NCBI GenBank assembly: GCA_031291675.1
Contig: JARLIO010000034.1
Location: 1-64,000 of the forward strand
Source: Azospirillaceae bacterium
GTDB taxonomy: Bacteria; Pseudomonadota; Alphaproteobacteria; Azospirillales; Azospirillaceae
DNA: 64,000 nucleotides
Direction: 5' to 3'
In this document: piece after piece, positions 1 through 64,000 of the stretch
How the letters are laid out: each line of letters begins with the position of its first letter
How positions within the stretch are numbered: position 1 is the first letter of the stretch
Notes under the pieces: generated by a model
What the model was told of the DNA's origin: nothing
Seen by the model: only the letters and a program-made list of their open reading frames with translations
Databases searched by the model: none
Made by a program: the position numbers and the translations under genes

Positions 1-86
1 CCGCAAGTTCTGCGGTGTCAGCCTGTGGAGAGGAAGGCTCTGGCCTCGGTCGCAAGACCGAGGCGAAACCAGCCTCGGTGAAGCAG

Positions 87-275
87 GAATTCAGCGTCGA
101 GGTTGCTCATGAGCAGCTTTGAGCAAGTCTGGAAGAACGGCAGGGACACCCCGCACAACTGAACATCCTGGATTGTACCGCCTATGCCCTGGCGAAAATG
201 CACGCTGAGCCTTTGCTCTTCAAGGGGAACGACTTCGACAAAACCGATATCGAACCGGCACTCCGGCCCATCTGA
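87..275 (+). pseudogene. VapC-type PIN-domain toxin, decayed C-terminal remnant
   Basis: No intact gene is present, but the plus-strand frame ending at the stop 273-275 reads [17 protein letters not shown], then [19 protein letters not shown]. This is the characteristic end of VapC ribonuclease toxins, where the family usually has HPARLNFGDCFAYALAK followed by [10 protein letters not shown] and TDI. The same frame carries FSVEVAHEQL just before an in-frame stop at 120-122. The stretch [11 protein letters not shown], which looks like the preceding helix, is in another frame. Nonsense and frameshift damage are therefore visible, and the N-terminal active-site acidic residues are absent or off the left edge. 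No partner antitoxin is visible. An alternative is that the homologous part continues in degraded form to base 1. Confidence 0.6.
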
Positions 276-440
276 CCGTTTTCCGCCGATGCCATTCGAG
301 GAAACGTGACATCGCCAGCAAAGTCGTTGGCGGCATAGTCCCGCCGGCTGTGGGAGGCGTGCACTGCGGGAAAAAGTCGGCCATGGTATTGTCCCAGGCG
401 CGTCACGGCGGCTCGCCACCCAGGAACGGACCCCTCCAGA
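276..440. other. Intergenic, upstream of chrA
   Basis: This stretch lies between the VapC remnant and the chromate transporter start. It presumably holds the chrA promoter, but I see no convincing -35/-10 pair and no strong Shine-Dalgarno sequence before the ATG at 441. Confidence 0.3.
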
Positions 441-1817
441 ATGATCGGCGTCACAAACCGCCCGCGCCCGGCTTCGGTTCCTGAAACGACCGGGCTGGGC
501 ATCCCCTTCACGGATGCGCTGCGCGTCTGGGCCCGAATTGCCCTGTTGAGCTTCGGCGGCCCGGCCGGTCAAATCGCGATGATGCACCGGATGCTGATCG
601 AGGAACGCCGGTGGATTGACGAGGCGCGCTTCCTGCACGCCCTGAACTTCTGCATGCTGCTGCCTGGCCCCGAAGCGCAACAGCTCGCGATCTATCTGGG
701 TTGGTTGCTGCATCGAACGCGGGGTGGCATCGCGGCGGGGATCCTGTTCGTGCTGCCGGGCATGCTGACCCTGATGGCCCTGAGCTGGATTTCCGTGCTC
801 TGGGGCCAGGTTGGCCCCGTTGCCGGGGTTTTCTTCGGCCTCAAGGCGGCGGTGCTGGCCGTCGTTGTCGAAGCGATTCTTCGCGTCGGTCGCCGCGCCC
901 TGACATCCCCGATGACAATCCTAGTGGCGATCGCGGCGTTCATCGCCCTGTTTGTCTTCGCCGTGCCCTTTCCCGCCGTGATGCTGACGGCCGCGGCCAT
1001 CGGCCTGCTGAAACACCGCCTCGGTGATCGTGCCCGAAACGCGGTAACACGGCAGCCTGATGATCCATCGTATCAACCGACGCCGCGATCGGCGACACCG
1101 GCCCTCGGCCGCGGGATCCGGCTTGCGGCGTTCTGGCTGACACTGTGGCTCGGGCCGGTGATCGGGTTGACGATCGCGCTGGGCCCCGACAATGTCTTCA
1201 CCCGCCTCGCGGTGTTTTTCAGCAAGACCGCGGTCGTGACCTTCGGCGGCGCCTATGCGATCCTCGCCTACGTCGCCCAGCAGGCCGTCGAGCATTTCCA
1301 CTGGCTTCAACCCGGGGAAATGCTGGCCGGCCTGGGCATGGCCGAGACGACACCCGGCCCCTTGATCATGGTGTTGCAGCATGTCGGTTTCCTGGCCGGG
1401 TACCACGACCCCGGCACCTTGCCGCCACTGCTGGCGGGGACGCTGGCCGGACTGCTGGTGACCTGGGTCACCTTCACACCGTGCTTTCTCTGGGTCTTCC
1501 TGGGCGCTCCCTATGTCGAAACCCTGCGCGATGCAAGCGGGCTCGGCGCCGCCCTTTCCGCCGTGACCGCAGCCGTCGTCGGGGTCATTGCCAATCTGGC
1601 CTTGTGGTTTGGCCTGCACGTCCTGTTTCGTGAGGCGCGGCACTGGGGCCCGTTCGGTGTCACCATCGATCTGCCGGTCCCGGGCAGCCTGGACCCGGCC
1701 GCAGTCCTGCTCGCAGCCCTGGCGGCCTTCTGCCTGTTCCGGCTCCGGATTGGCGTGATCCCAACACTTCTGGCCTGCGCGGTCGGTGGCGTCGTGGCGC
1801 AGGCGGTCGCCGGGTGA
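441..1817 (+). CDS. chrA: Chromate transporter, long-chain CHR family
   Basis: This is an integral inner-membrane protein of 458 residues, the usual size of two-domain CHR proteins, which export chromate or related oxyanions. The duplicated signature is visible: FGGPAGQIAMMHR at about residues 38-50 followed by LLPGPEAQQLA at 73-83, and a second copy around KTAVVTFGGAYAILAYV near residue 260. Many hydrophobic stretches follow each copy. Chromate is the family substrate; whether this member confers resistance cannot be read from sequence. The next gene, hypE, begins 69 bases downstream in the same direction. The start has no strong ribosome-binding site, so a slightly later start is possible. 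Confidence 0.9.
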   Translation: MIGVTNRPRPASVPETTGLGIPFTDALRVWARIALLSFGGPAGQIAMMHRMLIEERRWIDEARFLHALNFCMLLPGPEAQQLAIYLGWLLHRTRGGIAAGILFVLPGMLTLMALSWISVLWGQVGPVAGVFFGLKAAVLAVVVEAILRVGRRALTSPMTILVAIAAFIALFVFAVPFPAVMLTAAAIGLLKHRLGDRARNAVTRQPDDPSYQPTPRSATPALGRGIRLAAFWLTLWLGPVIGLTIALGPDNVFTRLAVFFSKTAVVTFGGAYAILAYVAQQAVEHFHWLQPGEMLAGLGMAETTPGPLIMVLQHVGFLAGYHDPGTLPPLLAGTLAGLLVTWVTFTPCFLWVFLGAPYVETLRDASGLGAALSAVTAAVVGVIANLALWFGLHVLFREARHWGPFGVTIDLPVPGSLDPAAVLLAALAAFCLFRLRIGVIPTLLACAVGGVVAQAVAG

Positions 1818-1886
1818 CCGTGTCCCCCCCGTCACCGGTTTCGTCCCCCTATCGCGGCGCCGACAACAGCGTTAGTATCGCGACCC

Positions 1887-2933
1887 ATGACAGAAAATCG
1901 CCTGTTTCCCCGCAAGCTCGACTTCCGTTCCGGCCGCATCGACCTGAGCCATGGCAGTGGTGGCAAGGCCAGCGCCCAACTGGTCGAAGAGCTGTTTGGC
2001 GCCGCCTTCGATAATCCGCTGCTGGCACAGCGCAACGATCAGGCGGCGTTCGACGTTGCCGCGGGCCGGATGGTGATGAGCACCGACAGCTTCGTCGTCT
2101 CCCCGCTGTTCTTTCCGGGCGGCGATATTGGCTCCCTCGCGGTGCACGGCACCGTCAACGACGTCGCGATGGCCGGCGCGGTGCCGCTTTATCTCAGCGC
2201 CGCCTTCATTCTTGAGGAAGGCTTTGCGCTGGCCGATCTCAAACGCATCGTCGATTCGATGGCGGCTGCGGCGCGCGACGCCGGTGTCACCATCGTTACC
2301 GGCGACACCAAGGTGGTCGAACGCGGCAAGGGCGACGGCGTTTTCATCAACACGACCGGCATCGGGCGCGTTCCCGCCGGGGTCGGACCTTCGGGCGACC
2401 GCGCCCGGCCCGGTGACGTCATTCTGCTGTCCGGCTCGATCGGCGACCATGGCGTTGCGATCATGTCCAGTCGCGAATCACTCAGCTTCGATACCACGAT
2501 CCGTTCTGACAGCGCGGCGCTCAACGGCCTCGTCGCGGCGATGGTCGGCGCCGTCCCCGACATCCATGTCCTGCGCGATCCAACCCGGGGCGGTCTGGCC
2601 ACAACGCTGAACGAGATTGCCCAGCAATCCCGGGTCGGGATTTCGATCCGCGAAGACTCCGTTCCCATCAAGCCCGAGGTCAACGCCGCGTGCGAGTTGC
2701 TCGGGCTCGACCCGCTCTATGTCGCCAACGAGGGCAAGCTGATCGCGATCTGCGCTGCCGCTGACGCCGACCGCCTGCTGGCGGCGATGCGGAGCCACCC
2801 CCAGGGTCAGAACGCCGCGGCGATCGGGACCGTCCACGCCGACCCTCACCACTTTGTCCAGATGAAAACCGCTTTCGGCGGCCAGCGCATTGTCGACTGG
2901 CTGTCGGGCGAGCAGTTGCCCCGCATCTGTTGA
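1887..2933 (+). CDS. hypE: Hydrogenase maturation factor HypE
   Basis: HypE uses ATP to dehydrate a carbamoyl group, transferred by HypF to its C-terminal cysteine, into the cyanide ligand of the [NiFe]-hydrogenase active site in the cytoplasm. The protein has 348 residues, the normal length. It shows the glycine-rich AIR-synthase-like N-terminus LSHGSGGKASAQLVEELF (about 20-37), a TGDTKVVERGKGDG segment and the diagnostic C-terminal PRIC, with the reactive cysteine as the last residue. No other hyp gene or hydrogenase subunit is in the window. It may be the last gene of a cluster interrupted by chrA or may serve a hydrogenase elsewhere. Confidence 0.95.
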   Translation: MTENRLFPRKLDFRSGRIDLSHGSGGKASAQLVEELFGAAFDNPLLAQRNDQAAFDVAAGRMVMSTDSFVVSPLFFPGGDIGSLAVHGTVNDVAMAGAVPLYLSAAFILEEGFALADLKRIVDSMAAAARDAGVTIVTGDTKVVERGKGDGVFINTTGIGRVPAGVGPSGDRARPGDVILLSGSIGDHGVAIMSSRESLSFDTTIRSDSAALNGLVAAMVGAVPDIHVLRDPTRGGLATTLNEIAQQSRVGISIREDSVPIKPEVNAACELLGLDPLYVANEGKLIAICAAADADRLLAAMRSHPQGQNAAAIGTVHADPHHFVQMKTAFGGQRIVDWLSGEQLPRIC

Positions 2934-3015
2934 GCGGTTAGGCTGCCGGCAGCCCGGCGCAACCCGCCCCGGGCCGGCACCGCCTGCCTCTGGTTTGTCT
3001 TCTTCTCGGCCTGAC

Positions 3016-3531
3016 ATGAAGCAATTTCTGATCGTCGCACTGCTGCTGTTAGCCGGATGCGCGACGCAATCCCCCGCGCCTGCCCGGTACGACGCGCTGG
3101 CACCGGCCTGGGAGCCGCGCCTGACGCAGTCCCTGCATAAGATGCGCGCGGCCGCCTCCGCCACCGCCAACGGGTTCCTGTTCATCACCGCCCACGATGC
3201 GCCCCAGGACCCGGGCTATTTCCTGCAATGCACCTATAGTGTCGAAGAGGATGTCACGCTGTGCGAGGCGGCGGCACCGGAAAAACATCCTGAGATCACG
3301 CCGGTGCTCCGCCCCGGTTTCCGGGAAACCCTGACCGCTCTCGGCTTCGATACCAGCCATGCCGACCCGCACTATCAACTGCTCTATGAACTCGACGCCG
3401 ACCCGACACTCGACAAGCTGGGCGGCGTTCTGCTGCACGCCCTGGTCGATGCTTACGGTTTTGGCGCCGAGGGCCAGTTGATCTTCCACGTCGGCACCGT
3501 GCCGCGGGGCGAAGAGGGACCGGCGCCGTAA
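3016..3531 (+). CDS. Predicted lipoprotein of unknown function
   Basis: The product is a 171-residue protein beginning MKQFLIVALLLLAGC, a short lipoprotein signal peptide with a lipobox (LLAGC) and cysteine at residue 15. It should be lipidated and anchored to a membrane facing the periplasm. The remainder is soluble and contains CTYSVEEDVTLCEAA with two cysteines. I recognise no domain. The start at 3016 was preferred because it places the signal peptide at the N-terminus; the frame stays open upstream into hypE. It follows hypE by about 80 bases and is convergent with the SNF2 gene. Confidence 0.7.
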   Translation: MKQFLIVALLLLAGCATQSPAPARYDALAPAWEPRLTQSLHKMRAAASATANGFLFITAHDAPQDPGYFLQCTYSVEEDVTLCEAAAPEKHPEITPVLRPGFRETLTALGFDTSHADPHYQLLYELDADPTLDKLGGVLLHALVDAYGFGAEGQLIFHVGTVPRGEEGPAP

Positions 3532-3570
3532 GCCGACCGGTTCAGCCGGCCCGCTGCGCCAAGAGCCGCA

Positions 3571-6500
3571 TTACCCCAGCGGCGCGAACAGCCGCATCAC
3601 TTCGGCATCCTCGAACGAGCCGGTCAACGCGGCGTCATCGTCGAGAATCGCATCGGCCAGGGCCTGTTTGCGGGCCTGTAACGCCAGGATCGATTCTTCG
3701 ACGGTGCCGACGGTGACCAGCTTGTAGACGAACACCGGCTTGTCCTGGCCGATCCGGTGGGCCCGGTCGGTCGCCTGACGCTCCACCGCCGGGTTCCACC
3801 ATGGATCATAGTGGATCACGGTATCCGCGGCGGTCAGGTTGAGACCGGTGCCCCCGGCCTTGAGACTGATCAGAAACACCGGAACCTCGCCGGCCTGGAA
3901 CCGGGCAACCGGCGCCGCCCGATCGCGGGTCGCACCGGTCAGGCTGACACTGCCGATCCCGGCCTTGACCATTTCCGCGTGGATCAAGGCCAGCATGCTG
4001 GTGAATTGCGAAAACACCAGGATCCGACGGCCCTCGGCGACCAGTTCCCGGATCATCTCCATCAGCCGGTCCAGCTTCGCCGAAACCGTAACGTCGGCCG
4101 CCGCCGGCAGCTTGACCAGACGGGGGTCACAGCAGGCCTGACGCAACTTCAGCAGCGCGTCCAGGATGACGATGCGGCTGCGCGCCAGCCCTTTGGCCGC
4201 CACTTCCGAGCGAACCCGCTGATCCATCGCGACACGAATCGTCTCATAGAGGTCGCGCTGCGCCCCGCCCAGGTCGATATGTTCGCGAATTTCCGTCTTG
4301 GTCGGAAGATCGGCAGCGACCTGCGGCTTGGTGCGCCGCAACAGGAACGGCCGAACCCGGCGCGCCAGCAGCGCGCGGCGCTCGTGATCGTCCTCGCGCT
4401 CGATCGGGATGCGGAACTGCTGCTGAAACGCGGCGCGTTCGCCAAGCAATCCCGGGATCAGAAAGCGGAACAGCGACCACAACTCGTCCAGATTGTTTTC
4501 CAGGGGCGTCCCGGTCAGGCACAGGCGTTGTCGCGCGACCAGTTGCACCGCAACCTGAGCGGCCTGGGACTGGGGATTCTTGATCACCTGGGCTTCGTCG
4601 AGCACGACGATGTGCCAAGCCTGTTCCAGCAACAAGGCCCGGTCGCGCACCAGCAAGGGATAGGTCGTCAACACCAGATCATGCGCGGCGATACCCTCAA
4701 AGGCCGGCATCCGGTCGGGTCCGTGCAGCGTCAGCACGCGCAGCCCCGGCGCCAGTCGCGCCGCCTCGGCCCGCCAATTGACGATCACGCTGGTCGGCGC
4801 CACGACCAGACAGGGATGGACCAGCCGCCCGGCCTCCTTCTCGCACAGGATGTGAGCCAGGGTCTGGATCGTCTTGCCCAGCCCCATGTCGTCGGCCAGG
4901 ATACCGCCCAAACCGGCCCGCCCCAGGGTTTGCAGCCAATCCAGCCCCTGGCGCTGATAAGGGCGCAGGGTCGCGGCCAACCCTGCCGGCACCACGACGG
5001 TCTGCGGATCGACCGGACTGCACAGGTGTCGGGCACAGTCGCGCAGCTGCTCGGCGCCGCACCACCGCATCTGCGCCGCTTCGGTGGCCGCGGCCAGGGC
5101 CTCCAGCTCCCCGAGGCGGACCCGTTCCAGCCGGATCGTGCGCCCGTTTTCGGTGTCGCCGAGCCGGTAAAGATCATAGAGCGCGGTGATCAGCCCCTTG
5201 ACCCGGATCGCCGGCAACCGCAGCACCCGTCCGTCGGGCAGCGTGGCCAGGACCGGCCGGCCGGCCTGGACCAGGCGATCCAGCGCGTTGAAATCACCAT
5301 TGCGCGGCAATTGATGCAGCAAGGGCAACAAGAGCGGCAGCAGCTCGATCCGCTCGCCGTCCACCATCACCCCCAGCGACAGATCGAACCAGTCCCGCCC
5401 TGATCCGGTCGCATGGCCACCAGCGTCATCGGATCGCTCGACCGCCTGGGCGATCCACTCGTCGTCGGGATCGGCAACCCGAACCTCGAGCCCGGGGGCG
5501 ACATTGACGGTCCATCCCTCCGCCCGCAACTGCGGCACCACGTCATCAAGCAGGCGAACCAGGGCCGCCGCCTTGCCGGCCAAACCATCAAGCTGGGAAC
5601 GACGGGGTTGCCACAGCAGCACATCCCGGGCCCGGGTTTCGCTCCAGCGCGGCTGAAACGGCGTCGCGTCCTTGAATCCCAGGCCGATCAGACGCCGGAT
5701 CCGCTCATTCTCCAGGTCGCGGCGGCGCGGGATCCGGATCAGGGCCGTCGCCACGCCGCGACCGCCGTCAATCGCCTCCGACAGGGCATCATCCTCGCGA
5801 CGAGCGACGACGGGGCCCGAACGGGTCACGACGTCGACCGTTTCCCCCCGGTCGATGGTATGGCCGTCATAATCAAAATCGACCTGGGCGATGACGGCGG
5901 CCCGCTCACTCGTCCGCGCCATCGGCGCGATGGCGTCCTCGGACTCCGCCATAATCTCCGACAAGGCCGCCTCGGCCGGCATGATGGTCAGAACCGGGCT
6001 TGGATCGACGGGGTGGAGCACGGCGGTACCAAAGGTCCGGGGCAACAGCTCGGGTCGGTCCGGGAATCGGATCGCCAGTTCGCGACGCACGCCAGCGGCG
6101 TTTTCCGGAATCAGCGGCGGCGCCGATAGCAGGGCGTCCAGGGTCCGGTCGGCCAATCCGGTGATCAGCCGGCCACACCGCCCCGTGGTGGAATCGTAAT
6201 ACCATGGCGGCGTCAAGGGCAGAACGACCGCCCCGGTCACCACCGGTTGGACGATCAGGCGTTGCGCACTGGATGGCTCGACGATCCAGGCGATCGTCGC
6301 GGCCTGTGCCGGCCCAAGGGCCAGCACCGGGTCCGTCGTTTCCTGCCACCGCGACCGTCCCGTCTCAATCAGGGTCCGCAGCAGGACAGGGCCCAGCGGG
6401 CCGGCAATGCGATACAGCCCGCCGCCATCGGCGGTGTTGCGGGCCAGCACCATCGTCTGCAGCAGACTGCGATCAACATCGCGGAGATAGCGCGGCACCA

Positions 6501-7074
6501 GCGCGGCGCGCAGGATCTCAGGGCGCAAGGGTTGGACCCGGTCTGGGGGCCGGCCGTCCTTGTGAAGCGTAATCACCACCGGATGAGCCAACAATTCCGG
6601 CTGATTCTTGCGGCTGATGCCAACCGAGAGCAGATACCAGACCCGCTGATGGACCCGCGGCGGATAGCCGTCGGCATCATCCTCGTTGCGGGCACGGTCG
6701 AGCTCCTTCAACCAAACCCTGACGAGCGGATCCGCGACCAGGGCCACGACATCGTCGGCCCGCAGCACGGCCAAGGCCAGGGCCGCCGCGTGTGCGCAAT
6801 TGGGTCCGTCGGCGCACGAGCAGGAACCGCGGATCTCGGCCTCCTTCGCCGAACGCGCCATCACATGCAGCGTGGTGCGAAAGCGGCGGTTTTGCCCGCC
6901 ATCGACCGTTCCCTCAATCGCGCGGGAACCAACCCGAATATCGCAGACATCGTCCGCCTCAACATGGGCCGTGCCGTCTTCGATGCACCGATCCGAAAAA
7001 CAGCGCCTGATATCATCAAGGGAATAAGCCGGCATCGCTCCCACGGCCACAGCCTTTGGTACGTCTGACACCAT
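3571..7074 (-). CDS. SWIM zinc finger / SNF2-family ATPase
   Basis: This 1,167-residue protein is a bacterial SNF2/RapA-like double-stranded-DNA translocase. An N-terminal SWIM zinc finger is visible with ligands C85, C87, C93 and H95 (CSCADGPNCAH). A long middle region of the bacterial SNF2-associated type follows. The ATPase core has Walker A DDMGLGKT near residue 728, the DEAQ box in VVLDEAQVIKNP near 825, the TGTPLENN motif, and the second RecA lobe ending with GGTGLNLTAADTVIHYDPWW and RAHRIGQ near 1090. Such proteins remodel nucleoprotein or recycle RNA polymerase, but the specific role here is unknown. It stands alone, convergent with the lipoprotein gene. There is no nuclease domain, so it is not a Cas3-like protein. 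Confidence 0.93.
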   Translation of the reverse strand: MVSDVPKAVAVGAMPAYSLDDIRRCFSDRCIEDGTAHVEADDVCDIRVGSRAIEGTVDGGQNRRFRTTLHVMARSAKEAEIRGSCSCADGPNCAHAAALALAVLRADDVVALVADPLVRVWLKELDRARNEDDADGYPPRVHQRVWYLLSVGISRKNQPELLAHPVVITLHKDGRPPDRVQPLRPEILRAALVPRYLRDVDRSLLQTMVLARNTADGGGLYRIAGPLGPVLLRTLIETGRSRWQETTDPVLALGPAQAATIAWIVEPSSAQRLIVQPVVTGAVVLPLTPPWYYDSTTGRCGRLITGLADRTLDALLSAPPLIPENAAGVRRELAIRFPDRPELLPRTFGTAVLHPVDPSPVLTIMPAEAALSEIMAESEDAIAPMARTSERAAVIAQVDFDYDGHTIDRGETVDVVTRSGPVVARREDDALSEAIDGGRGVATALIRIPRRRDLENERIRRLIGLGFKDATPFQPRWSETRARDVLLWQPRRSQLDGLAGKAAALVRLLDDVVPQLRAEGWTVNVAPGLEVRVADPDDEWIAQAVERSDDAGGHATGSGRDWFDLSLGVMVDGERIELLPLLLPLLHQLPRNGDFNALDRLVQAGRPVLATLPDGRVLRLPAIRVKGLITALYDLYRLGDTENGRTIRLERVRLGELEALAAATEAAQMRWCGAEQLRDCARHLCSPVDPQTVVVPAGLAATLRPYQRQGLDWLQTLGRAGLGGILADDMGLGKTIQTLAHILCEKEAGRLVHPCLVVAPTSVIVNWRAEAARLAPGLRVLTLHGPDRMPAFEGIAAHDLVLTTYPLLVRDRALLLEQAWHIVVLDEAQVIKNPQSQAAQVAVQLVARQRLCLTGTPLENNLDELWSLFRFLIPGLLGERAAFQQQFRIPIEREDDHERRALLARRVRPFLLRRTKPQVAADLPTKTEIREHIDLGGAQRDLYETIRVAMDQRVRSEVAAKGLARSRIVILDALLKLRQACCDPRLVKLPAAADVTVSAKLDRLMEMIRELVAEGRRILVFSQFTSMLALIHAEMVKAGIGSVSLTGATRDRAAPVARFQAGEVPVFLISLKAGGTGLNLTAADTVIHYDPWWNPAVERQATDRAHRIGQDKPVFVYKLVTVGTVEESILALQARKQALADAILDDDAALTGSFEDAEVMRLFAPLG

Positions 7075-7157
7075 AGGCCAAGACCGGCATGATGCAATGG
7101 TCGAAAAAAGATGAGGCTATCGGAAAACGCAACGAGCGGGCCCGGCGCGCCGGACCG

Positions 7158-7982
7158 TCATACCAGTCCGATCGTGGCCCGCACCGGAAGATGATCGGAA
7201 GCGCGCCGGGTCAGGGCGGTGCGCATCACCTCCTGCTCGACCAGGGCCAGGTCCGGCGACAGGAAGATACGATCCAGACGGAAGGTCGGCATCCGATTGG
7301 GAAAGCTGCGTGGCGCGGCGCAGCCGGGAAACTGGTCCTCCAGCAGGCGCAGCCGCGAGGAATTCGGGGTCCATTCATTGAGATCGCCCATGAACAGGGT
7401 CGACCGACCCGGCTCCGCCTCGACCAACGCCAGGATTTGCTGAATTTGCCGCTTGCGTTCCCAGGGATCCAGCCCCAGATGGGCCACGATCACCCGCACC
7501 ACCCGACCATTGATGAGGACGTCCCCGTCCAGCGCGCCACGGGGCTCACGAAACCCGACGGTCAGGTCGATCGACCGCATCGCCCGAACCGGCAGACGGG
7601 TGAGAATGGCATTGCCGTAATGCGCTTGGTCATTGTGCTTGGTCGGACCGGCATAGGCGGTCAGGCCGGTGGCATCGGCCAGAAAATTGAACTGATCAAC
7701 GCCGACTTCGCCCCGGTGATGCCAGCCCACCTCCTGAAGGCCGATCAGATCGACATCCAGCTCATTGATGACACGGGCGGTCCGCTGCGGCGAGAAGCGG
7801 GCGTCGGATCCGACGCAACTGTGGATATTGTAGGTTCCGATGCGAACGCAGGCTGCCGGTATGCCGGTGATCGACCGGGGGACAAGACTCTGATCGACAT
7901 CCATAACCGTGAAAGCGTCAGCGACCATGTCCATGTCCTGCCCAAACGCCCTTCGACGGCGTAAAACCTCGCGCGGCAACAC
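7158..7982 (-). CDS. Endonuclease/exonuclease/phosphatase family protein
   Basis: The 274-residue frame carries the EEP fold signatures in order: RIGTYNIHSC, LIGLQEVGWHHRGE with the metal-binding glutamate, FMGDLNEW, RLDRIFLSPDL and the C-terminal RASDHLPVRATIGL with the catalytic DH pair. Substrates in this superfamily range from DNA to phospholipids and inositol phosphates, so the substrate cannot be assigned. The first 40 or so residues are unlike the fold, and the true start may be an internal ATG such as the one before DMVADAF. It lies downstream of the SNF2 gene's start, on the same strand, separated by about 80 bases. Confidence 0.85.
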   Translation of the reverse strand: MLPREVLRRRRAFGQDMDMVADAFTVMDVDQSLVPRSITGIPAACVRIGTYNIHSCVGSDARFSPQRTARVINELDVDLIGLQEVGWHHRGEVGVDQFNFLADATGLTAYAGPTKHNDQAHYGNAILTRLPVRAMRSIDLTVGFREPRGALDGDVLINGRVVRVIVAHLGLDPWERKRQIQQILALVEAEPGRSTLFMGDLNEWTPNSSRLRLLEDQFPGCAAPRSFPNRMPTFRLDRIFLSPDLALVEQEVMRTALTRRASDHLPVRATIGLV

Positions 7983-8218
7983 CGCATTCGGGGGAGCATC
8001 AACCCGACCCCGTTAATAAAGCATCAAGTGGGCTGAAACAAGTGCGGCGCCGCGGCGCCAATGCCGCAGTGCTCCCATCCCGGAGCTCCCCCAAGTGACC
8101 GTGCCCGGATCGGAACAGTCAAAAGCGCCGCAGCCGCGGCGCCTTCGTCATGACGGTGACCGAAATCTCAAGGACCCGTGAATCCCTTGCGAGATAGCGT
8201 CCCGGGAAAGCAGCCTGC

Positions 8219-8782
8219 TCAGGCGGCTTTCTTCAATTCGGCGAATTCAACGAAGGTCTTGGTGACCTGTTCGATGAAGGCCGCCAGATGATCGGGGCCC
8301 TGGCAGCTGACGACGAAGCGATCGACCACGATCGGCTCATCCTGCCAATTGACGCCCATCTCGATCATCTCATCCCGCAGCGTCGGTTCGCCCGTGACAC
8401 CCCGATGATTGGACTTGCCGGTGAGCGCGATCAGACGAATGCCGTCGCCGATCGATGCAATGGGTTTGCCGCCGTCGAGAAAACTGCCGACGATGCGACG
8501 GGTATGCGGGTTCTGCGCCAGCTTGGCGATGCTCCGCGCCCCACCGGGCAGCAGCAGCATGTTGTAATCGACGGCCAACGCCTCGGCGATCGCGGCATCG
8601 ACCGGAAAATAGTGGCCCCAGGCCTTGCCGTGCCAGCCGTTGACCAGGGTCTTCTCCGGCGAAATGATCTTGGGAACCGCGCCCAGAGCAAGCAGTGCGC
8701 GCTGCACTTCCGTCATCTCGACTTCTTCGAAGCCGTTGGCCGCCAAAATGGCAATGGACTTTCCGGCAAGCGGCTGATCCAT
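8219..8782 (-). CDS. DJ-1/PfpI family protein with the nucleophile cysteine replaced
   Basis: This 187-residue protein has the DJ-1/PfpI fold: an N-terminal strand then GFEEVEM with the conserved glutamate, LLLPGG at about 76-81 and a C-terminal DEPIVVDRFVVSCQGP. At the nucleophile elbow, where active members read A-I-C-H-G, this one reads ASIGDG (109-114), so glycine 112 replaces the cysteine and aspartate replaces the histidine. It should lack protease, glyoxalase or deglycase chemistry that depends on that cysteine. The start at 8782 was chosen because GAGGAGG sits seven bases upstream; an upstream in-frame ATG at 8872 has no such site. Single gene, long spacers on both sides. Confidence 0.85.
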   Translation of the reverse strand: MDQPLAGKSIAILAANGFEEVEMTEVQRALLALGAVPKIISPEKTLVNGWHGKAWGHYFPVDAAIAEALAVDYNMLLLPGGARSIAKLAQNPHTRRIVGSFLDGGKPIASIGDGIRLIALTGKSNHRGVTGEPTLRDEMIEMGVNWQDEPIVVDRFVVSCQGPDHLAAFIEQVTKTFVEFAELKKAA

Positions 8783-9253
8783 CAAGTAATCCTCCTCGCA
8801 TTGTTGCACGCGCAGAATGTCCGGCCGGTTGAACCGCGGCGGCGCTGGCGCCCGTTCCGGCTTGCGAGCCAAGGCTCAGCCCGGCGCAACCAGACATTTC
8901 GGTCAAAGGGAGACCGAACCGGAACATGACCGAGCCGGGAAGCCAATGCTCCGCATTGCAGAGCAACCCTGGTAGAGGCACGTGCCTGTCGGAAAGACAG
9001 AGCGCCACCCAACCGGATAAGGCGTGACCCTTAACTGGGCGTTTCAGTCACGCAAGTCAATGGCTATTTGGCTGCGTCGCCGTCGCTGTGCATTTCATGC
9101 AATGGAGCCATCAGCAATAATCAGGGTCGCCAGAGCGCACGACGTGGATTTTGCCGTTACCCGACAAAATCGCACAGCGATACCTCCGGCGCGACGGCAA
9201 TGTTGGTGGTCGGTGGCTTGAGCTTTCGACAATGTTTTGAAAAGGCGTTTGTG
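8783..9253. other. Non-coding gap between PfpI-like gene and aceA
   Basis: About 600 bases separate the PfpI-like start from the aceA stop; the aceA terminator occupies the right end. Small open frames occur on both strands but none has a recognisable product or good initiation signal. I see no tRNA, repeat or insertion sequence end. Confidence 0.4.
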
Positions 9254-9291
9254 GAAAACGGGGAGAGGGATCCCGGGATCCTTCTCCCCGT
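9254..9291 (-). terminator. Rho-independent terminator of aceA
   Basis: A 16-bp inverted repeat (9258-9273 with 9276-9291, one G-U pair) has arms ACGGGGAGAGGGATCC and GGATCCTTCTCCCCGT. The innermost pairs must open to form a loop. On the minus strand it is followed directly by TTTT (9255-9258). It lies about 90 bases past the aceA stop, in the right orientation. Confidence 0.8.
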
Positions 9292-9378
9292 CGGCGACAT
9301 CAAGCCACCACCATCCGATCAATCAGCGCCGCGTCATGGGGAGCACTGCAAGGCCGCGCCCCCATCCCACCGATCCGC

Positions 9379-10656
9379 TCAATGGAACTGATCGGTCTCG
9401 GTCGAACCCTTCAGCGCGGTCGTCGAAGACTGGCCGGCGGTGATGGCCAACGACACCGCGTCGAAATAACCGGTACCAACCTCGCGCTGGTGCTTGGTTG
9501 CGGTGTAACCGACCGCCTCGGCGGCGAACTCGGCCTGCTGCAGTTCCGAATAGGCCGCCATGCCCCGCTGCTTGTAGCCGCGTGCCAGGTCGAATGTCGC
9601 ATAGTTGAGGCTGTGGAAACCGGCCAGGGTGACGAACTGGTATTTGTATCCCATCGCGCCCAGCTCCTGCTGGAAATTGGCGATCGTGGCTTCGTCGAGA
9701 TTGGCTTTCCAGTTGAAGCTCGGTGAGCAATTGTAGGCCAGCAACTTGCCGGGAAACTGCGCATGGACGGCCTCGGCGAAGCGGCGGGCATCGGCGAGAT
9801 TGGGCTTGGAGGTTTCCCACCACAGCAGGTCGGCATAGGGGGCATAGGCCAGACCCCGCGCGATGCAGTAATCGACGCCGACGCCCTTGCGGATGCGGAA
9901 GAAGCCTTCCGGGGTCCGGTCCTGGCGATCGATGAACGGATGATCGCGTTCGTCAACGTCACTGGTGATCAGTTGCGCGCTTTCGGCATCGGTCCGGGCG
10001 ATCACCAGGGTCGAGGTGCCGCAGACATCGGCGCCCAGACGGGCCGCGTTGAGGGTGCGGATGAATTGCTGAACCGGGATCAGCACCTTGCCGCCGAGAT
10101 GGCCACATTTCTTTTCCGAGGCCAGCTGGTCCTCGAAATGGACACCGGCGGCGCCGGCCTCGATCATCGCCTTCATCAACTCGAAGGCATTGAGCGGCCC
10201 GCCGAAGCCGGCCTCGGCGTCGGCGATGATCGGGGCAAACCAATAGGTGTCGCCCTTGCCTTCCAGGGTCTGGATCTGATCGGCACGCTGCAGCGCATTG
10301 TTGATCCGCTTGACCACCAGCGGCACCGAGTTGGCCGGATACAGGCTCTGGTCGGGATACATCTGCCCGGCCAGATTGGCGTCGGCCGCGACCTGCCAGC
10401 CCGACAGATAGATGGCCTCAAGACCGGCGCGGACCATCTGGACCGCCTGATTTCCGGTGAACGCGCCCAGCGAATTGACATAGGGTCGGGTGTGCAGCAG
10501 ATCCCACAGCCGGCGCGCCCCCAATTCGGCCAGGGTGTACTCGATCCGCACCGAGCCCGCGAGCCGGGCGACGTCGGCGGCGGAGAAGTCACGGCGGATC
10601 CCGGCGAAGCGGCCGGCCTGCGGGGCGGTCTTGCTGGTTTCGTCGAGCGGGGACAT
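9379..10656 (-). CDS. aceA: Isocitrate lyase
   Basis: Isocitrate lyase cleaves isocitrate into succinate and glyoxylate, the first step of the glyoxylate shunt for growth on acetate and fatty acids; it is cytosolic and Mg-dependent. The 425-residue protein has the catalytic motif KKCGHLGGK near residues 179-187, the substrate-loop region [17 protein letters not shown]-like segment and the C-terminal [17 protein letters not shown]. The ATG at 10656 is preceded by AGGAAGGA at good spacing. It is divergent from a ScfR-type regulator, the usual partner of this enzyme in alphaproteobacteria, and has its own terminator. Malate synthase is not in the window. Confidence 0.97.
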
Positions 10657-10787
10657 GGTGTGTGTTCCTTCCTGAAATTCGTGTCGATGATTTACAGAGC
10701 ACGGTCGTTACCGGCCTGTGCGTGCCTTCCCGTGCGCTGAAAGGGTAATGTTCTGCCTTTCAGCGGTTCAGTTAAGCAATTTCCATA

Positions 10788-10816
10788 CAGATATGGCGGT
10801 GACGGGTGCATTGCAA
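10788..10816 (-). promoter_or_regulatory. Candidate aceA promoter
   Basis: On the minus strand TTGCAA (10811-10816) and TATCTG (10788-10793) are spaced 17 bases apart, upstream of aceA. It faces away from the scfR-type promoter a few bases further right. Assigned by eye from consensus similarity. Confidence 0.5.
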
Positions 10817-10823
10817 CATGATA

Positions 10824-10852
10824 TTGATTGTAAAAGTGTAAGTGTGTATAGA
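10824..10852 (+). promoter_or_regulatory. Candidate promoter of the ScfR-type regulator
   Basis: TTGATT (10824-10829) and TATAGA (10847-10852) are separated by exactly 17 bases. The predicted start site near 10859 leaves a leader of about 70 bases before the ATG at 10931. Confidence 0.55.
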
Positions 10853-10869
10853 GCGCACAGACGTAGCCC

Positions 10870-10892
10870 GTAAATCTGTAAATCTTGTAAAC
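10870..10892. promoter_or_regulatory. Tandem-repeat operator candidate between aceA and its regulator
   Basis: Two perfect head-to-tail copies of GTAAATCT (10870-10877 and 10878-10885) are followed after one base by a third partial copy GTAAAC (10887-10892). They sit just downstream of the predicted start site of the regulator gene, where a bound protein would block its own transcription. The A/T richness stands out in this GC-rich DNA. Confidence 0.45.
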
Positions 10893-10930
10893 CGGGACCG
10901 GCGGCCCGGACGGCGACGCGGAGGACGGCG

Positions 10931-12364
10931 ATGGAAAAAAAGGCCATGATGGGGCCCAAGGTGCGACGCCTGCGCCACGAGCACAGCCTGACCCAGGTCG
11001 AGATGGCGGCCCAGATCGGCATCTCGGCCAGCTACCTCAATCTGATCGAGCATAACCAGCGCCCGGTCACGGTGGCGCTGTTGCTGAAGCTCGGCCAGGC
11101 CTTCGATATCGACCTGCAAAGCTTCGGCGAGGACGAGGAATCGCACCTGCTGGCCGGCTTGAAAGAGGTCTTCTCCGATCCCCTGTTCGGCACATCGGAC
11201 CTGCGCAACCAGGATTTCCGCGAACTGGCCACCGCGGCCCCGACCCTGGGTCAGGCCGTGCTGTCGCTCTATCAGGCCTACCGCCAGGCCCGCGAGGATA
11301 TCCAGGCCCTGGCCGAGCGCGTCGCCGACCCCGACAAGCTGCAATTCGTTCAGACCGGCGCCTTCCCCATCGAGGAGGTCCGCGAGTTCTTCCACAATCG
11401 CAACAACCACTTTCCCGAACTCGAAGTCGCCGCCGAAGATCTGGCCGAACAGGCGCATCTCCAGCTCGACGATCTGGCCCGCGGTCTGACCGACTATCTC
11501 GAGTCGGCCCATTCGGTCCGGGTCAAGGCGATGCCGCTGGAGGTGATGAAGCAGAATCTGCGCCGCTATGACCGCCACAGCCGCCGCATCCTGCTGTCGG
11601 AAATGCTGCCGTCATCGGGCCGCCATTTCCAGCTCGCCAGCCAGATCGCGCTGCTGCGCCACCGCGACCTGCTTGACACGCTGGTGCGTCAGGCCAGCTT
11701 TTCCAGCGATGAAACAAGGCGCATCGCGCGAATCGGTTTGGCCAACTACTTCGCCGGCGCCGTGATGATGCCCTATGGCCGGTTTCTCGATGCGGCGCGC
11801 GCGGTGCGCTACGACGTCGAAATTCTGCGCCACCGCTTTGATACCAGCTTCGAACAGGTCTGCCACCGGTTGACGACGCTGCAACGCCCGGGCGCCAAGG
11901 GAGTGCCATTCTTCCTGATCCGCATCGATATCGCCGGCAATGTCTCGAAACGCTTCAGCGCCGGCAGCATGAATTTCGCCCGGTTCGGCGGCGCCTGTCC
12001 GCGCTGGAACGTCCACGACGCGTTCCGGACTCCGGGGCTGATCCAGACCCAGGTCGCCGAAATGCCCGACGGCACCTGCTATTTCAGCATCGCCTGCACC
12101 GTGACCAAGAGCGGCGGCGGTTACCGCAACCCGCCCCAGCAATTCGCCATCGGCCTGGGCTGTGAAGCCAGCCATGCCCCGCAACTGGTCTATGCCGACG
12201 GGGTCGACCTGGGCAACAAGGAGGCCCGGACGCCGATCGGGGTCAATTGCCGCCTGTGCCCGCGCCCCGATTGCACCCAGCGCGCCTTTCCGCCGCTCAA
12301 TCAACGGCTTCAGGTCGACGAAAACCGTCGCGGCCTGTCGGCCTATCTGTTCCAGCCGGGGTGA
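10931..12364 (+). CDS. ScfR/RamB-type regulator of short-chain fatty acid metabolism
   Basis: The 477-residue protein starts with a XRE/Cro helix-turn-helix (about residues 9-65: LRHEHSLTQVEMAAQIGIS, YLNLIEHNQRPVTV). This is followed by an IrrE-like central region without a HExxH zinc motif and the C-terminal domain typical of ScfRs/RamB proteins (NFARFGGACPRWNVHDAF, and a cysteine-rich VNCRLCPRPDCTQRAF). Known members respond to acyl-CoA status and control isocitrate lyase and other acetate and propionate genes. Divergent placement next to aceA supports the same job here. Whether it activates or represses aceA cannot be read from sequence. Its 3' end overlaps the convergent LysR gene by 68 bases. 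Confidence 0.9.
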   Translation: MEKKAMMGPKVRRLRHEHSLTQVEMAAQIGISASYLNLIEHNQRPVTVALLLKLGQAFDIDLQSFGEDEESHLLAGLKEVFSDPLFGTSDLRNQDFRELATAAPTLGQAVLSLYQAYRQAREDIQALAERVADPDKLQFVQTGAFPIEEVREFFHNRNNHFPELEVAAEDLAEQAHLQLDDLARGLTDYLESAHSVRVKAMPLEVMKQNLRRYDRHSRRILLSEMLPSSGRHFQLASQIALLRHRDLLDTLVRQASFSSDETRRIARIGLANYFAGAVMMPYGRFLDAARAVRYDVEILRHRFDTSFEQVCHRLTTLQRPGAKGVPFFLIRIDIAGNVSKRFSAGSMNFARFGGACPRWNVHDAFRTPGLIQTQVAEMPDGTCYFSIACTVTKSGGGYRNPPQQFAIGLGCEASHAPQLVYADGVDLGNKEARTPIGVNCRLCPRPDCTQRAFPPLNQRLQVDENRRGLSAYLFQPG

Positions 12365-13253
12365 CGGGCGCGGCGATCGCGGCCGGGGCGGCACCAGGCC
12401 GGGCCATCGCCAGGAAGGCGGTCATCGCGCTCGATATGTAGGCATCATCGCGATGGACGAACAGCGTCTCGACCGCAGCCTCTTCGGGGGCCAGTTCGTG
12501 AACCGCCACCCGACCCTGCTGCCAAGCCTCCGCGACGACGGCCTTGGGCAGCAGGGTGACACCGATGCCCGCCGAAACGCAGGCAAGGATCGCCTCGATC
12601 GAACCAAACTCAAAGGGCCGGGTCACGACAATCCCCCGGCGCGCCAGCACGGCATCGAGCCGCTGACGGTAGCAACAGCCGATCTGGAATACGATCGTCT
12701 TCAGCTCGTCGATCGCGGCCAGGTCGCGCGGCGCCCGGATCGCCCGCTCGGTGACCAGAACCAGCTCCTCGCAGAACACCACCTCCCGATGGAGCCGCGG
12801 ATGATCGACCGGGCCGGCGACAAACGCGCCGTCGAGCCGCCCGTCGATGACATCAGCGACCAGCCGGGCGGTCGTTCCGGTGCTGACCGCGAGGCGAACC
12901 TGGGGATGCTGCCGGGCGAACCGGCTGAGCAGCGGCGACAGACGCAGCGCCGCGGTTGTTTCCAGGCTGCCCAGCAACAGGGCACCGCCCGGCGAACCGT
13001 CATCGCAGGCCGCGGACCGGGCGTCGGCGAACAGTTTGGTGATCCGGCCGACAAAAGGCAACATGCGCTGGCCCGCCGCGGTCAGGGTGACGCCCCGGGC
13101 GTGGCGTTCAAACAGGGTGACGCCGATCTCGGCCTCGAGCGCCCGGATCCGCGCCGTGACATTGGACTGGACGGTATGCAGGGTGGCCGCCGCCCGGTTC
13201 ATGCTGCCGGACCGGGCAACCGCTTCGAAGACCCTCAAATCGCCGGCATCCAT
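12297..13253 (-). CDS. LysR family transcriptional regulator
   Basis: The protein has 318 residues with a standard N-terminal winged helix-turn-helix (MDAGDLRVFEAVARSGSM, then TLHTVQSNVTARIRALE and LFERHARGVTLTAAGQ). A LysR substrate-binding domain with LLGSLETTAALRLSPLL follows. It is longer at the C-terminus than typical because the last 20 or so residues (PAAIAAPVTPAGTDRP) are read through the antisense of the upstream regulator's end. LysR genes are commonly divergent from the gene they control. The nearest divergent gene is the YbfB/YjiJ-type exporter at 13918, with the CRISPR array between them. Effector unknown. Confidence 0.93.
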   Translation of the reverse strand: MDAGDLRVFEAVARSGSMNRAAATLHTVQSNVTARIRALEAEIGVTLFERHARGVTLTAAGQRMLPFVGRITKLFADARSAACDDGSPGGALLLGSLETTAALRLSPLLSRFARQHPQVRLAVSTGTTARLVADVIDGRLDGAFVAGPVDHPRLHREVVFCEELVLVTERAIRAPRDLAAIDELKTIVFQIGCCYRQRLDAVLARRGIVVTRPFEFGSIEAILACVSAGIGVTLLPKAVVAEAWQQGRVAVHELAPEEAAVETLFVHRDDAYISSAMTAFLAMARPGAAPAAIAAPVTPAGTDRPTGRDGFRRPEAVD

Positions 13254-13358
13254 GCGGTTACCCCTCTGGCTTTCCGATCACCGCCCGCCCTGATGATCAT
13301 GAAAAGCGATAGCCAGATCAAGACCGTTCCACGGAACGCCGCCGGGGTGGGCGGGTGC

Positions 13359-13631
13359 TGGTTTATCCCCGCTAGCGCAGAGAACACGCCCGATGCAGCT
13401 TGTCGGCATCTGCTGATAGCGGTTCATCCCCGCACGCGCGGGGAACACGCGTCTGGCGCATCCGTAGCGCTAGTGTGGATCGGTTCATCCCCGCACGCGC
13501 GGGGAACACTGCCGTTGGTCGACGTGGTTCCTGTTGCCGCGCGGTTCATCCCCGCACGCGCGGGGAACACAGCACCAGATCTCTGTACCATGATGAACGA
13601 TTCGGTTCATCCCCGCACGCGCGGGGAACAC
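13359..13631 (-). CRISPR. Type I-E CRISPR array, 5 repeats and 4 spacers
   Basis: Four identical 29-base repeats lie at 13420-13448, 13481-13509, 13542-13570 and 13603-13631. A degenerate fifth copy at 13359-13387 has six mismatches. All four spacers (13388-13419, 13449-13480, 13510-13541, 13571-13602) are exactly 32 bases. The plus-strand repeat begins CGGTTCATCCCCGC and ends GCGGGGAACAC, the I-E consensus reversed, so transcription should run on the minus strand. The degenerate repeat then falls at the leader-distal end, as expected. No cas gene is within the window, so this array depends on Cas proteins encoded elsewhere or is a relic. Confidence 0.97.
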
Positions 13632-13700
13632 TCTTCCTGGAAGTCATTCTTCCATAAGACTCTTTTGACTGTCAAAGAATCTACCGATCCAAACGACCCG
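13632..13700 (-). promoter_or_regulatory. Probable CRISPR leader
   Basis: The sequence next to the last perfect repeat is clearly more A/T-rich than its surroundings (for example CCATAAGACTCTTTTGACTG). It lies on the side predicted to be the leader from repeat orientation and from the degenerate repeat at the opposite end. The boundary is approximate. Confidence 0.5.
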
Positions 13701-13754
13701 TTTTCCGCTTTTTCGGGCGCGGGGAGCGGTCGGTTCGGACGGCAGAAACCCACC

Positions 13755-13799
13755 TGTCCCGTCCCGAAAGCCCGGGACGGGACAAGCCGTCCCGGCTTG
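13755..13799. repeat. Two consecutive perfect hairpins
   Basis: TGTCCCGTCCCG (13755-13766) pairs perfectly with CGGGACGGGACA (13773-13784) around a 6-base loop. It is followed at once by CAAGCCG (13783-13789) pairing with CGGCTTG (13793-13799). No U-tract follows on either strand. The region lies between the CRISPR leader and the MFS gene and could be a repetitive extragenic element. Confidence 0.5.
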
Positions 13800-13917
13800 C
13801 GCCGCCCGTCATCGCAATCTCAAAACATGATAACGCCTATCACAACGATTCGCTTCTGGCGATGACCCGGGGCGCCCATCTCTGGGCCAGACGCAACAGC
13901 CCCCTCCCGGCACCGCC

Positions 13918-15135
13918 ATGGACCAGACCGCCAGCGACGATCATGCCGTCCCCTGCCACCCCGCTTGGGCCTGGCACGCCACCCTGTCCGGCCTGTGCGC
14001 CAGCCTGGTCGGGATCGGGCTGGCCCGCTTCGCCTACACGCCGCTGCTGCCCGCGATCGTCGATGCGCACTGGTTCGCGGCATCGACGGCGGCCTATCTC
14101 GGCGCCGCCAATCTGGCGGGATATCTGGCCGGTGCCCTGCTCGGCCGACCCCTGGCGCAACGGGTCCCGACGGCGACGGTGATCCGGGCGATGATGGTGC
14201 TGGCGACCGTAACCTTCTTTGCCTGCGCCGTGCCGCTGTCCTTCACCTGGTTCTTCCTGTGGCGCCTTGCCGCCGGGCTGGCCGGCGGTGCCCTGATGGT
14301 GCTGGCGGCACCGGCGGTGCTGCCCCATGTTGCGCCGTCGCGGCGCGGTCTGGCGGCCGGCGTGATCTTCACCGGCGTCGGTCTCGGCATCGCGGCATCG
14401 GGCACGCTGGTCCCGATCCTGTTGCGCCAGGGGCTGACGGCGACATGGCTGGGGCTGGGGATCCTGGCGCTGATGCTGACCCTGGTGGCCTGGCGCGGCT
14501 GGCCCGACGGCGGTGCCGTGGCGACGCGGTGGCGCGGGAGCCCCCGGTCGCGCCAGGGCACGGTGACGTTGCGGGCGCTCTATGGCGAATACGCGCTCAA
14601 CGCGGCCGGCCTGGTGCCCCACATGATCTTCCTGGTCGATTTCGTCGCCCGCGGCCTGGGCCAGGGCGTGGCCCGCGGGGCGGAATACTGGGTGCTGTTC
14701 GGGCTCGGCGCCATGATGGGACCGCTGCTGGGCGGCCACCTCGCCGACCGCATCGGCTTCGGCGCGGCGCTACGCTGCGCCTATGTCGTCGAGGCGCTCG
14801 CGGTTGTGGTGCCGGTGCTGACGCCGGCGCCCGGCTGGCTGATGCTGTCCAGCGTGATCGTCGGCGGGTTCACGCCCGGGATTGTCCCCTTGGTGCTGGG
14901 GCGGATCCACGAGCTGTTGGCGCCCGATCCCGCCGCCCAACAGGCGGCCTGGGGCGTCGCGACCACCGGCTTTGCCACGTTTCAGGCGCTGGGGGCCTAT
15001 GGGATGTCATTCCTGTTTGCCCGGGGCGGCGATGATCGTCTGCTGTTCCTGCTCGGTGCCGTGGCGATGGCGCTTGCTCTGGCGCTCGACCTGGCCGCCG
15101 CCGTCGGCGCACGGCGCGACCCCGCCGCGACCTGA
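13918..15135 (+). CDS. MFS transporter, YbfB/YjiJ family
   Basis: The 405-residue protein has about twelve hydrophobic segments. The N-terminal LVGIGLARFAYTPLLPAIV is typical of the YbfB/YjiJ group of major facilitator proteins, which also carry a central GLVPHMIFLVDFVARGLGQ segment. It is an inner-membrane secondary transporter, probably an exporter, of unknown substrate. Members are often adjacent to and controlled by a LysR regulator; here the LysR gene lies divergently at 13253, across the CRISPR array. The ATG at 13918 was taken as start because it precedes the first membrane segment by about 25 residues. Confidence 0.85.
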   Translation: MDQTASDDHAVPCHPAWAWHATLSGLCASLVGIGLARFAYTPLLPAIVDAHWFAASTAAYLGAANLAGYLAGALLGRPLAQRVPTATVIRAMMVLATVTFFACAVPLSFTWFFLWRLAAGLAGGALMVLAAPAVLPHVAPSRRGLAAGVIFTGVGLGIAASGTLVPILLRQGLTATWLGLGILALMLTLVAWRGWPDGGAVATRWRGSPRSRQGTVTLRALYGEYALNAAGLVPHMIFLVDFVARGLGQGVARGAEYWVLFGLGAMMGPLLGGHLADRIGFGAALRCAYVVEALAVVVPVLTPAPGWLMLSSVIVGGFTPGIVPLVLGRIHELLAPDPAAQQAAWGVATTGFATFQALGAYGMSFLFARGGDDRLLFLLGAVAMALALALDLAAAVGARRDPAAT

Positions 15136-15151
15136 GCCGCCGCGGTCCGCC

Positions 15152-15556
15152 TCAGTGAAGCGGGCCGCGCGGCAGCGCCGTCGGATCCTCGATTTCCGTA
15201 ACCTGATGGCCGGCCTGGTGGAACACCAGGCGCCACTGGCGATCCTCAACGACGAAACCGTTGGTCGCCACCAGGAGCGCGTCGCCGATGATCTCGTTGC
15301 CAACCACCAGAATCAGTCCGGCATGCACCAGTGGACGGCCTTCGTGAAACACAATTTTGGGGGCCATCGCATTGTTGAGGATACCGTGCCAACTGTGCAG
15401 CACCGCCGCGCGGCCGATCAGCGGCGGCCACCCCGGATGGATGCACAGCACCGGCGCCTGGACCGCCCACAGCGCATCCATCAACGCCACATCCCGTTCA
15501 GAGAACGCCCGGTAGAAGGTTCGGTTGGCGGCCAAAGCGCCATCGCTGTCGGTCAT
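15152..15556 (-). CDS. SnoaL-like / NTF2-fold protein
   Basis: The 134-residue protein starts MTDSDGALAANRTFYRAFSE and contains ALMDALWA, CIHPGWPPLIGRAAVLHSW and a beta-rich second half. This is the pattern of small NTF2-like (SnoaL_3) proteins, cone-shaped folds used as small enzymes or binding domains. No specific ligand can be given. The frame is open upstream to 15616, but the ATG at 15556 matches family starts better. It is convergent with the MFS gene, leaving only 16 bases between them. Confidence 0.8.
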   Translation of the reverse strand: MTDSDGALAANRTFYRAFSERDVALMDALWAVQAPVLCIHPGWPPLIGRAAVLHSWHGILNNAMAPKIVFHEGRPLVHAGLILVVGNEIIGDALLVATNGFVVEDRQWRLVFHQAGHQVTEIEDPTALPRGPLH

Positions 15557-15791
15557 GTCTCGCCCTCCCCTTACGGTCCGGCCGCATCCTGGCCCGGCAA
15601 CGGCCCCGCGCGGCACTGAAACGGCGACGTCGACACGGGGGACAAAGCTGCGGCACTACACCCGCGATCGGCCCCGACACGGTGACGGCCCGCCGCCAGG
15701 CGGGGCGCGGCCCGGCACCGCGGAAACCGGCTGGGGCCATCGAAGCGATACAACGGTATTCCGCCCCTGGATTACCGGGAAGAATGCGAAG

Positions 15792-16105
15792 ATGCACCAG
15801 GAATTTAACCAGCTGCTTCAATTGCGCCTTGTCGGCCTGTTATCGGCAGCATCCAGCGTCATGGTCGATGCCAACGATACCGTCGAGCCGCCGCCTTATT
15901 CATTCCAGGTCCATTTTCCCCGAATCGAATTTGTGCTCGATGGCAGCTACACTAATACGTTGTGTGCTGCCGAGGGGGAACCGTTGGAGTCCAGCCTTGA
16001 GGCCGGATCCTGCCTGTTCGTCCCGGCCGCGACCCCAACTATTTCTGCCGGGTGTTCAAACGCGATGTCCGGCTGACGCCGACGGCTTACCGCGTCGCCA
16101 CCTGA
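15792..16105 (+). pseudogene. AraC-family regulator pseudogene with internal deletion
   Basis: From the ATG at 15792 the frame encodes an N-terminal cupin-like piece (FPRIEFVLDGSYTN, then EAGSCLFVPAA). It then switches, in a different frame, to DPNYFCRVFKRDVRLTPTAYR ending at the stop 16103-16105. The latter is the hallmark last helix of AraC/XylS DNA-binding domains, normally about 200 residues further on. The middle of the protein, including the first helix-turn-helix, is missing, and the junction is out of frame near 16032. The remnant cannot bind DNA. Its end overlaps the 3' end of manA by 19 bases. Confidence 0.75.
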
Positions 16106-17316
16106 TGGTCGGCCTCCGGCGCTGCCGCATCGGCCCCGACCTGGACCCGGAACAGCCGGGTCCCGGCGTCGCCGAAGATGCGGTAAGCCGTCCCGGCGGC
16201 GACGAACAGACTCTCGCCCCGGCACAGCGCCTGGAACCGATGATCGCACTGCACCGTGGCCTGACCGTCGAGCACGAACAGAATTTCCGGCCCCGCCGTC
16301 GCCGCCAGCGATTCCCGGGCGTCATCGCCGAATTGCAGATCATCCAGCGCGAAATCCGCGCAGAGCGTCGGATAGTGGTTGATCACGGCCCCCACCCGTG
16401 TCGGCTGATACAGCGCCGGCCGCGATTCGCGGTACTCCAGAACCGACAGCAGCTCCGGAATATCGACATGTTTAGGCGTCAGTCCGGCGCGCAGCACATT
16501 GTCCGAATTGGCCATCAGCTCGACATTCTGGCCCCGCAAATAGGCATGGGGCAGGCGCGCCGGCTGATAGATCGCCTGTCCCGGTTCGAAGGCGGCCAGA
16601 TTGAGAAAGAAGAACGCGAACAAGCCGGGATCCGCCGTCGAACCGGCTTCGCGCGCCGCCTGAAGCAGCCAGTATTCCGGCACCGCCTCGTCAAGCGCCG
16701 GCCAGGCCTCGACGCTGGCGATCACCGCACCGATGCGCCGCGCGACCTCGGCCTTGGGCATCGTCATCACCGCGGCATAACCCTGGCCCAATCCCTGGCT
16801 CGCCACCCGCACCGCCAGATCGCGGGTCGCCTCATAGGCCGCCAGATGCAAACAGATCGCCCCCAGCGGGCGAAACCCGTGCAGCATGTGGAACCGGCTC
16901 AGCGCGATCGCCATTTCCGGCTTGTGGTTGTCATCGCGATAATTGCGTTCGGCCTCGGGCTTGCCGGCCTCCCGCGCGAATCCCGCCTCGGCCTGGCCCT
17001 TGTCGGGATGCACCTGGATCGACAGCATCCGTTCGACATCCAGCACCTTGAACAGATAAGGCAGACGGCCGAAGCGGCGCGCGACGGCGGCACCGAGAAG
17101 CCCGACCGGATCGGCGGCAATCGCCCGGTCCAGCGGCACCGCCGCGTCACCCATTCCCAGGCGCGACGGCGTCCGCGGATGCGCGCCCAGCCACCATTCA
17201 GCCACCGGGGCCCCCGCCGCAGGCCGGGCCGCGGCACCGATCAGGGCCGGGATATAGCGCGTGCCACCCCAGGCGTAGTTCTGGGCAATTCCCTGTAACG
17301 GAAAGATCTTATTCAT
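16087..17316 (-). CDS. manA: Mannose-6-phosphate isomerase, class I
   Basis: This zinc enzyme interconverts fructose-6-phosphate and mannose-6-phosphate, feeding GDP-mannose and envelope sugars. The 409-residue protein has family signatures: the N-terminal NYAWGGTRYIPALIG, PVAEWWLGAHPRTPS, VHPDKGQAEAGFARE, PHAYLRGQNVELMANSDNV and the C-terminal FVLDGQATVQCDHRFQ cupin strands. The ATG at 17316 gives the family N-terminus (MNKIFPLQGIAQNYAWGG); upstream codons in the frame have no homologous look. It precedes a lipid kinase on the same strand, but they are more than 280 bases apart. Confidence 0.95.
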   Translation of the reverse strand: MNKIFPLQGIAQNYAWGGTRYIPALIGAAARPAAGAPVAEWWLGAHPRTPSRLGMGDAAVPLDRAIAADPVGLLGAAVARRFGRLPYLFKVLDVERMLSIQVHPDKGQAEAGFAREAGKPEAERNYRDDNHKPEMAIALSRFHMLHGFRPLGAICLHLAAYEATRDLAVRVASQGLGQGYAAVMTMPKAEVARRIGAVIASVEAWPALDEAVPEYWLLQAAREAGSTADPGLFAFFFLNLAAFEPGQAIYQPARLPHAYLRGQNVELMANSDNVLRAGLTPKHVDIPELLSVLEYRESRPALYQPTRVGAVINHYPTLCADFALDDLQFGDDARESLAATAGPEILFVLDGQATVQCDHRFQALCRGESLFVAAGTAYRIFGDAGTRLFRVQVGADAAAPEADHQVATR

Positions 17317-17517
17317 CACCGCCCAGTCCCGGTTCGCGGGTCGGCATGACCCGGGCTTGTTCCACCGTCGCGCACGCCCGCAGGGCGTCATGGAATCCAG
17401 CATGCATGATGCGACGGGCCAGACGCGAGAAAATCTTGAGGTCAGCCTCGCCGACCCGCGCGATGCCGGAATCACCTGCCCCGGCATCGTCCACGGAGCC
17501 CCTGTTGGCCCCGGCCA

Positions 17518-17565
17518 CCGCCGGGGGCGATCACGCCCAACCTTCCGCCGGGGGCGATCGCGCCC
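17518..17565. repeat. Two-copy direct repeat, 27-base period
   Basis: CCGCCGGGGGCGATC, one variable base, then CGCCC occurs at 17518-17538 and again at 17545-17565, within the space between manA and the lipid kinase gene. Each copy is itself partly palindromic (GGGCGATCGCGCCC in the second). Function unknown. Confidence 0.45.
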
Positions 17566-17598
17566 CCAAACACCTTACCATTGTCGCAGCCGGGCCCC

Positions 17599-18633
17599 TT
17601 ACCCGAGGCGGCGACGGCCCCCCGCGGCCAGCGGCTGGGGCTGATAGCGGCGCGACCCGACGGGACCACGGTCCCGATCGTCGCCCGTGGTCACGACCGG
17701 CAGGGTCACCGCATCCTGCGGGGCCGGCGCCAGAACGAACAGCGGCCGCGGGGCCACCGAAATATCCAGGGGCAGATGGGTAATCGTGTCGCCATCGGCC
17801 TGGATCGAACCACCGGCAACCGCGTCGATGCGCACCCGCGATGCCTTCACGATGGCATAATCAGGCATCCGTCCGATCAATCCGAGTACGACACCGACCG
17901 TATAACGCAACGCCGCCAGACGGCCGGCGCCACGGAACAAACAGACATGCAACAGCGGATCGCCGAGCGAAGCCTCCGGGGCACACACGAAGCGGCCACC
18001 GTAAAAATGACCCTTGGCCACCACCACGGCCGCCGCCTCCTCGACCCGGCCATCAATGACGACGCGGTAGCGCACCGGGCGCAGGCGCAACAGTTGGATC
18101 GCCGTCTCGATGACATAGGCGCCCTTGCCCAGCCAGCGCTTCAAGCGCGGTTTCAGATGCTCAACCACCAGAGCATCAAGACCGACCCCAACCATCATCG
18201 AGAAATGCCGGTCATTGACACGACCGACATGGATCGTCCGCGGCGGCGTGCCGGCCAGCAACGCGGCCAGAGCCACGGGATCGCGCGGCAGGCACAGCTC
18301 ATGGGCCAGCACATTGGCGGTCCCGAGCGGCACAATGCCCAGGGGCAGACAACGGCCCGGATGGGACACCAAGCCGTTGATCACCTCGTTGATCGTGCCG
18401 TCGCCCCCCGCGGCGACCACGGCATCAAAGCCCTCAGCCGCCGCGGCGGCGGCAAATCGCTCGGCATCGCCCCGGGCCTGCGTTTCGCGAATGACCGGCG
18501 CGATCCCATGGGTGGCCAGCGCCGCAACGGTCCGCGCCAGAAGGCGCCGACGGCGCAAACCCGCCGTCGGGTTGAAGATGATCAACAACCGGCGAGCGGA
18601 TACGCCCCCGGGGGTGGCCGAAATCGCATCCAT
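17599..18633 (-). CDS. Diacylglycerol/lipid kinase family protein
   Basis: The 344-residue protein has the DAGK catalytic domain: RRLLIIFNPTAGLRRRR near the N-terminus, the ATP-binding AAGGDGTINEVINGL (about 74-88), LPLGIVPLGTANVLAHEL and the C-terminal IQADGDTITHLPLDI. Members (YegS, DgkB-like) phosphorylate diacylglycerol, sphingoid bases or other lipids at the cytoplasmic membrane face; substrate not determinable. It is divergent from the LpxH-like phosphatase gene across about 190 bases. Confidence 0.9.
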   Translation of the reverse strand: MDAISATPGGVSARRLLIIFNPTAGLRRRRLLARTVAALATHGIAPVIRETQARGDAERFAAAAAAEGFDAVVAAGGDGTINEVINGLVSHPGRCLPLGIVPLGTANVLAHELCLPRDPVALAALLAGTPPRTIHVGRVNDRHFSMMVGVGLDALVVEHLKPRLKRWLGKGAYVIETAIQLLRLRPVRYRVVIDGRVEEAAAVVVAKGHFYGGRFVCAPEASLGDPLLHVCLFRGAGRLAALRYTVGVVLGLIGRMPDYAIVKASRVRIDAVAGGSIQADGDTITHLPLDISVAPRPLFVLAPAPQDAVTLPVVTTGDDRDRGPVGSRRYQPQPLAAGGRRRLG

Positions 18634-18825
18634 TCGCGAGATTGTTCCTGACAGGAGGAGAGAGGCCGTTAATACGGCCGAATAGTGTGATGGTTTTGCA
18701 GAGAATCGATGACAAAATCAAGAAATTTTGGATGAGGAAGCGGTGAATCTGTCGGATCGATTGTCAGAAGCGGCGTTTTGGCGCTATACCCACCGGGCCG
18801 GAATAGCGGCCACGGGAGCCGGTAA

Positions 18826-19608
18826 ATGCAAGACCCCGAAAGCATACATAAGTATCGCAGCATCTGGATTTCAGACGTACATCTGGGAACCCGGGGTTGC
18901 CAGGCGGAAATGCTTCTCGATTTTCTCAAACAGACGGAATCTGAATTCCTTTATCTGGTTGGGGATATCGTCGATGGCTGGCGCCTGAAACGAAGCTGGT
19001 ACTGGCCGCAGGCGCACAACGATGTGGTTCAGAAATTGCTCCGCCGTGTCCGCAAAGGGACGCGCGTCATTTATATTCCCGGCAACCATGACGAGGGGTT
19101 CCGGGAATTCGTCGGATCCAATTTCGGCGGGGTGACCGTCGCCGCCGAGGCGGTGCACGTCACGGCGGATGGCCGGCGCTTCCTGGTGATCCACGGCGAC
19201 CAGTTCGACGTCGTCGTCAAATACGCCAAATGGCTGGCTCATATCGGCGACACCGCCTACATGTTGTTGCTGCTGCTGAACACATGGGTCAATGTGGCGC
19301 GGCGGCGCATGGGCTTCCGGTACTGGTCGGTGTCGGCCTACCTGAAGCACAAGGTCAAGAATGCCGTCGAGTTTATCGGTAACTACGAGCGCGCGCTCGC
19401 CGAGGAGGCCCGTCGCCGGAATGTCCACGGCGTGATTTGTGGCCATATCCACACGGCCGAGATGCGCGACATGGAAGGGGTTCTCTATTGCAACGACGGC
19501 GACTGGGTCGAATCCTGCACCGCCTTGGTCGAGCACGAGACCGGCGAATTGGAACTTATCCACTGGGCGGAACACCGCAATCGTCAGACGATCAAGGCGG
19601 CTGCGTGA
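18826..19608 (+). CDS. LpxH-like calcineurin-type phosphoesterase
   Basis: The 260-residue metallophosphoesterase has every core motif: DVHLG (17-21), GDIVDGW (46-52), GNHDE (86-90), HGDQFD and GHIHTAEM. The aromatic insert RSWYWPQAHN is typical of UDP-2,3-diacylglucosamine diphosphatase relatives. LpxH makes lipid X in lipid A synthesis. The position directly before a glycosyltransferase, waaA, lpxK and an acyltransferase supports an envelope-lipid role. Alphaproteobacteria often use the unrelated LpxI for this step, so the exact reaction is an inference. The stop codon overlaps the next start (GTGA). Confidence 0.8.
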   Translation: MQDPESIHKYRSIWISDVHLGTRGCQAEMLLDFLKQTESEFLYLVGDIVDGWRLKRSWYWPQAHNDVVQKLLRRVRKGTRVIYIPGNHDEGFREFVGSNFGGVTVAAEAVHVTADGRRFLVIHGDQFDVVVKYAKWLAHIGDTAYMLLLLLNTWVNVARRRMGFRYWSVSAYLKHKVKNAVEFIGNYERALAEEARRRNVHGVICGHIHTAEMRDMEGVLYCNDGDWVESCTALVEHETGELELIHWAEHRNRQTIKAAA

Positions 19609-20720
19609 AGATCCTGATCGTCACGGATGCCTGGTATCCGCAGGTCAATGGTGTCGTCAGAACCTTGAACACGACGCGCGACGAGTTGCTCAAGATGGGG
19701 CACATCGTCGAGATCGTCGGCCCCGACCGCTTCATGACGGTCCCGATGCCGACCTACCGGGAGATCCGGCTGGCGCTCCGGCCCGGTGCCCGGCTGGCCC
19801 GGCTGATTGCGGCCTTCGCCCCCGATTGCATCCATATCGCCACCGAAGGGCCGCTGGGTTTTGCCGCACGGCGTTTTTGCCTGCGGCGCCGGGTCCCGTT
19901 CACCACGGCCTATCACACCCGGTTTCCGGAATATATCCGTGACCGCGCGCCGGTGCCGCTGGCCCTGAGCTATGCGGTGGTCCGGCGTTTTCACGCCCCG
20001 TCGTCGGCGGTGATGGTCGCGACCCAGTCGATCGAGGACGCGTTGAAAAAGCGTGGCTTCAAGAATATCCGACGCTGGACCCGCGGCGTTGATACCGAAC
20101 TGTTTCATCTGCGCGACAAGTCGTTCCTGAGCGATCCGCGCCCGATCGCGATGTATGTCGGCCGCGTCGCCGTTGAGAAAAACCTCGAAGCGTTCCTCAA
20201 GCTCGACCTGCCGGGAACCAAATACATTGTCGGCGACGGTCCGCAGTTCAACGACTACAAACAGCGCTATCCCCAGGCGCGCTTCGTCGGGGCCAAGCAC
20301 GGCGAAGAGTTGGCCCAGCATTACGCCGCCGCCGATGTCTTCGTGTTTCCGTCACGGACCGACACCTTCGGTCTGGTGCTGCTGGAGGCCCTGGCCTCCG
20401 GTGTGCCGGTGGCGGCCTATCCGGTGCCCGGCCCGATCGACGTCATCCATCAGGCCGATATCGGCTGTCTTGACGAGGACCTGGGCACCGCGGTTCGCGT
20501 CGCCTTGACCAAAGACCCGGAGGCTTGCCGACGCTATGCGCTCGGCTATTCCTGGGGGGCCTCGGCGCGACAGTTCCTGTTCAACCTGCGCCCGTTCCAC
20601 CCCGACGCGATCGCCGAACAGGCGGCGGCCCAGGCAGCGGCCGAGATCGCGACGCTGCATGACCAGGCCGCCGGCGCCGTCCTGGTCGGGGAACGGGCGG
20701 TCACGCTGCATCCCCACTGA
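19605..20720 (+). CDS. Glycosyltransferase family 4 protein (mannosyltransferase-like)
   Basis: The GTG at 19605 overlaps the preceding TGA by four bases, indicating translational coupling. It gives the N-terminus VKILIVTDAWYPQVNGVVRT, the usual GT4 start. The 371-residue protein has the GT-B fold with YVGRVAVEKNLEAFLKL, FVGAKHGEELAQHYAAADVF and the donor-site FPSRTDTFGLVLLEALASG with the EX7E-like acidic pair. The closest look is to GDP-mannose-dependent alpha-mannosyltransferases acting on lipids (MgtA/PimB-like). Together with the preceding phosphatase and following lipid A genes it probably glycosylates an envelope lipid. Confidence 0.88.
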   Translation: MKILIVTDAWYPQVNGVVRTLNTTRDELLKMGHIVEIVGPDRFMTVPMPTYREIRLALRPGARLARLIAAFAPDCIHIATEGPLGFAARRFCLRRRVPFTTAYHTRFPEYIRDRAPVPLALSYAVVRRFHAPSSAVMVATQSIEDALKKRGFKNIRRWTRGVDTELFHLRDKSFLSDPRPIAMYVGRVAVEKNLEAFLKLDLPGTKYIVGDGPQFNDYKQRYPQARFVGAKHGEELAQHYAAADVFVFPSRTDTFGLVLLEALASGVPVAAYPVPGPIDVIHQADIGCLDEDLGTAVRVALTKDPEACRRYALGYSWGASARQFLFNLRPFHPDAIAEQAAAQAAAEIATLHDQAAGAVLVGERAVTLHPH

Positions 20721-21008
20721 ACCCGGCGTTCGCCCCAGCGCTGCTGTTGGCGCGCCCCGTTGCGGACGCATCAACAGTGTCGAAGGGCGCGCCGCCTCGT
20801 GATTTCTTCTGACACGTCCGGTGCGATCACCGGCTGCGGCAGCATCTCGTCCCCCTTGGGAATTGGCAACACGCCGTGCTAGGGTGCCGCGAGATGGCCA
20901 GGGATCACGGCAAAAGCGCAGCGGTTCGCCCGGCGCGGCCCGGGTCCCGGCTTGCCGTGGCGCCGCGTGGGCGCTGCCCCGCCGACCTGGGACCGATACA
21001 ACCAATCG

Positions 21009-22292
21009 ATGCTACATCTTCTCTACCGTGCGCTGACGACACTGGGCGGTCCCGTGATTCTGGGCTGGCTTCGGCACCGAACCGCTGTCGGCAAGGAAGA
21101 CCGGCTGCGTCACGGCGAACGGTTGGGAATTGCCTCGCATCCGCGCCCATCCGGAATTGTCGTCTGGTTCCACGCCGCCAGCGTCGGTGAATCGCTCTCG
21201 ATTCTAACCCTCGCCGAGCGCCTGATCGAACGGCTCCCTGAGGCCCATGTGCTGATCACGACCGGGACCGTGACATCGGCGACCCTGCTGGCCCACCGCC
21301 TGCCCGCGCGAACCCTGCATCAGTTCGTGCCGGTCGACCGGCCGGCCTACGCCGCCCGCTTTCTCGATCACTGGCGCCCCGACCTCGTGCTCTGGGTCGA
21401 ATCCGAGATCTGGCCCAACCTCTTGTGGGCACTGGCCCGCCGCCACATCCCCACCGCCCTGATCAATGCCCGGATGTCAGCCCGGTCCTTCTCCCGCTGG
21501 CGCCGTGTTCCCGGCTTCATCAGACCCCTGCTCGGGACATTTCGCCTGTGCCTGGCGCAGACCGAAGCCGAAGCGGAGCGCCTGCGCCAACTCGGCGCCC
21601 TTGGTGTCGTCTGCCTGGGCAATCTGAAATATTCCGCGGCGCCGCCCCCGGCCGAACCGCGCGCCCTGGCGACCCTGGCCGCCGCCCTGGGCGGCCGCCC
21701 GCTGTGGCTGTTCGCCAGCACCCATCCCGGAGAACCGGAGATCGCCGCCGCGATCCATCAGCAACTGGAAGCACAGTTCCCGGGCCTGCTGACCGTGATC
21801 GCCCCGCGGCACGCCAACGCCGGGGATGGCATCGCAACGATGCTGGCCAACCGCGGTTTCCGGGTGGGCCGGCGCAGCCTAAATGGCGTTCCGGCGGCCG
21901 ACGAGCAGATCCACATTGCCGACACCATGGGGGAGATGGGTCTGTGGTACCGGCTGGCGCCGGTCACCTGCATTGGCAAGACCTTCACGGTCGAAGGTGG
22001 CCACAATCCGATCGAACCGGCGCAACTGGGCTGCGCCGTCATCTATGGGCCGCATATGACAAATTTCCCCGAAATCGCCGCGGAACTGGAAGCCAGCGGC
22101 GCAGCCCGGCGCCTCGCTTCGGCCGAGGAGCTGGGCGCGATGCTGGCCACTCTCCTGAGCGATCCTGCCGCGCGGGAGCGTCTGGTCCAGGCGGCTCGGG
22201 CGGTCGCCCGCCGGCATCACGCGGTGATCGACGATGTCATCATCGCCTTGACGCCACTGCTGACCGAGGCTGGACTGGTCCCGGTGCCCTGA
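21009..22292 (+). CDS. waaA: 3-deoxy-D-manno-octulosonic acid transferase
   Basis: WaaA (KdtA) transfers Kdo from CMP-Kdo to the lipid A precursor at the inner membrane. The 427-residue protein has an N-terminal membrane-associating helix (LHLLYRALTTLGGPVIL), the catalytic HAASVGES (55-62, base E61), TGTVTSATLL, WVESEIWPNLL, and the C-terminal GKTFTVEGGHNPIEPAQLGC and YGPHMTNFPEI motifs. The ATG at 21009 was chosen because it begins the usual hydrophobic N-terminus. Nearly 290 bases separate it from the upstream glycosyltransferase, so it may have its own promoter; it is followed by lpxK after about 90 bases. Confidence 0.96.
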   Translation: MLHLLYRALTTLGGPVILGWLRHRTAVGKEDRLRHGERLGIASHPRPSGIVVWFHAASVGESLSILTLAERLIERLPEAHVLITTGTVTSATLLAHRLPARTLHQFVPVDRPAYAARFLDHWRPDLVLWVESEIWPNLLWALARRHIPTALINARMSARSFSRWRRVPGFIRPLLGTFRLCLAQTEAEAERLRQLGALGVVCLGNLKYSAAPPPAEPRALATLAAALGGRPLWLFASTHPGEPEIAAAIHQQLEAQFPGLLTVIAPRHANAGDGIATMLANRGFRVGRRSLNGVPAADEQIHIADTMGEMGLWYRLAPVTCIGKTFTVEGGHNPIEPAQLGCAVIYGPHMTNFPEIAAELEASGAARRLASAEELGAMLATLLSDPAARERLVQAARAVARRHHAVIDDVIIALTPLLTEAGLVPVP

Positions 22293-22382
22293 CATGGCGA
22301 CGGTCCCCCGCCTCCTGGCCGTGGTGCAACCGGGACAAGGTTGCAGGGGCTCGTCCCGCCCCCCCGGCAACCCGGGCCTGCC

Positions 22383-23381
22383 ATGAGGGCCCCCGATTTC
22401 TGGCAGAATCCGGCAAGCTGGGCCGGACGGTTTCTGGCGCCCGTGGGCGCGGCTTTCGGCCTGGCCGGATGGCTGCGCTGGCAACGGGCGGCGCCGCAGA
22501 CCGCTGCGGTGCCGGTGATCTGTATCGGCAATCTGACGGCGGGGGGCGCCGGCAAGACCCCGGTCGCTCTGGCCGTAGCCGCCGCCGTGATCGGACATGG
22601 CGGCCACCCTCACTTTCTGACCCGCGGCTATGGCGGTCGCCTGCGCGGGCCGGTTCGGGTCGACCCGGCGCACCACAGCGCCGATGATGTCGGCGACGAA
22701 CCGCTGCTGTTGGCCCCGGTGGCACCAACCTGGGTGGCGCGCGATCGCGTCGCCGGCGCCCGGGCCGCCGTTGCCGCCGGCGCCAGCGCGATCATCATGG
22801 ATGACGGTTTCCAAAATCCGTCGCTGCGCAAATCGCTGTCGCTGGTCGTGGTCGATGCCGCCACCGGCATGGGCAATGGCCGCCTGTTGCCCGCGGGTCC
22901 GCTGCGTGAGCCCGTCGCCCGCGGCCTGGGGCGTGCCGATGCGATCATCCTGATCGGTACCGGCGACGCGCCCGGTCTGTTTCCCCACGGGGCCACCGCC
23001 CGGTGTCCGGTGCTGCGGGCCCGTCCGGTCGCCACCGACGCCGCCGCGACCTGGCGCGGCCGCCGGATGCTGGCCTTTGCCGGGATCGGCCGGCCTGAGA
23101 AATTCTTCGCCACGCTGGAACAAACCGGGGCCGTGATTGTCGACCGCCGCGCCTTCCCGGACCACCACCCCTATCGTCCGGATGAGATCGCCACCCTGCG
23201 CGCCGACGCGCGCAGATTGGCTGCGATCCCGGTGACGACGTCCAAGGACGCGGCACGCCTGCCCGCCGACGCGCGGCATGGAATCGCGGTGCTGCCGATC
23301 CGGCTATCCTGGGACGACCCCGCGGCGTTCGAAGCGCTGCTGCTGCCGATTCTGAACCGGAGAGACCGTGATGGTCGATAG
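22383..23381 (+). CDS. lpxK: Tetraacyldisaccharide 4'-kinase
   Basis: LpxK phosphorylates the 4' position of the tetraacyldisaccharide to form lipid IVA, at the inner membrane. The 332-residue protein has an N-terminal membrane helix region, the P-loop GGAGKTP (54-60), LTRGYGGRL, VGDEPLLLA and DDGFQNPSL, all family signatures. The ATG at 22383 yields APDFWQNPASWAGRFLAP, the usual beginning. The last 11 bases overlap the following acyltransferase gene, so the two are co-translated. Confidence 0.96.
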   Translation: MRAPDFWQNPASWAGRFLAPVGAAFGLAGWLRWQRAAPQTAAVPVICIGNLTAGGAGKTPVALAVAAAVIGHGGHPHFLTRGYGGRLRGPVRVDPAHHSADDVGDEPLLLAPVAPTWVARDRVAGARAAVAAGASAIIMDDGFQNPSLRKSLSLVVVDAATGMGNGRLLPAGPLREPVARGLGRADAIILIGTGDAPGLFPHGATARCPVLRARPVATDAAATWRGRRMLAFAGIGRPEKFFATLEQTGAVIVDRRAFPDHHPYRPDEIATLRADARRLAAIPVTTSKDAARLPADARHGIAVLPIRLSWDDPAAFEALLLPILNRRDRDGR

Positions 23382-24264
23382 AACGGCAATCCGGCGCTGG
23401 TGCCAGCGGCGCCTTGGCTATCCGCTCGAAGCCGCGGGCGTCGCCGTGCTGTTCATGCTGTTCAAAGCGTTGACGCTGGATCGCGCCTCGGCGCTGGGCG
23501 GATGGATCGGGCGGCATGTCGGACCGTGGCTGCCCCCGGCGGCCACGGCCCGACACAATCTGCGCCGCGCGATGCCCGAACTGGACCACGATGAGCGCGA
23601 CCGGATCCTGAGCGCGATGTGGGACAATCTGGGCCGGACCATGGCGGAATATCCCCATCTGCGCCAGATCTGCCGGGAGCGCGTCGAGGTGATCGGTTGG
23701 GACCAGTTGCGCGGTCTGGTTGAGACACCGCGGACCACCCTGCTGTTTTCCGGCCATTTCGCCAATTGGGAAGCGCTGCCGATGGTCGCCGACCAGAGGG
23801 GTTTGGCCCTGGCCTCGATCTATCGCCGCCCCAACAATCCGATCGTCGACCGTCTGCTGCAAGGCTGCCGCCAGACTGAAACGGGCCACCTGTTTGCCAA
23901 GGGCCGCGACGGCGCCCGCCAGATCCTGGCAACCTTGCGCAAGGGCGGCACGGTTGCGATGCTGGTCGACCAGAAACTCAATGACGGGCTCGCGGTCCCG
24001 TTCTTTGGGCGCCCAGCGATGACAGCGCCGGCGATCGGCCAGATGGCCCATCTGTTTCACTGCCCGGTGCTGCCGGCCCGGATCGAGCGGCTCGCCGGGG
24101 CGCGCTTTCGCATCACCATCGGCGATCCGGTTACCTTCCCCGAAACCGGCAACCGGGCCGCCGATCTCCTGGCGGCAATGACCCTGGTCAACGGGACCCT
24201 GGAGCACTGGATTCGCGAACGCCCAGCCCAATGGCTGTGGATTCACCGACGCTGGCCGGATTGA
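23371..24264 (+). CDS. Lipid A biosynthesis acyltransferase (LpxL/HtrB-like)
   Basis: This family adds secondary acyl chains to Kdo-lipid A from acyl-ACP at the inner membrane. The 297-residue protein has an N-terminal hydrophobic segment (AVLFMLFKALTL), the HX4E catalytic box SGHFANWE (H129, E134), IYRRPNNPIVD and ATLRKGGTVAMLVDQK. ATG 23371 follows CCGGAGAGACC and overlaps lpxK. The family includes LpxL and LpxM types that differ in chain and position specificity, which I cannot resolve. It is convergent with the membrane glycosyltransferase at 24395. Confidence 0.93.
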   Translation: MVDRTAIRRWCQRRLGYPLEAAGVAVLFMLFKALTLDRASALGGWIGRHVGPWLPPAATARHNLRRAMPELDHDERDRILSAMWDNLGRTMAEYPHLRQICRERVEVIGWDQLRGLVETPRTTLLFSGHFANWEALPMVADQRGLALASIYRRPNNPIVDRLLQGCRQTETGHLFAKGRDGARQILATLRKGGTVAMLVDQKLNDGLAVPFFGRPAMTAPAIGQMAHLFHCPVLPARIERLAGARFRITIGDPVTFPETGNRAADLLAAMTLVNGTLEHWIRERPAQWLWIHRRWPD

Positions 24265-24394
24265 CCGGACGCGTCATCCGGCGCTAGATGGTGAGCTTCC
24301 TTGCGGGTCTTCCGGTGGCAGCGGAACGAACTGGGACGAACAACCGTCATCGTCTGTTGGTGCCCGGCCAAGTCCCTGGCTTGGCGCGACACCC

Positions 24395-26068
24395 TCAATC
24401 CAGACGTTCGCTGAACGGCTTCTGTCCCCGCATGTCCTTGACAACGCTGAGCACGGCGCCGCCGCGTTGCACCCGGATGATCTGTTTGCCCTGGATCGCG
24501 TCATCACAGCCCGACTGCGTCCAGGCGACGAAGAAGTCGACCTGCATCGGATCGTTGGTCAGCACGAAATGCTTATGCGGCAGGAAATTCATCACCGAAA
24601 GCGGATGACCACAGACCATCAATTTGTAGGGTTCCCGGGGCAGAACGCCGTGGGTTTCATCCTCGACATAGTCCTCGAGACGCAGGGCCGCCTCACCGAG
24701 CGAGGTCCCCCAATAGTCGAGCTCGTAACGCGGCTCGGCCCCCTGGACGCCCCCGACCAGTTGGTTGAAGAAGATATATTCGTCGGGATGCAGGCGGGCC
24801 ATCGACCAGACCTGAAACCCCACCGCCCCGGCAAAAGCCAGGGTCAGCAACCGGCGCCAACGCTCGGGAAAACCCGCGACGTTCTGCCAGACCCGATCAA
24901 AGCCGATCCCGGCCAGGATCGTCAGCGGCGGCACGACGAACAGGAAATGGCGATAGCCGTTATAGGCCACCGGCCGGTCAATGATGAAAAAGGCGATCGG
25001 AAACGTCGCCGCGAGCGCCACGGTGCCCCATTGCACGAAGCGGGTCGGCGGCATCAGGGCCGGGAAACGCCGCACCGCCGTCACAGTCAGCACCACGACG
25101 GCACAGACCAATCCGGCCAGCAACATTTCGGGCGACTGAACCACCAGCAGAAGCGGCAGATAGAACCACGGCAGATCGAGCGACGGCACCAGCCTGCCAT
25201 TGAGAAGGACTTCGCCATCCCAGGGAAAATGCGCAAAAGTCTGCAGGGCGGTGATCGGATTCCCCAGCGATTGGCCGGCCCAGGGCCACAGTGCGATCAT
25301 CGTAAGATACATCACCGGCAGCGCCGGCAGCAGCGACAGCGCAATCCGGCCACCCGCCTTGAGCGCGGCGGCCGGGCCCTCGCGATAGGCAAACAGGGCC
25401 AGCCAGGCAATCAGGCCGGCAACCAGATAACAACCGGCCAGAACGCCACCAATCCGCGTTCCCAGTGTCACTCCGAGCACGAAACCAAGCCGAATCGCCA
25501 GCCCAACCGGGATACGGGGCAACAGGCCGATGCAGCGGACGCTATAATAGAGCGTCCAGACCATGCCGCAGGCGAAGGGAACATCCTTCGGGTTGATGAA
25601 CATGTGGCCGTAAAAGACCGGATTCAACGCCAGCAGCAGGGTCGCAATGAACCCCGCGCGCTCACCGGCAATCAACCGGGTCAGACGCCAGGTGCCAAAG
25701 ATCGCCAGCAGGCCGACCAGGCCGCCCAGCAGCGAGCGTGTCGCATATTCGCCGAACGGCGAAATCCAACGATTGACGATGGCCGCGACAAGGTCGAAAC
25801 TGCCGCCATAGAGATAGAGATTCTGGTACGAAAATGCCGACCGGTCGGTAAAACCGGACATATAATATTTAAGCAGCATCTTGCCGTAGTTGTTCTGAAC
25901 CTCCGCATCCCAGATGATACCGTAATCCTTGAAGGTCAGAACCACGAAGACGCCGACGCACAGCAGGACGATCGTGCTGATGTCGAAGAACATGCGCCCT
26001 TCCGGCGGCAGCAGGCCGGCATGGACGGGAAAGCCCCGATTTGAGATGCGTTGCTGAAGGGTGCTCAT
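24395..26068 (-). CDS. GT-C type membrane glycosyltransferase (GT39/PMT-like)
   Basis: The 557-residue protein has around ten hydrophobic helices and begins with a helix ending in DYGIIWDAEVQNNYG. Its acidic D54/E56 loop is typical of GT-C enzymes using polyprenyl-phosphate sugars in the periplasm. FYGHMFINPKDVPFA and a soluble C-terminal domain (YELDYWGTSLGEAALRL) complete the pattern. The gene directly upstream on the same strand encodes a GT2 enzyme of the polyprenyl-phosphate-sugar synthase type, ending six bases before this one. The two likely form a donor-maker and user pair that decorates lipid, glycan or protein. Acceptor unknown. Confidence 0.82.
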   Translation of the reverse strand: MSTLQQRISNRGFPVHAGLLPPEGRMFFDISTIVLLCVGVFVVLTFKDYGIIWDAEVQNNYGKMLLKYYMSGFTDRSAFSYQNLYLYGGSFDLVAAIVNRWISPFGEYATRSLLGGLVGLLAIFGTWRLTRLIAGERAGFIATLLLALNPVFYGHMFINPKDVPFACGMVWTLYYSVRCIGLLPRIPVGLAIRLGFVLGVTLGTRIGGVLAGCYLVAGLIAWLALFAYREGPAAALKAGGRIALSLLPALPVMYLTMIALWPWAGQSLGNPITALQTFAHFPWDGEVLLNGRLVPSLDLPWFYLPLLLVVQSPEMLLAGLVCAVVVLTVTAVRRFPALMPPTRFVQWGTVALAATFPIAFFIIDRPVAYNGYRHFLFVVPPLTILAGIGFDRVWQNVAGFPERWRRLLTLAFAGAVGFQVWSMARLHPDEYIFFNQLVGGVQGAEPRYELDYWGTSLGEAALRLEDYVEDETHGVLPREPYKLMVCGHPLSVMNFLPHKHFVLTNDPMQVDFFVAWTQSGCDDAIQGKQIIRVQRGGAVLSVVKDMRGQKPFSERLD

Positions 26069-26074
26069 GAATGC

Positions 26075-27241
26075 TTATCCGTCGGCGTCGGTGACAGAGG
26101 CGGGTTTGGCTATCGCCCGCTCGTCGATCCCATAGGTCGACCGGACGATGAAGAGAGGCCGTCCTTTGACTTCCTCAAAGACGCGGCCGAGGTAATCGCC
26201 GATGATGCCGAGCGTCAGCAGTTGGACCCCGCCGAGGAACAGAATCGTGACGACAATCGTCTCAAATCCGGGAACGTCGATCCCGTAAATCGCCGTCCGC
26301 AACAGACGAACCACGATATAAAAGAACGCAAACGCCGAAATTACGGCACCGACCGCGCTCCAGACCCGCAGGGGAAAGGTGGAGAACGCCGTCAGGCCAT
26401 CGATCGAAAATCGGATCAGCTTCAGCAGACCCCATTTGGTGGCACCGGCAGTGCGCTCGCCCTGAATATAGGGGATCGATGTCTGATGAAATCCAACCCA
26501 GGCAAAGATGCCCTTCATGAACCGGGTCCGTTCGGGCATCCGATTGATGACATCGACAACGCGGCGGTCCAGCAGCCGGAAATCACCGACCTCGCGGGGC
26601 AACCGGACATCGGACATCTTGTCGAACAGCCAATAAAACGCCCGCGCGCCGAGACGATTGGTCAGATGCTGCCCGACACGGGCGTGACGCACCGCCATGA
26701 CGACATCGTAACCCTCGCGCCATTTGTCGAGAAACGCGCCGATCAGCTCCGGCGGATGCTGAAGATCGGCATCCATCGGGACCACGCACTGGCCGCGCGA
26801 ATGCAGCAGTCCGGCGCTGAGCGCCCGTTCCTTGCCAAAATTGCGCGACAGATCGACGATCTTGATCCCGGGATGGCGCCGCCGTGCCGCCATCAGGTGC
26901 TTCAGCGTGTCGTCAGGGCTGCCGTCATTGACGCAGACAACCTCCCACGACACGCCGAGCCGATCGAGTTCCGGGACCAGACGATCGAACAAGGCGTCGA
27001 CATTCGCGCCTTCGTTGTAGCACGGAATCACAACCGACAGGACGGGGTCGCCCGGCGCCGGACGTTGAACCGTTTCGGGCACCGGATCGACGTCGGCGAA
27101 ATCGGCGACAGCAACCGGTGGGGGAGCGTCCAGGCTTTCCATGTGGATGATCAGAGACGTTCGGGTGGAAGGGAGCGAATACAGCGGCAGCCCGGACGCG
27201 ATCCGGACAGAGCGAAGGGGTGCGTCATACCACGAAGTCAT
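26075..27241 (-). CDS. Family 2 glycosyltransferase, GtrB/DPM1-like
   Basis: The protein has a GT-A domain (LSVVIPCYNEGANVDALFDR, VCVNDGSPDDT, VDLSRNFGKERALSAGL, VPMDADLQHPPE). It ends with two transmembrane helices (about AVGAVISAFAFFYIVVRLL and TILFLGGVQLLTLGIIG), the layout of bactoprenol-phosphate glucosyl- and mannosyltransferases. It would load a sugar on undecaprenyl phosphate on the cytoplasmic face for the neighbouring GT-C enzyme. An internal ATG at 27142 begins MESLDAPPPVAVADFADVD and may be the true start; neither start has a strong ribosome-binding site. Confidence 0.9.
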   Translation of the reverse strand: MTSWYDAPLRSVRIASGLPLYSLPSTRTSLIIHMESLDAPPPVAVADFADVDPVPETVQRPAPGDPVLSVVIPCYNEGANVDALFDRLVPELDRLGVSWEVVCVNDGSPDDTLKHLMAARRRHPGIKIVDLSRNFGKERALSAGLLHSRGQCVVPMDADLQHPPELIGAFLDKWREGYDVVMAVRHARVGQHLTNRLGARAFYWLFDKMSDVRLPREVGDFRLLDRRVVDVINRMPERTRFMKGIFAWVGFHQTSIPYIQGERTAGATKWGLLKLIRFSIDGLTAFSTFPLRVWSAVGAVISAFAFFYIVVRLLRTAIYGIDVPGFETIVVTILFLGGVQLLTLGIIGDYLGRVFEEVKGRPLFIVRSTYGIDERAIAKPASVTDADG

Positions 27242-27555
27242 CTTCTGTGCAAAAGGCCCACGTCATAGGCATGCCCTGCTCGCTTCGTCCGCAAACACCC
27301 TGCGGCGACCAGGCCGAACCGACATACCGAAGCCGTGAACAGGTCCGAAGGCAGCTTATTCCCGACTGTTTGACGAGTACTTAATATCGCGGCCGCCCGA
27401 CCCGATGCGTCCATGCGGCACGCGCAACCCTGCCCCGGGGCGCCCAGGTTCCTGCGACAAAAGGAACCGGGCCTGCTCGGCGGAGCGTTTGCCCCAAAGA
27501 CCGCGCTTTCTGGCATAATGATAGCCAGATCTATCTTGCTCAATCGGAGGCCGCC
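27242..27555. other. Intergenic region between GT2 and small membrane protein genes
   Basis: This 314-base gap is divergent on both sides and so must hold two promoters. Candidate -10-like text (GGCATAATG near 27510) precedes the small membrane protein, without a well-spaced -35. No gene, repeat or RNA is recognised. Confidence 0.35.
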
Positions 27556-27843
27556 GTGAGCACCCGTCAAGAGCAATCACACAAGAAGCCGCATCCGCCC
27601 GAGGAAACAGAGACCGAGGGGTTGACAGAAGGTCTCGTTTTAATTGCGCTTATGCTGGCAATCTTTCTCGTCGGCGCCAGATTGGCCCTGATTGTCGACA
27701 ATACGCAGTTGCCACCTTTGGTGGTTGACGATTGTCGCGTCTTTTCGTCAACGCAGTGGCTCAACCTTCTGGCGCATGCGCCCGACCAAAGCGTCACCTG
27801 CCGCGTCGGCCAACCCCCGACAGGGCCATCGGCGGCGCCGTGA
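27556..27843 (+). CDS. Small single-span membrane protein, unknown function
   Basis: The GTG at 27556 is preceded by CGGAGG at five bases. The 95-residue product has a charged N-terminus rich in glutamate and histidine, one clear transmembrane helix (LVLIALMLAIFLVGARLALIV, about residues 27-47) and a short C-terminal tail with two cysteines (DDCRVF and VTCRVG) that could form a periplasmic disulfide. I recognise no family. It is convergent with the sugar-binding protein gene, which ends 13 bases downstream. Confidence 0.6.
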   Translation: MSTRQEQSHKKPHPPEETETEGLTEGLVLIALMLAIFLVGARLALIVDNTQLPPLVVDDCRVFSSTQWLNLLAHAPDQSVTCRVGQPPTGPSAAP

Positions 27844-27856
27844 CGTGTCGCCGGGC

Positions 27857-29248
27857 TCAACCACAAGCGGCATTCTGCTGGAATTGCCGCAGCAGTTCGT
27901 TGCCCCGGCGAACGGCGTTGTCGAGAGCAACGTCGCCAGATTGCTGCTGCGCCAGCGCCCGTTCGACCTCTTCATCGAAGATGTCGCGGATTTCACTCCA
28001 GCAACCGAGACGATAGCCCCAGGAATTGGCCGATAGGGTGCCACGCATCAGGGATTGCACCGCGACGTCACGACCCGGATGCTGGGAAAAGAAGCCCTGA
28101 TGGCGCATCAACTGATAGCCGGCAACCGTCGTTGGCAGAAAACCCGTGGACCGGGCCCATTGAGCGTCATTCTCCGGCTTGGCCAGAAACGTCAGGAACG
28201 CAACGATGCCACGGTATTCGGCATCGGTGAAACCGCGAAACACCCAATTGCTGGCACCGCCGACCATGGTGTTGTGCGGGGCACCGGCGATGTCAGGCCA
28301 GTAGGGCAGCGGCGCAACACCGACGGCGAAACCGGCATCGCGCTCGATCGCGGGCTGGCCGCCGGAACTCTGCAGCAGCATCGCGCAATCGCCGTTGGTG
28401 AATTTTGCCGCCGCCTCGTTGGACCGGCCGACATAGTCGAACCGGTTATCCTGTTGCAGTGTTGCCAGCGTATCGACCATCCGCACCTGCAACGGTGTGT
28501 TGAAGGTCAAGACGGCGTCGGCACCATCGCGGCCGTTGTGTTGCGTCGCCAGCGCCTGATCATGAATCGCGCTGAACTGCTCCAGCATGATCCAGGACAG
28601 CCATGTTGTGGTGAAACCGCAAGCCGAACCCGCGGCGCGCAACGCCGTGGCCGCGTCGATCAGGGCCGGCCAGGTTGCCGGTGGCTTGTCGGGATCCAGT
28701 CCGGCGTGGCGAAATGCATCCCGATTGAAAAACAGCACCCCAGTCGAAAGATTGAACGGCTGAGACAAGAGTCGATGGTCGGTCGTGCTGTAATAATCAC
28801 GCGCCGCCGGAATGAATTGCGTTGGGTCCAGATGGATGCCGGCCCGGTCGTAGGCGTCGCTGACCGCAAGGATCGCCGCGTTGGCATGGATCATTTCGGC
28901 CGACCCGGCATCAAACATTTGCAGGATATGGGGCGGATTGCCGTCCTTGAACGCAGCAAAAGCGGCCGCACGTTCTTCGGGATACTGTCCCTGGAAGGTC
29001 GCGGTGACCTTGTACTCGCTCTGCGTCCGGTTGAATTCCTCGGCAAGACGGATTTCCTGTTCCTGCGCCGGCCCGGTCAGGCCGATCCACCAGCGGATCT
29101 CGATCGGCGCCGCCAGGACCGGCCCCATCGCCAAAAGCAGAAACATCATCGTCGCGCCGATCGCGATGCTGACGCGTTCCCTGTCCCACCGGCCCCCTGG
29201 CCGCCGCAGGTTCGGCCGGAAAGCCGCACCCTGCCACCCCGTCAGCAT
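27857..29248 (-). CDS. Extracellular solute-binding protein, UgpB-like
   Basis: The 463-residue protein has a signal peptide with an extended arginine-rich n-region and hydrophobic core (ATMMFLLLAMGPVLAA), then IEIRWWIGLTGPAQEQEIRLA. It shows the family 1 binding-protein pattern seen in glycerol-3-phosphate and maltose-type receptors (FNLSTGVLFFNRDAFRHAGL, GGASNWVFRGF, FLTFLAKPENDAQWA, STGFLPTT). It would deliver a ligand to an ABC importer in the periplasm, but no permease or ATPase genes are adjacent. ATG 29248 is preceded by AGAAGGGGG at suitable spacing; other in-frame starts lie upstream at 29272 and beyond. Confidence 0.85.
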   Translation of the reverse strand: MLTGWQGAAFRPNLRRPGGRWDRERVSIAIGATMMFLLLAMGPVLAAPIEIRWWIGLTGPAQEQEIRLAEEFNRTQSEYKVTATFQGQYPEERAAAFAAFKDGNPPHILQMFDAGSAEMIHANAAILAVSDAYDRAGIHLDPTQFIPAARDYYSTTDHRLLSQPFNLSTGVLFFNRDAFRHAGLDPDKPPATWPALIDAATALRAAGSACGFTTTWLSWIMLEQFSAIHDQALATQHNGRDGADAVLTFNTPLQVRMVDTLATLQQDNRFDYVGRSNEAAAKFTNGDCAMLLQSSGGQPAIERDAGFAVGVAPLPYWPDIAGAPHNTMVGGASNWVFRGFTDAEYRGIVAFLTFLAKPENDAQWARSTGFLPTTVAGYQLMRHQGFFSQHPGRDVAVQSLMRGTLSANSWGYRLGCWSEIRDIFDEEVERALAQQQSGDVALDNAVRRGNELLRQFQQNAACG

Positions 29249-29484
29249 CCGCTGGTTCCCCCTTCTCATCATGACCGTCGCGACAACCGCAACAGGTTTG
29301 GCGCGACGACGGCGCCGGAGCAAGCGGGATTGTGGCCCGGCATGGCGCCCTGGCGGCGACGGGGACCTCAATCCTTGGCGCCCCGGCCCCTTGGCACGGA
29401 TCCCGGGCACGGTGGCGGTAACCGGGCCGTTGGCCTATACTCCGCCATCATGTTGAATCCTGCGATTTCAAGGGCCCGTTTCGC

Positions 29485-30174
29485 GTGACCCGGGTCCGCA
29501 CCCTGAAACTGGAGACCCTGCCGGCGTCTCTCGAGATCCGTGAAAGCAGCCGGGCGCGACGCATGACGTTGCGGGTCGATCCCGCGCGCGATGTGATTCA
29601 GGTCACAACGCCCCCGGGAGTTGGCAATTTCGAGGTCACCGGGTTCGTCGGGCGAAACCTTGCCTGGATCCACCGCCGCTTCGCGGCTCTGCCGCCGCGT
29701 CAGGCCTTCGTCGAAGGCGGCGTTGTGCCGGTTCTGGGGTGCGATCACGTCATCCGCCATCATCGGCAATCCGGGGGCGAGATCCGCGCCGGCGAAATCC
29801 GGGTTGGCGGTGACCCCGCCTTTCTGGCGCGTCGGGTCCGCGACCTGCTGAACCGGGAGGCCCGTCGCGAGCTCACCACCCGATCGCTCGGCATGGCATC
29901 GGTTCTGGGCGTTCGCATCGCGGCCCTGTCGCTACGCGATCCCCGCAGTCGCTGGGGCAGTTGCTCCGCCACCGGTCGCCTGTCCTATTCCTGGCGCCTG
30001 ATCCTGGCCCCCGAATGGGTCGTCAACTATGTCGTTGCCCATGAGGTCAGCCACCTCAAGGAACTCAATCACAGCCCCCGGTTCTGGGCCTTGGTCGCGG
30101 CATTTCCGGTCGATGTCGGCGCCGCACAATCCTGGCTCAAAGCCCAGGGCTCCCGACTGCTGCGGATCGGCTGA
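29485..30174 (+). CDS. YgjP-like metallopeptidase (DUF45/M48-related)
   Basis: The 229-residue cytosolic protein has the YgjP/SprT-like zinc signature HEVSHLKELNHSPRFW, with HExxH and a third histidine, near residue 185. It is preceded by RDPRSRWGSCSATGRLSYSW, the conserved strand that marks this family. Start is GTG at 29485; no better initiation site is visible. Members are predicted zinc peptidases of unknown substrate. It is divergent from the UgpB-like gene and convergent with the pterin dehydratase. Confidence 0.9.
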   Translation: MTRVRTLKLETLPASLEIRESSRARRMTLRVDPARDVIQVTTPPGVGNFEVTGFVGRNLAWIHRRFAALPPRQAFVEGGVVPVLGCDHVIRHHRQSGGEIRAGEIRVGGDPAFLARRVRDLLNREARRELTTRSLGMASVLGVRIAALSLRDPRSRWGSCSATGRLSYSWRLILAPEWVVNYVVAHEVSHLKELNHSPRFWALVAAFPVDVGAAQSWLKAQGSRLLRIG

Positions 30175-30194
30175 CCGGGTCGGCGGCGCGCCGC

Positions 30195-30509
30195 TTACAG
30201 CGTCTCGCCCCGATCGTGCGGCGGCGCGATTTCGTCAAGATACCGGGCCAATTGAATATCCCGCTCCGTCACACCATCGACATCGTGGGTCGTCAGCGTC
30301 ACTTCGACCCGGTTGTAGACATTGAACCACTCCGGATGGTGATTCATCTTCTCGGCCGCCAGCGCCACCCGGCTCATGAACCCCCAGGCGGCGTTGAAAT
30401 CCGAAAAATGAAAGGTCTTGCGAATGGCGTCGCGATCGACAACGTCGGACCAGCCATGCAATTCATGGAGTGCGGCGTTACGTCTGGCGCCGGCGAGTTT
30501 TTCGACCAT
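30195..30509 (-). CDS. Pterin-4a-carbinolamine dehydratase
   Basis: The 104-residue protein carries the full active-site pattern of this family: [18 protein letters not shown] with the HH pair at 57-58 (second histidine catalytic), H75 and the D/E residues after it. It dehydrates the 4a-hydroxy-pterin formed by aromatic amino acid hydroxylases; a role in molybdopterin-related or moonlighting functions is also known for family members. ATG 30509 is preceded by GGAAAGGG seven bases upstream. No hydroxylase gene is nearby. It is divergent from the zincin gene. Confidence 0.92.
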
Positions 30510-30608
30510 GTCCCAACCCTTTCCTGAGACCGATGCGACATTATATGCCTTTCGGGCGATCCCAGGGGCGCCAATTCGTCGAGGTCGAGGGCAAGAACGG
30601 GAGCAAAA

Positions 30609-31034
30609 ATGACAAATCGGCAAAATGCGGGACCAACGGCACGGCTGACCCCGCCCACGGTCGCCGACATCGAACGGGCGGCCGAGGAGGCGCTCGCCAG
30701 CGTTCCCGTGGCCTTCCGCCGCTTGATGGGAACGGTCGTCGTTCAGGTTGAGGACTTCCCCGATGCGGCGACGGAATCTGAAATGGCGCTGGAGAGTCCG
30801 TTTGACATTCTTGGCTTGTATCGCGGCGTCGACCTGACCCGGCGCAGCCTCGGCGACATCCGCCACGACCAGGACCGGATCTTTCTGTATCGCCGGCCGC
30901 TACTCGATTACTGGTGCGAAAGCGGCGAAGATCTGGCCGATCTGGTTCGCCACGTCCTGATTCACGAGATTGGCCACCATTTTGGCCTGTCCGACGATGA
31001 CATGGAGGCCATTGAGGCCGATGACACCCCCTGA
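30609..31034 (+). CDS. Zincin-like metallopeptidase family protein
   Basis: The 141-residue protein ends with [18 protein letters not shown], the HExxHH signature of the small zincin family (PF06262 type), and has [16 protein letters not shown] upstream as expected. It is cytosolic and presumed zinc-dependent; substrates are unknown. The start at 30609 is the first ATG after the divergent promoter region. About 200 bases later comes carB, with its own promoter candidate. Confidence 0.9.
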
Positions 31035-31133
31035 ACCGTGCCAATGGCATTGTCAGGGTGGCCCCACCCCTCAAATACCGCCCGGTGCTGCCGTCAACGC
31101 CGCGATCATCTGTCAAAGACCGGAACAGCCCGA

Positions 31134-31162
31134 TTGCTCCGGACGCCGAATTGGGCTAGACC
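31134..31162 (+). promoter_or_regulatory. Candidate carB promoter
   Basis: TTGCTC (31134-31139) and TAGACC (31157-31162) are spaced exactly 17 bases. The predicted leader to the ATG at 31237 contains CGGACT and AGTCCG as a 6-bp stem, followed by a T-rich stretch (TTGTTTTGT); attenuation is possible but unproven. Confidence 0.45.
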
Positions 31163-31236
31163 CCTCCGGACTGCGGCCGATCCGGTAGTCCGCCGGGCGG
31201 TTGTTTTGTCGTGCGCGCTTCGCTGCCTGGATTTCC

Positions 31237-34494
<3,258 letters not shown>

Positions 34495-34503
34495 AACAGC
34501 GGG

Positions 34504-34530
34504 TGACGTCGCGACCTCGCGGTCGCGTCA
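34504..34530. other. Stem-loop between carB and greA
   Basis: TGACGTCGCGACC (34504-34516) pairs with GGTCGCGTCA (34521-34530) through a four-base loop with one bulge. There is no clean U-tract; it may partly terminate carB transcription or stabilise its 3' end. Confidence 0.5.
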
Positions 34531-34563
34531 TCGACCTTCTCAGCGTTTGTGGACCGGGGACCC

Positions 34564-35037
34564 ATGGAAAAAGTGCCAATGACCATGGCAGGCTTCAACC
34601 GCCTGCAAGATGAGTTGAAGCAGTTGAAAACAATCGAGCGTCCTGCGGTGATCAAGGCGATCGCTGAGGCCCGCGAGCATGGCGACCTGTCGGAGAACGC
34701 CGAATACCATGCGGCACGGGAGCGTCAGAGCTTCATCGAAGGCCGTCTGATGGAGTTGGAGGACAAGATCAGCCGGGCCGAAGTGATCGATGTTTCGCGC
34801 CTGTCGGGCGATGCGGTCAAATTCGGCGCGACGATCACGGTCGCCGATGAGGACACCGACGAGGAGAACACCTACCAGATCGTCGGTCAGGACGAGGGCG
34901 ACATCAAACGCGGTCTGTTGTCGATCACCTCGCCGCTGGCCCGTGCCGTGATCGGCAAGCGGGTCGGTGACACCGTCGAAGTCACGACCCCGGGCGGCTC
35001 CAAGAGCTATGAAATCGTCGAGGTCAGCTTCGGCTGA
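34564..35037 (+). CDS. greA: Transcription elongation factor GreA
   Basis: GreA enters the RNA polymerase secondary channel and stimulates cleavage of backtracked transcripts. The 157-residue protein has the N-terminal coiled coil ([17 protein letters not shown]), the signature [20 protein letters not shown] with the acidic tip, and the C-terminal FKBP-like domain ending [14 protein letters not shown]. Start ATG 34564 gives the usual N-terminus. A hairpin follows downstream. Adjacent to carB, a common alphaproteobacterial order. Confidence 0.97.
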
Positions 35038-35084
35038 TCGCGCGCCGCGGCGTCGCGCCTCACAAGCGCGCTGCGGTCGACCCT

Positions 35085-35115
35085 GCCCCACCCCCTGCCG
35101 CAGGGGTGGCGGGGC
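35085..35115 (+). terminator. Hairpin downstream of greA
   Basis: GCCCC (35085-35089) and ACCCCCTG pair with CAGGGGT and GGGGC (35111-35115) around a CCG loop, with one bulge and a small internal loop. No U-tract follows, so it is a weak terminator candidate. Confidence 0.4.
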
Positions 35116-35313
35116 CCGGGGTGGCCGGGAAGATCCCGGGAAAATCAACGTCAGAGAACGACAGGGCCGGGATTGACCGTGGCCGATTTCGCATCGGCCC
35201 GATCACATCCGGTCATTTCGTTACCAGAACGTTCCGTGATGATAACGACCGGCCCAATCCCGCGTTAGCCGCCCACCGGCCTGGGGCTGACCCGCGGTGA
35301 ATGAAACTTCGCG
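35116..35313. other. Gap between greA and the D-lactate dehydrogenase-like gene
   Basis: The two genes are convergent and 313 bases apart. The gap holds the hairpins at 35085-35115 and 35314-35341 and no recognisable gene in the roughly 200 bases between them. Confidence 0.35.
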
Positions 35314-35341
35314 GTGGCGCGGGCCTCCGTGCCCGCGCCAC
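35314..35341 (-). terminator. Hairpin after the D-lactate dehydrogenase-like gene
   Basis: GTGGCGCGGGC (35314-35324) and GCCCGCGCCAC (35331-35341) form a perfect 11-bp stem with a 6-base loop, starting ten bases past the stop of the minus-strand gene. On the minus strand a moderately T-rich stretch follows after five bases. Confidence 0.6.
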
Positions 35342-35350
35342 TGTCTCTTT

Positions 35351-36760
35351 CTAGCGACGGAACACCTTGCCGGGGTTCAACAAATCGTCGGGATCAAGCG
35401 CCCGCTTGATGGCGCGCATCACGTCAACCGCCTCACCATGCTCCGCTTCGAGAAACGCGATCTTCCCGCTGCCAATGCCATGCTCGCCGGTGCAGGTTCC
35501 ACCCATGGCCAGCGCCCGCGCGACCAGCCGGCGATTGAGCCGGTCGGCCTCGGCCAAATCCTGTGGATCCGCGGGATCAACGACGAAGGTCAAATGAAAA
35601 TTGCCATCGCCGACATGGCCGACCAGCGGCGCCATCAGCCTTGACCCGGCCAGATCGCCGTGGGTCTCGACGATGCAGTCGGCCAGGCGCGAGATGGGAA
35701 CGCAAATGTCGGTCGGCCAGCCGCGGCAGCCGGGACGCAACGCAATCGAGGCGTAGTAGGCATCGTGTCGCGCCTGCCAGAGCCGGGTGCGATCCTCCGG
35801 CCGTGTCGCCCAGAGGAAACCCCGTCCACCATTTTCCACCGCAAGCGTCTCGACGATCCCGGCCTGTTCCACGACGCCGGCTTCGGTGCCGTGGAACTCA
35901 AAAAACAGCGTCGGGACCTCGGCATGGTCCAGCTTGGAATACGCGTTGACCGCCTTGATCGTCAGCGCGTCGAGCAGCTCGATCCGCGCCACCGGGACCC
36001 CCATCTGGATCGTTGCGATCACGGTATCGACCGCCCCCCTTATATCGTCAAACGGGCATACCGCCGCCGATATCGCCTCGGGCAGGCCATGGAGCCGCAG
36101 GGTCACTTCGGTGATGATCCCCAACGTGCCTTCCGATCCGACCAGCAGCCGCGTCAGATCGTAGCCGGCCGCCGATTTCCGAGCGCGCCCGCCGGTATGG
36201 ATCACCCGGCCATCGGCCAGGACCACGGTCAGCCCCAGAACATTCTCGCGCATCGTGCCGTAGCGCACCGCATTGGTGCCGCTGGCCCGTGTCGATGCCA
36301 TGCCCCCCAAGGTGGCATCGGCACCGGGATCGATCGGGAAAAACAACCCGTCGTTGCGGATATGGTCATTCAATTGTTTGCGGGTCACGCCCGCCTGCAC
36401 CGTGATATCGAGATCCTCGGCGCTGAAGCGAACCACTTGGTTCATCCCCGTCAGGTCGATCGCGATCCCGCCACGCAGCGCGGCGACGCCGCCCTCGAGC
36501 GAAGTGCCGGCGCCGAACGGGATCATCGGCACCCGATGGGCCGCGCACAGCCTGACAACCGCGGCGACCTCCTCGGTCGAGCGCACGAAAGCCACACCAT
36601 CAGGCGGCAGCGTCGCATGATACGACTCGTCGTGGCCATGCTGCTCGCAGACCGCCACCGACGTTGAAAAGCGATCGCCGAGAATCGCGACCATGCCGTC
36701 GAGAACAACGTCAGGCAAGATCGCGCGCCCTGGCACGCGCTCTGAATTGGTGTCAAACAT
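35351..36760 (-). CDS. FAD-linked oxidase, D-lactate dehydrogenase-like
   Basis: The 469-residue flavoprotein belongs to the LDHD/GlcD class: VPMIPFGAGTSLEGGVAALRGG in the FAD PP-loop, DPGADATLGGMASTRASGTNA, the VGSEGTLGIITEVTLRL motif, VGHVGDGNFHLTFV, and the C-terminal CTGEHGIGSGKIAFLEAEH ending LNPGKVFR. It would oxidise D-lactate or a related 2-hydroxyacid and pass electrons to the respiratory chain. ATG 36760 is preceded by AAGGATAGAG; the frame continues upstream to 36865 with no family likeness. A GntR regulator of the type that controls 2-hydroxyacid use, and glycolate oxidase, lie nearby. Confidence 0.9.
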   Translation of the reverse strand: MFDTNSERVPGRAILPDVVLDGMVAILGDRFSTSVAVCEQHGHDESYHATLPPDGVAFVRSTEEVAAVVRLCAAHRVPMIPFGAGTSLEGGVAALRGGIAIDLTGMNQVVRFSAEDLDITVQAGVTRKQLNDHIRNDGLFFPIDPGADATLGGMASTRASGTNAVRYGTMRENVLGLTVVLADGRVIHTGGRARKSAAGYDLTRLLVGSEGTLGIITEVTLRLHGLPEAISAAVCPFDDIRGAVDTVIATIQMGVPVARIELLDALTIKAVNAYSKLDHAEVPTLFFEFHGTEAGVVEQAGIVETLAVENGGRGFLWATRPEDRTRLWQARHDAYYASIALRPGCRGWPTDICVPISRLADCIVETHGDLAGSRLMAPLVGHVGDGNFHLTFVVDPADPQDLAEADRLNRRLVARALAMGGTCTGEHGIGSGKIAFLEAEHGEAVDVMRAIKRALDPDDLLNPGKVFRR

Positions 36761-36919
36761 CACTCTATCCTTGGCGCAACGGGAGTCCTTGGACATACCA
36801 TAGCGCCGCAACACCCGCGACGGCAGCGTGCTTGCCGGCGCGGGCGCCGAATTCATGGCCGACAACGATGTGAAGGGATGGGGCGGTTCCCGAGCCCCGA
36901 CCGAACCAGGAGTGACGAT

Positions 36920-37513
36920 ATGGCGAGGGTGCCGGGAAAAGCATGGCTGATCGTGATGTTGCTGCCGATTCTGCTGGCGGCGTGCTCAACCTATGACGGC
37001 GTGACCGGGCTCCAGACCCACAACAGCCCGACGCCGATCGATAACCCGTTCAACCCACCGGGACCAACGGCCCCGGCCTTGCTGGACCCCGGGGCCTCGC
37101 CGGCCCTGAATCAGGCCCCGCGGGACCGCCATTCGGAGGGAGAGGCCGTCGCCGCGGCCCGGACGACGGCCGGCAGCCAAAGCGCCGGTCGCGTCGGCGC
37201 GGCCGTGCTGGCGGTCCCGGCGGCTCCCGCGGCAACCGGCCCCGGGCCGGAGTGCCAAGGGGCCTGTGCCAACACGGCGAGCCGCTGCACCACCGCCTGC
37301 GAACAAGCCGGAAAAAGCTGCCAGGTCGAGACGCAGCGTCAACAGCGGCAACGTCAGGTCCAGTTCGACCTTGTCGGCGCCACGCCGACGGCCTCGACAG
37401 CGGCGGCACCTGGCCCGGATCAATCGGTGATCGACCTGCTGTGCGATCAATCGGCCTGTGTCGCCGCCTGTCACTTGAACCGGAGCCAATGCAATGCCGG
37501 ATGCGCCGGGTGA
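36920..37513 (+). CDS. Cysteine-rich predicted lipoprotein
   Basis: The 197-residue protein begins with a lipoprotein signal (VMLLPILLAACS, lipid-bearing cysteine at residue 22). It continues with a long Pro/Ala-rich segment and ends with two cysteine clusters: ECQGACANTASRCTTACE plus SCQVET, then LLCDQSACVAACHLNRSQCN and AGC. Spacing suggests several disulfides in a compact envelope-exposed domain. ATG 36920 is preceded by AGGAG at seven bases. It is divergent from the D-lactate dehydrogenase-like gene. I know no family for it. Confidence 0.7.
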   Translation: MARVPGKAWLIVMLLPILLAACSTYDGVTGLQTHNSPTPIDNPFNPPGPTAPALLDPGASPALNQAPRDRHSEGEAVAAARTTAGSQSAGRVGAAVLAVPAAPAATGPGPECQGACANTASRCTTACEQAGKSCQVETQRQQRQRQVQFDLVGATPTASTAAAPGPDQSVIDLLCDQSACVAACHLNRSQCNAGCAG

Positions 37514-37920
37514 GCGCCGCTGCGACGCAATCATCGTCTCGGGTGCAGCAAGTTCTCATTTTCACTGTCGGCCCGCGGGCTGCCGCCCGCACCCGCTCGG
37601 GATGAACCCCGAGTCCCCCTCTATTTTGACAAAAATAAAGGGGTCTGGGGCATTGCCCCCGTTGGGTTTGGGCGAAAGCCCAACCCTTCGTCGCCAAAAT
37701 GAGAACCGCTGTCCCGGGTGCGTCGCCGTTGACGTGGCGGATCAGGGGGGCGTAGGGGTATACTCTATTTCAAGGCATGTTCGAGTCTGACAGAGCTGGT
37801 GCGGCGTGCGGCCGACGACGGCAGAACGGCCAAGGGTCGTTGTCGCGGATCGGTAGCGGTACTGGTGTCTGGGAACATCGGCGTGTCTGACCAGCCGTCC
37901 TTTTGGGCCGGACGAGGGGC
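37514..37920. other. Gap before the GntR gene, with paired hairpins
   Basis: In about 400 bases the clear structures are GGGGC/GCCCC (37647-37651 with 37655-37659) and GGGTTTGGGC/GCCCAACCC (37664-37673 with 37678-37686, GAAA loop, one bulge). These adjoin in the T/A-rich context TTTTGACAAAAATAAAG, and may be a terminator or an extragenic repeat. The GntR promoter should lie to the right; ATACTCTATTTCAAGG near 37760 is the only A/T-rich piece there. Confidence 0.45.
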
Positions 37921-38691
37921 ATGACCTTGGTTCACGACGAGTCCAGTAGTGTTACGCACGATCGCATTTCCGATCGTGTCGCCCAATCGGTGCTCGATCT
38001 GATCACACGGGGCGAATTGATGCCGGGGGCGCGGCTCCCGGGGGAACGTCAGATCGCGGAAACGATGCAGGTCAGCCGGGTGTCGGTTCGCGCCGCCTTG
38101 CAGCAGCTGAAAGCGCAGGGTTTCCTGGCCGCGGTCCAGGGCGGCGGCACCCGCGTGCTGTCATCGGTCAAGGTGATGGACGAACCCTTGACCGAAATGG
38201 TGCGTCAACAGGTCGAAAACCTGTATGACCTCGCCGAAATCCGCGTTGTCCTCGAGTCGTGGGCGGCACGCCGCGCCGCGGTTCGTGCCACGCCGCCCCA
38301 GATCGAGGAATTGCGCGCCTTGCTCGATCGGCTGGGTGATCCCGCCCGCCGCGCGGTGCGCGCCACCGATGACCTGGCCTTCCATCTGGCCATGGCCAAG
38401 ATGGCCGGCAGCGCGGTCTACATGCATATCCTCGCGGTGCTTCGCGACACCTTGAAACAGAAGGTCAGCTTTCACCGCAAGGAGCTGTTCGTCGGCGGCA
38501 AAGATGCGGTGACACTTGAGCATCACCGCGACGTGCTCGCTGCGATCGAAAAGCACGACCCCGACGCCGCGGCCCAGGCGATGGCGGTGCACCTCAACTG
38601 GGTTCTGAAACACTATTCGGCGCTGCGGGAGAATCCGACCTTGGCCAAGGTGGACGTCGCGCCCGTCGAAGACGTGGCACCCGTCGAATAG
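37921..38691 (+). CDS. GntR family (FadR subfamily) regulator
   Basis: The 256-residue protein has the winged helix-turn-helix (RVAQSVLDLITRGELMPGAR, LPGERQIAETMQVSRVSVRA) and an all-helical FCD ligand domain with metal-site residues (DDLAFHLAMAKMAG, LEHHRDVLAAIEKHDPDAAA). Its closest look is LldR/GlcC-like regulators of lactate and glycolate use. It is convergent with the glycolate oxidase-hemerythrin operon and near the D-lactate dehydrogenase-like gene. The C-terminus ends in a short duplicated motif, DVAPVE twice. The ATG at 37921 gives the family start. Confidence 0.92.
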   Translation: MTLVHDESSSVTHDRISDRVAQSVLDLITRGELMPGARLPGERQIAETMQVSRVSVRAALQQLKAQGFLAAVQGGGTRVLSSVKVMDEPLTEMVRQQVENLYDLAEIRVVLESWAARRAAVRATPPQIEELRALLDRLGDPARRAVRATDDLAFHLAMAKMAGSAVYMHILAVLRDTLKQKVSFHRKELFVGGKDAVTLEHHRDVLAAIEKHDPDAAAQAMAVHLNWVLKHYSALRENPTLAKVDVAPVEDVAPVE

Positions 38692-38733
38692 GTCCGTCAC
38701 ACCGCAAGGCCCGCCCGCCGGTCCCGGCGGGCG

Positions 38734-39174
38734 TCACCATTCACCCCAGCCTTTCAGGCGCAGGTCCGACTCGACGACATGCGCCCGGAACCAGCGCCAC
38801 AGCGTCGTCGGCGCCGTGGTGTCGAGCTGGAATCCGCCGCGCTCAAAATCCCCTAGAATCTGCTGAACCAGGTCGAAGAGCTGGTTATGTTGCGCGGTCT
38901 GAACCGCGATACCGGGGCATCGATTGGCACGCATGAATTGCTCCTCATGCAGACAATGCGCCTGAAGCTGGTCGACCAGATCCGAAAGAATCAGCCCGAG
39001 AGCCTCCCCGGTGACGGCGGTACCGGCGGCAGCGTGCAGCCGCGCCATGATCAGCGTAATGGCCTGATGTTCGCAATCCAGCGACGGCGTCCCAAGCCGC
39101 AGATCCTCCGTCCAGATGATACCGCCCGCCTTGTCCGTAGCGTCGGCAATTTCAAGGCGATCATCATTCATCAT
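38734..39174 (-). CDS. Bacteriohemerythrin-like protein
   Basis: The 146-residue four-helix protein has most di-iron ligands of hemerythrin: H36 (LDCEHQAIT), H73 and E77 (HCLHEEQ), H96 (AQHNQLF), H132 and D137 (AHVVESD). At the position of the other histidine in the third helix's HxxxH motif there is glutamine 92 (QTAQH), so one iron ligand appears to be missing. Hemerythrins bind oxygen or sense oxygen and NO. It lies 73 bases past glcF in the same direction and is likely the last gene of the glycolate oxidase operon. ATG 39174 or 39171 both fit. Confidence 0.8.
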   Translation of the reverse strand: MMNDDRLEIADATDKAGGIIWTEDLRLGTPSLDCEHQAITLIMARLHAAAGTAVTGEALGLILSDLVDQLQAHCLHEEQFMRANRCPGIAVQTAQHNQLFDLVQQILGDFERGGFQLDTTAPTTLWRWFRAHVVESDLRLKGWGEW

Positions 39175-39247
39175 GGGGGCCACTATCGCTCGAAAGACGT
39201 GCGGTGGACAGGCGACACACTGCCCCGGCAGGTCAGCAAAATTCAAG

Positions 39248-40591
39248 TCACCGCAAACCGGTCAAAAACGCCGCCCGCGATGTCAACGGTGCCGGCAGCG
39301 GGCCACCGGTCGCCCAGTCCAGCAAGGCAACGGTATGCACGACCGGCAGCGTCGTTGCGCTGCCGATCTGCTCGATGCAACCAATATTACCGGCCGCCAC
39401 GGCGTCGGGCGTCGTGCTGGCGATCGCCGCGACCTTGCGCTGGCGCAAATCACCGGCCCAGTTCGGCTGCAACAAGTTGTAGGTCCCGGCGGAACCACAA
39501 CACAGATGCGCATCCGGAATATCGCGGACGGTGAAACCGGCGCGACGCAACAGCAGCTTCGGTGGTTCGCGGGTGCGCTGACCGTGCTGCAGCGAACAGG
39601 CGGCATGATAGGCAATGACCTGCCCGGTCACCCGCGGCGGGCCCAACCGCTCAAGGGCAAAGTCATGTTCCACCAGGAATTCGGTGACATCCCGGGTGAT
39701 CGCGGCAACCCGTGCCGCCTTGCCAGCCCATTCGGGCTGGTCACGGAACATGAAGCCGTAGTCTTTGACCGTGGTGCCACAGCCGGACGTATTGATGATC
39801 ACCGCATCGAGCCCGGGGCCGTCCATTTCGGCGATCCACGCGGCGATATTCCGTCGCGCCAGAGCCAAGCCGCTGTTGACCTGCCCCAGATGGTGACTGA
39901 GCCCACCGCAACACCCGCTATCGGCGACCACGACCTCGACGCCGAGGCGACAAAGCAGCCGCACCGTCGCCTCGTTGATCTCCGGCGCCAGGACCTGCTG
40001 GGCGCATCCGGTCAGCAAGGCAACGCGGTAGCGCCGCGGCCCTTCGGCGGCGCAGACCTGAACCCGGTCAACGGCGCTGGGGGGCGGAATCGTACGCGGG
40101 GCAAACCGGATCAACCCGGCCAGGCGCGGCGACACCAGACCGGCGACGCCGGGAAGGCGCAACAGCGGACGCGCCAGCACCGCGGCGAACAGCGACAGCC
40201 GGAACAGCCCCGGCCGCGGCAGAACCAGATTCAGCAGGCGGCGCAACAGACGATCGCCAACGGAACGCCGGAAATTCTGTTCGATATGGGCGCGGGCATG
40301 GTCGACCAGATGCATATAGTGCACGCCCGACGGACAGGTCGTCATACAGGACAAGCAGGACAGGCAGCGATCGATATGTTCGACGGTGGTCTCGGCGACC
40401 GGGCCGCCCCGCTCGAGCATGTCCTTGATCTGATAGATCCGCCCGCGCGGACTATCCAGCTCGTTGCCATCAAGGACGTAGGTGGGACAGGTCGCAAGGC
40501 AAAAGCCGCAATGGACGCAGGTCCGGAGAATTGTCTCGGCCGCGGCGATGTCGGAATCGGCAAGCTGCGCCAGGGTGAAGTTGGTCTGCAT
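39248..40591 (-). CDS. glcF: Glycolate oxidase iron-sulfur subunit
   Basis: GlcF carries electrons from the flavin subunits to the membrane chain. The 447-residue protein has two 4Fe-4S ferredoxin motifs, C25-C28-C31-C35P and C76-C79-C82-C86P, and then the two CCG-type domains (SGCCGGLSHHLG, then HLCCGSAGTYNLLQP). The start at 40591 gives the family beginning MQTNFTLAQLAD. It follows glcE by about 120 bases and precedes the hemerythrin gene. Confidence 0.96.
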   Translation of the reverse strand: MQTNFTLAQLADSDIAAAETILRTCVHCGFCLATCPTYVLDGNELDSPRGRIYQIKDMLERGGPVAETTVEHIDRCLSCLSCMTTCPSGVHYMHLVDHARAHIEQNFRRSVGDRLLRRLLNLVLPRPGLFRLSLFAAVLARPLLRLPGVAGLVSPRLAGLIRFAPRTIPPPSAVDRVQVCAAEGPRRYRVALLTGCAQQVLAPEINEATVRLLCRLGVEVVVADSGCCGGLSHHLGQVNSGLALARRNIAAWIAEMDGPGLDAVIINTSGCGTTVKDYGFMFRDQPEWAGKAARVAAITRDVTEFLVEHDFALERLGPPRVTGQVIAYHAACSLQHGQRTREPPKLLLRRAGFTVRDIPDAHLCCGSAGTYNLLQPNWAGDLRQRKVAAIASTTPDAVAAGNIGCIEQIGSATTLPVVHTVALLDWATGGPLPAPLTSRAAFLTGLR

Positions 40592-40710
40592 CGGAACCCG
40601 CTCCTGGAGAGGCCCGGCAACACCCGGTGCCCCCGATCATGTTCAGCAATCACCGCGACACCGGCACGCCCCCGGTCGCAACGGGTCCCAACGGGGCGCG
40701 CCACCGACGC

Positions 40711-41934
40711 TCACCAGCCCGGAACCATCCGCCCGGGATTGAGAATATGCCGGGGATCAAAGCTGTCCTTGACCCGGCCGGCCAGTGCCGCCAGCGCCGG
40801 CGCCTGCGGTTGAAACACGTCGACCGTCGCCCGGATCGGCTCCGGTGCCCGGATCAAGGTCGCGTGGCCGCCGCATTCCGTCAGGGCGGCGCGAACCGCC
40901 GCGGCACCGGCGTCAGCCAAGGTCCCCGGCACCGCCAGCCAGATCAGGCCGCCGCCCCAATCGTAATAGGCCGGCACGTCGGCCCCGAGCCGCGCGACCA
41001 CAGCGCCGACCACGGTGGCGCCGGCGGCCGGCGGTACCGACAAGCGCCACACCGTCGGCGTGCTGTCGCCGCAAAACACGCCGACATCCCGGATTTCCGC
41101 CCAAAGCGTCCGCGACAGCGCCCGATCCCAGCGCTGCGCCCCGCCGAAAAGCGCCGACAAGGTGTCGGCGCGGTGCGCCACCGAGGGCGCGAAACCTTCC
41201 AGACGAACCAGGGTCACCGCGCCACCCGCCGCAGCAACCGGAGCCACCGACGAGCGCACCGCAATCGACGCCGGCAGATGGGCCGCCCCCGAAATCTCGA
41301 CCGGGCTGTTCAAGGCGGTGGTCAGCCGGCGCAGTGCCGCGACGTCGGCGAGCCCGAACCAGGCCAGGGTCAAGGTCTGTTGCGGCGCCGGCAGGACCTT
41401 GACCGTCACCGACGTCATCGCCGCCAGGGTGCCATAGCTGCCCGCCAACGGCTTGCACAACTCATAGCCGGTCACGTTCTTGACGACCCGTCCGCCGCTC
41501 TTGAACGCTTCGCCACGGCCATTGACGGCTCGAACACCCAGGAAATGATCCCGGGCCGCCCCGGCAGCCACCCGTCGCGGCCCGGCCAGATTGCAGGCGA
41601 TGACGCCGCCGATGGTCTGGGCGCCGGCGGGTGCCCCGAGCAACGGCCCCCAGTCGCCCGGTTCGAAGGCCAGCAACTGCTGATGCTGTTCCAGCTGCGC
41701 CTCGATTTCCACCACCGGTGTCCCGGCCCGGGCCGACAGCACCAGTTCCGCCGGCTCGTACAGGGTTACCCCGGTCAACGCCGCCAGATCCAGGACATGA
41801 TCACACGAGACCGGTCGGCCCAGCGCGCGTTTGCTTCCGGCCCCGACGACCTCCAGAGGAACCCCGTCACCACAGGCCCAGGTCACAACCTCAACCACCT
41901 GAGCCTCGTCGGTCGGCCTGAAGATCATTGCCAT
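40711..41934 (-). CDS. glcE: Glycolate oxidase FAD-binding subunit
   Basis: GlcE is the smaller flavoprotein of the GlcDEF complex, which oxidises glycolate to glyoxylate. The 407-residue protein begins MAMIFRPTDEAQVVEVVTWA with the FAD-binding VPLEVVGAGSKRALG, LLGAPAGAQTIGGVIACNLAG and GGRVVKNVTGYELCKPLAGS motifs, and ends FDPRHILNPGRMV. ATG 41934 matches the family start; the open frame upstream to 42051 crosses the end of glcD and is not homologous. It lies 70 bases after glcD. Confidence 0.95.
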   Translation of the reverse strand: MAMIFRPTDEAQVVEVVTWACGDGVPLEVVGAGSKRALGRPVSCDHVLDLAALTGVTLYEPAELVLSARAGTPVVEIEAQLEQHQQLLAFEPGDWGPLLGAPAGAQTIGGVIACNLAGPRRVAAGAARDHFLGVRAVNGRGEAFKSGGRVVKNVTGYELCKPLAGSYGTLAAMTSVTVKVLPAPQQTLTLAWFGLADVAALRRLTTALNSPVEISGAAHLPASIAVRSSVAPVAAAGGAVTLVRLEGFAPSVAHRADTLSALFGGAQRWDRALSRTLWAEIRDVGVFCGDSTPTVWRLSVPPAAGATVVGAVVARLGADVPAYYDWGGGLIWLAVPGTLADAGAAAVRAALTECGGHATLIRAPEPIRATVDVFQPQAPALAALAGRVKDSFDPRHILNPGRMVPGW

Positions 41935-42004
41935 GCCTGCCCCCGACAGGCCCGACCGGGTCCCTGCCGCCTTGAGGTCACACCGAAGCCGGATACCGGC
42001 CCGT

Positions 42005-43492
42005 TCAAAACCGCGGAATATCCGGGAAGCGGATCTGGCCCGCCCGGACATGGAATTGCCCCAGCTCGGCGCAACGGTGCAACTCGGGAAACATTTTTCC
42101 AGGATTCAACAACCCCTGGGGATCAAACGCGCATTTGACGCGCTGTTGCTGCACCAAGTCGAGGGCTGCGAATTGATAAGTCATCAGGTCGCGTTTTTCA
42201 ACCCCGACGCCGTGTTCCCCGGTCAGAACACCACCGACATCGACACACAGTTTCAGGATGTCGGCACCGAACGCCTCCGCCGCCGTCAAGGCGCCGGGCT
42301 CGTTGGCATCATAGAGGATCAGCGGATGCAGATTGCCATCGCCAGCGTGGAACACGTTGGCAACGCGGAGCCCGCAGGCCCGGCTCATCGCCGCCATCCG
42401 GCTGAGAACATAAGGCAACTGACCGCGCGGAATCGTGCCATCCATGCAGTAATAATCGGGACTGATACGGCCTACCGCCGGGAACGCCGCCTTGCGCCCG
42501 GCCCAGAAGCGCAGGCGCTCCTCCTCGCTGGCACTGGCGCGAACCGATACCGCACCCTTGGCGCGGGCAATGCCCTCGACCATCGCGGCCAGATGGTCAA
42601 CCTCGGCCGCGCAGCCGTCGAGTTCGACGATCAGCAGGGACTCGACATCAAGCGGATAGCCGGCCTGAATGAAATCCTCGGCAGCGGCAATCGCCAGCCG
42701 GTCCATCATCTCCATGCCCCCGGGAATGATCCCGGCCGCAATGATGGCACCAACGCAGTCGCCACCAGCCTCGTTGCTGGAAAATCCGATCAACAGGGCC
42801 CGGGCCGTCGCCGGCCGGGGCAGGATGCGCAGCGTCACCTCCGTCACGACCCCCAGCAACCCTTCGGAGCCCGTCATCAGACCCAACAGGTCATAGCCCT
42901 CGGAATCGAGGTGGCGCCCGCCCAATCGAACGACCGAGCCGTCGATCAGCACCATCTCGATGCCCAACACATTGTTGGTGGTCAGGCCATATTTCAGGCA
43001 GTGGACACCGCCGGAATTCTCGGCAATGTTCCCCCCGACGGTGCAAGCGATCTGGCTGGACGGATCCGGCGCATAGTAGAAACCGCGATGAGCGACCGCC
43101 GCGGTGATCCCAAGATTGGTGACACCGGGCTGCGCGACGACACAGCGATTGTCCCAGTCGACGTCCAGGATTCGGTTCAGCCGGCTGAGCACCAGCAGGA
43201 CACCGTCGGCCAGCGGCAGGGCGCCCCCGGACAGCGAGGTCCCGGCACCACGCGGCACGACCTTGGCGCCAATCTCGTGACAGTAGCGCAGAACCTGCGA
43301 GACCTGCTCGGTCGTTGACGGCAGAACCGCCACCAGGGGCACCTGGCGATAAGCGGTCAGACCATCGGATTCAAAGACGCGCAGCGCATCCGAACCGGCA
43401 ATCACGCCATTGCCCGGAACAATCGCCGCGAGTGCATTGACGATTTCACTGCGCCGCTGGATGATCGCGGCATCCGGCTTCGGCATCTCCAT
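42005..43492 (-). CDS. glcD: Glycolate oxidase subunit GlcD
   Basis: GlcD is the catalytic FAD subunit. The 495-residue protein has VVPRGAGTSLSGGALPLADG, DPSSQIACTVGGNIAENSGG, the MTGSEGLLGVVTEVTLRILP loop, FHAGDGNLHPLILYD and the C-terminal TGEHGVGVEKRDLM, followed by LNPGKMFP. The ATG at 43492 (or 43486) gives the usual N-terminus. It heads the operon glcD-glcE-glcF-hemerythrin. Upstream lie a promoter candidate and a perfect inverted repeat at the likely transcription start. Confidence 0.96.
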   Translation of the reverse strand: MEMPKPDAAIIQRRSEIVNALAAIVPGNGVIAGSDALRVFESDGLTAYRQVPLVAVLPSTTEQVSQVLRYCHEIGAKVVPRGAGTSLSGGALPLADGVLLVLSRLNRILDVDWDNRCVVAQPGVTNLGITAAVAHRGFYYAPDPSSQIACTVGGNIAENSGGVHCLKYGLTTNNVLGIEMVLIDGSVVRLGGRHLDSEGYDLLGLMTGSEGLLGVVTEVTLRILPRPATARALLIGFSSNEAGGDCVGAIIAAGIIPGGMEMMDRLAIAAAEDFIQAGYPLDVESLLIVELDGCAAEVDHLAAMVEGIARAKGAVSVRASASEEERLRFWAGRKAAFPAVGRISPDYYCMDGTIPRGQLPYVLSRMAAMSRACGLRVANVFHAGDGNLHPLILYDANEPGALTAAEAFGADILKLCVDVGGVLTGEHGVGVEKRDLMTYQFAALDLVQQQRVKCAFDPQGLLNPGKMFPELHRCAELGQFHVRAGQIRFPDIPRF

Positions 43493-43527
43493 GCTGGATC
43501 CCCCCGGCGAGCGAACACACCTCAAGG

Positions 43528-43550
43528 CTTGGCTGCGTGTCGCAGCCAAG
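43528..43550 (-). promoter_or_regulatory. Perfect 10-bp inverted repeat at the glcD start site
   Basis: CTTGGCTGCG (43528-43537) and CGCAGCCAAG (43541-43550) are exact complements around a TGT centre. The element begins three bases beyond the predicted -10 of glcD, so it covers the transcription start. It can act as an operator for a dimeric regulator or as a hairpin at the 5' end of the message. Confidence 0.6.
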
Positions 43551-43552
43551 CG

Positions 43553-43582
43553 ATAAGAAGCGCCCCGGGCGACCACAGTCAA
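43553..43582 (-). promoter_or_regulatory. Candidate glcD promoter
   Basis: On the minus strand TTGACT (43577-43582) and TCTTAT (43553-43558) are separated by 18 bases, about 60 bases upstream of the glcD start codon. Confidence 0.5.
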
Positions 43583-43708
43583 GCCCCTTCGCCGAAACCA
43601 TCGATCCTATGGCCGGGCCCATGAGCCCATCCGCGCCGGAACCAGGCCGAAACCGAATCGGCCCGCGCCACCAACCCGGGGCTCAGAGAACCACCGGGTG
43701 ATCCGCAA

Positions 43709-43834
43709 TCAGCCCTGGCGGGCTTTAAAACGAGGGTTTTCCTTGTTGATGACGTAAACCCGACCCTTGCGGCGAATGACGCGGCAAGCCTTGTGGCGGG
43801 TTTTCATCGACTTGAGCGAATTAACGACTTTCAT
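43709..43834 (-). CDS. rpmJ: 50S ribosomal protein L36
   Basis: The 41-residue product, begun by [19 protein letters not shown] and ended by [15 protein letters not shown], is the alphaproteobacterial L36 in the form with only one cysteine, lacking the zinc-binding set. It sits in the large ribosomal subunit. It is a lone gene with a strong promoter just upstream and lies divergent from the TPR-glycosyltransferase gene. It is too short to be found by usual length cut-offs, but every residue of the family core is present. Confidence 0.95.
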
Positions 43835-43870
43835 GATCTCTATCCCAGGCGACGGCGTACGGAGCGCGCG

Positions 43871-43899
43871 AAGATAGTCGTTCCCCCCTGGGCTGTCAA
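43871..43899 (-). promoter_or_regulatory. rpmJ promoter
   Basis: On the minus strand a consensus TTGACA (43894-43899) and TATCTT (43871-43876) are exactly 17 bases apart, 37 bases before the rpmJ start codon. Confidence 0.75.
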
Positions 43900-44003
43900 T
43901 GGTCGCGCGGGGGCCGCGCGGGGGTCGCGCCGCACCGCTTTGCGCCAGGATCGGCGGGGGAACGCCGTCGACACCCCCCCGGGGGGTACGCTATGGTCAC
44001 GGC

Positions 44004-45887
44004 ATGAAGTCGCCGTCATCGTCCCGTCCCCCTGTCGGCCCTGTGAACCCGCTGCGGGTGTTGCATTTGCAACGCGCCCAGCTGTTCCTTGATGCTGGCG
44101 ATCTGGATGTCGCCGAGGCGCTGTATCGTGGGATCACCGACGACATCACCGCCGACCTGGCGCTGGCGGAGATCGGACGACGCCGCGGGCACCCGGCACT
44201 ATGTTGCGCCGCGGCCGAACGGGCCCTCTGCCGCGATCCGGCCCGGGGTGATGGCGAAGCCTATCGGGGCCTGGCCCTGAAGCTGCTATCCCGCCTCGAC
44301 GCCGCCGCGACCAGCCTGACCCGGGCCCGGCGGCTTGGCCCCGATCGGCTGTGGAGCACGATTCACCTCGCCGAGATCCGACTCCTGCAGGGCCAAAGCG
44401 AGGCCGCCCGGACGCTTTTGCGCGCGGCCCTGGTGCAATGGCCGGCCCACCCGGACCTGCTGCTGCAAGCGGCGCAGGCCGAGGCGGCGTCCGGGGCCCC
44501 GGGGCCTGCCGCGACCGGGTACCGGCGTGCCGCCCGGCTCGGGGTGGTCCAGGCCTGGCGCCTGCTGGGCGATATCCTGCTCGCCCAGCGGCACGGCGGC
44601 CCCGCGGTGATCGCCGTGTTCCGCACCGGCCTGCGATTTCGGCCCGACGATGCCGGCTGCTGGAATAATCTTGCGATCGCGGCGCGCACATCCAGCCCGG
44701 ACCAGGCCCGCACCGCGGTGCGGCGGGCGCTCCGGATCGATCCCGGTCAAGCCCAATTCCACATTCCCCTCAGCAATCTTCTCTACGACCAGGGCCGTAG
44801 CGATGACGCGATCGCGATGCTGCGCCGGGCGCTTACCCTGGCACCCGACCAGACGGATGCCTGGTTCAATCTGGCGCGCCTGTCGGTGGGCCAGATCCCG
44901 GCGGGCATCGCGCTGGCGCGACGGCTCTATCGTCGCGTTTTGACCCTGGCACCGGATCACGCCCGAGCCCGCTATAACGACGCCATCCTGGCGCTGATGA
45001 CCGGAGACTTCGCCGCGGGCTGGGCCGGCTACGAGGCGCGACATCACGTCCCGGAACTGGGATGCCCGCCCCGGCCGTTCGTCCAGCCCCGGTGGCACGG
45101 CGAACCCTGCCCTGGTGGCACGCTGTTGCTGCATACCGAACAGGGGCTGGGCGACACGATCCAGTTCCTCCGTTTCGTTCCCACCGTCGCCGCGCTGTGG
45201 CAGAGCTGGGGCGGCCACGTCGTGGTCGAGGTCCAACCGACCCTGTGGCGTCTCACCGCGGTCCTGTCGGAGGTCGCCACCGTCGTCGTGACCGGCGATC
45301 CCCTGCCTGATTTCGACCGCACCCTGCCCCTGATGAGCGTGCCATCCGTGATCGGCACGACGATCCCGGCCCAGGTCCCCTATCTCACCGTGCCCGATTT
45401 GGTGACCCGGCACTGGCAGGAGCGCCTGGCCGATTGGCCACGGCCGCGGGTTGGCATCGCCTGGCGCGGCAATCCGGGCCACGGCAACGATCACGAGCGC
45501 TCAATCGTTCCCTTTGCCCTGGCCCCCCTGCTGCTGCTGCCCTATCGGCTGTTGTCGCTTCAGCAGCCGATGCCCGGGCCGCCGCCCCTGGGCGACCGGC
45601 TGCTGCCGATCTTCGAGGCGGGTCATGATATGGCGGACTGCGCCGCAACCATACAGATGCTTGACCTGGTGATCAGCGTCGATACCGCCATCGGTCATCT
45701 CGCCGGCGCCCTGGGCGCTCCGGTATGGCTGCTGCTCCCGCCGTCGTCGGACTGGCGCTGGCAGCTCGATCGCGCCGACACGCCGTGGTATCCAACGATG
45801 CGCCTGATCCGCCGCCGCCCGGGCCAGGACTGGGCGGAAGTGCTGGCCTTGCTGTTGCCGGATCTGTACAAATTGGCACCGTACTGA
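44004..45887 (+). CDS. TPR-repeat protein with C-terminal glycosyltransferase-like domain
   Basis: The 627-residue protein starts with several tetratricopeptide-like repeats (AQLFLDAGDLDVAEALYRG, NNLAIAARTSSPDQARTAVR, SNLLYDQGRSDDAIAMLRRA, AWFNLARLS), about residues 15-330. A domain similar to GT9/GT41-associated sequences follows: LLLHTEQGLGDTIQFLRFVP, GIAWRGNPGHGNDHERS, and DLVISVDTAIGHLAGALGAP, which is the donor-binding end. Such fusions are predicted to glycosylate proteins or cell-surface glycans, but the acceptor is unknown. ATG 44004 fits; the frame is open further upstream. It stands alone after the divergent rpmJ. Confidence 0.8.
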   Translation: MKSPSSSRPPVGPVNPLRVLHLQRAQLFLDAGDLDVAEALYRGITDDITADLALAEIGRRRGHPALCCAAAERALCRDPARGDGEAYRGLALKLLSRLDAAATSLTRARRLGPDRLWSTIHLAEIRLLQGQSEAARTLLRAALVQWPAHPDLLLQAAQAEAASGAPGPAATGYRRAARLGVVQAWRLLGDILLAQRHGGPAVIAVFRTGLRFRPDDAGCWNNLAIAARTSSPDQARTAVRRALRIDPGQAQFHIPLSNLLYDQGRSDDAIAMLRRALTLAPDQTDAWFNLARLSVGQIPAGIALARRLYRRVLTLAPDHARARYNDAILALMTGDFAAGWAGYEARHHVPELGCPPRPFVQPRWHGEPCPGGTLLLHTEQGLGDTIQFLRFVPTVAALWQSWGGHVVVEVQPTLWRLTAVLSEVATVVVTGDPLPDFDRTLPLMSVPSVIGTTIPAQVPYLTVPDLVTRHWQERLADWPRPRVGIAWRGNPGHGNDHERSIVPFALAPLLLLPYRLLSLQQPMPGPPPLGDRLLPIFEAGHDMADCAATIQMLDLVISVDTAIGHLAGALGAPVWLLLPPSSDWRWQLDRADTPWYPTMRLIRRRPGQDWAEVLALLLPDLYKLAPY

Positions 45888-45924
45888 GCAGACGAGACCA
45901 ACGGGCGCAGCACCCATCCTGGCG

Positions 45925-46893
45925 TCAGGTATCACCCGGCACGTTGGGCTTCAGCGCGAAAATCCGATAGACCCGCAAGCCGTCCTGGAGCGCCGCGACG
46001 CGTCGCGCCCACAGCTCCACCTCCTCCAGCACCGCAACCTTGGTTTCCTTGTCGGTGTGGTGCGATGACAAATGGTCTGACAGGGCCTGGATACCCGTCA
46101 GAATCGTCGTGCGGTGGACTTCGGTGATGTCCTCGGTAATTCGCAAATCAAGATTGCGCTGCTGCAAAGACTCGGTGATCTGGTGGAGCGTCCTTGGATG
46201 CGGCGCCAAAGGCTCGTGATCGTACCAAGCCTGCAGCGCCTTGCCCCGTGACCCCTCCCGCTCGATCACATAATCGGTAAACAGCAGCTGTCCGCGGGAT
46301 TTCAATCCGGCCTCGATGGCATCGGTCATGGCTTCGATATTGCGGACCGAGAACAGAAACTCCTTGGCGAAGATCGCGTCGAAGCGCTTGGGGGCGACGA
46401 AATTCTCCGGGTCGTAGTGTGAGATCGGCGCCTGCTTGGCTTGGCCATGCTTGACCGAGCGGGCCATCCCCTGCTCCGCCAGAAATTGCGAGGCTTCAAA
46501 CCCGGTGGTCCAGACGCCATATCTCGTCGCCATGATCCGGACGACGCCGCCCAGACCGGCCGAGAGATCCAGCACGCTCATCGCCGGGTTCAGCCCCAGC
46601 GGCTTCAGCAGGTTGGGGATGTAATCCTGACTACCGGGCGTGACGAAGCCCTCGCCCCAGATTTTCTCGGCAACCTGGATCCGGTTGGCCGACCAGAGCG
46701 GCTTGCCGAATCGCGATATCCCCGCCTTGGGCTTGTCATTGACAACCGCGGGCGGCGCCCCCCGGGAACCGGATCCACGGCTGCCGTCGGCACCATCGGC
46801 GCCGCTCTCATCGCCGCCGGCGAGTTCATAACCTTCCCACCAGGCGATGAACCGACGTTTCCACTGCGGCGCGTGTTCAGGTGCTTTCGCCAT
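45925..46893 (-). CDS. SAM-dependent methyltransferase
   Basis: The 322-residue protein has a class I methyltransferase core: motif I VLDLSAGLGGVVRIMATRYG, the acidic post-strand GFEASQFLAEQG, and motif post II FDAIFAKEFLFSVRNIE. The N-terminal part (MAKAPEHAPQWKRRFIAWWE) and a Gly/Ser/Asp-rich linker precede it. The sequence around the core resembles small-molecule or phospholipid N-methyltransferases; substrate unknown. The ATG at 46893 is preferred over 46932, because it begins with the conserved-looking charged helix. It is followed on the same strand by no close neighbour. Confidence 0.75.
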   Translation of the reverse strand: MAKAPEHAPQWKRRFIAWWEGYELAGGDESGADGADGSRGSGSRGAPPAVVNDKPKAGISRFGKPLWSANRIQVAEKIWGEGFVTPGSQDYIPNLLKPLGLNPAMSVLDLSAGLGGVVRIMATRYGVWTTGFEASQFLAEQGMARSVKHGQAKQAPISHYDPENFVAPKRFDAIFAKEFLFSVRNIEAMTDAIEAGLKSRGQLLFTDYVIEREGSRGKALQAWYDHEPLAPHPRTLHQITESLQQRNLDLRITEDITEVHRTTILTGIQALSDHLSSHHTDKETKVAVLEEVELWARRVAALQDGLRVYRIFALKPNVPGDT

Positions 46894-47141
46894 CGCACGA
46901 GAAAAACCCTGAGCCAATTCAACGATGACCACCGCGCTCCCGGGTAGCCACGACAGTCATACCGTGTTTGCGCGGGTGCCGACAAGCACGACCGTCCGGT
47001 CCGCGATCACGGCACCGGCACCGCGGCGGAGGCTTGCCCCCGCCGCACGCGTCCAACGCGCAAGAGCAACCCAATCCCTCGACTTGGTTGCGTTCCGCCC
47101 CCGGCGTCTGGAACGCTGTACGCCCTGGAGATGCCGTCGGC

Positions 47142-47366
47142 TCAGCCCTCGGTTTCGCGCCGCGCCACACGGACGAACAACAGGGGATCCGAAAGGGCAT
47201 CAAGCGATACCGTGATCTGGTCCCTGTCGTAGGATTCGTCGTGCAGCCGGGCATGAATGGGAAAACCCGGGCGACTGTCGATCGCATAGACCTTGTAGGT
47301 CTTGTCGGGTTGGCTGGCTCTGGAAAACCGATCACCGATGGCGACATTGGAACGGCGGTTCGCCAT
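47142..47366 (-). CDS. Small conserved-looking protein, unknown function
   Basis: The 74-residue protein begins MANRRSNVAIGDRFSRASQP and is preceded by AGGAGAACAGG. It has an SH3-like or PDZ-like small beta composition (VYAIDSRPGFPIHARLHD, then DQITVSLDALSDPLLFVRVA) rather than the composition of a shadow frame. No domain is recognised. It sits between the methyltransferase and hisN on the same strand. Confidence 0.55.
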   Translation of the reverse strand: MANRRSNVAIGDRFSRASQPDKTYKVYAIDSRPGFPIHARLHDESYDRDQITVSLDALSDPLLFVRVARRETEG

Positions 47367-47543
47367 CCTGTTCTCCTGTCAGATTGGCTAACGGGCGGCA
47401 AGCTTCGCTTCCGCGGCGGCGGTCGCCGCCGATACCACCAGGTGGCCGGGAAGCCGCTATCATAGCGGGCTTTGACCGCCGGCCAAGCATATTTGGTCCA
47501 AGAGGCGAAGCATGACCGGTCACGACCCCACGGTGGGATCGCA

Positions 47544-47581
47544 CCGTTTCCGGGTCCCTCGGGCCCCAACCCTGGAAACGG
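47544..47581 (-). terminator. Hairpin downstream of hisN
   Basis: CCGTTTCCGGGT (47544-47555) pairs with ACCC and GGAAACGG (47569-47572, 47574-47581) with one bulged T. It lies 11 bases past the hisN stop in the minus direction; no U-tract follows. Confidence 0.45.
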
Positions 47582-47591
47582 CCCGCGAACA

Positions 47592-48410
47592 TCAGCCGGC
47601 CAGCAACTCCAGCGCTGCGCCATGGGCGACCTCATCGCCCGCGGCCAACACCCGGCCATCGGAGTCGGCACCCAGGGCGCGGCCCTGCCAATCGGTGATC
47701 ATGCCGCCGGCCCCCTCGATCACCGGCACCAGCGCGGCGAAGTCATAGAGCTTGAGATTCGCTTCGATGATAACGTCGGCAAAGCCGGCGGCCAGCAGGC
47801 CATAGGCATAGCCGTCGCCACCATACATGGTGAGCTTCGCCACCCCGGCGACCCGACGGAAGCGGGCGAAATCATCAGGGTCGAACAGATCGGGTGAGGT
47901 CGTGCCCAGGACGGCATGGTCAAGGGCGCCGCAGGACCGGACCTGCGCCGGCTTCCCATTGAAATGAGTCGCCATCCCGGCCGCACCGATCCAGCGGTCG
48001 CCGATGATCGGCTGATCGATCACCCCGAGGATCGGCCGCCCCTCATGCAACAGCGCGATCAGGGTCGCGAAAATCGGCCGGCCGGTGATGAAGCTCTTGG
48101 TGCCATCGATCGGATCGATGACCCAGACGTAGGGCGAATCGTGACGTTCCCGACCGAACTCCTCGCCGATGATGCCATCCTGGGGGCGGGCCTGGGTGAT
48201 CAAGGCCCGGATCGCCAGTTCCGCCTCGCGATCCGCCGCCGTGACCGGCGACAGATCTGCTTTGTCAACGACTTGAAGGCCCGCGCGGAAGTAAGGGCGA
48301 ATGACGGCGCCACTCGCCGCGACCAATCGTTCGGCCAGGGCGATCAGTTCAGCGGGGCAGGGTTGGGTCACATCACTCACATTGGCCACCGGTTGCTGGT
48401 TCACGTTCAA
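47592..48410 (-). CDS. hisN: Histidinol-phosphatase / inositol monophosphatase family
   Basis: The 272-residue protein has the Mg-binding signatures of the inositol monophosphatase superfamily: GIIGEEFG (metal glutamate), WVIDPIDGTKSFITGRP and the C-terminal LYDFAALVPVIEGAGGMITDW. Its sequence order and length match HisN-type histidinol-phosphate phosphatases, the penultimate step of histidine synthesis in many alphaproteobacteria. Start codon is uncertain: the longest frame begins with TTG at 48410, with GTG alternatives just inside. The gene is divergent from the pentapeptide gene. A general sugar-phosphatase role cannot be excluded. Confidence 0.85.
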   Translation of the reverse strand: MNVNQQPVANVSDVTQPCPAELIALAERLVAASGAVIRPYFRAGLQVVDKADLSPVTAADREAELAIRALITQARPQDGIIGEEFGRERHDSPYVWVIDPIDGTKSFITGRPIFATLIALLHEGRPILGVIDQPIIGDRWIGAAGMATHFNGKPAQVRSCGALDHAVLGTTSPDLFDPDDFARFRRVAGVAKLTMYGGDGYAYGLLAAGFADVIIEANLKLYDFAALVPVIEGAGGMITDWQGRALGADSDGRVLAAGDEVAHGAALELLAG

Positions 48411-48747
48411 TTGTCGGCGATATTAGCCCGGTTGGTCGCGATTAGGAACGCCGCAAAGACCCCGCCGGTGGCACCAATCGCGTCGGGGTCCCATCCGGAT
48501 TGGATCAAATGCTGCCGCCCGGTTGACATGATTTGGCATATGATTAACCATTCCGTTACGAGAATCGGGCTTGAATGCGGAATGATAGAGTTCGGGATCG
48601 GTTGCGAGCTGCGGCGTGCGCTTCGGTCCGACGAATTTCCGCGTCGATCGGGGCGACATTCCTGGCAATTGATCAGCCCCGAAGGACGATTGAGCGTTGT
48701 CACGGACGAGCAGGTCCCACGGGGTTTGCCGAGGAGTTAACCGGTTC
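48411..48747. other. Divergent region between hisN and the pentapeptide gene
   Basis: This 337-base stretch has a TTGACA at 48523-48528 with weak -10 text (TATGAT, TAACCA) after it, and an AGG-rich ribosome site GAGGAG at 48731-48736. A 52-codon frame from 48582 to 48740 (MIEFGIGCELRRALRSDE...) ends within that site and might be a leader peptide; it has no family I know. Confidence 0.35.
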
Positions 48748-49986
48748 ATGGCCGCACCGCAGAGCCTGCACTCAAGCGCCTATCTGGCCAAGCTGCGTCA
48801 GCGTTTGTCGGCCCATGACCGCTGGAGCAAAGGGCTGAGCGGCGGCACCCAGGCCGATCTCAGCTATCATGATCTCAGTGGCCTGCCGCTCTCGGGCGTG
48901 ACGCTGCGCAACGCCAAGATGGTTGGCGCCATTCTGACCGACAGCAATTTCAGCGGCAGCGATCTGCGCGCCGCGGTGCTGCTGATGGCGGATATGGAAC
49001 GCACCAATCTCAATAATGCCAACCTGATGGGCGCCGATCTGCGCGGCGCCTGTCTCAACAACGCGGATCTGTCCGAGGCGAACCTGGCCGGCGCCGATTT
49101 GCGCACCGGAACCTTGAGCGCCGTCAGCACCCGCAACACCCCCGACGATCGCGATCCCTCCCTGGCCCGCAACACCCAGCTGGTCGACGCCAAGCTCAAT
49201 CGATCGATCCTGGTGGGATCCAATCTGGAGAATTGCGACCTGACGGGGGCCGAACTGATCGACGCCGACCTGTCGGGCGCCGATCTGTCAGGGGCCATCC
49301 TGATTTCGGCCGATCTCAGCGGCGCGACCCTCAAAAATACCACCTTGACCGGCGCGGTGCTGTCGGGGGCCACGCTTGACGACTTCGCCGCCCGGCAGAT
49401 CCTGACCCTGGGAATCGACCCGCAGGGCGAACTGCGCGTGCTGGGCGCCGAACTGTTCGAGCTGCTCGACCGGCACCGGCGCTGGCTCGACTCCGGCGGA
49501 CAGCAGGGCAAACGCCTTGAACTGGACCTGTGCGACCTTGGTGGCGCTCCGCTCGACGAATTGGACCTGTCCGCCGTCAAGATTCAGCGCTGCAATCTGG
49601 CCGGGGCCTCCTTCACCAACACCGTGCTGACCATGAGCGACTTGGCGTGGTGCAACTTTACCGACGCGAATTTCACGAAGGCCACCCTATCCGGTTGCAG
49701 CTTTCGCCGCGCCAACCTGACCCGGGCGATTATGAAAGACGCGGTGCTGGACGCCGTCCCGCTGTCGGGCGACCCGGAGCGGCCCTGGCCGGTCAATCTG
49801 CAACATGCCAAGCTCATCGATGCCGATCTTCGGATCGCATCGGGATCCGGGGTCCTGCTGCGTGATGCCGATCTGACCGGGGCCCGGGTCAACATGGCCC
49901 TGGTCCGGACCGCGGACCTGACCGGTGCGATCCTGCCGGCGACCATGACCGGCGGCCGGGGCGCGAAGGCGCCGAAGCGGCCGTAG
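48748..49986 (+). CDS. Pentapeptide-repeat protein
   Basis: The 412-residue protein is built mainly of pentapeptide repeats A(D/N)LxG. Examples are SGVTLRNAKMVGAILTDSNF, NANLMGADLRGACLNNADL, TGAELIDADLSGADLSGA and a later block NFTDANFTKATLSGCSFRRA. Two repeat blocks are separated by a non-repeat segment near residues 230-270 (LTLGIDPQGELRVLGAELF). The repeats fold as a right-handed beta-helix; DNA-mimic proteins that protect gyrase are known in the family, but this length and the split are not specific to them. The start at 48748 follows GAGGAG. It is 500 bases from the kinase/ATP-grasp gene group. Confidence 0.9.
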   Translation: MAAPQSLHSSAYLAKLRQRLSAHDRWSKGLSGGTQADLSYHDLSGLPLSGVTLRNAKMVGAILTDSNFSGSDLRAAVLLMADMERTNLNNANLMGADLRGACLNNADLSEANLAGADLRTGTLSAVSTRNTPDDRDPSLARNTQLVDAKLNRSILVGSNLENCDLTGAELIDADLSGADLSGAILISADLSGATLKNTTLTGAVLSGATLDDFAARQILTLGIDPQGELRVLGAELFELLDRHRRWLDSGGQQGKRLELDLCDLGGAPLDELDLSAVKIQRCNLAGASFTNTVLTMSDLAWCNFTDANFTKATLSGCSFRRANLTRAIMKDAVLDAVPLSGDPERPWPVNLQHAKLIDADLRIASGSGVLLRDADLTGARVNMALVRTADLTGAILPATMTGGRGAKAPKRP

Positions 49987-50483
49987 GCGCCGATCCCGAG
50001 GCAGAAATCGGGGGTACGGACGGCATATCGAGGAGCAGTTTGGAGTGCCGCCGGCTCGTACGTCGGCACGTTCAACGAAATGGTGTGATCGATTCCACCA
50101 TTTGCGCCGAGTTTCGTACCCACAGCGGCCTCACGATCGCCGCAGCGCCAAATTTCGCCAAGCTTATGCCGAACATTGCGGCAGCCTGCCAGTAATCCAG
50201 GATACCGCAAGGACAACGCCCGTGGCGACATGGTCCGCCCGCTATGCCGAACGATCGCCAGGATATTTCAAGAAGGCGCACAAGGATGTTCTGATTGAGA
50301 CAGACCGTGCAATGAGAGCGCTAACGACAAAACTGGCAACTCAAACCCAACAAATTACGACCAGCCTTCTCTAACGTTGTCGCGATGGCGGTCCGAAACA
50401 CGTAAATCGTGATCTTGACCAGCCCCCTTCCGCATGTTAACCAATTCCTTTGTTTCATAAGGACGACAGGGACGAGAGAAACC
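49987..50483. other. Gap before the peptide/ATP-grasp/kinase genes
   Basis: About 500 bases with visibly lower GC content than the flanks. A 109-codon plus-strand frame (50045-50374) is open but has no recognisable product; its last part (YFKKAHKDVLIETDRAMRAL) looks somewhat protein-like. Text TTGACC at 50415 and GTTAACC near 50437 is the best promoter-like sequence for the next gene. No terminal repeats or transposase are visible. Confidence 0.35.
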
Positions 50484-50678
50484 ATGGGCTCCCAAGAGCA
50501 TGACAAGACCAGACCTCAAATCGAGGACAAAGCAGAGACCGAGTTTGCCGAGGGAAGCCCCGCATTTCTGGAGCGCCGGGATGCGTTGCGAAAAATGGCG
50601 AAGGTTGCGGGGGTGATCCCGCCCGCCATGGCGGCGATCCTCTATTCCCGACGGGCCTTGGCGCTTTCCGGCGAATGA
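50484..50678 (+). CDS. Small peptide, candidate substrate of the following enzymes
   Basis: The 64-residue product opens with a hydrophilic acidic region (MGSQEHDKTRPQIEDKAETE), then LERRDALRKMAKVAGV, a short hydrophobic stretch (VIPPAMAAILYS) and a basic end RRALALSGE. The RRxALRKxA text looks like the twin-arginine/anchor style of alphaproteobacterial leader peptides, but there is no consensus cleavage site after it. It is the first gene of a four-gene group with an ATP-grasp enzyme, a kinase and a nucleotidyltransferase. The ATG at 50484 follows GACGAGAGAAACC. Role as a modified precursor is inference. Confidence 0.55.
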   Translation: MGSQEHDKTRPQIEDKAETEFAEGSPAFLERRDALRKMAKVAGVIPPAMAAILYSRRALALSGE

Positions 50679-50742
50679 TGATGGGCCCGCCCGCGGCCGC
50701 GTCAAGGGCGAGCCGCGGGCTGAAGCTTGGATTGAAATTCCG

Positions 50743-51840
50743 ATGGCATCATGGTCGGTTGTTTTGCCGGATGAAGGGGACGGCGGGGAATCGTTGGACG
50801 GTCATTCCCTCTGCCTGCGGGAAGCAGCACACCGAGCCGGTATCGTCACCGCAGTCAGCCCAGCCCGGTTGTGGAACGATGCCGATCCACTGTGCGCGGG
50901 TCTGCGCCTGACCATCGGGGCGAAGAACTTCTATTACAGGGAGCAGCGCCTGTCGTGGGCGGCCGCTGACGGCGGGCCCGGGGAACCTATCAACGGCACC
51001 GCGCATGCTTTGCTGCGGAACAAGCACCGCACCAAAGCGGTTCTGGCCCAGGCGGGGATACCGGTTCCACCCGGGGCGGTATTTGCCAGCAGCGACCTTG
51101 AACGGGCGTTGCTCTACGCCGCCGAAATGCCGGGTGAAGTCTGCGTGAAACCGAACACGGGGAGCCTGGGGGATCTGGTGTTTCCGGCGTTACGCCATGC
51201 CACGGAGATTTTTGACGCCTGTGTCGCCGTCGCCACCTGTCACGATGAATTATTGATCGAGCGCAGTGTTTCCGGAGAGGTTTGGCGGTTCTTTTTTGTC
51301 CGGCCCGCGATTGTGGGGATGAAGCTCAGCCGCCCGGCCAATGTCGTGGGCGACGGCAAAAGCACAATTGCCGCGTTGATCGACGCCAAACATTCCGAAC
51401 GACGGCGTCGGCGGGTACCCGGGCATTCGGATATTCCGGCGGGCCATGCCCGCGACTTCATGCTCACCCGGCAGGGGTGGGATCTTGAGGCGATCGTGCC
51501 GGCGGGGCGGCGGGTGTTCTTGCATCCGGCGTCGAACGGCGCCATGGGGGCCGACAGCATTACCGATGCGGACGCTCTTCATCCGGGTTACGCGGAATGG
51601 ATCCGCGCCGCCTGTGCCGCGGTGCCGGATCTTCTGTTCTCGGCCGCGGATGTGGTGATCCAGGATCCGAAGGCCGCCCCCGCCGCCGTCCCCACCATGG
51701 AGAACTTTTGGGTCCTGGAACTCAACGCATCGCCGGGCGTTCAGCCTTTCCATTATCCGTGGGAAGGCCCGGCGCAGGATGTGTGCGGAGCGCTGATCGC
51801 GTTACTGTGCGAACTGGCGGCGGCTGATCGTGCCCCCTGA
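50743..51840 (+). CDS. CphA-like ATP-grasp enzyme
   Basis: The 365-residue protein has an ATP-grasp fold that most resembles the central domain of cyanophycin synthetase: RNKHRTKAVLAQAGIPVPPG (about 92-111), VCVKPNTGSLGDLVF, LIERSVSGEVWRFFFV, RPANVVGDGKSTIAALIDA (197-215) and the catalytic metal-binding end VLELNASPGVQPFHYP. It would form an amide or ester bond from a carboxylate and ATP, with carboxylate phosphate as intermediate. The Mur-ligase half of CphA is absent. The frame stays open upstream through the peptide's end, so the real start is uncertain; no Shine-Dalgarno is visible before 50743. Substrate unknown. Confidence 0.8.
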   Translation: MASWSVVLPDEGDGGESLDGHSLCLREAAHRAGIVTAVSPARLWNDADPLCAGLRLTIGAKNFYYREQRLSWAAADGGPGEPINGTAHALLRNKHRTKAVLAQAGIPVPPGAVFASSDLERALLYAAEMPGEVCVKPNTGSLGDLVFPALRHATEIFDACVAVATCHDELLIERSVSGEVWRFFFVRPAIVGMKLSRPANVVGDGKSTIAALIDAKHSERRRRRVPGHSDIPAGHARDFMLTRQGWDLEAIVPAGRRVFLHPASNGAMGADSITDADALHPGYAEWIRAACAAVPDLLFSAADVVIQDPKAAPAAVPTMENFWVLELNASPGVQPFHYPWEGPAQDVCGALIALLCELAAADRAP

Positions 51841-51918
51841 CGGCAGCGTCATGGTCTCAATCTACGGAAAATGGGGTCATGACGGCCGCCAGCGTTTGGC
51901 CGGAAGCGAGGTCGTTTG

Positions 51919-52962
51919 ATGGAGACTCTGTTCCCGATCGACGGTGGCGCGATCCTGGTGCGGCCGGACATCGAGGCTCTGGTCGTCATCCGTTCCACCA
52001 CGTCGGTCGAGACGTTGCCCGAGGGACTGGCAATGCCGGACGGTGCGATCGAGGAACGTTCCGATCGTTCGGCCGTTGCGGCGTACCCGCCGCTGCGGCT
52101 TGAGGGCGCGGTACGCTGGGAAATCGGACTTCGGTTCCTCGGCAAGGCGATCCGGATTCGCAATCGCCTTGCCGAGGTCGATATCGGCCTGCGTCGGCGG
52201 ATCGCTCACCTTGCCGAGGATCTCGGCGCAGAAGGCCTCGGCGAAGAACACGTGATCGACTTTGACCTGACGGCGGATCGCGGCAGCTACACGCTATGGA
52301 AGAATGGCCGCATCTTGTTCACGACCAGCAATCCGGACGAGCTCGCCGGCGAGGTTTGTAATACGCTGTTGACCGTCGCCGTCGCGCCGCAGCAGGTCGC
52401 CCTGTTTGTCCATGCCGCCGGTTTGGTCATCGATGGCGCCACCATGATGCTGTGCGCCCCCTCCGGAGGCGGCAAAACCACCCTGGCCTTGGGCTTGGCC
52501 GCGTCAGGGGCAACATTGTTGACCGACGATACCGTTGCCATCGTCAAGGACGATTTTTCGGTCGTCGGTTTGCCGGTGGCGTTGCGCGTCCGCGCCAGCG
52601 GCTGGCCGGTGGTGGAACGGTTGTTGTCATTTCCGGCCGCGGCCGGCGATCCCAGCCCACGTGGCATTCGCCATATTCCGCCGCGGGTGGTCGGTGAAAC
52701 CCGGCAGCGGGCGTTGCCGGCGGCCGTTGTGGTGGCGCTGTTCTACCGTGCGGGTGCAGACTGTGACTGGCAACCCCTGGACGCCGCAAGCGGCCTTGCC
52801 GCCGTGATCGCGGCGGGGGCGGTGCTGCCGTCGATACCCGACGCGGCGGTTGCCCGAACCTTGGGCCAGTGGTGCCAGCGTACGCGGTTCGTCAGTTTGA
52901 CCTATGGTTCTCTTGAAGACGGCATAAGGGCAGTCCATGCGATCGGAACCGAACGGAGCTGA
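51919..52962 (+). CDS. HPr-kinase-related P-loop kinase
   Basis: The 347-residue protein has the HprK-like C-terminal kinase domain: FVHAAGLVIDG (163-173), Walker A APSGGGKTT (180-188) and LLTDDTVAIV (200-209), the pattern L-H-A-A then G-S-G-G-K-S/T of serine-kinase relatives. About 160 N-terminal residues (LFPIDGGAILVRPDIEALV and RYAEVDIG-like region) are not a known domain to me. Similar kinases act in lasso-peptide and other small-molecule gene clusters. The final 26 bases overlap the nucleotidyltransferase gene. ATG 51919 is preceded by GGAAGCGAGG. Confidence 0.82.
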   Translation: METLFPIDGGAILVRPDIEALVVIRSTTSVETLPEGLAMPDGAIEERSDRSAVAAYPPLRLEGAVRWEIGLRFLGKAIRIRNRLAEVDIGLRRRIAHLAEDLGAEGLGEEHVIDFDLTADRGSYTLWKNGRILFTTSNPDELAGEVCNTLLTVAVAPQQVALFVHAAGLVIDGATMMLCAPSGGGKTTLALGLAASGATLLTDDTVAIVKDDFSVVGLPVALRVRASGWPVVERLLSFPAAAGDPSPRGIRHIPPRVVGETRQRALPAAVVVALFYRAGADCDWQPLDAASGLAAVIAAGAVLPSIPDAAVARTLGQWCQRTRFVSLTYGSLEDGIRAVHAIGTERS

Positions 52963-54040
52963 TCTCCGACGTTTGTTGTGCGCGGTGGTGGGACCGCAAG
53001 CCGCTGCCGTGCCGGTGGCGGCGACAAGCTTCGAAACCTGGTGCCGGTTTCTGGAACTCGCTGGCGAGGCTTGGCTCACCACGGCGCTGGATTGGCGGTT
53101 TCGCGAACTCGGCATTGCCGAGGCGGTGCCGGAGGATGCCCGCACCTACGCCGAAGGTGCGGCAGAGCTGGGCCGAATCCGCACCCGGCGACAGTGCCGG
53201 CAGATCCGGGATCTGGCGGCACTGTTGAATCAGACGGGGCTTCGCCCGATCCTGTTGAAGGGAAGCGCCGCCCATGTCACCGGCCTGTATCCCGACCCCG
53301 GCGCACGGGTGTGCTCCGATATCGATATTCTGTTGCCGGCGGCCGAAATTTCGACGGCGGTCGCCCTGCTGGGCCAAAACGGCTACGCTCCGGGGCCCGG
53401 CGTTCACGGCCAGGGTGTCGCCGATCCCCGCCACGCGCCGCGGTTGTTCCATCCGGCCGCGCTGTTCGGTGTCGAGATCCATCATGATCTCGCCGACAGG
53501 TCGCACCGCGCTGTCCTGCCGGCGGCAGAGGCAATCCGGGGGGCGATGCCGCTCGAAATTGACGGGGTCTCGGTTTCGGTTTTGAGGCTCGACCACAGGG
53601 TCGTCCATTGCCTTCTGCATTTGCTGGAAGACAACTTTTACAATGGCACGATCGCCTTGCGGCAGCTTCTGGAACTGCGCCAGCTTGCCCGAGGGCTCTC
53701 AGATCCAGCGTGGATTGGCATTGCGCAGCGTTTTCACGATGCCGGGGCAGAGGCCGATCTGGAGTACGGGCTTCTTTTGGCGTCGCGTCTGGCTGGCATG
53801 CCGTTACCGGCCTTGCGGTATCGGCCGCAAGCACGCCTTCGGGCAGCGATCGCCGCAACCCTGTTCATCTCGGCCCCCGGGATTGCGGCAGTCTATGGCA
53901 CGGCCCGCAACGTGGTGTTGACGCTGCGGCGCCAGGGGCTGCCGCAAACATTGCGCAATGTGGGCCATGACGGCAAGCCCTTGAGGCGAGGGATCACGAC
54001 GATCCGAGCGGTTTGTCGCAAAAGTCATCAGCTGTCGTGA
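52937..54040 (+). CDS. Nucleotidyltransferase family protein (NTP_transf_5-like)
   Basis: The 367-residue protein has the nucleotidyltransferase core LLKGSAAHVTGLYPDPGAR followed by SDIDILLP: KGS at 108-110 and the metal-binding acidic pair DID at 128-130. A histidine-rich helical remainder follows (FGVEIHHDLADRSH, then DHRVVHCLLHLLEDNFYN). This is the pattern of the uncharacterised nucleotidyltransferase family often found beside HprK-like kinases and peptide-modifying enzymes. It may adenylylate or otherwise nucleotidylate a hydroxyl group. It overlaps the kinase gene, so the two are probably co-translated. No further gene of the group follows on this strand. Confidence 0.82.
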   Translation: MRSEPNGADLRRLLCAVVGPQAAAVPVAATSFETWCRFLELAGEAWLTTALDWRFRELGIAEAVPEDARTYAEGAAELGRIRTRRQCRQIRDLAALLNQTGLRPILLKGSAAHVTGLYPDPGARVCSDIDILLPAAEISTAVALLGQNGYAPGPGVHGQGVADPRHAPRLFHPAALFGVEIHHDLADRSHRAVLPAAEAIRGAMPLEIDGVSVSVLRLDHRVVHCLLHLLEDNFYNGTIALRQLLELRQLARGLSDPAWIGIAQRFHDAGAEADLEYGLLLASRLAGMPLPALRYRPQARLRAAIAATLFISAPGIAAVYGTARNVVLTLRRQGLPQTLRNVGHDGKPLRRGITTIRAVCRKSHQLS

Positions 54041-54045
54041 CGTCA

Positions 54046-54285
54046 TCACGCCGCGCCTTGGGGTTGGGCCGGAAGCCGACTATTTTCGCGGCAACGGGGA
54101 GCTCCATGCCGTCGGTCTGGAAAAGATGGTCTGACGCGGTAGAGACGCACGTGGAGTTCGACAAGATACCGGAAGACGGCGATTGCCCGATGGTTTGTCG
54201 CGACCGCATGGTCGTTGAGATCTCCGTCGAAAACCCGCTTCAGCCATAATTTCAGCTCAGGGATCGGCTGAATCATGCGCCGCCC
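54046..54285 (-). pseudogene. Group II intron reverse transcriptase/maturase C-terminal remnant
   Basis: On the minus strand the frame from about 54285 reads RRMIQPIPELKLWLKRVF, then NDHAVATNHRAIAVFRY. This matches the maturase end of group II intron proteins, which typically have PIPE, WL, a GY/GxxNYHAVP and an AFR motif. It has no further likeness to the family on either side: past the AFRYLVELHVRLYRVR segment the frame is unrelated, and upstream nothing of the reverse transcriptase is present. It is the only trace of a mobile element in this part of the window and sits between the kinase/ATP-grasp group and the rhamnose operon. Confidence 0.6.
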
Positions 54286-54354
54286 CTGTGTCCATCGCTG
54301 GGGCGAGGAGGTCCAAAACGTCGGCCCCCCCGCCCTGGGCTTCTCTCAAAGGTA

Positions 54355-55506
54355 TCAGTAGATCGCGTGATAAAGCGCGGCGATCTCCGCCGGGCTGGTG
54401 TCGCGCGGGTTGCCACCGGTGCAGACATCGGCGAACGCGGCCTCAGCCAGGGCCGGAATATCGGCCTCTTTCACACCGACCTCGCGCAACGAGGTCGGAA
54501 TGCCGACATCCCGCGACAAGGTGCGGACAGCATCGACCGCCGCCTCGCGGGCTTCGGCAATCGGCAGGCCGGCAGCGCCCGCGACACCCATCGCCACGGC
54601 AATCGCACGATATTTCTCCCCGGTGTAGTCGGCGTTGTAGGCCATCACCGTGGGCAGCAGGATCGCATTGGCGACACCATGCGGCGTGTCATAGAAGGCG
54701 CCCAGGGGATGGGCCATGCCGTGGACCACGCCGAGGCCGACATTGGAAAAGCCCATTCCCGCAACATACTGCCCCAGCGCCATGGCTTCGACGCCCTTGG
54801 GATCGCCGGCGCAGGAGGCGCGCAGAGACTGTGCGATGATCTCGATCGCCTTGAGATGCAGGGCGTCGGTCAGCGCCCAGGCGCCCTTGGTGATGAAGCC
54901 CTCGATCGCATGGGTCAATGCGTCCATCCCGGTCGCCGCCTTCAGCGATTTCGGCATCGTGCTCATCAAATCGGAATCGATGATCGCGACAATCGGAATA
55001 TCGTGCGGATCGACACAAACGAATTTGCGGCGTTTTTCCTCGTCGGTGATGACATAGTTGATCGTCACCTCCGCCGCCGTGCCCGAGGTCGTCGCCAGCG
55101 CGATGATCGGCACCGATGGTTTCGTCGTCGGTGCAACACCTTCGAGGCTGCGGATATCGGCGAATTCGGGATTGTTGGTAATGATGCCGATCGCCTTGGC
55201 GGTGTCCTGCGGCGAACCGCCGCCGATCGCGATCAGGTAATCGGCCTTGGCCCGCGCGAACGCGGCGACGCCTGCGGTGACGACCCTCATCGTCGGATTG
55301 GGGATGACCTCGTCAAAAAGCGCATAAGCCAGCCCGGCTTCGTCGAGCAGGCTGGTGACCTTGGCGACGGTGCCGGCCTTGACCAGGACCTTGTCGGTCA
55401 CGACCAGGGCCTTGGTGAAGCCGCGCCGCTTGGCCTCCGCGACGACCTGGGCGCGGGCGCCCGGGCCAAAATAAGAGGTCTCGTTGAGGATCATTCGGTT
55501 AAGCAT
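54355..55506 (-). CDS. fucO: Lactaldehyde reductase (iron-containing alcohol dehydrogenase)
   Basis: The 383-residue protein is a group III iron-dependent alcohol dehydrogenase: AIGGGSPQDTAKAIGI in the NAD-binding half, ATTSGTAAEVT, the iron-site GMDALTHAIEGFI and GMAHPLGAFYDTPHGVANA. FucO reduces the L-lactaldehyde made by rhamnose or fucose aldol cleavage to L-1,2-propanediol under low oxygen, regenerating NAD. It is the last gene of the rhamnose operon. ATG 55506 follows GAAGAAGGG by five bases and gives the family start (MLNRMILNETSYFG). Confidence 0.92.
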   Translation of the reverse strand: MLNRMILNETSYFGPGARAQVVAEAKRRGFTKALVVTDKVLVKAGTVAKVTSLLDEAGLAYALFDEVIPNPTMRVVTAGVAAFARAKADYLIAIGGGSPQDTAKAIGIITNNPEFADIRSLEGVAPTTKPSVPIIALATTSGTAAEVTINYVITDEEKRRKFVCVDPHDIPIVAIIDSDLMSTMPKSLKAATGMDALTHAIEGFITKGAWALTDALHLKAIEIIAQSLRASCAGDPKGVEAMALGQYVAGMGFSNVGLGVVHGMAHPLGAFYDTPHGVANAILLPTVMAYNADYTGEKYRAIAVAMGVAGAAGLPIAEAREAAVDAVRTLSRDVGIPTSLREVGVKEADIPALAEAAFADVCTGGNPRDTSPAEIAALYHAIY

Positions 55507-55598
55507 GGGGATTCCCTTCTTCTTTTCGGCCCGGTGTTGTGCCGGGTGTTGAGCCGGCCCCGAACGCCGCGGCGATCCCGCCGTGCCGGTGATCGGGG

Positions 55599-56603
55599 TC
55601 AGGGTCGTGACAGCTTCCTCACGATGATGGGGGTGGCGATGGCACCGATCAGCATGCAGCCGGTGATGATGGTCATGATGATGCCGGGAACATTGACCAG
55701 ACCGAGACCGAAGGTCAGCATCCCGAACACGAACACCGACAGGATGACCCCGGGCATGGTGCCGCTGCCGCCGGTGATGGCGACGCCGCCCAGAACCACG
55801 GTGGCGACGACCTCCAATTCCCATCCCAGCGCCATGTTGGGCCGGGTGGCACCGATGCGCGAGGTGAAGAGAACGGCGGCCAACCCCGCCATCATGCCGT
55901 TGACGGTGAACAGCCAGAAACGGATGGTATCGACCTTGATGCCGCTATACATCGCCGCCTGGGGGTTGTTGCCCATGGCGAAGATGCTCCGACCGTACGT
56001 CGTCCGATGCAGGAAGACCGCGAAGACAACGGCCAGGACGAGATAAACGATAAACTCGTAAGGGATCATGCCGCCGAGATAGCCCTGGCCGAGGTCCGAG
56101 AAGTCGTCAGGAAACGACGAGAACGCCTGATCGCCCAGAATGATGTACGAAATGCCACGGAACAGCGACATGGTTCCGATCGTGACCACGATCGCCGGCA
56201 CCTGAAACCGGACGATGATGCCACCATTGACCATGCCGGCCAGGGTCCCGACGATGACACTGGCAACAACGAGTTGCGGCGTCGTCATCCCCTGGGTCGC
56301 CAACCATCCCACCGCAGTGCCGCACAGGGCGATGATCGATGCCACCGACAGGTCGATGTCGCCGATGATGATGATCAGGGCCATCGACAGCACCAGGATC
56401 GCCTTTTCCGAAAAGCTCTGGGTACTGTCGAACAGGTTATGCAGATCCAGGAAATAAGGCGATGCGAAGGAGTTGAAGACGCAAATCGCGGCCAGGATCA
56501 GGACGAGGATGAATTCCCAGCGCTTGAATACCGCCATAATCCTCATTTTTTCGGTGCCTTTTGTCGCATCGCTTGCCGGGAACAGACGGGGAAGACTGCT
56601 CAT
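55599..56603 (-). CDS. rhaQ: Rhamnose ABC transporter permease
   Basis: The 334-residue membrane protein is of the ribose/rhamnose permease type (BPD_transp_2), with about ten helices and the motif VLSMALIIIIGDIDLSVASI near the N-terminal third, then GGVAITGGSGTMPGV near the end. Together with the other permease, the ATPase and the binding protein it forms the rhamnose importer. It starts at ATG 56603, overlapping the stop of the preceding permease gene by ATGA, so translation is coupled. Confidence 0.92.
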   Translation of the reverse strand: MSSLPRLFPASDATKGTEKMRIMAVFKRWEFILVLILAAICVFNSFASPYFLDLHNLFDSTQSFSEKAILVLSMALIIIIGDIDLSVASIIALCGTAVGWLATQGMTTPQLVVASVIVGTLAGMVNGGIIVRFQVPAIVVTIGTMSLFRGISYIILGDQAFSSFPDDFSDLGQGYLGGMIPYEFIVYLVLAVVFAVFLHRTTYGRSIFAMGNNPQAAMYSGIKVDTIRFWLFTVNGMMAGLAAVLFTSRIGATRPNMALGWELEVVATVVLGGVAITGGSGTMPGVILSVFVFGMLTFGLGLVNVPGIIMTIITGCMLIGAIATPIIVRKLSRP

Positions 56604-57595
56604 GCCGTCCCCCTGACGGCCGCCAATTGCGCGCTCTTCAAGATCAATTTTCCCTTCGACCGTTCGGATCGTGAATTCAGCACCACGGCCGCCAGGATCA
56701 CCGCGCCCGAGATCGCCAGTTGCCAGAACGGCGACACATTGATGATCGGCAGAGCGTTGAAGATGATGACCAGGAACACCGATCCCAGCACACAGCCCAG
56801 CACCGTACCGCGGCCACCCGCCATGCTGACGCCGCCGATGACGCAAGCCGCGACCGTCTGCAGTTCAAAGCCCAGTGCGATCTCGGTATAGGCAACGGCG
56901 TAGCGCGCCACCCAGAGATAGCCGCACAGACCGCTCACCAGGCCGATCAGCGAATAAACCAGCATCTGGTTATGGGTATTGTTGATGCCGACATAGCGGG
57001 CCGCGGTCGGATTGCCGCCCAGCGCATAGAGCTCCCGCCCCTTGCGAACATGATTGAGGAACAGATAGATCGCCGCGACCATCACGGCGGCGATCCAGAC
57101 GATCGCGGTCAAGCCCAGCAGACGCGTCGTCGGAAAGGCGATGAAGGCGCTGCCCATCTGCTGGGCATTGACCCAGGCACCACCGCTGACCTGGAACACC
57201 AGGCCGCGATAGATGCTCATGGTGCCGAGCGTCACCACGATCGGCGGGATCCCGACATAGGCGATCATCACGCCGTTGATGGCCCCGAGCAGCAGGCCGA
57301 GGCCCAGCGCCAGGACGATCGTGGCCGTGACCGCCATTTCCGGGTGATCCTTGGACAGGAGCGCCACAACCATCCCGGTCAGGGCCATGTTGGCCGAAAC
57401 CGACAGGTCGATGCCGCGGGTCAGGATGGCCAGCATCTGGACCAGGGCCATCATCGTCAGAATCGCGCCATCGGTCATGATGGTGTCGATGCTGCCCATG
57501 CTGAGAAAGACCGGTGCCCGAAGGGTGATCAGGCCGACCACCAGGATGATGATCGCGGCGAGCTGATTTTCACGCCGCTGAAGAAGTCTGCGCAT
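56600..57595 (-). CDS. rhaP: Rhamnose ABC transporter permease
   Basis: The 331-residue membrane protein is the second permease of the BPD_transp_2 type: MMALVQMLAILTRGIDLSVS, IPPIVVTLGTMSIYRGLVFQ and the GGVSMAGGRGTVLG loop. The start at 57595 (MRRLLQRRENQLAA) fits the family better than the ATG nine codons upstream; it overlaps the end of rhaT by 26 bases. It forms a heterodimeric channel with the following permease. Confidence 0.92.
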   Translation of the reverse strand: MRRLLQRRENQLAAIIILVVGLITLRAPVFLSMGSIDTIMTDGAILTMMALVQMLAILTRGIDLSVSANMALTGMVVALLSKDHPEMAVTATIVLALGLGLLLGAINGVMIAYVGIPPIVVTLGTMSIYRGLVFQVSGGAWVNAQQMGSAFIAFPTTRLLGLTAIVWIAAVMVAAIYLFLNHVRKGRELYALGGNPTAARYVGINNTHNQMLVYSLIGLVSGLCGYLWVARYAVAYTEIALGFELQTVAACVIGGVSMAGGRGTVLGCVLGSVFLVIIFNALPIINVSPFWQLAISGAVILAAVVLNSRSERSKGKLILKSAQLAAVRGTA

Positions 57596-59126
57596 GAGCG
57601 CCCTCCTGAGATGAACGGGCAAACAGGCCCGTGGCCGCGGCGACGATGGCTTCGGCGCTGAAGGTTGCGCGATCGAAGCTGCGCGCGATCCGCCCCTGAT
57701 GCATGACGATGATCCGATCGGCCATCCCCATCACTTCGGGCAGTTCCGAACTGACCATGATGACGGACAAACCCTGCTTGACCAGATCGCCGATAAAGGC
57801 ATGGACCGCTGATTTCGAGCCGACATCGATCCCCTTGGTCGGCTCATCGAGCACGATGATATCCGGCCGGGTCGCCAGCCATTTGCCGATCACCACCTTT
57901 TGCTGGTTGCCACCCGACAGGTCGCTGACTTTCTGGTCGAGGTTGGCGCATTTGATCGACAGCCGTTCGCGGAACTGTTGGCTCAGCGCCTTTTCCTTGG
58001 CATTGTTGAGAAAGATGCCGGTCGCGAGTGCGCGGATCGACGGCAGGGTCAGGTTGTTGCGGATCGACATCGGCAGGATCACGCCGCTGTGCTGACGATC
58101 CTCCGGAACATAGACGATGCCCTGATCGATCACCGCGCGCGGCGAGCCATGGGCCATCGGCGTGCCGTTGCGCAGGATCGCGCCATGCGTCACCGGCTTC
58201 AGGCCGAACAGCGCTTCCATCAGCTCGGTCCGGCCGGCCCCGACCAGACCGTAGAATCCCAGAACCTCACCCTTGTGCAGGGTGAACGAGATGTCCTCGA
58301 ACTCGCGGTCATTGCCCAGCCCCTGGACCTCCAGCACCGGTCCGCCGATGGTCACCGTGGGCTTTGGGAATAGCTGCCTCACCGAACGGCCAACCATCAG
58401 CCGCACCAGCTCGTCCTCGTTGACGTCAGCGATCCGCCCCTCGCCGACGAAACAACCGTCACGGAACACGGTATAGCGGTCGGCAATCGCAAAGATCTCG
58501 TCAAACTTATGCGAGATGTAGAGGATCGCCTTGCCCGCGGCCTGGAGGCGCCGGATGATCTTGTAGAGTTCCTGAATTTCCTGCTGCGACAGGGCCGCGG
58601 TCGGTTCATCCATGATCACCACCTTGGAATCATGGGACAGCGCCCGGGCGATCTCGACCATGTGCTTTTGCGCCACGCTCAAATTGTTCAGCAGCATGTC
58701 GGCGCGAATGTCGGATTCCAGCTCCAGCAGGATCTGCGCGGCGCGCCGGTTCATGCCGGCCCAATCGAGCAGGCCGCCCCGGCGGTTTTCCAGATGGCCC
58801 ATGAAGATATTCTCGGCGACGCTCAGATCATCGAACATCACCGTTTCCTGATGGACCGCGGTGACACCGTTCTTCCAGGCGTCCTGGGTGCTGTGCAGTG
58901 ACACCGCCTCGCCATTGATCAGGATCGTCCCGGCATCGGGACGGAAAATCCCGGTCATGATCTTGACGGCGGTCGACTTTCCGGCACCATTTTCACCGAC
59001 CAGAGCGACGACCTGTCCGGCGTAAAGATTGAGCGTGACCCCATCCAGCGCCTTGACACCGCCGAAATGCTTCTTGATCCCCTGCAGCGCGAGGACAGGA
59101 TTCTTGTCTTGATCCGCTGTATTCAT
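57570..59126 (-). CDS. rhaT: Rhamnose ABC transporter ATP-binding protein
   Basis: The 518-residue protein is a two-domain sugar ATPase (RbsA/MglA class). The first ATP-binding cassette has VALVGENGAGKSTAVKIMTG, a signature NNLSVAQKHMVEIARALS and Walker B KVVIMDEPTAAL. The second cassette has GFYGLVGAGRTEL (degenerate Walker A), LSGGNQQKVVIGKWLA and IIVLDEPTKGID. It powers the rhamnose importer at the inner membrane. In-frame starts cluster at 59126-59138; ATG 59126 is listed as the most conservative. Confidence 0.93.
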   Translation of the reverse strand: MNTADQDKNPVLALQGIKKHFGGVKALDGVTLNLYAGQVVALVGENGAGKSTAVKIMTGIFRPDAGTILINGEAVSLHSTQDAWKNGVTAVHQETVMFDDLSVAENIFMGHLENRRGGLLDWAGMNRRAAQILLELESDIRADMLLNNLSVAQKHMVEIARALSHDSKVVIMDEPTAALSQQEIQELYKIIRRLQAAGKAILYISHKFDEIFAIADRYTVFRDGCFVGEGRIADVNEDELVRLMVGRSVRQLFPKPTVTIGGPVLEVQGLGNDREFEDISFTLHKGEVLGFYGLVGAGRTELMEALFGLKPVTHGAILRNGTPMAHGSPRAVIDQGIVYVPEDRQHSGVILPMSIRNNLTLPSIRALATGIFLNNAKEKALSQQFRERLSIKCANLDQKVSDLSGGNQQKVVIGKWLATRPDIIVLDEPTKGIDVGSKSAVHAFIGDLVKQGLSVIMVSSELPEVMGMADRIIVMHQGRIARSFDRATFSAEAIVAAATGLFARSSQEGAHAQTSSAA

Positions 59127-59173
59127 GATCATCACCAAGTGTCAATACCGATGAGTGGCGGGAAAGGCGACAA

Positions 59174-59207
59174 GTTGATGGTAAATTAGAGAATATCCAC
59201 CATCAAC
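59174..59207 (-). other. Stem-loop between rhaS and rhaT
   Basis: GTTGATGGT (59174-59182) and ACCATCAAC (59199-59207) are exact complements around a 16-base A/T-rich loop. It follows the stop of the binding-protein gene in the operon. Similar 3' stem-loops protect binding-protein messages from decay and set its higher expression; that function is inferred. Confidence 0.55.
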
Positions 59208-59231
59208 CCGCCGTCACCGATACCCAGCCTC

Positions 59232-60242
59232 TCAGAACATCTTGGCGAATTTGTCAACGTTTGACTTGTCGAACACGTAGGGTTCCGACATCGCCGCTTC
59301 GCCCTTGTCGTCGATCGTGATTTCCTTCATGCGACCGACGGGAACCGTGGTGCCGGCCTTGCCGGTCGCCTTCTTCGTCGCGATTTCATACGCGGCATAG
59401 ACGGCGGTGTAGCCCAGATCGATCGGGTTCCAGATCGCAAAGGTGTCAACCGCACCCGAATGGACATGGCCCGCCATCTCCGACGGCAGCCCGAGCCCGG
59501 TCACGAACACTTTGCCGACCAGATTCTGATCGGTCACCGCCTTGGCCGAAGCCGTGATGCCGACCGTGGTCGGGGCGATGATCGCCTTCAGATCGGGATG
59601 CTTGCGGAACAGGCCGACGGCTTCGCGATAGCTCTTGTCGGACTGATCGTCACCATAGACAACATCGACCAGCTTCAGACCGCTGAATTCCGGAGTCGCC
59701 AGAACCTTCTTCATCTCCTTGATCCAGATGTTCTGGTTGGTGGCCTGGGCCGTCGCGCTCAGAATCGCGATTTCGCCGGTGCCACCCAGCGTCTTGCTGG
59801 CCATTTCAATCTGCTTGCGGCCGATCAGGTCCGCCTTGGACGGATTGATCTGGAACAGCCGGCCGGCCGGGGCGATGCCGGCGTCGAACGACAGCACGGT
59901 AATGCCGCGGCTCATCGCCTTTTTGGTGATCGGCACCAGGGCGTCGGGATCGTTGGCCGACACCACAATGGCGTTCACATTCTGGGCGATCAGCGAATTG
60001 ATGATATCGATCTGGCCTTCAGCCGTCGGCGTCGTCGGCCCGGTATAGATCAAATCGACATTACCCAATTCCTTGGCCGCTTCCTGGCCGCCGTCATGCG
60101 CGGCATCGAAGAAGCCGTTGCCAAGGTTCTTGACGACCATGGCGATCCGAACATTGTCGGCCGATGCGGTCCCCGCGATCAACGCGGTTGCGGCGACGAC
60201 CGATGCGAAAAGCATTGAGGAAAAGCCGTACTTCTTGGACAT
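59232..60242 (-). CDS. rhaS: Rhamnose ABC transporter substrate-binding protein
   Basis: The 336-residue periplasmic protein has a signal peptide (MSKKYGFSSMLFASVVAATA...IAGTASA) and a type I sugar-binding fold: VVKNLGNGFFDAAHDGGQEA, IVVSANDPDALVPITKKA, and the C-terminal GLGLPSEMAGHVHSGAVDTF. It captures L-rhamnose for the ABC importer. ATG 60242 is preceded by AAGGAGG at six bases, the strongest ribosome-binding site in the operon. It lies between two stem-loops. The name here is the binding protein and not the AraC-type regulator of E. coli with the same symbol. Confidence 0.94.
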   Translation of the reverse strand: MSKKYGFSSMLFASVVAATALIAGTASADNVRIAMVVKNLGNGFFDAAHDGGQEAAKELGNVDLIYTGPTTPTAEGQIDIINSLIAQNVNAIVVSANDPDALVPITKKAMSRGITVLSFDAGIAPAGRLFQINPSKADLIGRKQIEMASKTLGGTGEIAILSATAQATNQNIWIKEMKKVLATPEFSGLKLVDVVYGDDQSDKSYREAVGLFRKHPDLKAIIAPTTVGITASAKAVTDQNLVGKVFVTGLGLPSEMAGHVHSGAVDTFAIWNPIDLGYTAVYAAYEIATKKATGKAGTTVPVGRMKEITIDDKGEAAMSEPYVFDKSNVDKFAKMF

Positions 60243-60267
60243 GGACAACCTCCTTCTGATGTTATCG

Positions 60268-60303
60268 GGAGCTTTTCGTCGTTCTTAAAAGCTCCGGTTT
60301 TTT
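60268..60303 (+). terminator. Stem-loop upstream of rhaS with a U-tract on the plus strand
   Basis: GGAGCTTTT (60268-60276) pairs exactly with AAAAGCTCC (60287-60295) over a 10-base loop. On the plus strand it is followed by GG then TTTTTT (60298-60303), a textbook terminator for transcripts moving rightward, antisense to the operon. On the minus strand the same hairpin lies directly before the rhaS ribosome-binding site. Confidence 0.6.
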
Positions 60304-60372
60304 ATTGTTCTTCGACTCAACCGACGGGATCGCGGCGCAAACACGTGACCAGGATCGAAAGGTCCGCTTCCC

Positions 60373-60711
60373 TCAGCTCAGGTGGAACACCGCCGTCAGA
60401 TCTTCGGAAATCGGGCTGTTGTCGGGATGGCTCGGCATGATGTCACGCATGAAAGCCCACCACCGCTGACAGACCGGCGTTCGGGCGATCGCGTTCCAGC
60501 GTTCCTCCGACTCGATTTCGACATAGCCGAACAGCAGATTGCGCCGGCTATCGAGGAAAATGGAATAGGACCTAACGCCATGCTCTTTCAGCGTGTCGCG
60601 CAGCTCAGGCCACAGCGCATCATGGCGCCGGCGGTATTCGTCGTGGGCGCCCGGGTCGACCGACATCAGGAACGCCTTCCTGATCAAGGGGGGGCTCGTC
60701 AGGGATGGCAT
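60373..60711 (-). CDS. rhaM: L-rhamnose mutarotase
   Basis: The 112-residue protein interconverts alpha- and beta-L-rhamnose, speeding use of the sugar after import. It has the family pattern [40 protein letters not shown] and [17 protein letters not shown] with the conserved His, Tyr and tryptophan pair. The start at 60711 was chosen since the IRKAF strand is otherwise lost; the ATG inside it (at 60666) would truncate the fold. It lies seven bases from rhaD. Confidence 0.95.
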
Positions 60712-60718
60712 CGCGGGG

Positions 60719-61561
60719 TCACCCGAACCATTTTTCGACGGCCAGGGCCTCGGGCATCGGCGTGACGCCGAACCGCCGGGCCAGATCGATCAGGTTCTGC
60801 GTCGTGATGGTCTGGCGCGGCCCGCCCATCGACAGGACCTTGACCAGAACCTCGGACGATTTTTCGACGGTGTCGATCAACCCGAAAGCCTCGTCCAGGG
60901 TTGCACCGGTGCCGAACACGCCGTGGAATGGCCACAGGACCAGCGGATGACGTTTCATCATGTCCGCGGTCTGTTCGCCGATGCCATCGGTGCCGGGGAC
61001 CATCCAGTTCAGCACGCCGATCCCGTCAGGGAACACCACCAGGCACTCTGTGCTCATCTCCCACAGGGCGCGGGTGAACACCGGGCCGGACAGCGCCAGA
61101 ACATAGCTCAGTGACATGAAGTTGGTGGCGTGACAGTGCATGATCACGCGCGCCCGTCCTGCGGTGACGCCCTGGCGCGCGATGTGCGATTTGAAATGGG
61201 CCGGCAACTCGGAGGTCGGGCCGCCGCCATCGCGAAAACCCCACAAGACCGAGATCCCCTTGCCGTCCGGCGCCACCTGGATCAAGCCGAGATTGGTTTC
61301 CGGATCGAGTTGGACATTGCGGAAATATTTCCCGGTCCCGGTCACCAGAAAATATTGCCGGGCCAGGGCGGGCAGCGGCTCGGTCAAGGGCAGATATCGC
61401 GGCGCCTCCGGGAAGGTCGAGACATAGGGTTCGACGTCCTCGTCGAGCACGCGCAGGCTGACATTGCCGCCATTGCGTTCGTCCCAGCCTTTGGCCCACA
61501 TGTCCGTCGTGGCCTTGATCATCCCGGCGACGAACCAGGACTCATTCACTTGTTTTGTCAT
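60719..61561 (-). CDS. rhaD: Rhamnulose-1-phosphate aldolase
   Basis: The 280-residue zinc-dependent class II aldolase splits L-rhamnulose-1-phosphate into dihydroxyacetone phosphate and L-lactaldehyde. It begins [32 protein letters not shown] holds the phosphate loop and [19 protein letters not shown] the zinc histidines. It is similar in length to E. coli RhaD and unlike the fused alcohol dehydrogenase/aldolase used by rhizobia. It is five bases from the isomerase gene. Confidence 0.95.
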
Positions 61562-61566
61562 GATTT

Positions 61567-62823
61567 TTATCCGCGATTGCTCAGGACGTCTTTTTCATAG
61601 GCCTTGACCCTGTCGAGCCAGGCGCTGCCGACGGGAACCTCTTTGCGCTCGCAATAGGCATCCCAGACCGCGGCCCAGGGCGCCGACTTGTGCTCTTCCA
61701 TGAAAACGAGGCGGGAGGAGAAATCACCGGCCAGTTCCGCGTCACGCAGCCGCGATGGTTCCAGCAGGGCGCGCAACAAAGCCTTGCGCATATTGCGTGT
61801 GCCGATCACCCAGGCCGCCACCCGGTTGATGCTGGCGTCGAAATAGTCGAGACCGATATTGACGCGGGCCAGCACACCACCGCGGACCAGCTCGTTGGCG
61901 ATTGCCTGGGTTTCATCATCGAGCACGACAATATGGTCGCTGTCCCAGCGGACCGGGCGCGATACATGCAGCAGCACCTCGTCGACGAAGCACAGCGCCG
62001 CCGACAGCTTGTCGGACACCACCTCGGTCGGATGGAAATGGCCAGCGTCCAGGCACAGCATCACATTGCGACTGGTGGCATAGGCCAGATAGAACTCGTT
62101 GGAACCAACGGTGTAGCTTTCCGCACCGATGCCAAACAGCTTGCCCTCGACCGCGTCCTTGTGGAATTCCCGCGACAGCGGCTCGGCAAGAATATCGTCG
62201 AGAGCATGCAGCAGGCGCTGGCGTGGCCCAAACCGGTCGACCGGGACGTCCTTCGAGCCGTCCGGCACCCAGATATTCATCACCGAGGGTGTGCCCAGCG
62301 CCTTGCCGAAGGAAGCGCTGATGCGGCGGCAGGCCTTGCAATGGTCGATCCAGAACTGGCGGATCGCCGGATCGGGATGGCTCAGCGTCAGGTTGTTTTC
62401 GGCCAGCGGATGGGAAAAACAGCTCGGATTGAAATCCAACCCCACCCCCTGTGCGCGGGCCCAATCAACCCAGCCGGCGAAATGCTCGGGCAGGATCGCG
62501 TCGCGATCGACCTTGTGGGAGCTTTCCAGATAGATGGCATGCAGATTGAGGCGCTTGGCCCCGGGAATCTGCGCCATTGCCAGGTCGAGATCGGCGCGCA
62601 GCTCCGCGGCGGTGCGGGCCCGCCCCGGATAGTTTCCCGTGGTCTGGATGCCGCCGGACAGGGCCCGCGATGAATCCTCGAAACCCCGGACATCGTCGCC
62701 TTGCCAGCAATGCATCGAGATCGGGATGCGGTCGAGCTGCGCCATCACAGCCTCGGTATCGACCCCCAGCTCCCCGAAGCTTTCGCGGGCCAAGGAATAG
62801 GCGGCTTGGACGGATACGGTCAT
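61567..62823 (-). CDS. rhaA: L-rhamnose isomerase
   Basis: The 418-residue metal-dependent isomerase converts L-rhamnose to L-rhamnulose. It is colinear with the enterobacterial Rha[111 protein letters not shown] and the C-terminal VRAYEKD-like [13 protein letters not shown]. Metal ligands are in the CLDAGHFHP and related segments. ATG 62823 overlaps the rhaB stop (ATGA). Confidence 0.97.
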
Positions 62824-64000
62824 GACGCTGTGTTCTCCTGAAAGCGCGAACGCGTAAGGGTTTGGAAACGCTGCCACACGGCATCGGGAACCGGATGACC
62901 GGGCTGGTAATGGGCGATCGGGAACGAGCGGCGCACCACCGCCCGCGCCGCCTCGAGGTCGGGCAGCACGCCCAGCGCGATCAACTGGACGCAGGCATTG
63001 CCGATGGCCGAGGTCTCGACCGGCCCGGCGCTGACCGGCACCTGGCAGGCATCGGCGCAAAGCTGGTTGAGCAGCCGGTTCTGGCTGCCGCCGCCGATGA
63101 TGCGGATCCGCGACAGGGACCGGCCGCGCAGCGCCTCGAGCTGCTCCCTGGTCTGGCGATAGGACAGGGCCAGACTGTCGAAGACGCAACGCGCCAGGCT
63201 GCCACTGTCGTCGGGCACCGACTGTCCGGTTTCGGCGCAGAAACGCTGCACCGCCACGGTCATCGACGGCGGATTGAGGAAGCGGGGATCGTCGGGATCA
63301 ACCAGGCTGCGCCACGGGGCCGCCGCCTGGGCCGCCGCGACCAGGTCCGCATGGCTGGGAATGGGGGCCGCACACTCGGCGCGGATCCGCTGCAGCAGCC
63401 ACAGCCCCATGATATTCTTCAGCACGCGGTAACGCCGCCCATAGCCGCCTTCGTTGGTGAATCCCAGGCGATGGGCGGCCGCCGACACCAGGGGCAGGGC
63501 GCTCTCCACCCCCATCAACGACCAGGTGCCGGAGCTGATATAGGCCTCGTCCGACCCTTCCAGCGGCGCGCCGGCCACCGCCGATGCGGTGTCGTGGCTG
63601 GCGACCGCAATCACGGGCACCGGGCGATCGGAACCGGGCGTGCCACAGCCCTTCAGGGTCCCGAGACGGGTTCCGGGCTCGACCAGCGGGGGCATCAGTG
63701 CCGGGTCAACGCCGGCCACAGCCAGCAGGTCGGCATCCCAACCCTGGGATGGCAGGTTGAACAGCTGGGTCGTGGTGGCGTTGGTATATTCGCCGGCGAT
63801 GGCACCACACAGCCGGAAATTGAGATAATCCGGCACCATCAGCAGATGCCGGGCTTGTTTCAGCCAATCAGGGTGTTGCCGCGCCGTCGCCGCCAGTTGG
63901 TAGAGCGTATTGAACGGCAGAAACTGGATACCGGTGCGGCGATAGATCTCCGCGGCCGGGATCCGGCTACAAACCTGGTCCATGATCCCATCGGTGCGAT
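62820..64000 (-). CDS. rhaB: Rhamnulokinase, 5' end beyond the window
   Basis: The visible part is about 393 codons of a FGGY sugar kinase that phosphorylates L-rhamnulose. It reads from the edge through ...[55 protein letters not shown] (catalytic aspartate), [33 protein letters not shown] and [14 protein letters not shown]. About 80-90 N-terminal residues, including the first nucleotide-binding loop, are off the right end. It is the first visible gene of the minus-strand operon; its promoter and any regulator lie outside. Confidence 0.95.

Follow-up and report, generated by a model that had tools for sequence, protein, structure and literature searches.

A four-gene peptide, ATP-grasp, HprK-like kinase and nucleotidyltransferase cassette that looks like a variant of known phosphopeptide pathways

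Our principal observation is that a short peptide gene and three enzyme genes, found together at positions 50484-54040 of the window (the whole stretch of 64,000 nucleotides that was analysed), form a conserved set and more than a chance neighbourhood. A small number of other bacteria carry the same set, with the tail of the peptide changed correspondingly, which suggests an uncharacterised variant of the phosphopeptide pathways already known; the best reading is a relative of the HPr-rel-A, linear polyphosphorylated peptide (LPP) and paeninodin-type pathways that is poor in the PqqD-type recognition element (RRE). We think it rather probable that the cassette makes a very small, ribosomally produced and modified peptide, in which the kinase would phosphorylate a Ser, the transferase would add to that phosphate and the ATP-grasp would amidate a Gly-Glu tail, a chemistry that we infer.

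The cassette and its products

The features of the locus are as follows.

50484..50678, + strand: 64-aa precursor-like peptide MGSQEHDKTRPQIEDKAETEFAEGSPAFLERRDALRKMAKVAGVIPPAMAAILYSRRALALSGE, conserved at homologous loci and of coding composition
50574..50663, + strand: leader-like conserved segment RRDALRKMAKVAGVIPPAMAAILYSRRALA (twin Arg, hydrophobic stretch, RR, AxA-like site), from the alignment of kinase-linked peptides
50667..50675, + strand: putative core: Ser62, conserved and predicted to be phosphorylated, then Gly63-Glu64
50743..51840, + strand: CphA/GshAB-type ATP-grasp amide ligase, 365 aa, compact, without a Mur-ligase domain
51718-51726, + strand: E-x-N Mg-ligand motif of the ATP-grasp
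51916/51919-52962, + strand: HprK-like Ser kinase, 347-348 aa, the ATG at 51919 being the likelier start
52456-52482, + strand: P-loop of the kinase
52937..54040, + strand: NTP_transf_5 nucleotidyltransferase-fold enzyme, 367 aa, with a KG...D-x-D motif
53318-53326, + strand: DID of that motif

An earlier note on this DNA had placed four genes here on one strand, and the open reading frames are indeed found at those places, with gaps of 64 bp between peptide and ATP-grasp and 75 bp between ATP-grasp and kinase, and with the 26 bp overlap of kinase and nucleotidyltransferase that it described. Neither Pfam nor NCBIfam has a model that the peptide matches. We nonetheless regard it as a real gene because its codon-position GC (0.65/0.49/0.69) is like that of the neighbouring genes and unlike that of the other two frames, because AAGGACGACAGGGACGAGAG lies upstream of its ATG, and because its sequence is conserved in three genomes at the corresponding loci (E 1e-7 to 1e-8; profile E about 1e-28). 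A profile search of 82 family genomes gave strong scores at the four known loci only. An Rfam scan of the locus gave no match, and promoter and terminator signals did not exceed those of shuffled sequences.

The families proposed earlier for the three enzymes are borne out. The ATP-grasp matches the GshAB (E 1e-36) and CphA (E 4e-36) profiles and the CphA structure 7wac (E 1.2e-37), the CphA profile match stopping at position 477 of 862; no GAK model is in its match list. The nucleotidyltransferase reaches 127 bits against NTP_transf_5 (PF14907, cut-off 31), and a PDB search with its profile gave no sequence match. MenT1 is among its nearest solved folds (Z 13.3, rmsd 3.1 over 182 residues), with TM1012 and ANT(2'') about equal; FKRP scores only Z 7.9, and so we do not claim CDP-alcohol transfer. 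For the kinase the family match is to TIGR04352, HprK_rel_A (E 6e-12), at 45.3 bits, far under the 200-bit cut-off, and TIGR04355, the HprK-related kinase B of the GAK system, is likewise not reached (29.6 bits, cut-off 200). The predicted model of the kinase adopts the HprK/PEPCK fold (1ko7, Z 13.8, rmsd 2.2 over 131 residues), and the P-loop, His165 and Asp203 (numbered from the ATG at 51919) are invariant among the kinases compared. A plasmid search with the kinase returned no match.

Relatives of this kinase include a PqqD-kinase fusion, and in the model of the window kinase the N-terminal RRE-like region appears reduced to a short beta-sheet: three strands are confidently predicted, and residues 28-55, where fused relatives carry PqqD helices, lie mostly below pLDDT 50. 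There is no Pfam PqqD match in the kinase, and in a solved-fold search of the model for a PqqD-like fold the kinase domain fills the match list. Pfam and NCBIfam matching also finds no PqqD gene among the four operon genes, while five PqqD matches lie on other contigs of the source genome. Together with the lack of a lasso cyclase (Asn-synthase-like) and of a B2 leader peptidase in the operon, this agrees with what the earlier note had reported missing from the cassette.

Recurrence and the peptide tail

Peptide, kinase and nucleotidyltransferase occur together in all five members of the kinase clade (the window, Azospirillum halopraeferens, Azospirillum sp. B4, Nitrospirillum iridis and one proteobacterial MAG), which form a single clade with support of 100/100, and the kinase and nucleotidyltransferase trees are compatible. 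A. halopraeferens has three ATP-grasp copies. A more distant locus, G488, combines peptide, kinase and transferase with three ATP-grasps, glycosyltransferases and a discrete PqqD-type RRE (E 1.5e-10), the last of which ties the set to RiPP pathways. That the genes travel together holds for these five genomes and the more distant locus, with the reservation that the ATP-grasp is optional: searches of the N. iridis, Azospirillum sp. B4 and MAG genomes found none at the thresholds used, and members of its family also occur without kinase or peptide, adjoining an acyl carrier protein. A single-protein search of the genome contigs with the ATP-grasp gave no relative. The expectation that the peptide always precedes the enzymes did not survive comparison. 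The window, N. iridis and Azospirillum sp. B4 have it in first place, MAG L066 and G488 have it 3' of the kinase and nucleotidyltransferase genes, and in A. halopraeferens it stands between ATP-grasps. The ATP-grasp is co-located with the set in three differently ordered loci (window, A. halopraeferens and G488).

The kinase-linked peptides share a common layout, in which a twin-arginine/hydrophobic leader-like segment is followed by an AxA-like site and then by a conserved Ser. By alignment this Ser is at +2 of the site in the window peptide and, judged by eye, at +1 or +2 in 13 of 14 kinase-linked peptides; the A-x-S pattern is absent from the Thiosymbion peptide. For G087b, G383 and G370 the automatic picker took an earlier A-x-S, and the positions quoted come from the alignments or printed sequence. 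The text RRxALRKxA, offered earlier as the marker of the peptide, is part of the informative conservation, but the Ser after the AxA-like site is informative as well. When their profiles are compared, the two groups of peptides show only a weak link (P 0.005, probability 6.8%). A 57-aa open reading frame before the first ATP-grasp of A. halopraeferens (L054:11744-11917) was weighed as a possible second precursor; it does not resemble the window peptide (shuffle p 0.48) and resembles its own neighbour weakly (p 0.008), and so we do not claim it as one.

What follows the Ser varies with the ATP-grasp. Ser is the last residue in the three clade members that lack the enzyme (tails GS, GS and AS), and where the enzyme is present it is followed by Gly(n)-Glu: SGE in the window, SGGEC in A. 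halopraeferens and SGGGGEEG in G488. An S-G(n)-E tail is found at 3/3 ATP-grasp-bearing loci and in 0/11 other peptides (Fisher p = 0.003, with loci treated as independent and three positives), where absence of an ATP-grasp means, for most of the 11, absence nearby, the locus having been read near the cassette only.

A proposed pathway and its rivals

In proposing a pathway we can narrow the earlier suggestion that the enzymes act on the peptide or on a small metabolite, since co-occurrence, compatible trees and tails that vary with the ATP-grasp make the peptide the most likely target. Most of it would be leader, with an acidic N-terminus before the twin Arg, hydrophobic stretch and AxA-like site. 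The HprK-like kinase would place a phosphate on the Ser just behind that site, and the NTP_transf_5 enzyme would build on it with a hexose, or a nucleotidyl or phospho-sugar group, as proposed for PsmN. At the Gly-Glu tail the CphA/GshAB-like ATP-grasp would make an amide, most probably by joining an amino acid to a Glu carboxylate or to the C-terminus. The leader might then be cut off by a signal-peptidase-like enzyme of the host, or the peptide might remain membrane-held. Relatives appear to use a PqqD-type RRE, kinase-fused or discrete, which in the clade of the window would be degenerate or lost; the kinase may therefore recognise its peptide otherwise, or through an RRE acting in trans. 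A bolder version, which we hold possible but doubtful, is that of a distinct RiPP class: a leader-like segment with a core of about 2 to 8 residues, one Ser phosphorylated by a kinase without a functional RRE, and a Gly-Glu tail extended by one to three CphA-like ATP-grasps. If so, much of the final molecule would be non-ribosomal ligation on a tiny ribosomal primer.

Other explanations are less persuasive. The kinase-nucleotidyltransferase pair is common, and the ATP-grasp is both optional and found elsewhere, so the cassette might be a divergent HPr-rel-A-like one beside which an unrelated ATP-grasp has landed by chance, outside the pathway; the three differently ordered loci with an ATP-grasp, and a peptide tail that tracks it, make this rather unlikely. 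The Gly-Glu terminus of the window peptide also recalls a LysW-like carrier, in which the ATP-grasp would load a small molecule on the C-terminal Glu and the kinase and nucleotidyltransferase would modify this cargo before its later release, and in Azospirillum a sister clade of the ATP-grasp has as neighbours an acyl carrier protein and another ATP-grasp, of YheC/D type. Yet peptide, kinase and nucleotidyltransferase persist with Ser last where no ATP-grasp is present, HprK-type kinases target Ser hydroxyls, the tails differ (GEC in A. halopraeferens, EEG in G488), no reductase or aminotransferase is present, and the LysX model scores 18.6 bits on the ATP-grasp against a cut-off of 275.6; we consider a carrier unlikely.

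A regulatory or cell-surface module would consist of a phospho-protein held in the membrane by a twin-arginine type anchor, its phosphorylation signalling or tethering a glycan and no product being released. The few residues behind the hydrophobic segment, the glycosyltransferases at G488 and the first recognition of LPP clusters within capsule loci (PMC13381572) lend this some colour, but the operon in the window includes no regulator or polysaccharide gene, and the diversity of tails and gain of ATP-grasps look biosynthetic, and we judge it distinctly unlikely. The MenT1 fold match suggests a MenT-like nucleotidyltransferase at the heart of a toxin-antitoxin or defence module; this is very improbable indeed, given the comparable scores of TM1012 and ANT(2''), the conserved partnership with kinase and peptide, and a PADLOC run that reported no defence system, left ATP-grasp and nucleotidyltransferase unmatched and matched the kinase by its P-loop only.

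If our preferred reading of a modified phosphopeptide is correct, the logic of phosphopeptide RiPPs would extend from Bacillota to Pseudomonadota, in a form whose core is unusually short. The reading also singles out one residue for testing, and it connects such a peptide with a CphA-type ATP-grasp by way of a tail that varies with the presence of the enzyme; the four-gene system would also make testable the role of the NTP_transf_5 partner and the kinase's peptide recognition without an intact RRE.

Relation to known systems

The architecture, which the earlier note could not place in a characterised pathway, has relatives in HPr-rel-A cassettes and in the LPP system of 2026 (Popov et al. 2026, PMC13381572). 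Like LPP, the window cassette has a short precursor, an HprK-like kinase with an NTP transferase and no lasso or macrolactam cyclase in the locus. LppK attaches phosphates to Ser3, directly behind the leader cleavage site (PMC13381572), and the window Ser is near the AxA-like site, its phosphorylation predicted. LPP clusters carry an NTP transferase, the deletion of which caused no detectable change in the published system (PMC13381572). However, the discrete RRE, SpI-like leader peptidase and MsbA-like transporter of LPP are all absent from the four-gene operon; the window leader has an RR...AxA motif, the LPP motif YxxPxVLxHQxIxFETxxS being absent from its peptide; its core is a few residues only and is accompanied by a CphA-like ATP-grasp; and it belongs to Pseudomonadota, LPP to Bacillota.

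Paeninodin- and pseudomycoidin-type tailoring offers a second analogy, in which an HprK-like kinase is paired with an NTP_transf-type protein described as acting on the phosphate: PadeK and PsmK phosphorylate a C-terminal Ser, on which PsmN installs hexoses (PMC9266682). The ATP-grasp-less relatives of the window peptide likewise end in Ser, whereas the window peptide ends in SGE, is not lasso-like and has no lasso cyclase, B1 or B2 in its locus.

The CphA/GshAB likeness is confined to an ATP-grasp core of about 270 residues with its Mg-ligand motif. CphA is about 860 aa long with a C-terminal Mur-ligase domain that the window enzyme lacks, and the latter stands alone with its own N-terminal domain, no GshA part and a different gene context.

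The open literature searched held nothing under the names HPr-rel-A, HprK-related kinase or GAK. An NTP_transf_5 partner is a defining part of the HPr-rel-A system (TIGR04352 kinase, TIGR04353 PqqD), and in the window an HprK-rel-A type kinase adjoins just such a gene, with a PqqD domain in relatives, kinase-fused or as a separate gene; the window cassette differs in the low score of its kinase (45 against 200 bits), in having no TIGR04353 PqqD at the locus and in its ATP-grasp.

Layout and enzyme classes of the cassette

The cassette of the window is real and conserved, and the placement of its four reading frames by the earlier note was borne out, all of them lying on the plus strand at the positions listed here.

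Genes of the cassette and its upstream neighbour
48697/48748-49986, + strand, pentapeptide-repeat protein, upstream of the cassette
50484-50678, + strand, peptide ORF
50743-51840, + strand, ATP-grasp ORF
51919-52962, + strand, kinase ORF (alternative start, TTG 3 bases upstream)
52937-54040, + strand, nucleotidyltransferase ORF

Successive genes are spaced 64 and 75 bp apart, and the last two overlap by 26 bp. Downstream, the first long ORF to follow lies on the opposite strand. Approximately 500 bp lie between the pentapeptide-repeat gene (48697-49986) and the cassette, and that gene shows no sign of membership. The peptide ORF is coding, since its codon-position GC (0.65/0.49/0.69) agrees with its three neighbours and disagrees with its own other frames. 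Third-position GC is lower across the whole cassette (0.69-0.75) than in the gene upstream of it (0.82), a possible hint of foreign origin.

Over residues ~90-360 the ATP-grasp is similar to the corresponding domain of GshAB and CphA (E 1e-36) and to solved cyanophycin synthases (E 1e-37), with the E-x-N motif retained; its N-terminal 85 residues form a domain common to the whole subfamily. By family model the kinase is a distant HprK-rel-A, and its AlphaFold model (mean pLDDT 88) resembles HPr kinase 1ko7 (Z 13.8, rmsd 2.2, 131 residues) and PEPCK (Z ~15, rmsd 4.3-5); His165, the P-loop GK and Asp203 are invariant across 20 aligned homologues. The nucleotidyltransferase matches PF14907, its model (mean pLDDT 88.7) has an MNT-like fold nearest to MenT1, TM1012 and ANT(2'') (Z 12-13), and KG and D-x-D are invariant in 18 homologues. 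This evidence gives 'kinase', 'nucleotidyltransferase fold' and 'amide ligase' as classes, not substrates.

Distribution and relationship to RiPP loci

Among 82 Azospirillaceae genomes the kinase subfamily occurs in three others, A. halopraeferens DSM 3675 (G401), Nitrospirillum iridis (G444) and Azospirillum sp. B4 (G445); the nearest relative is the proteobacterial MAG WY1.bin62 (L066; 44-45% identity). These five kinases form one clade (support 100/100) with which the nucleotidyltransferase tree is compatible, and in 5/5 cases the peptide and NTP_transf_5 genes share the kinase's cluster. No further member of comparable score was found in samples of 385 class and 140 phylum genomes, and therefore the subfamily is rare. 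An ATP-grasp adjoins the kinase set in the window (one) and A. halopraeferens (three copies); no match was found in N. iridis and B4 at E 1e-20, or in the MAG at E 1e-5. Elsewhere, genome G338 carries an ATP-grasp with the same N-terminal domain (L005:1265-2581), apparently frame-shifted, with no kinase or nucleotidyltransferase nearby.

PqqD-type recognition elements (RREs) are a hallmark of RiPP pathways, and for this reason the clearest link of the cassette to such pathways is a locus in G488, a genome from the family of the MAG, which encodes a more distant kinase of HprK type. Its neighbourhood contains three ATP-grasps of the window's subfamily (35-40% identity), an NTP_transf_5 protein (PF14907, E 3e-34), a 60-aa peptide, glycosyltransferases and, encoded separately from the kinase, a PqqD protein that scores above the cut-off of PF05402 (E 1.5e-10). 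Upstream (L179:9285-17000, contig C41) are an AAA ATPase and proteins that, judged by eye, may belong to a contractile-injection or tail-like system. The ATP-grasp tree resolves three separate supported groups within one clade (support 100/99): the copies of the window and A. halopraeferens, those of G488, and an acyl-carrier-linked set from Azospirillum. At the Azospirillum loci (L138-L143, L181:7682-11370), which in some strains lie close to type I secretion genes, this sister CphA-like ATP-grasp is accompanied by a second ATP-grasp, of YheC/D type, as well as by a hydrolase-like protein and the acyl carrier protein.

PqqD is fused to the kinase N-terminus in relatives from Thiosymbion (L070) and G383 (L079), and weakly in G348. 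At that region the window kinase model keeps only three short strands followed by a disordered stretch, and the A. halopraeferens kinase starts downstream of it. An RRE may be supplied to the window kinase in trans, since five PqqD matches lie at other places in the genome. On contig C9 of the same genome, two clusters (L057:5524-9416 and L058:289-4106) encode an HprK-like kinase, a PqqD-type protein and an Asn-synthase-like enzyme, one with a sulfotransferase; these are possible lasso-like or related RiPP loci.

Peptides and their tails

The kinase-linked peptides all but one carry a twin-Arg pair, which is KR in G548, together with a hydrophobic stretch and an AxA-like site that has Ser at +1/+2: ALA/LS in the window, VLA/AS in A. 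halopraeferens, ARA/GS in B4, SRA/GS in N. iridis, AHA/S in the MAG, and, in further genomes, ATA/S (G488), AIA/KS (G348), AAA/GS (G186), AVA/NS (G383), ASA/TS (G370), AAA/VS (G548) and two peptides of G087. The one that departs from this pattern is the Thiosymbion peptide. When the profiles of the two peptide groups are compared, the shared features fall in register, but the match is weak. Ser is the last residue in 3/3 clade members with no ATP-grasp match, and is followed by GE, GGEC or GGGGEEG in 3/3 loci that carry the ATP-grasp; S-G(n)-E occurs in 0/11 other linked peptides (Fisher p 0.003 for association with the ATP-grasp, ancestry not corrected for).

In A. halopraeferens a 57-aa ORF with an RRRDEPVK stretch (L054:11744-11917) extends into the beginning of the first ATP-grasp gene and is possibly a decayed second peptide. 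Peptides of RRRFLxxCGKFA type, several with an NNGFGNG-like tail, occur at L161-L163, L166, L168 and L170, where kinase and nucleotidyltransferase are absent within ~1.5 kb.

Proposed mechanism and known systems

We propose that the ATP-grasp acts at the Gly-Glu tail, because of the tail correlation and the chemistry of CphA and GshAB. By analogy with PadeK, PsmK and LppK the kinase would act on Ser62 of the window peptide, and the nucleotidyltransferase, by analogy with published systems, on the Ser62 phosphate. PadeK and PsmK act on lasso precursors, in which they phosphorylate a C-terminal Ser; PsmN then installs hexoses on the phosphorylated Ser (PMC9266682). In a linear peptide, LppK polyphosphorylates Ser3, directly after the leader cleavage site, and deletion of LppN caused no detectable change (PMC13381572). 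No description of such a cassette was found in the literature searched; it is assembled from known kinds, as a variant of RRE-associated phosphopeptide cassettes.
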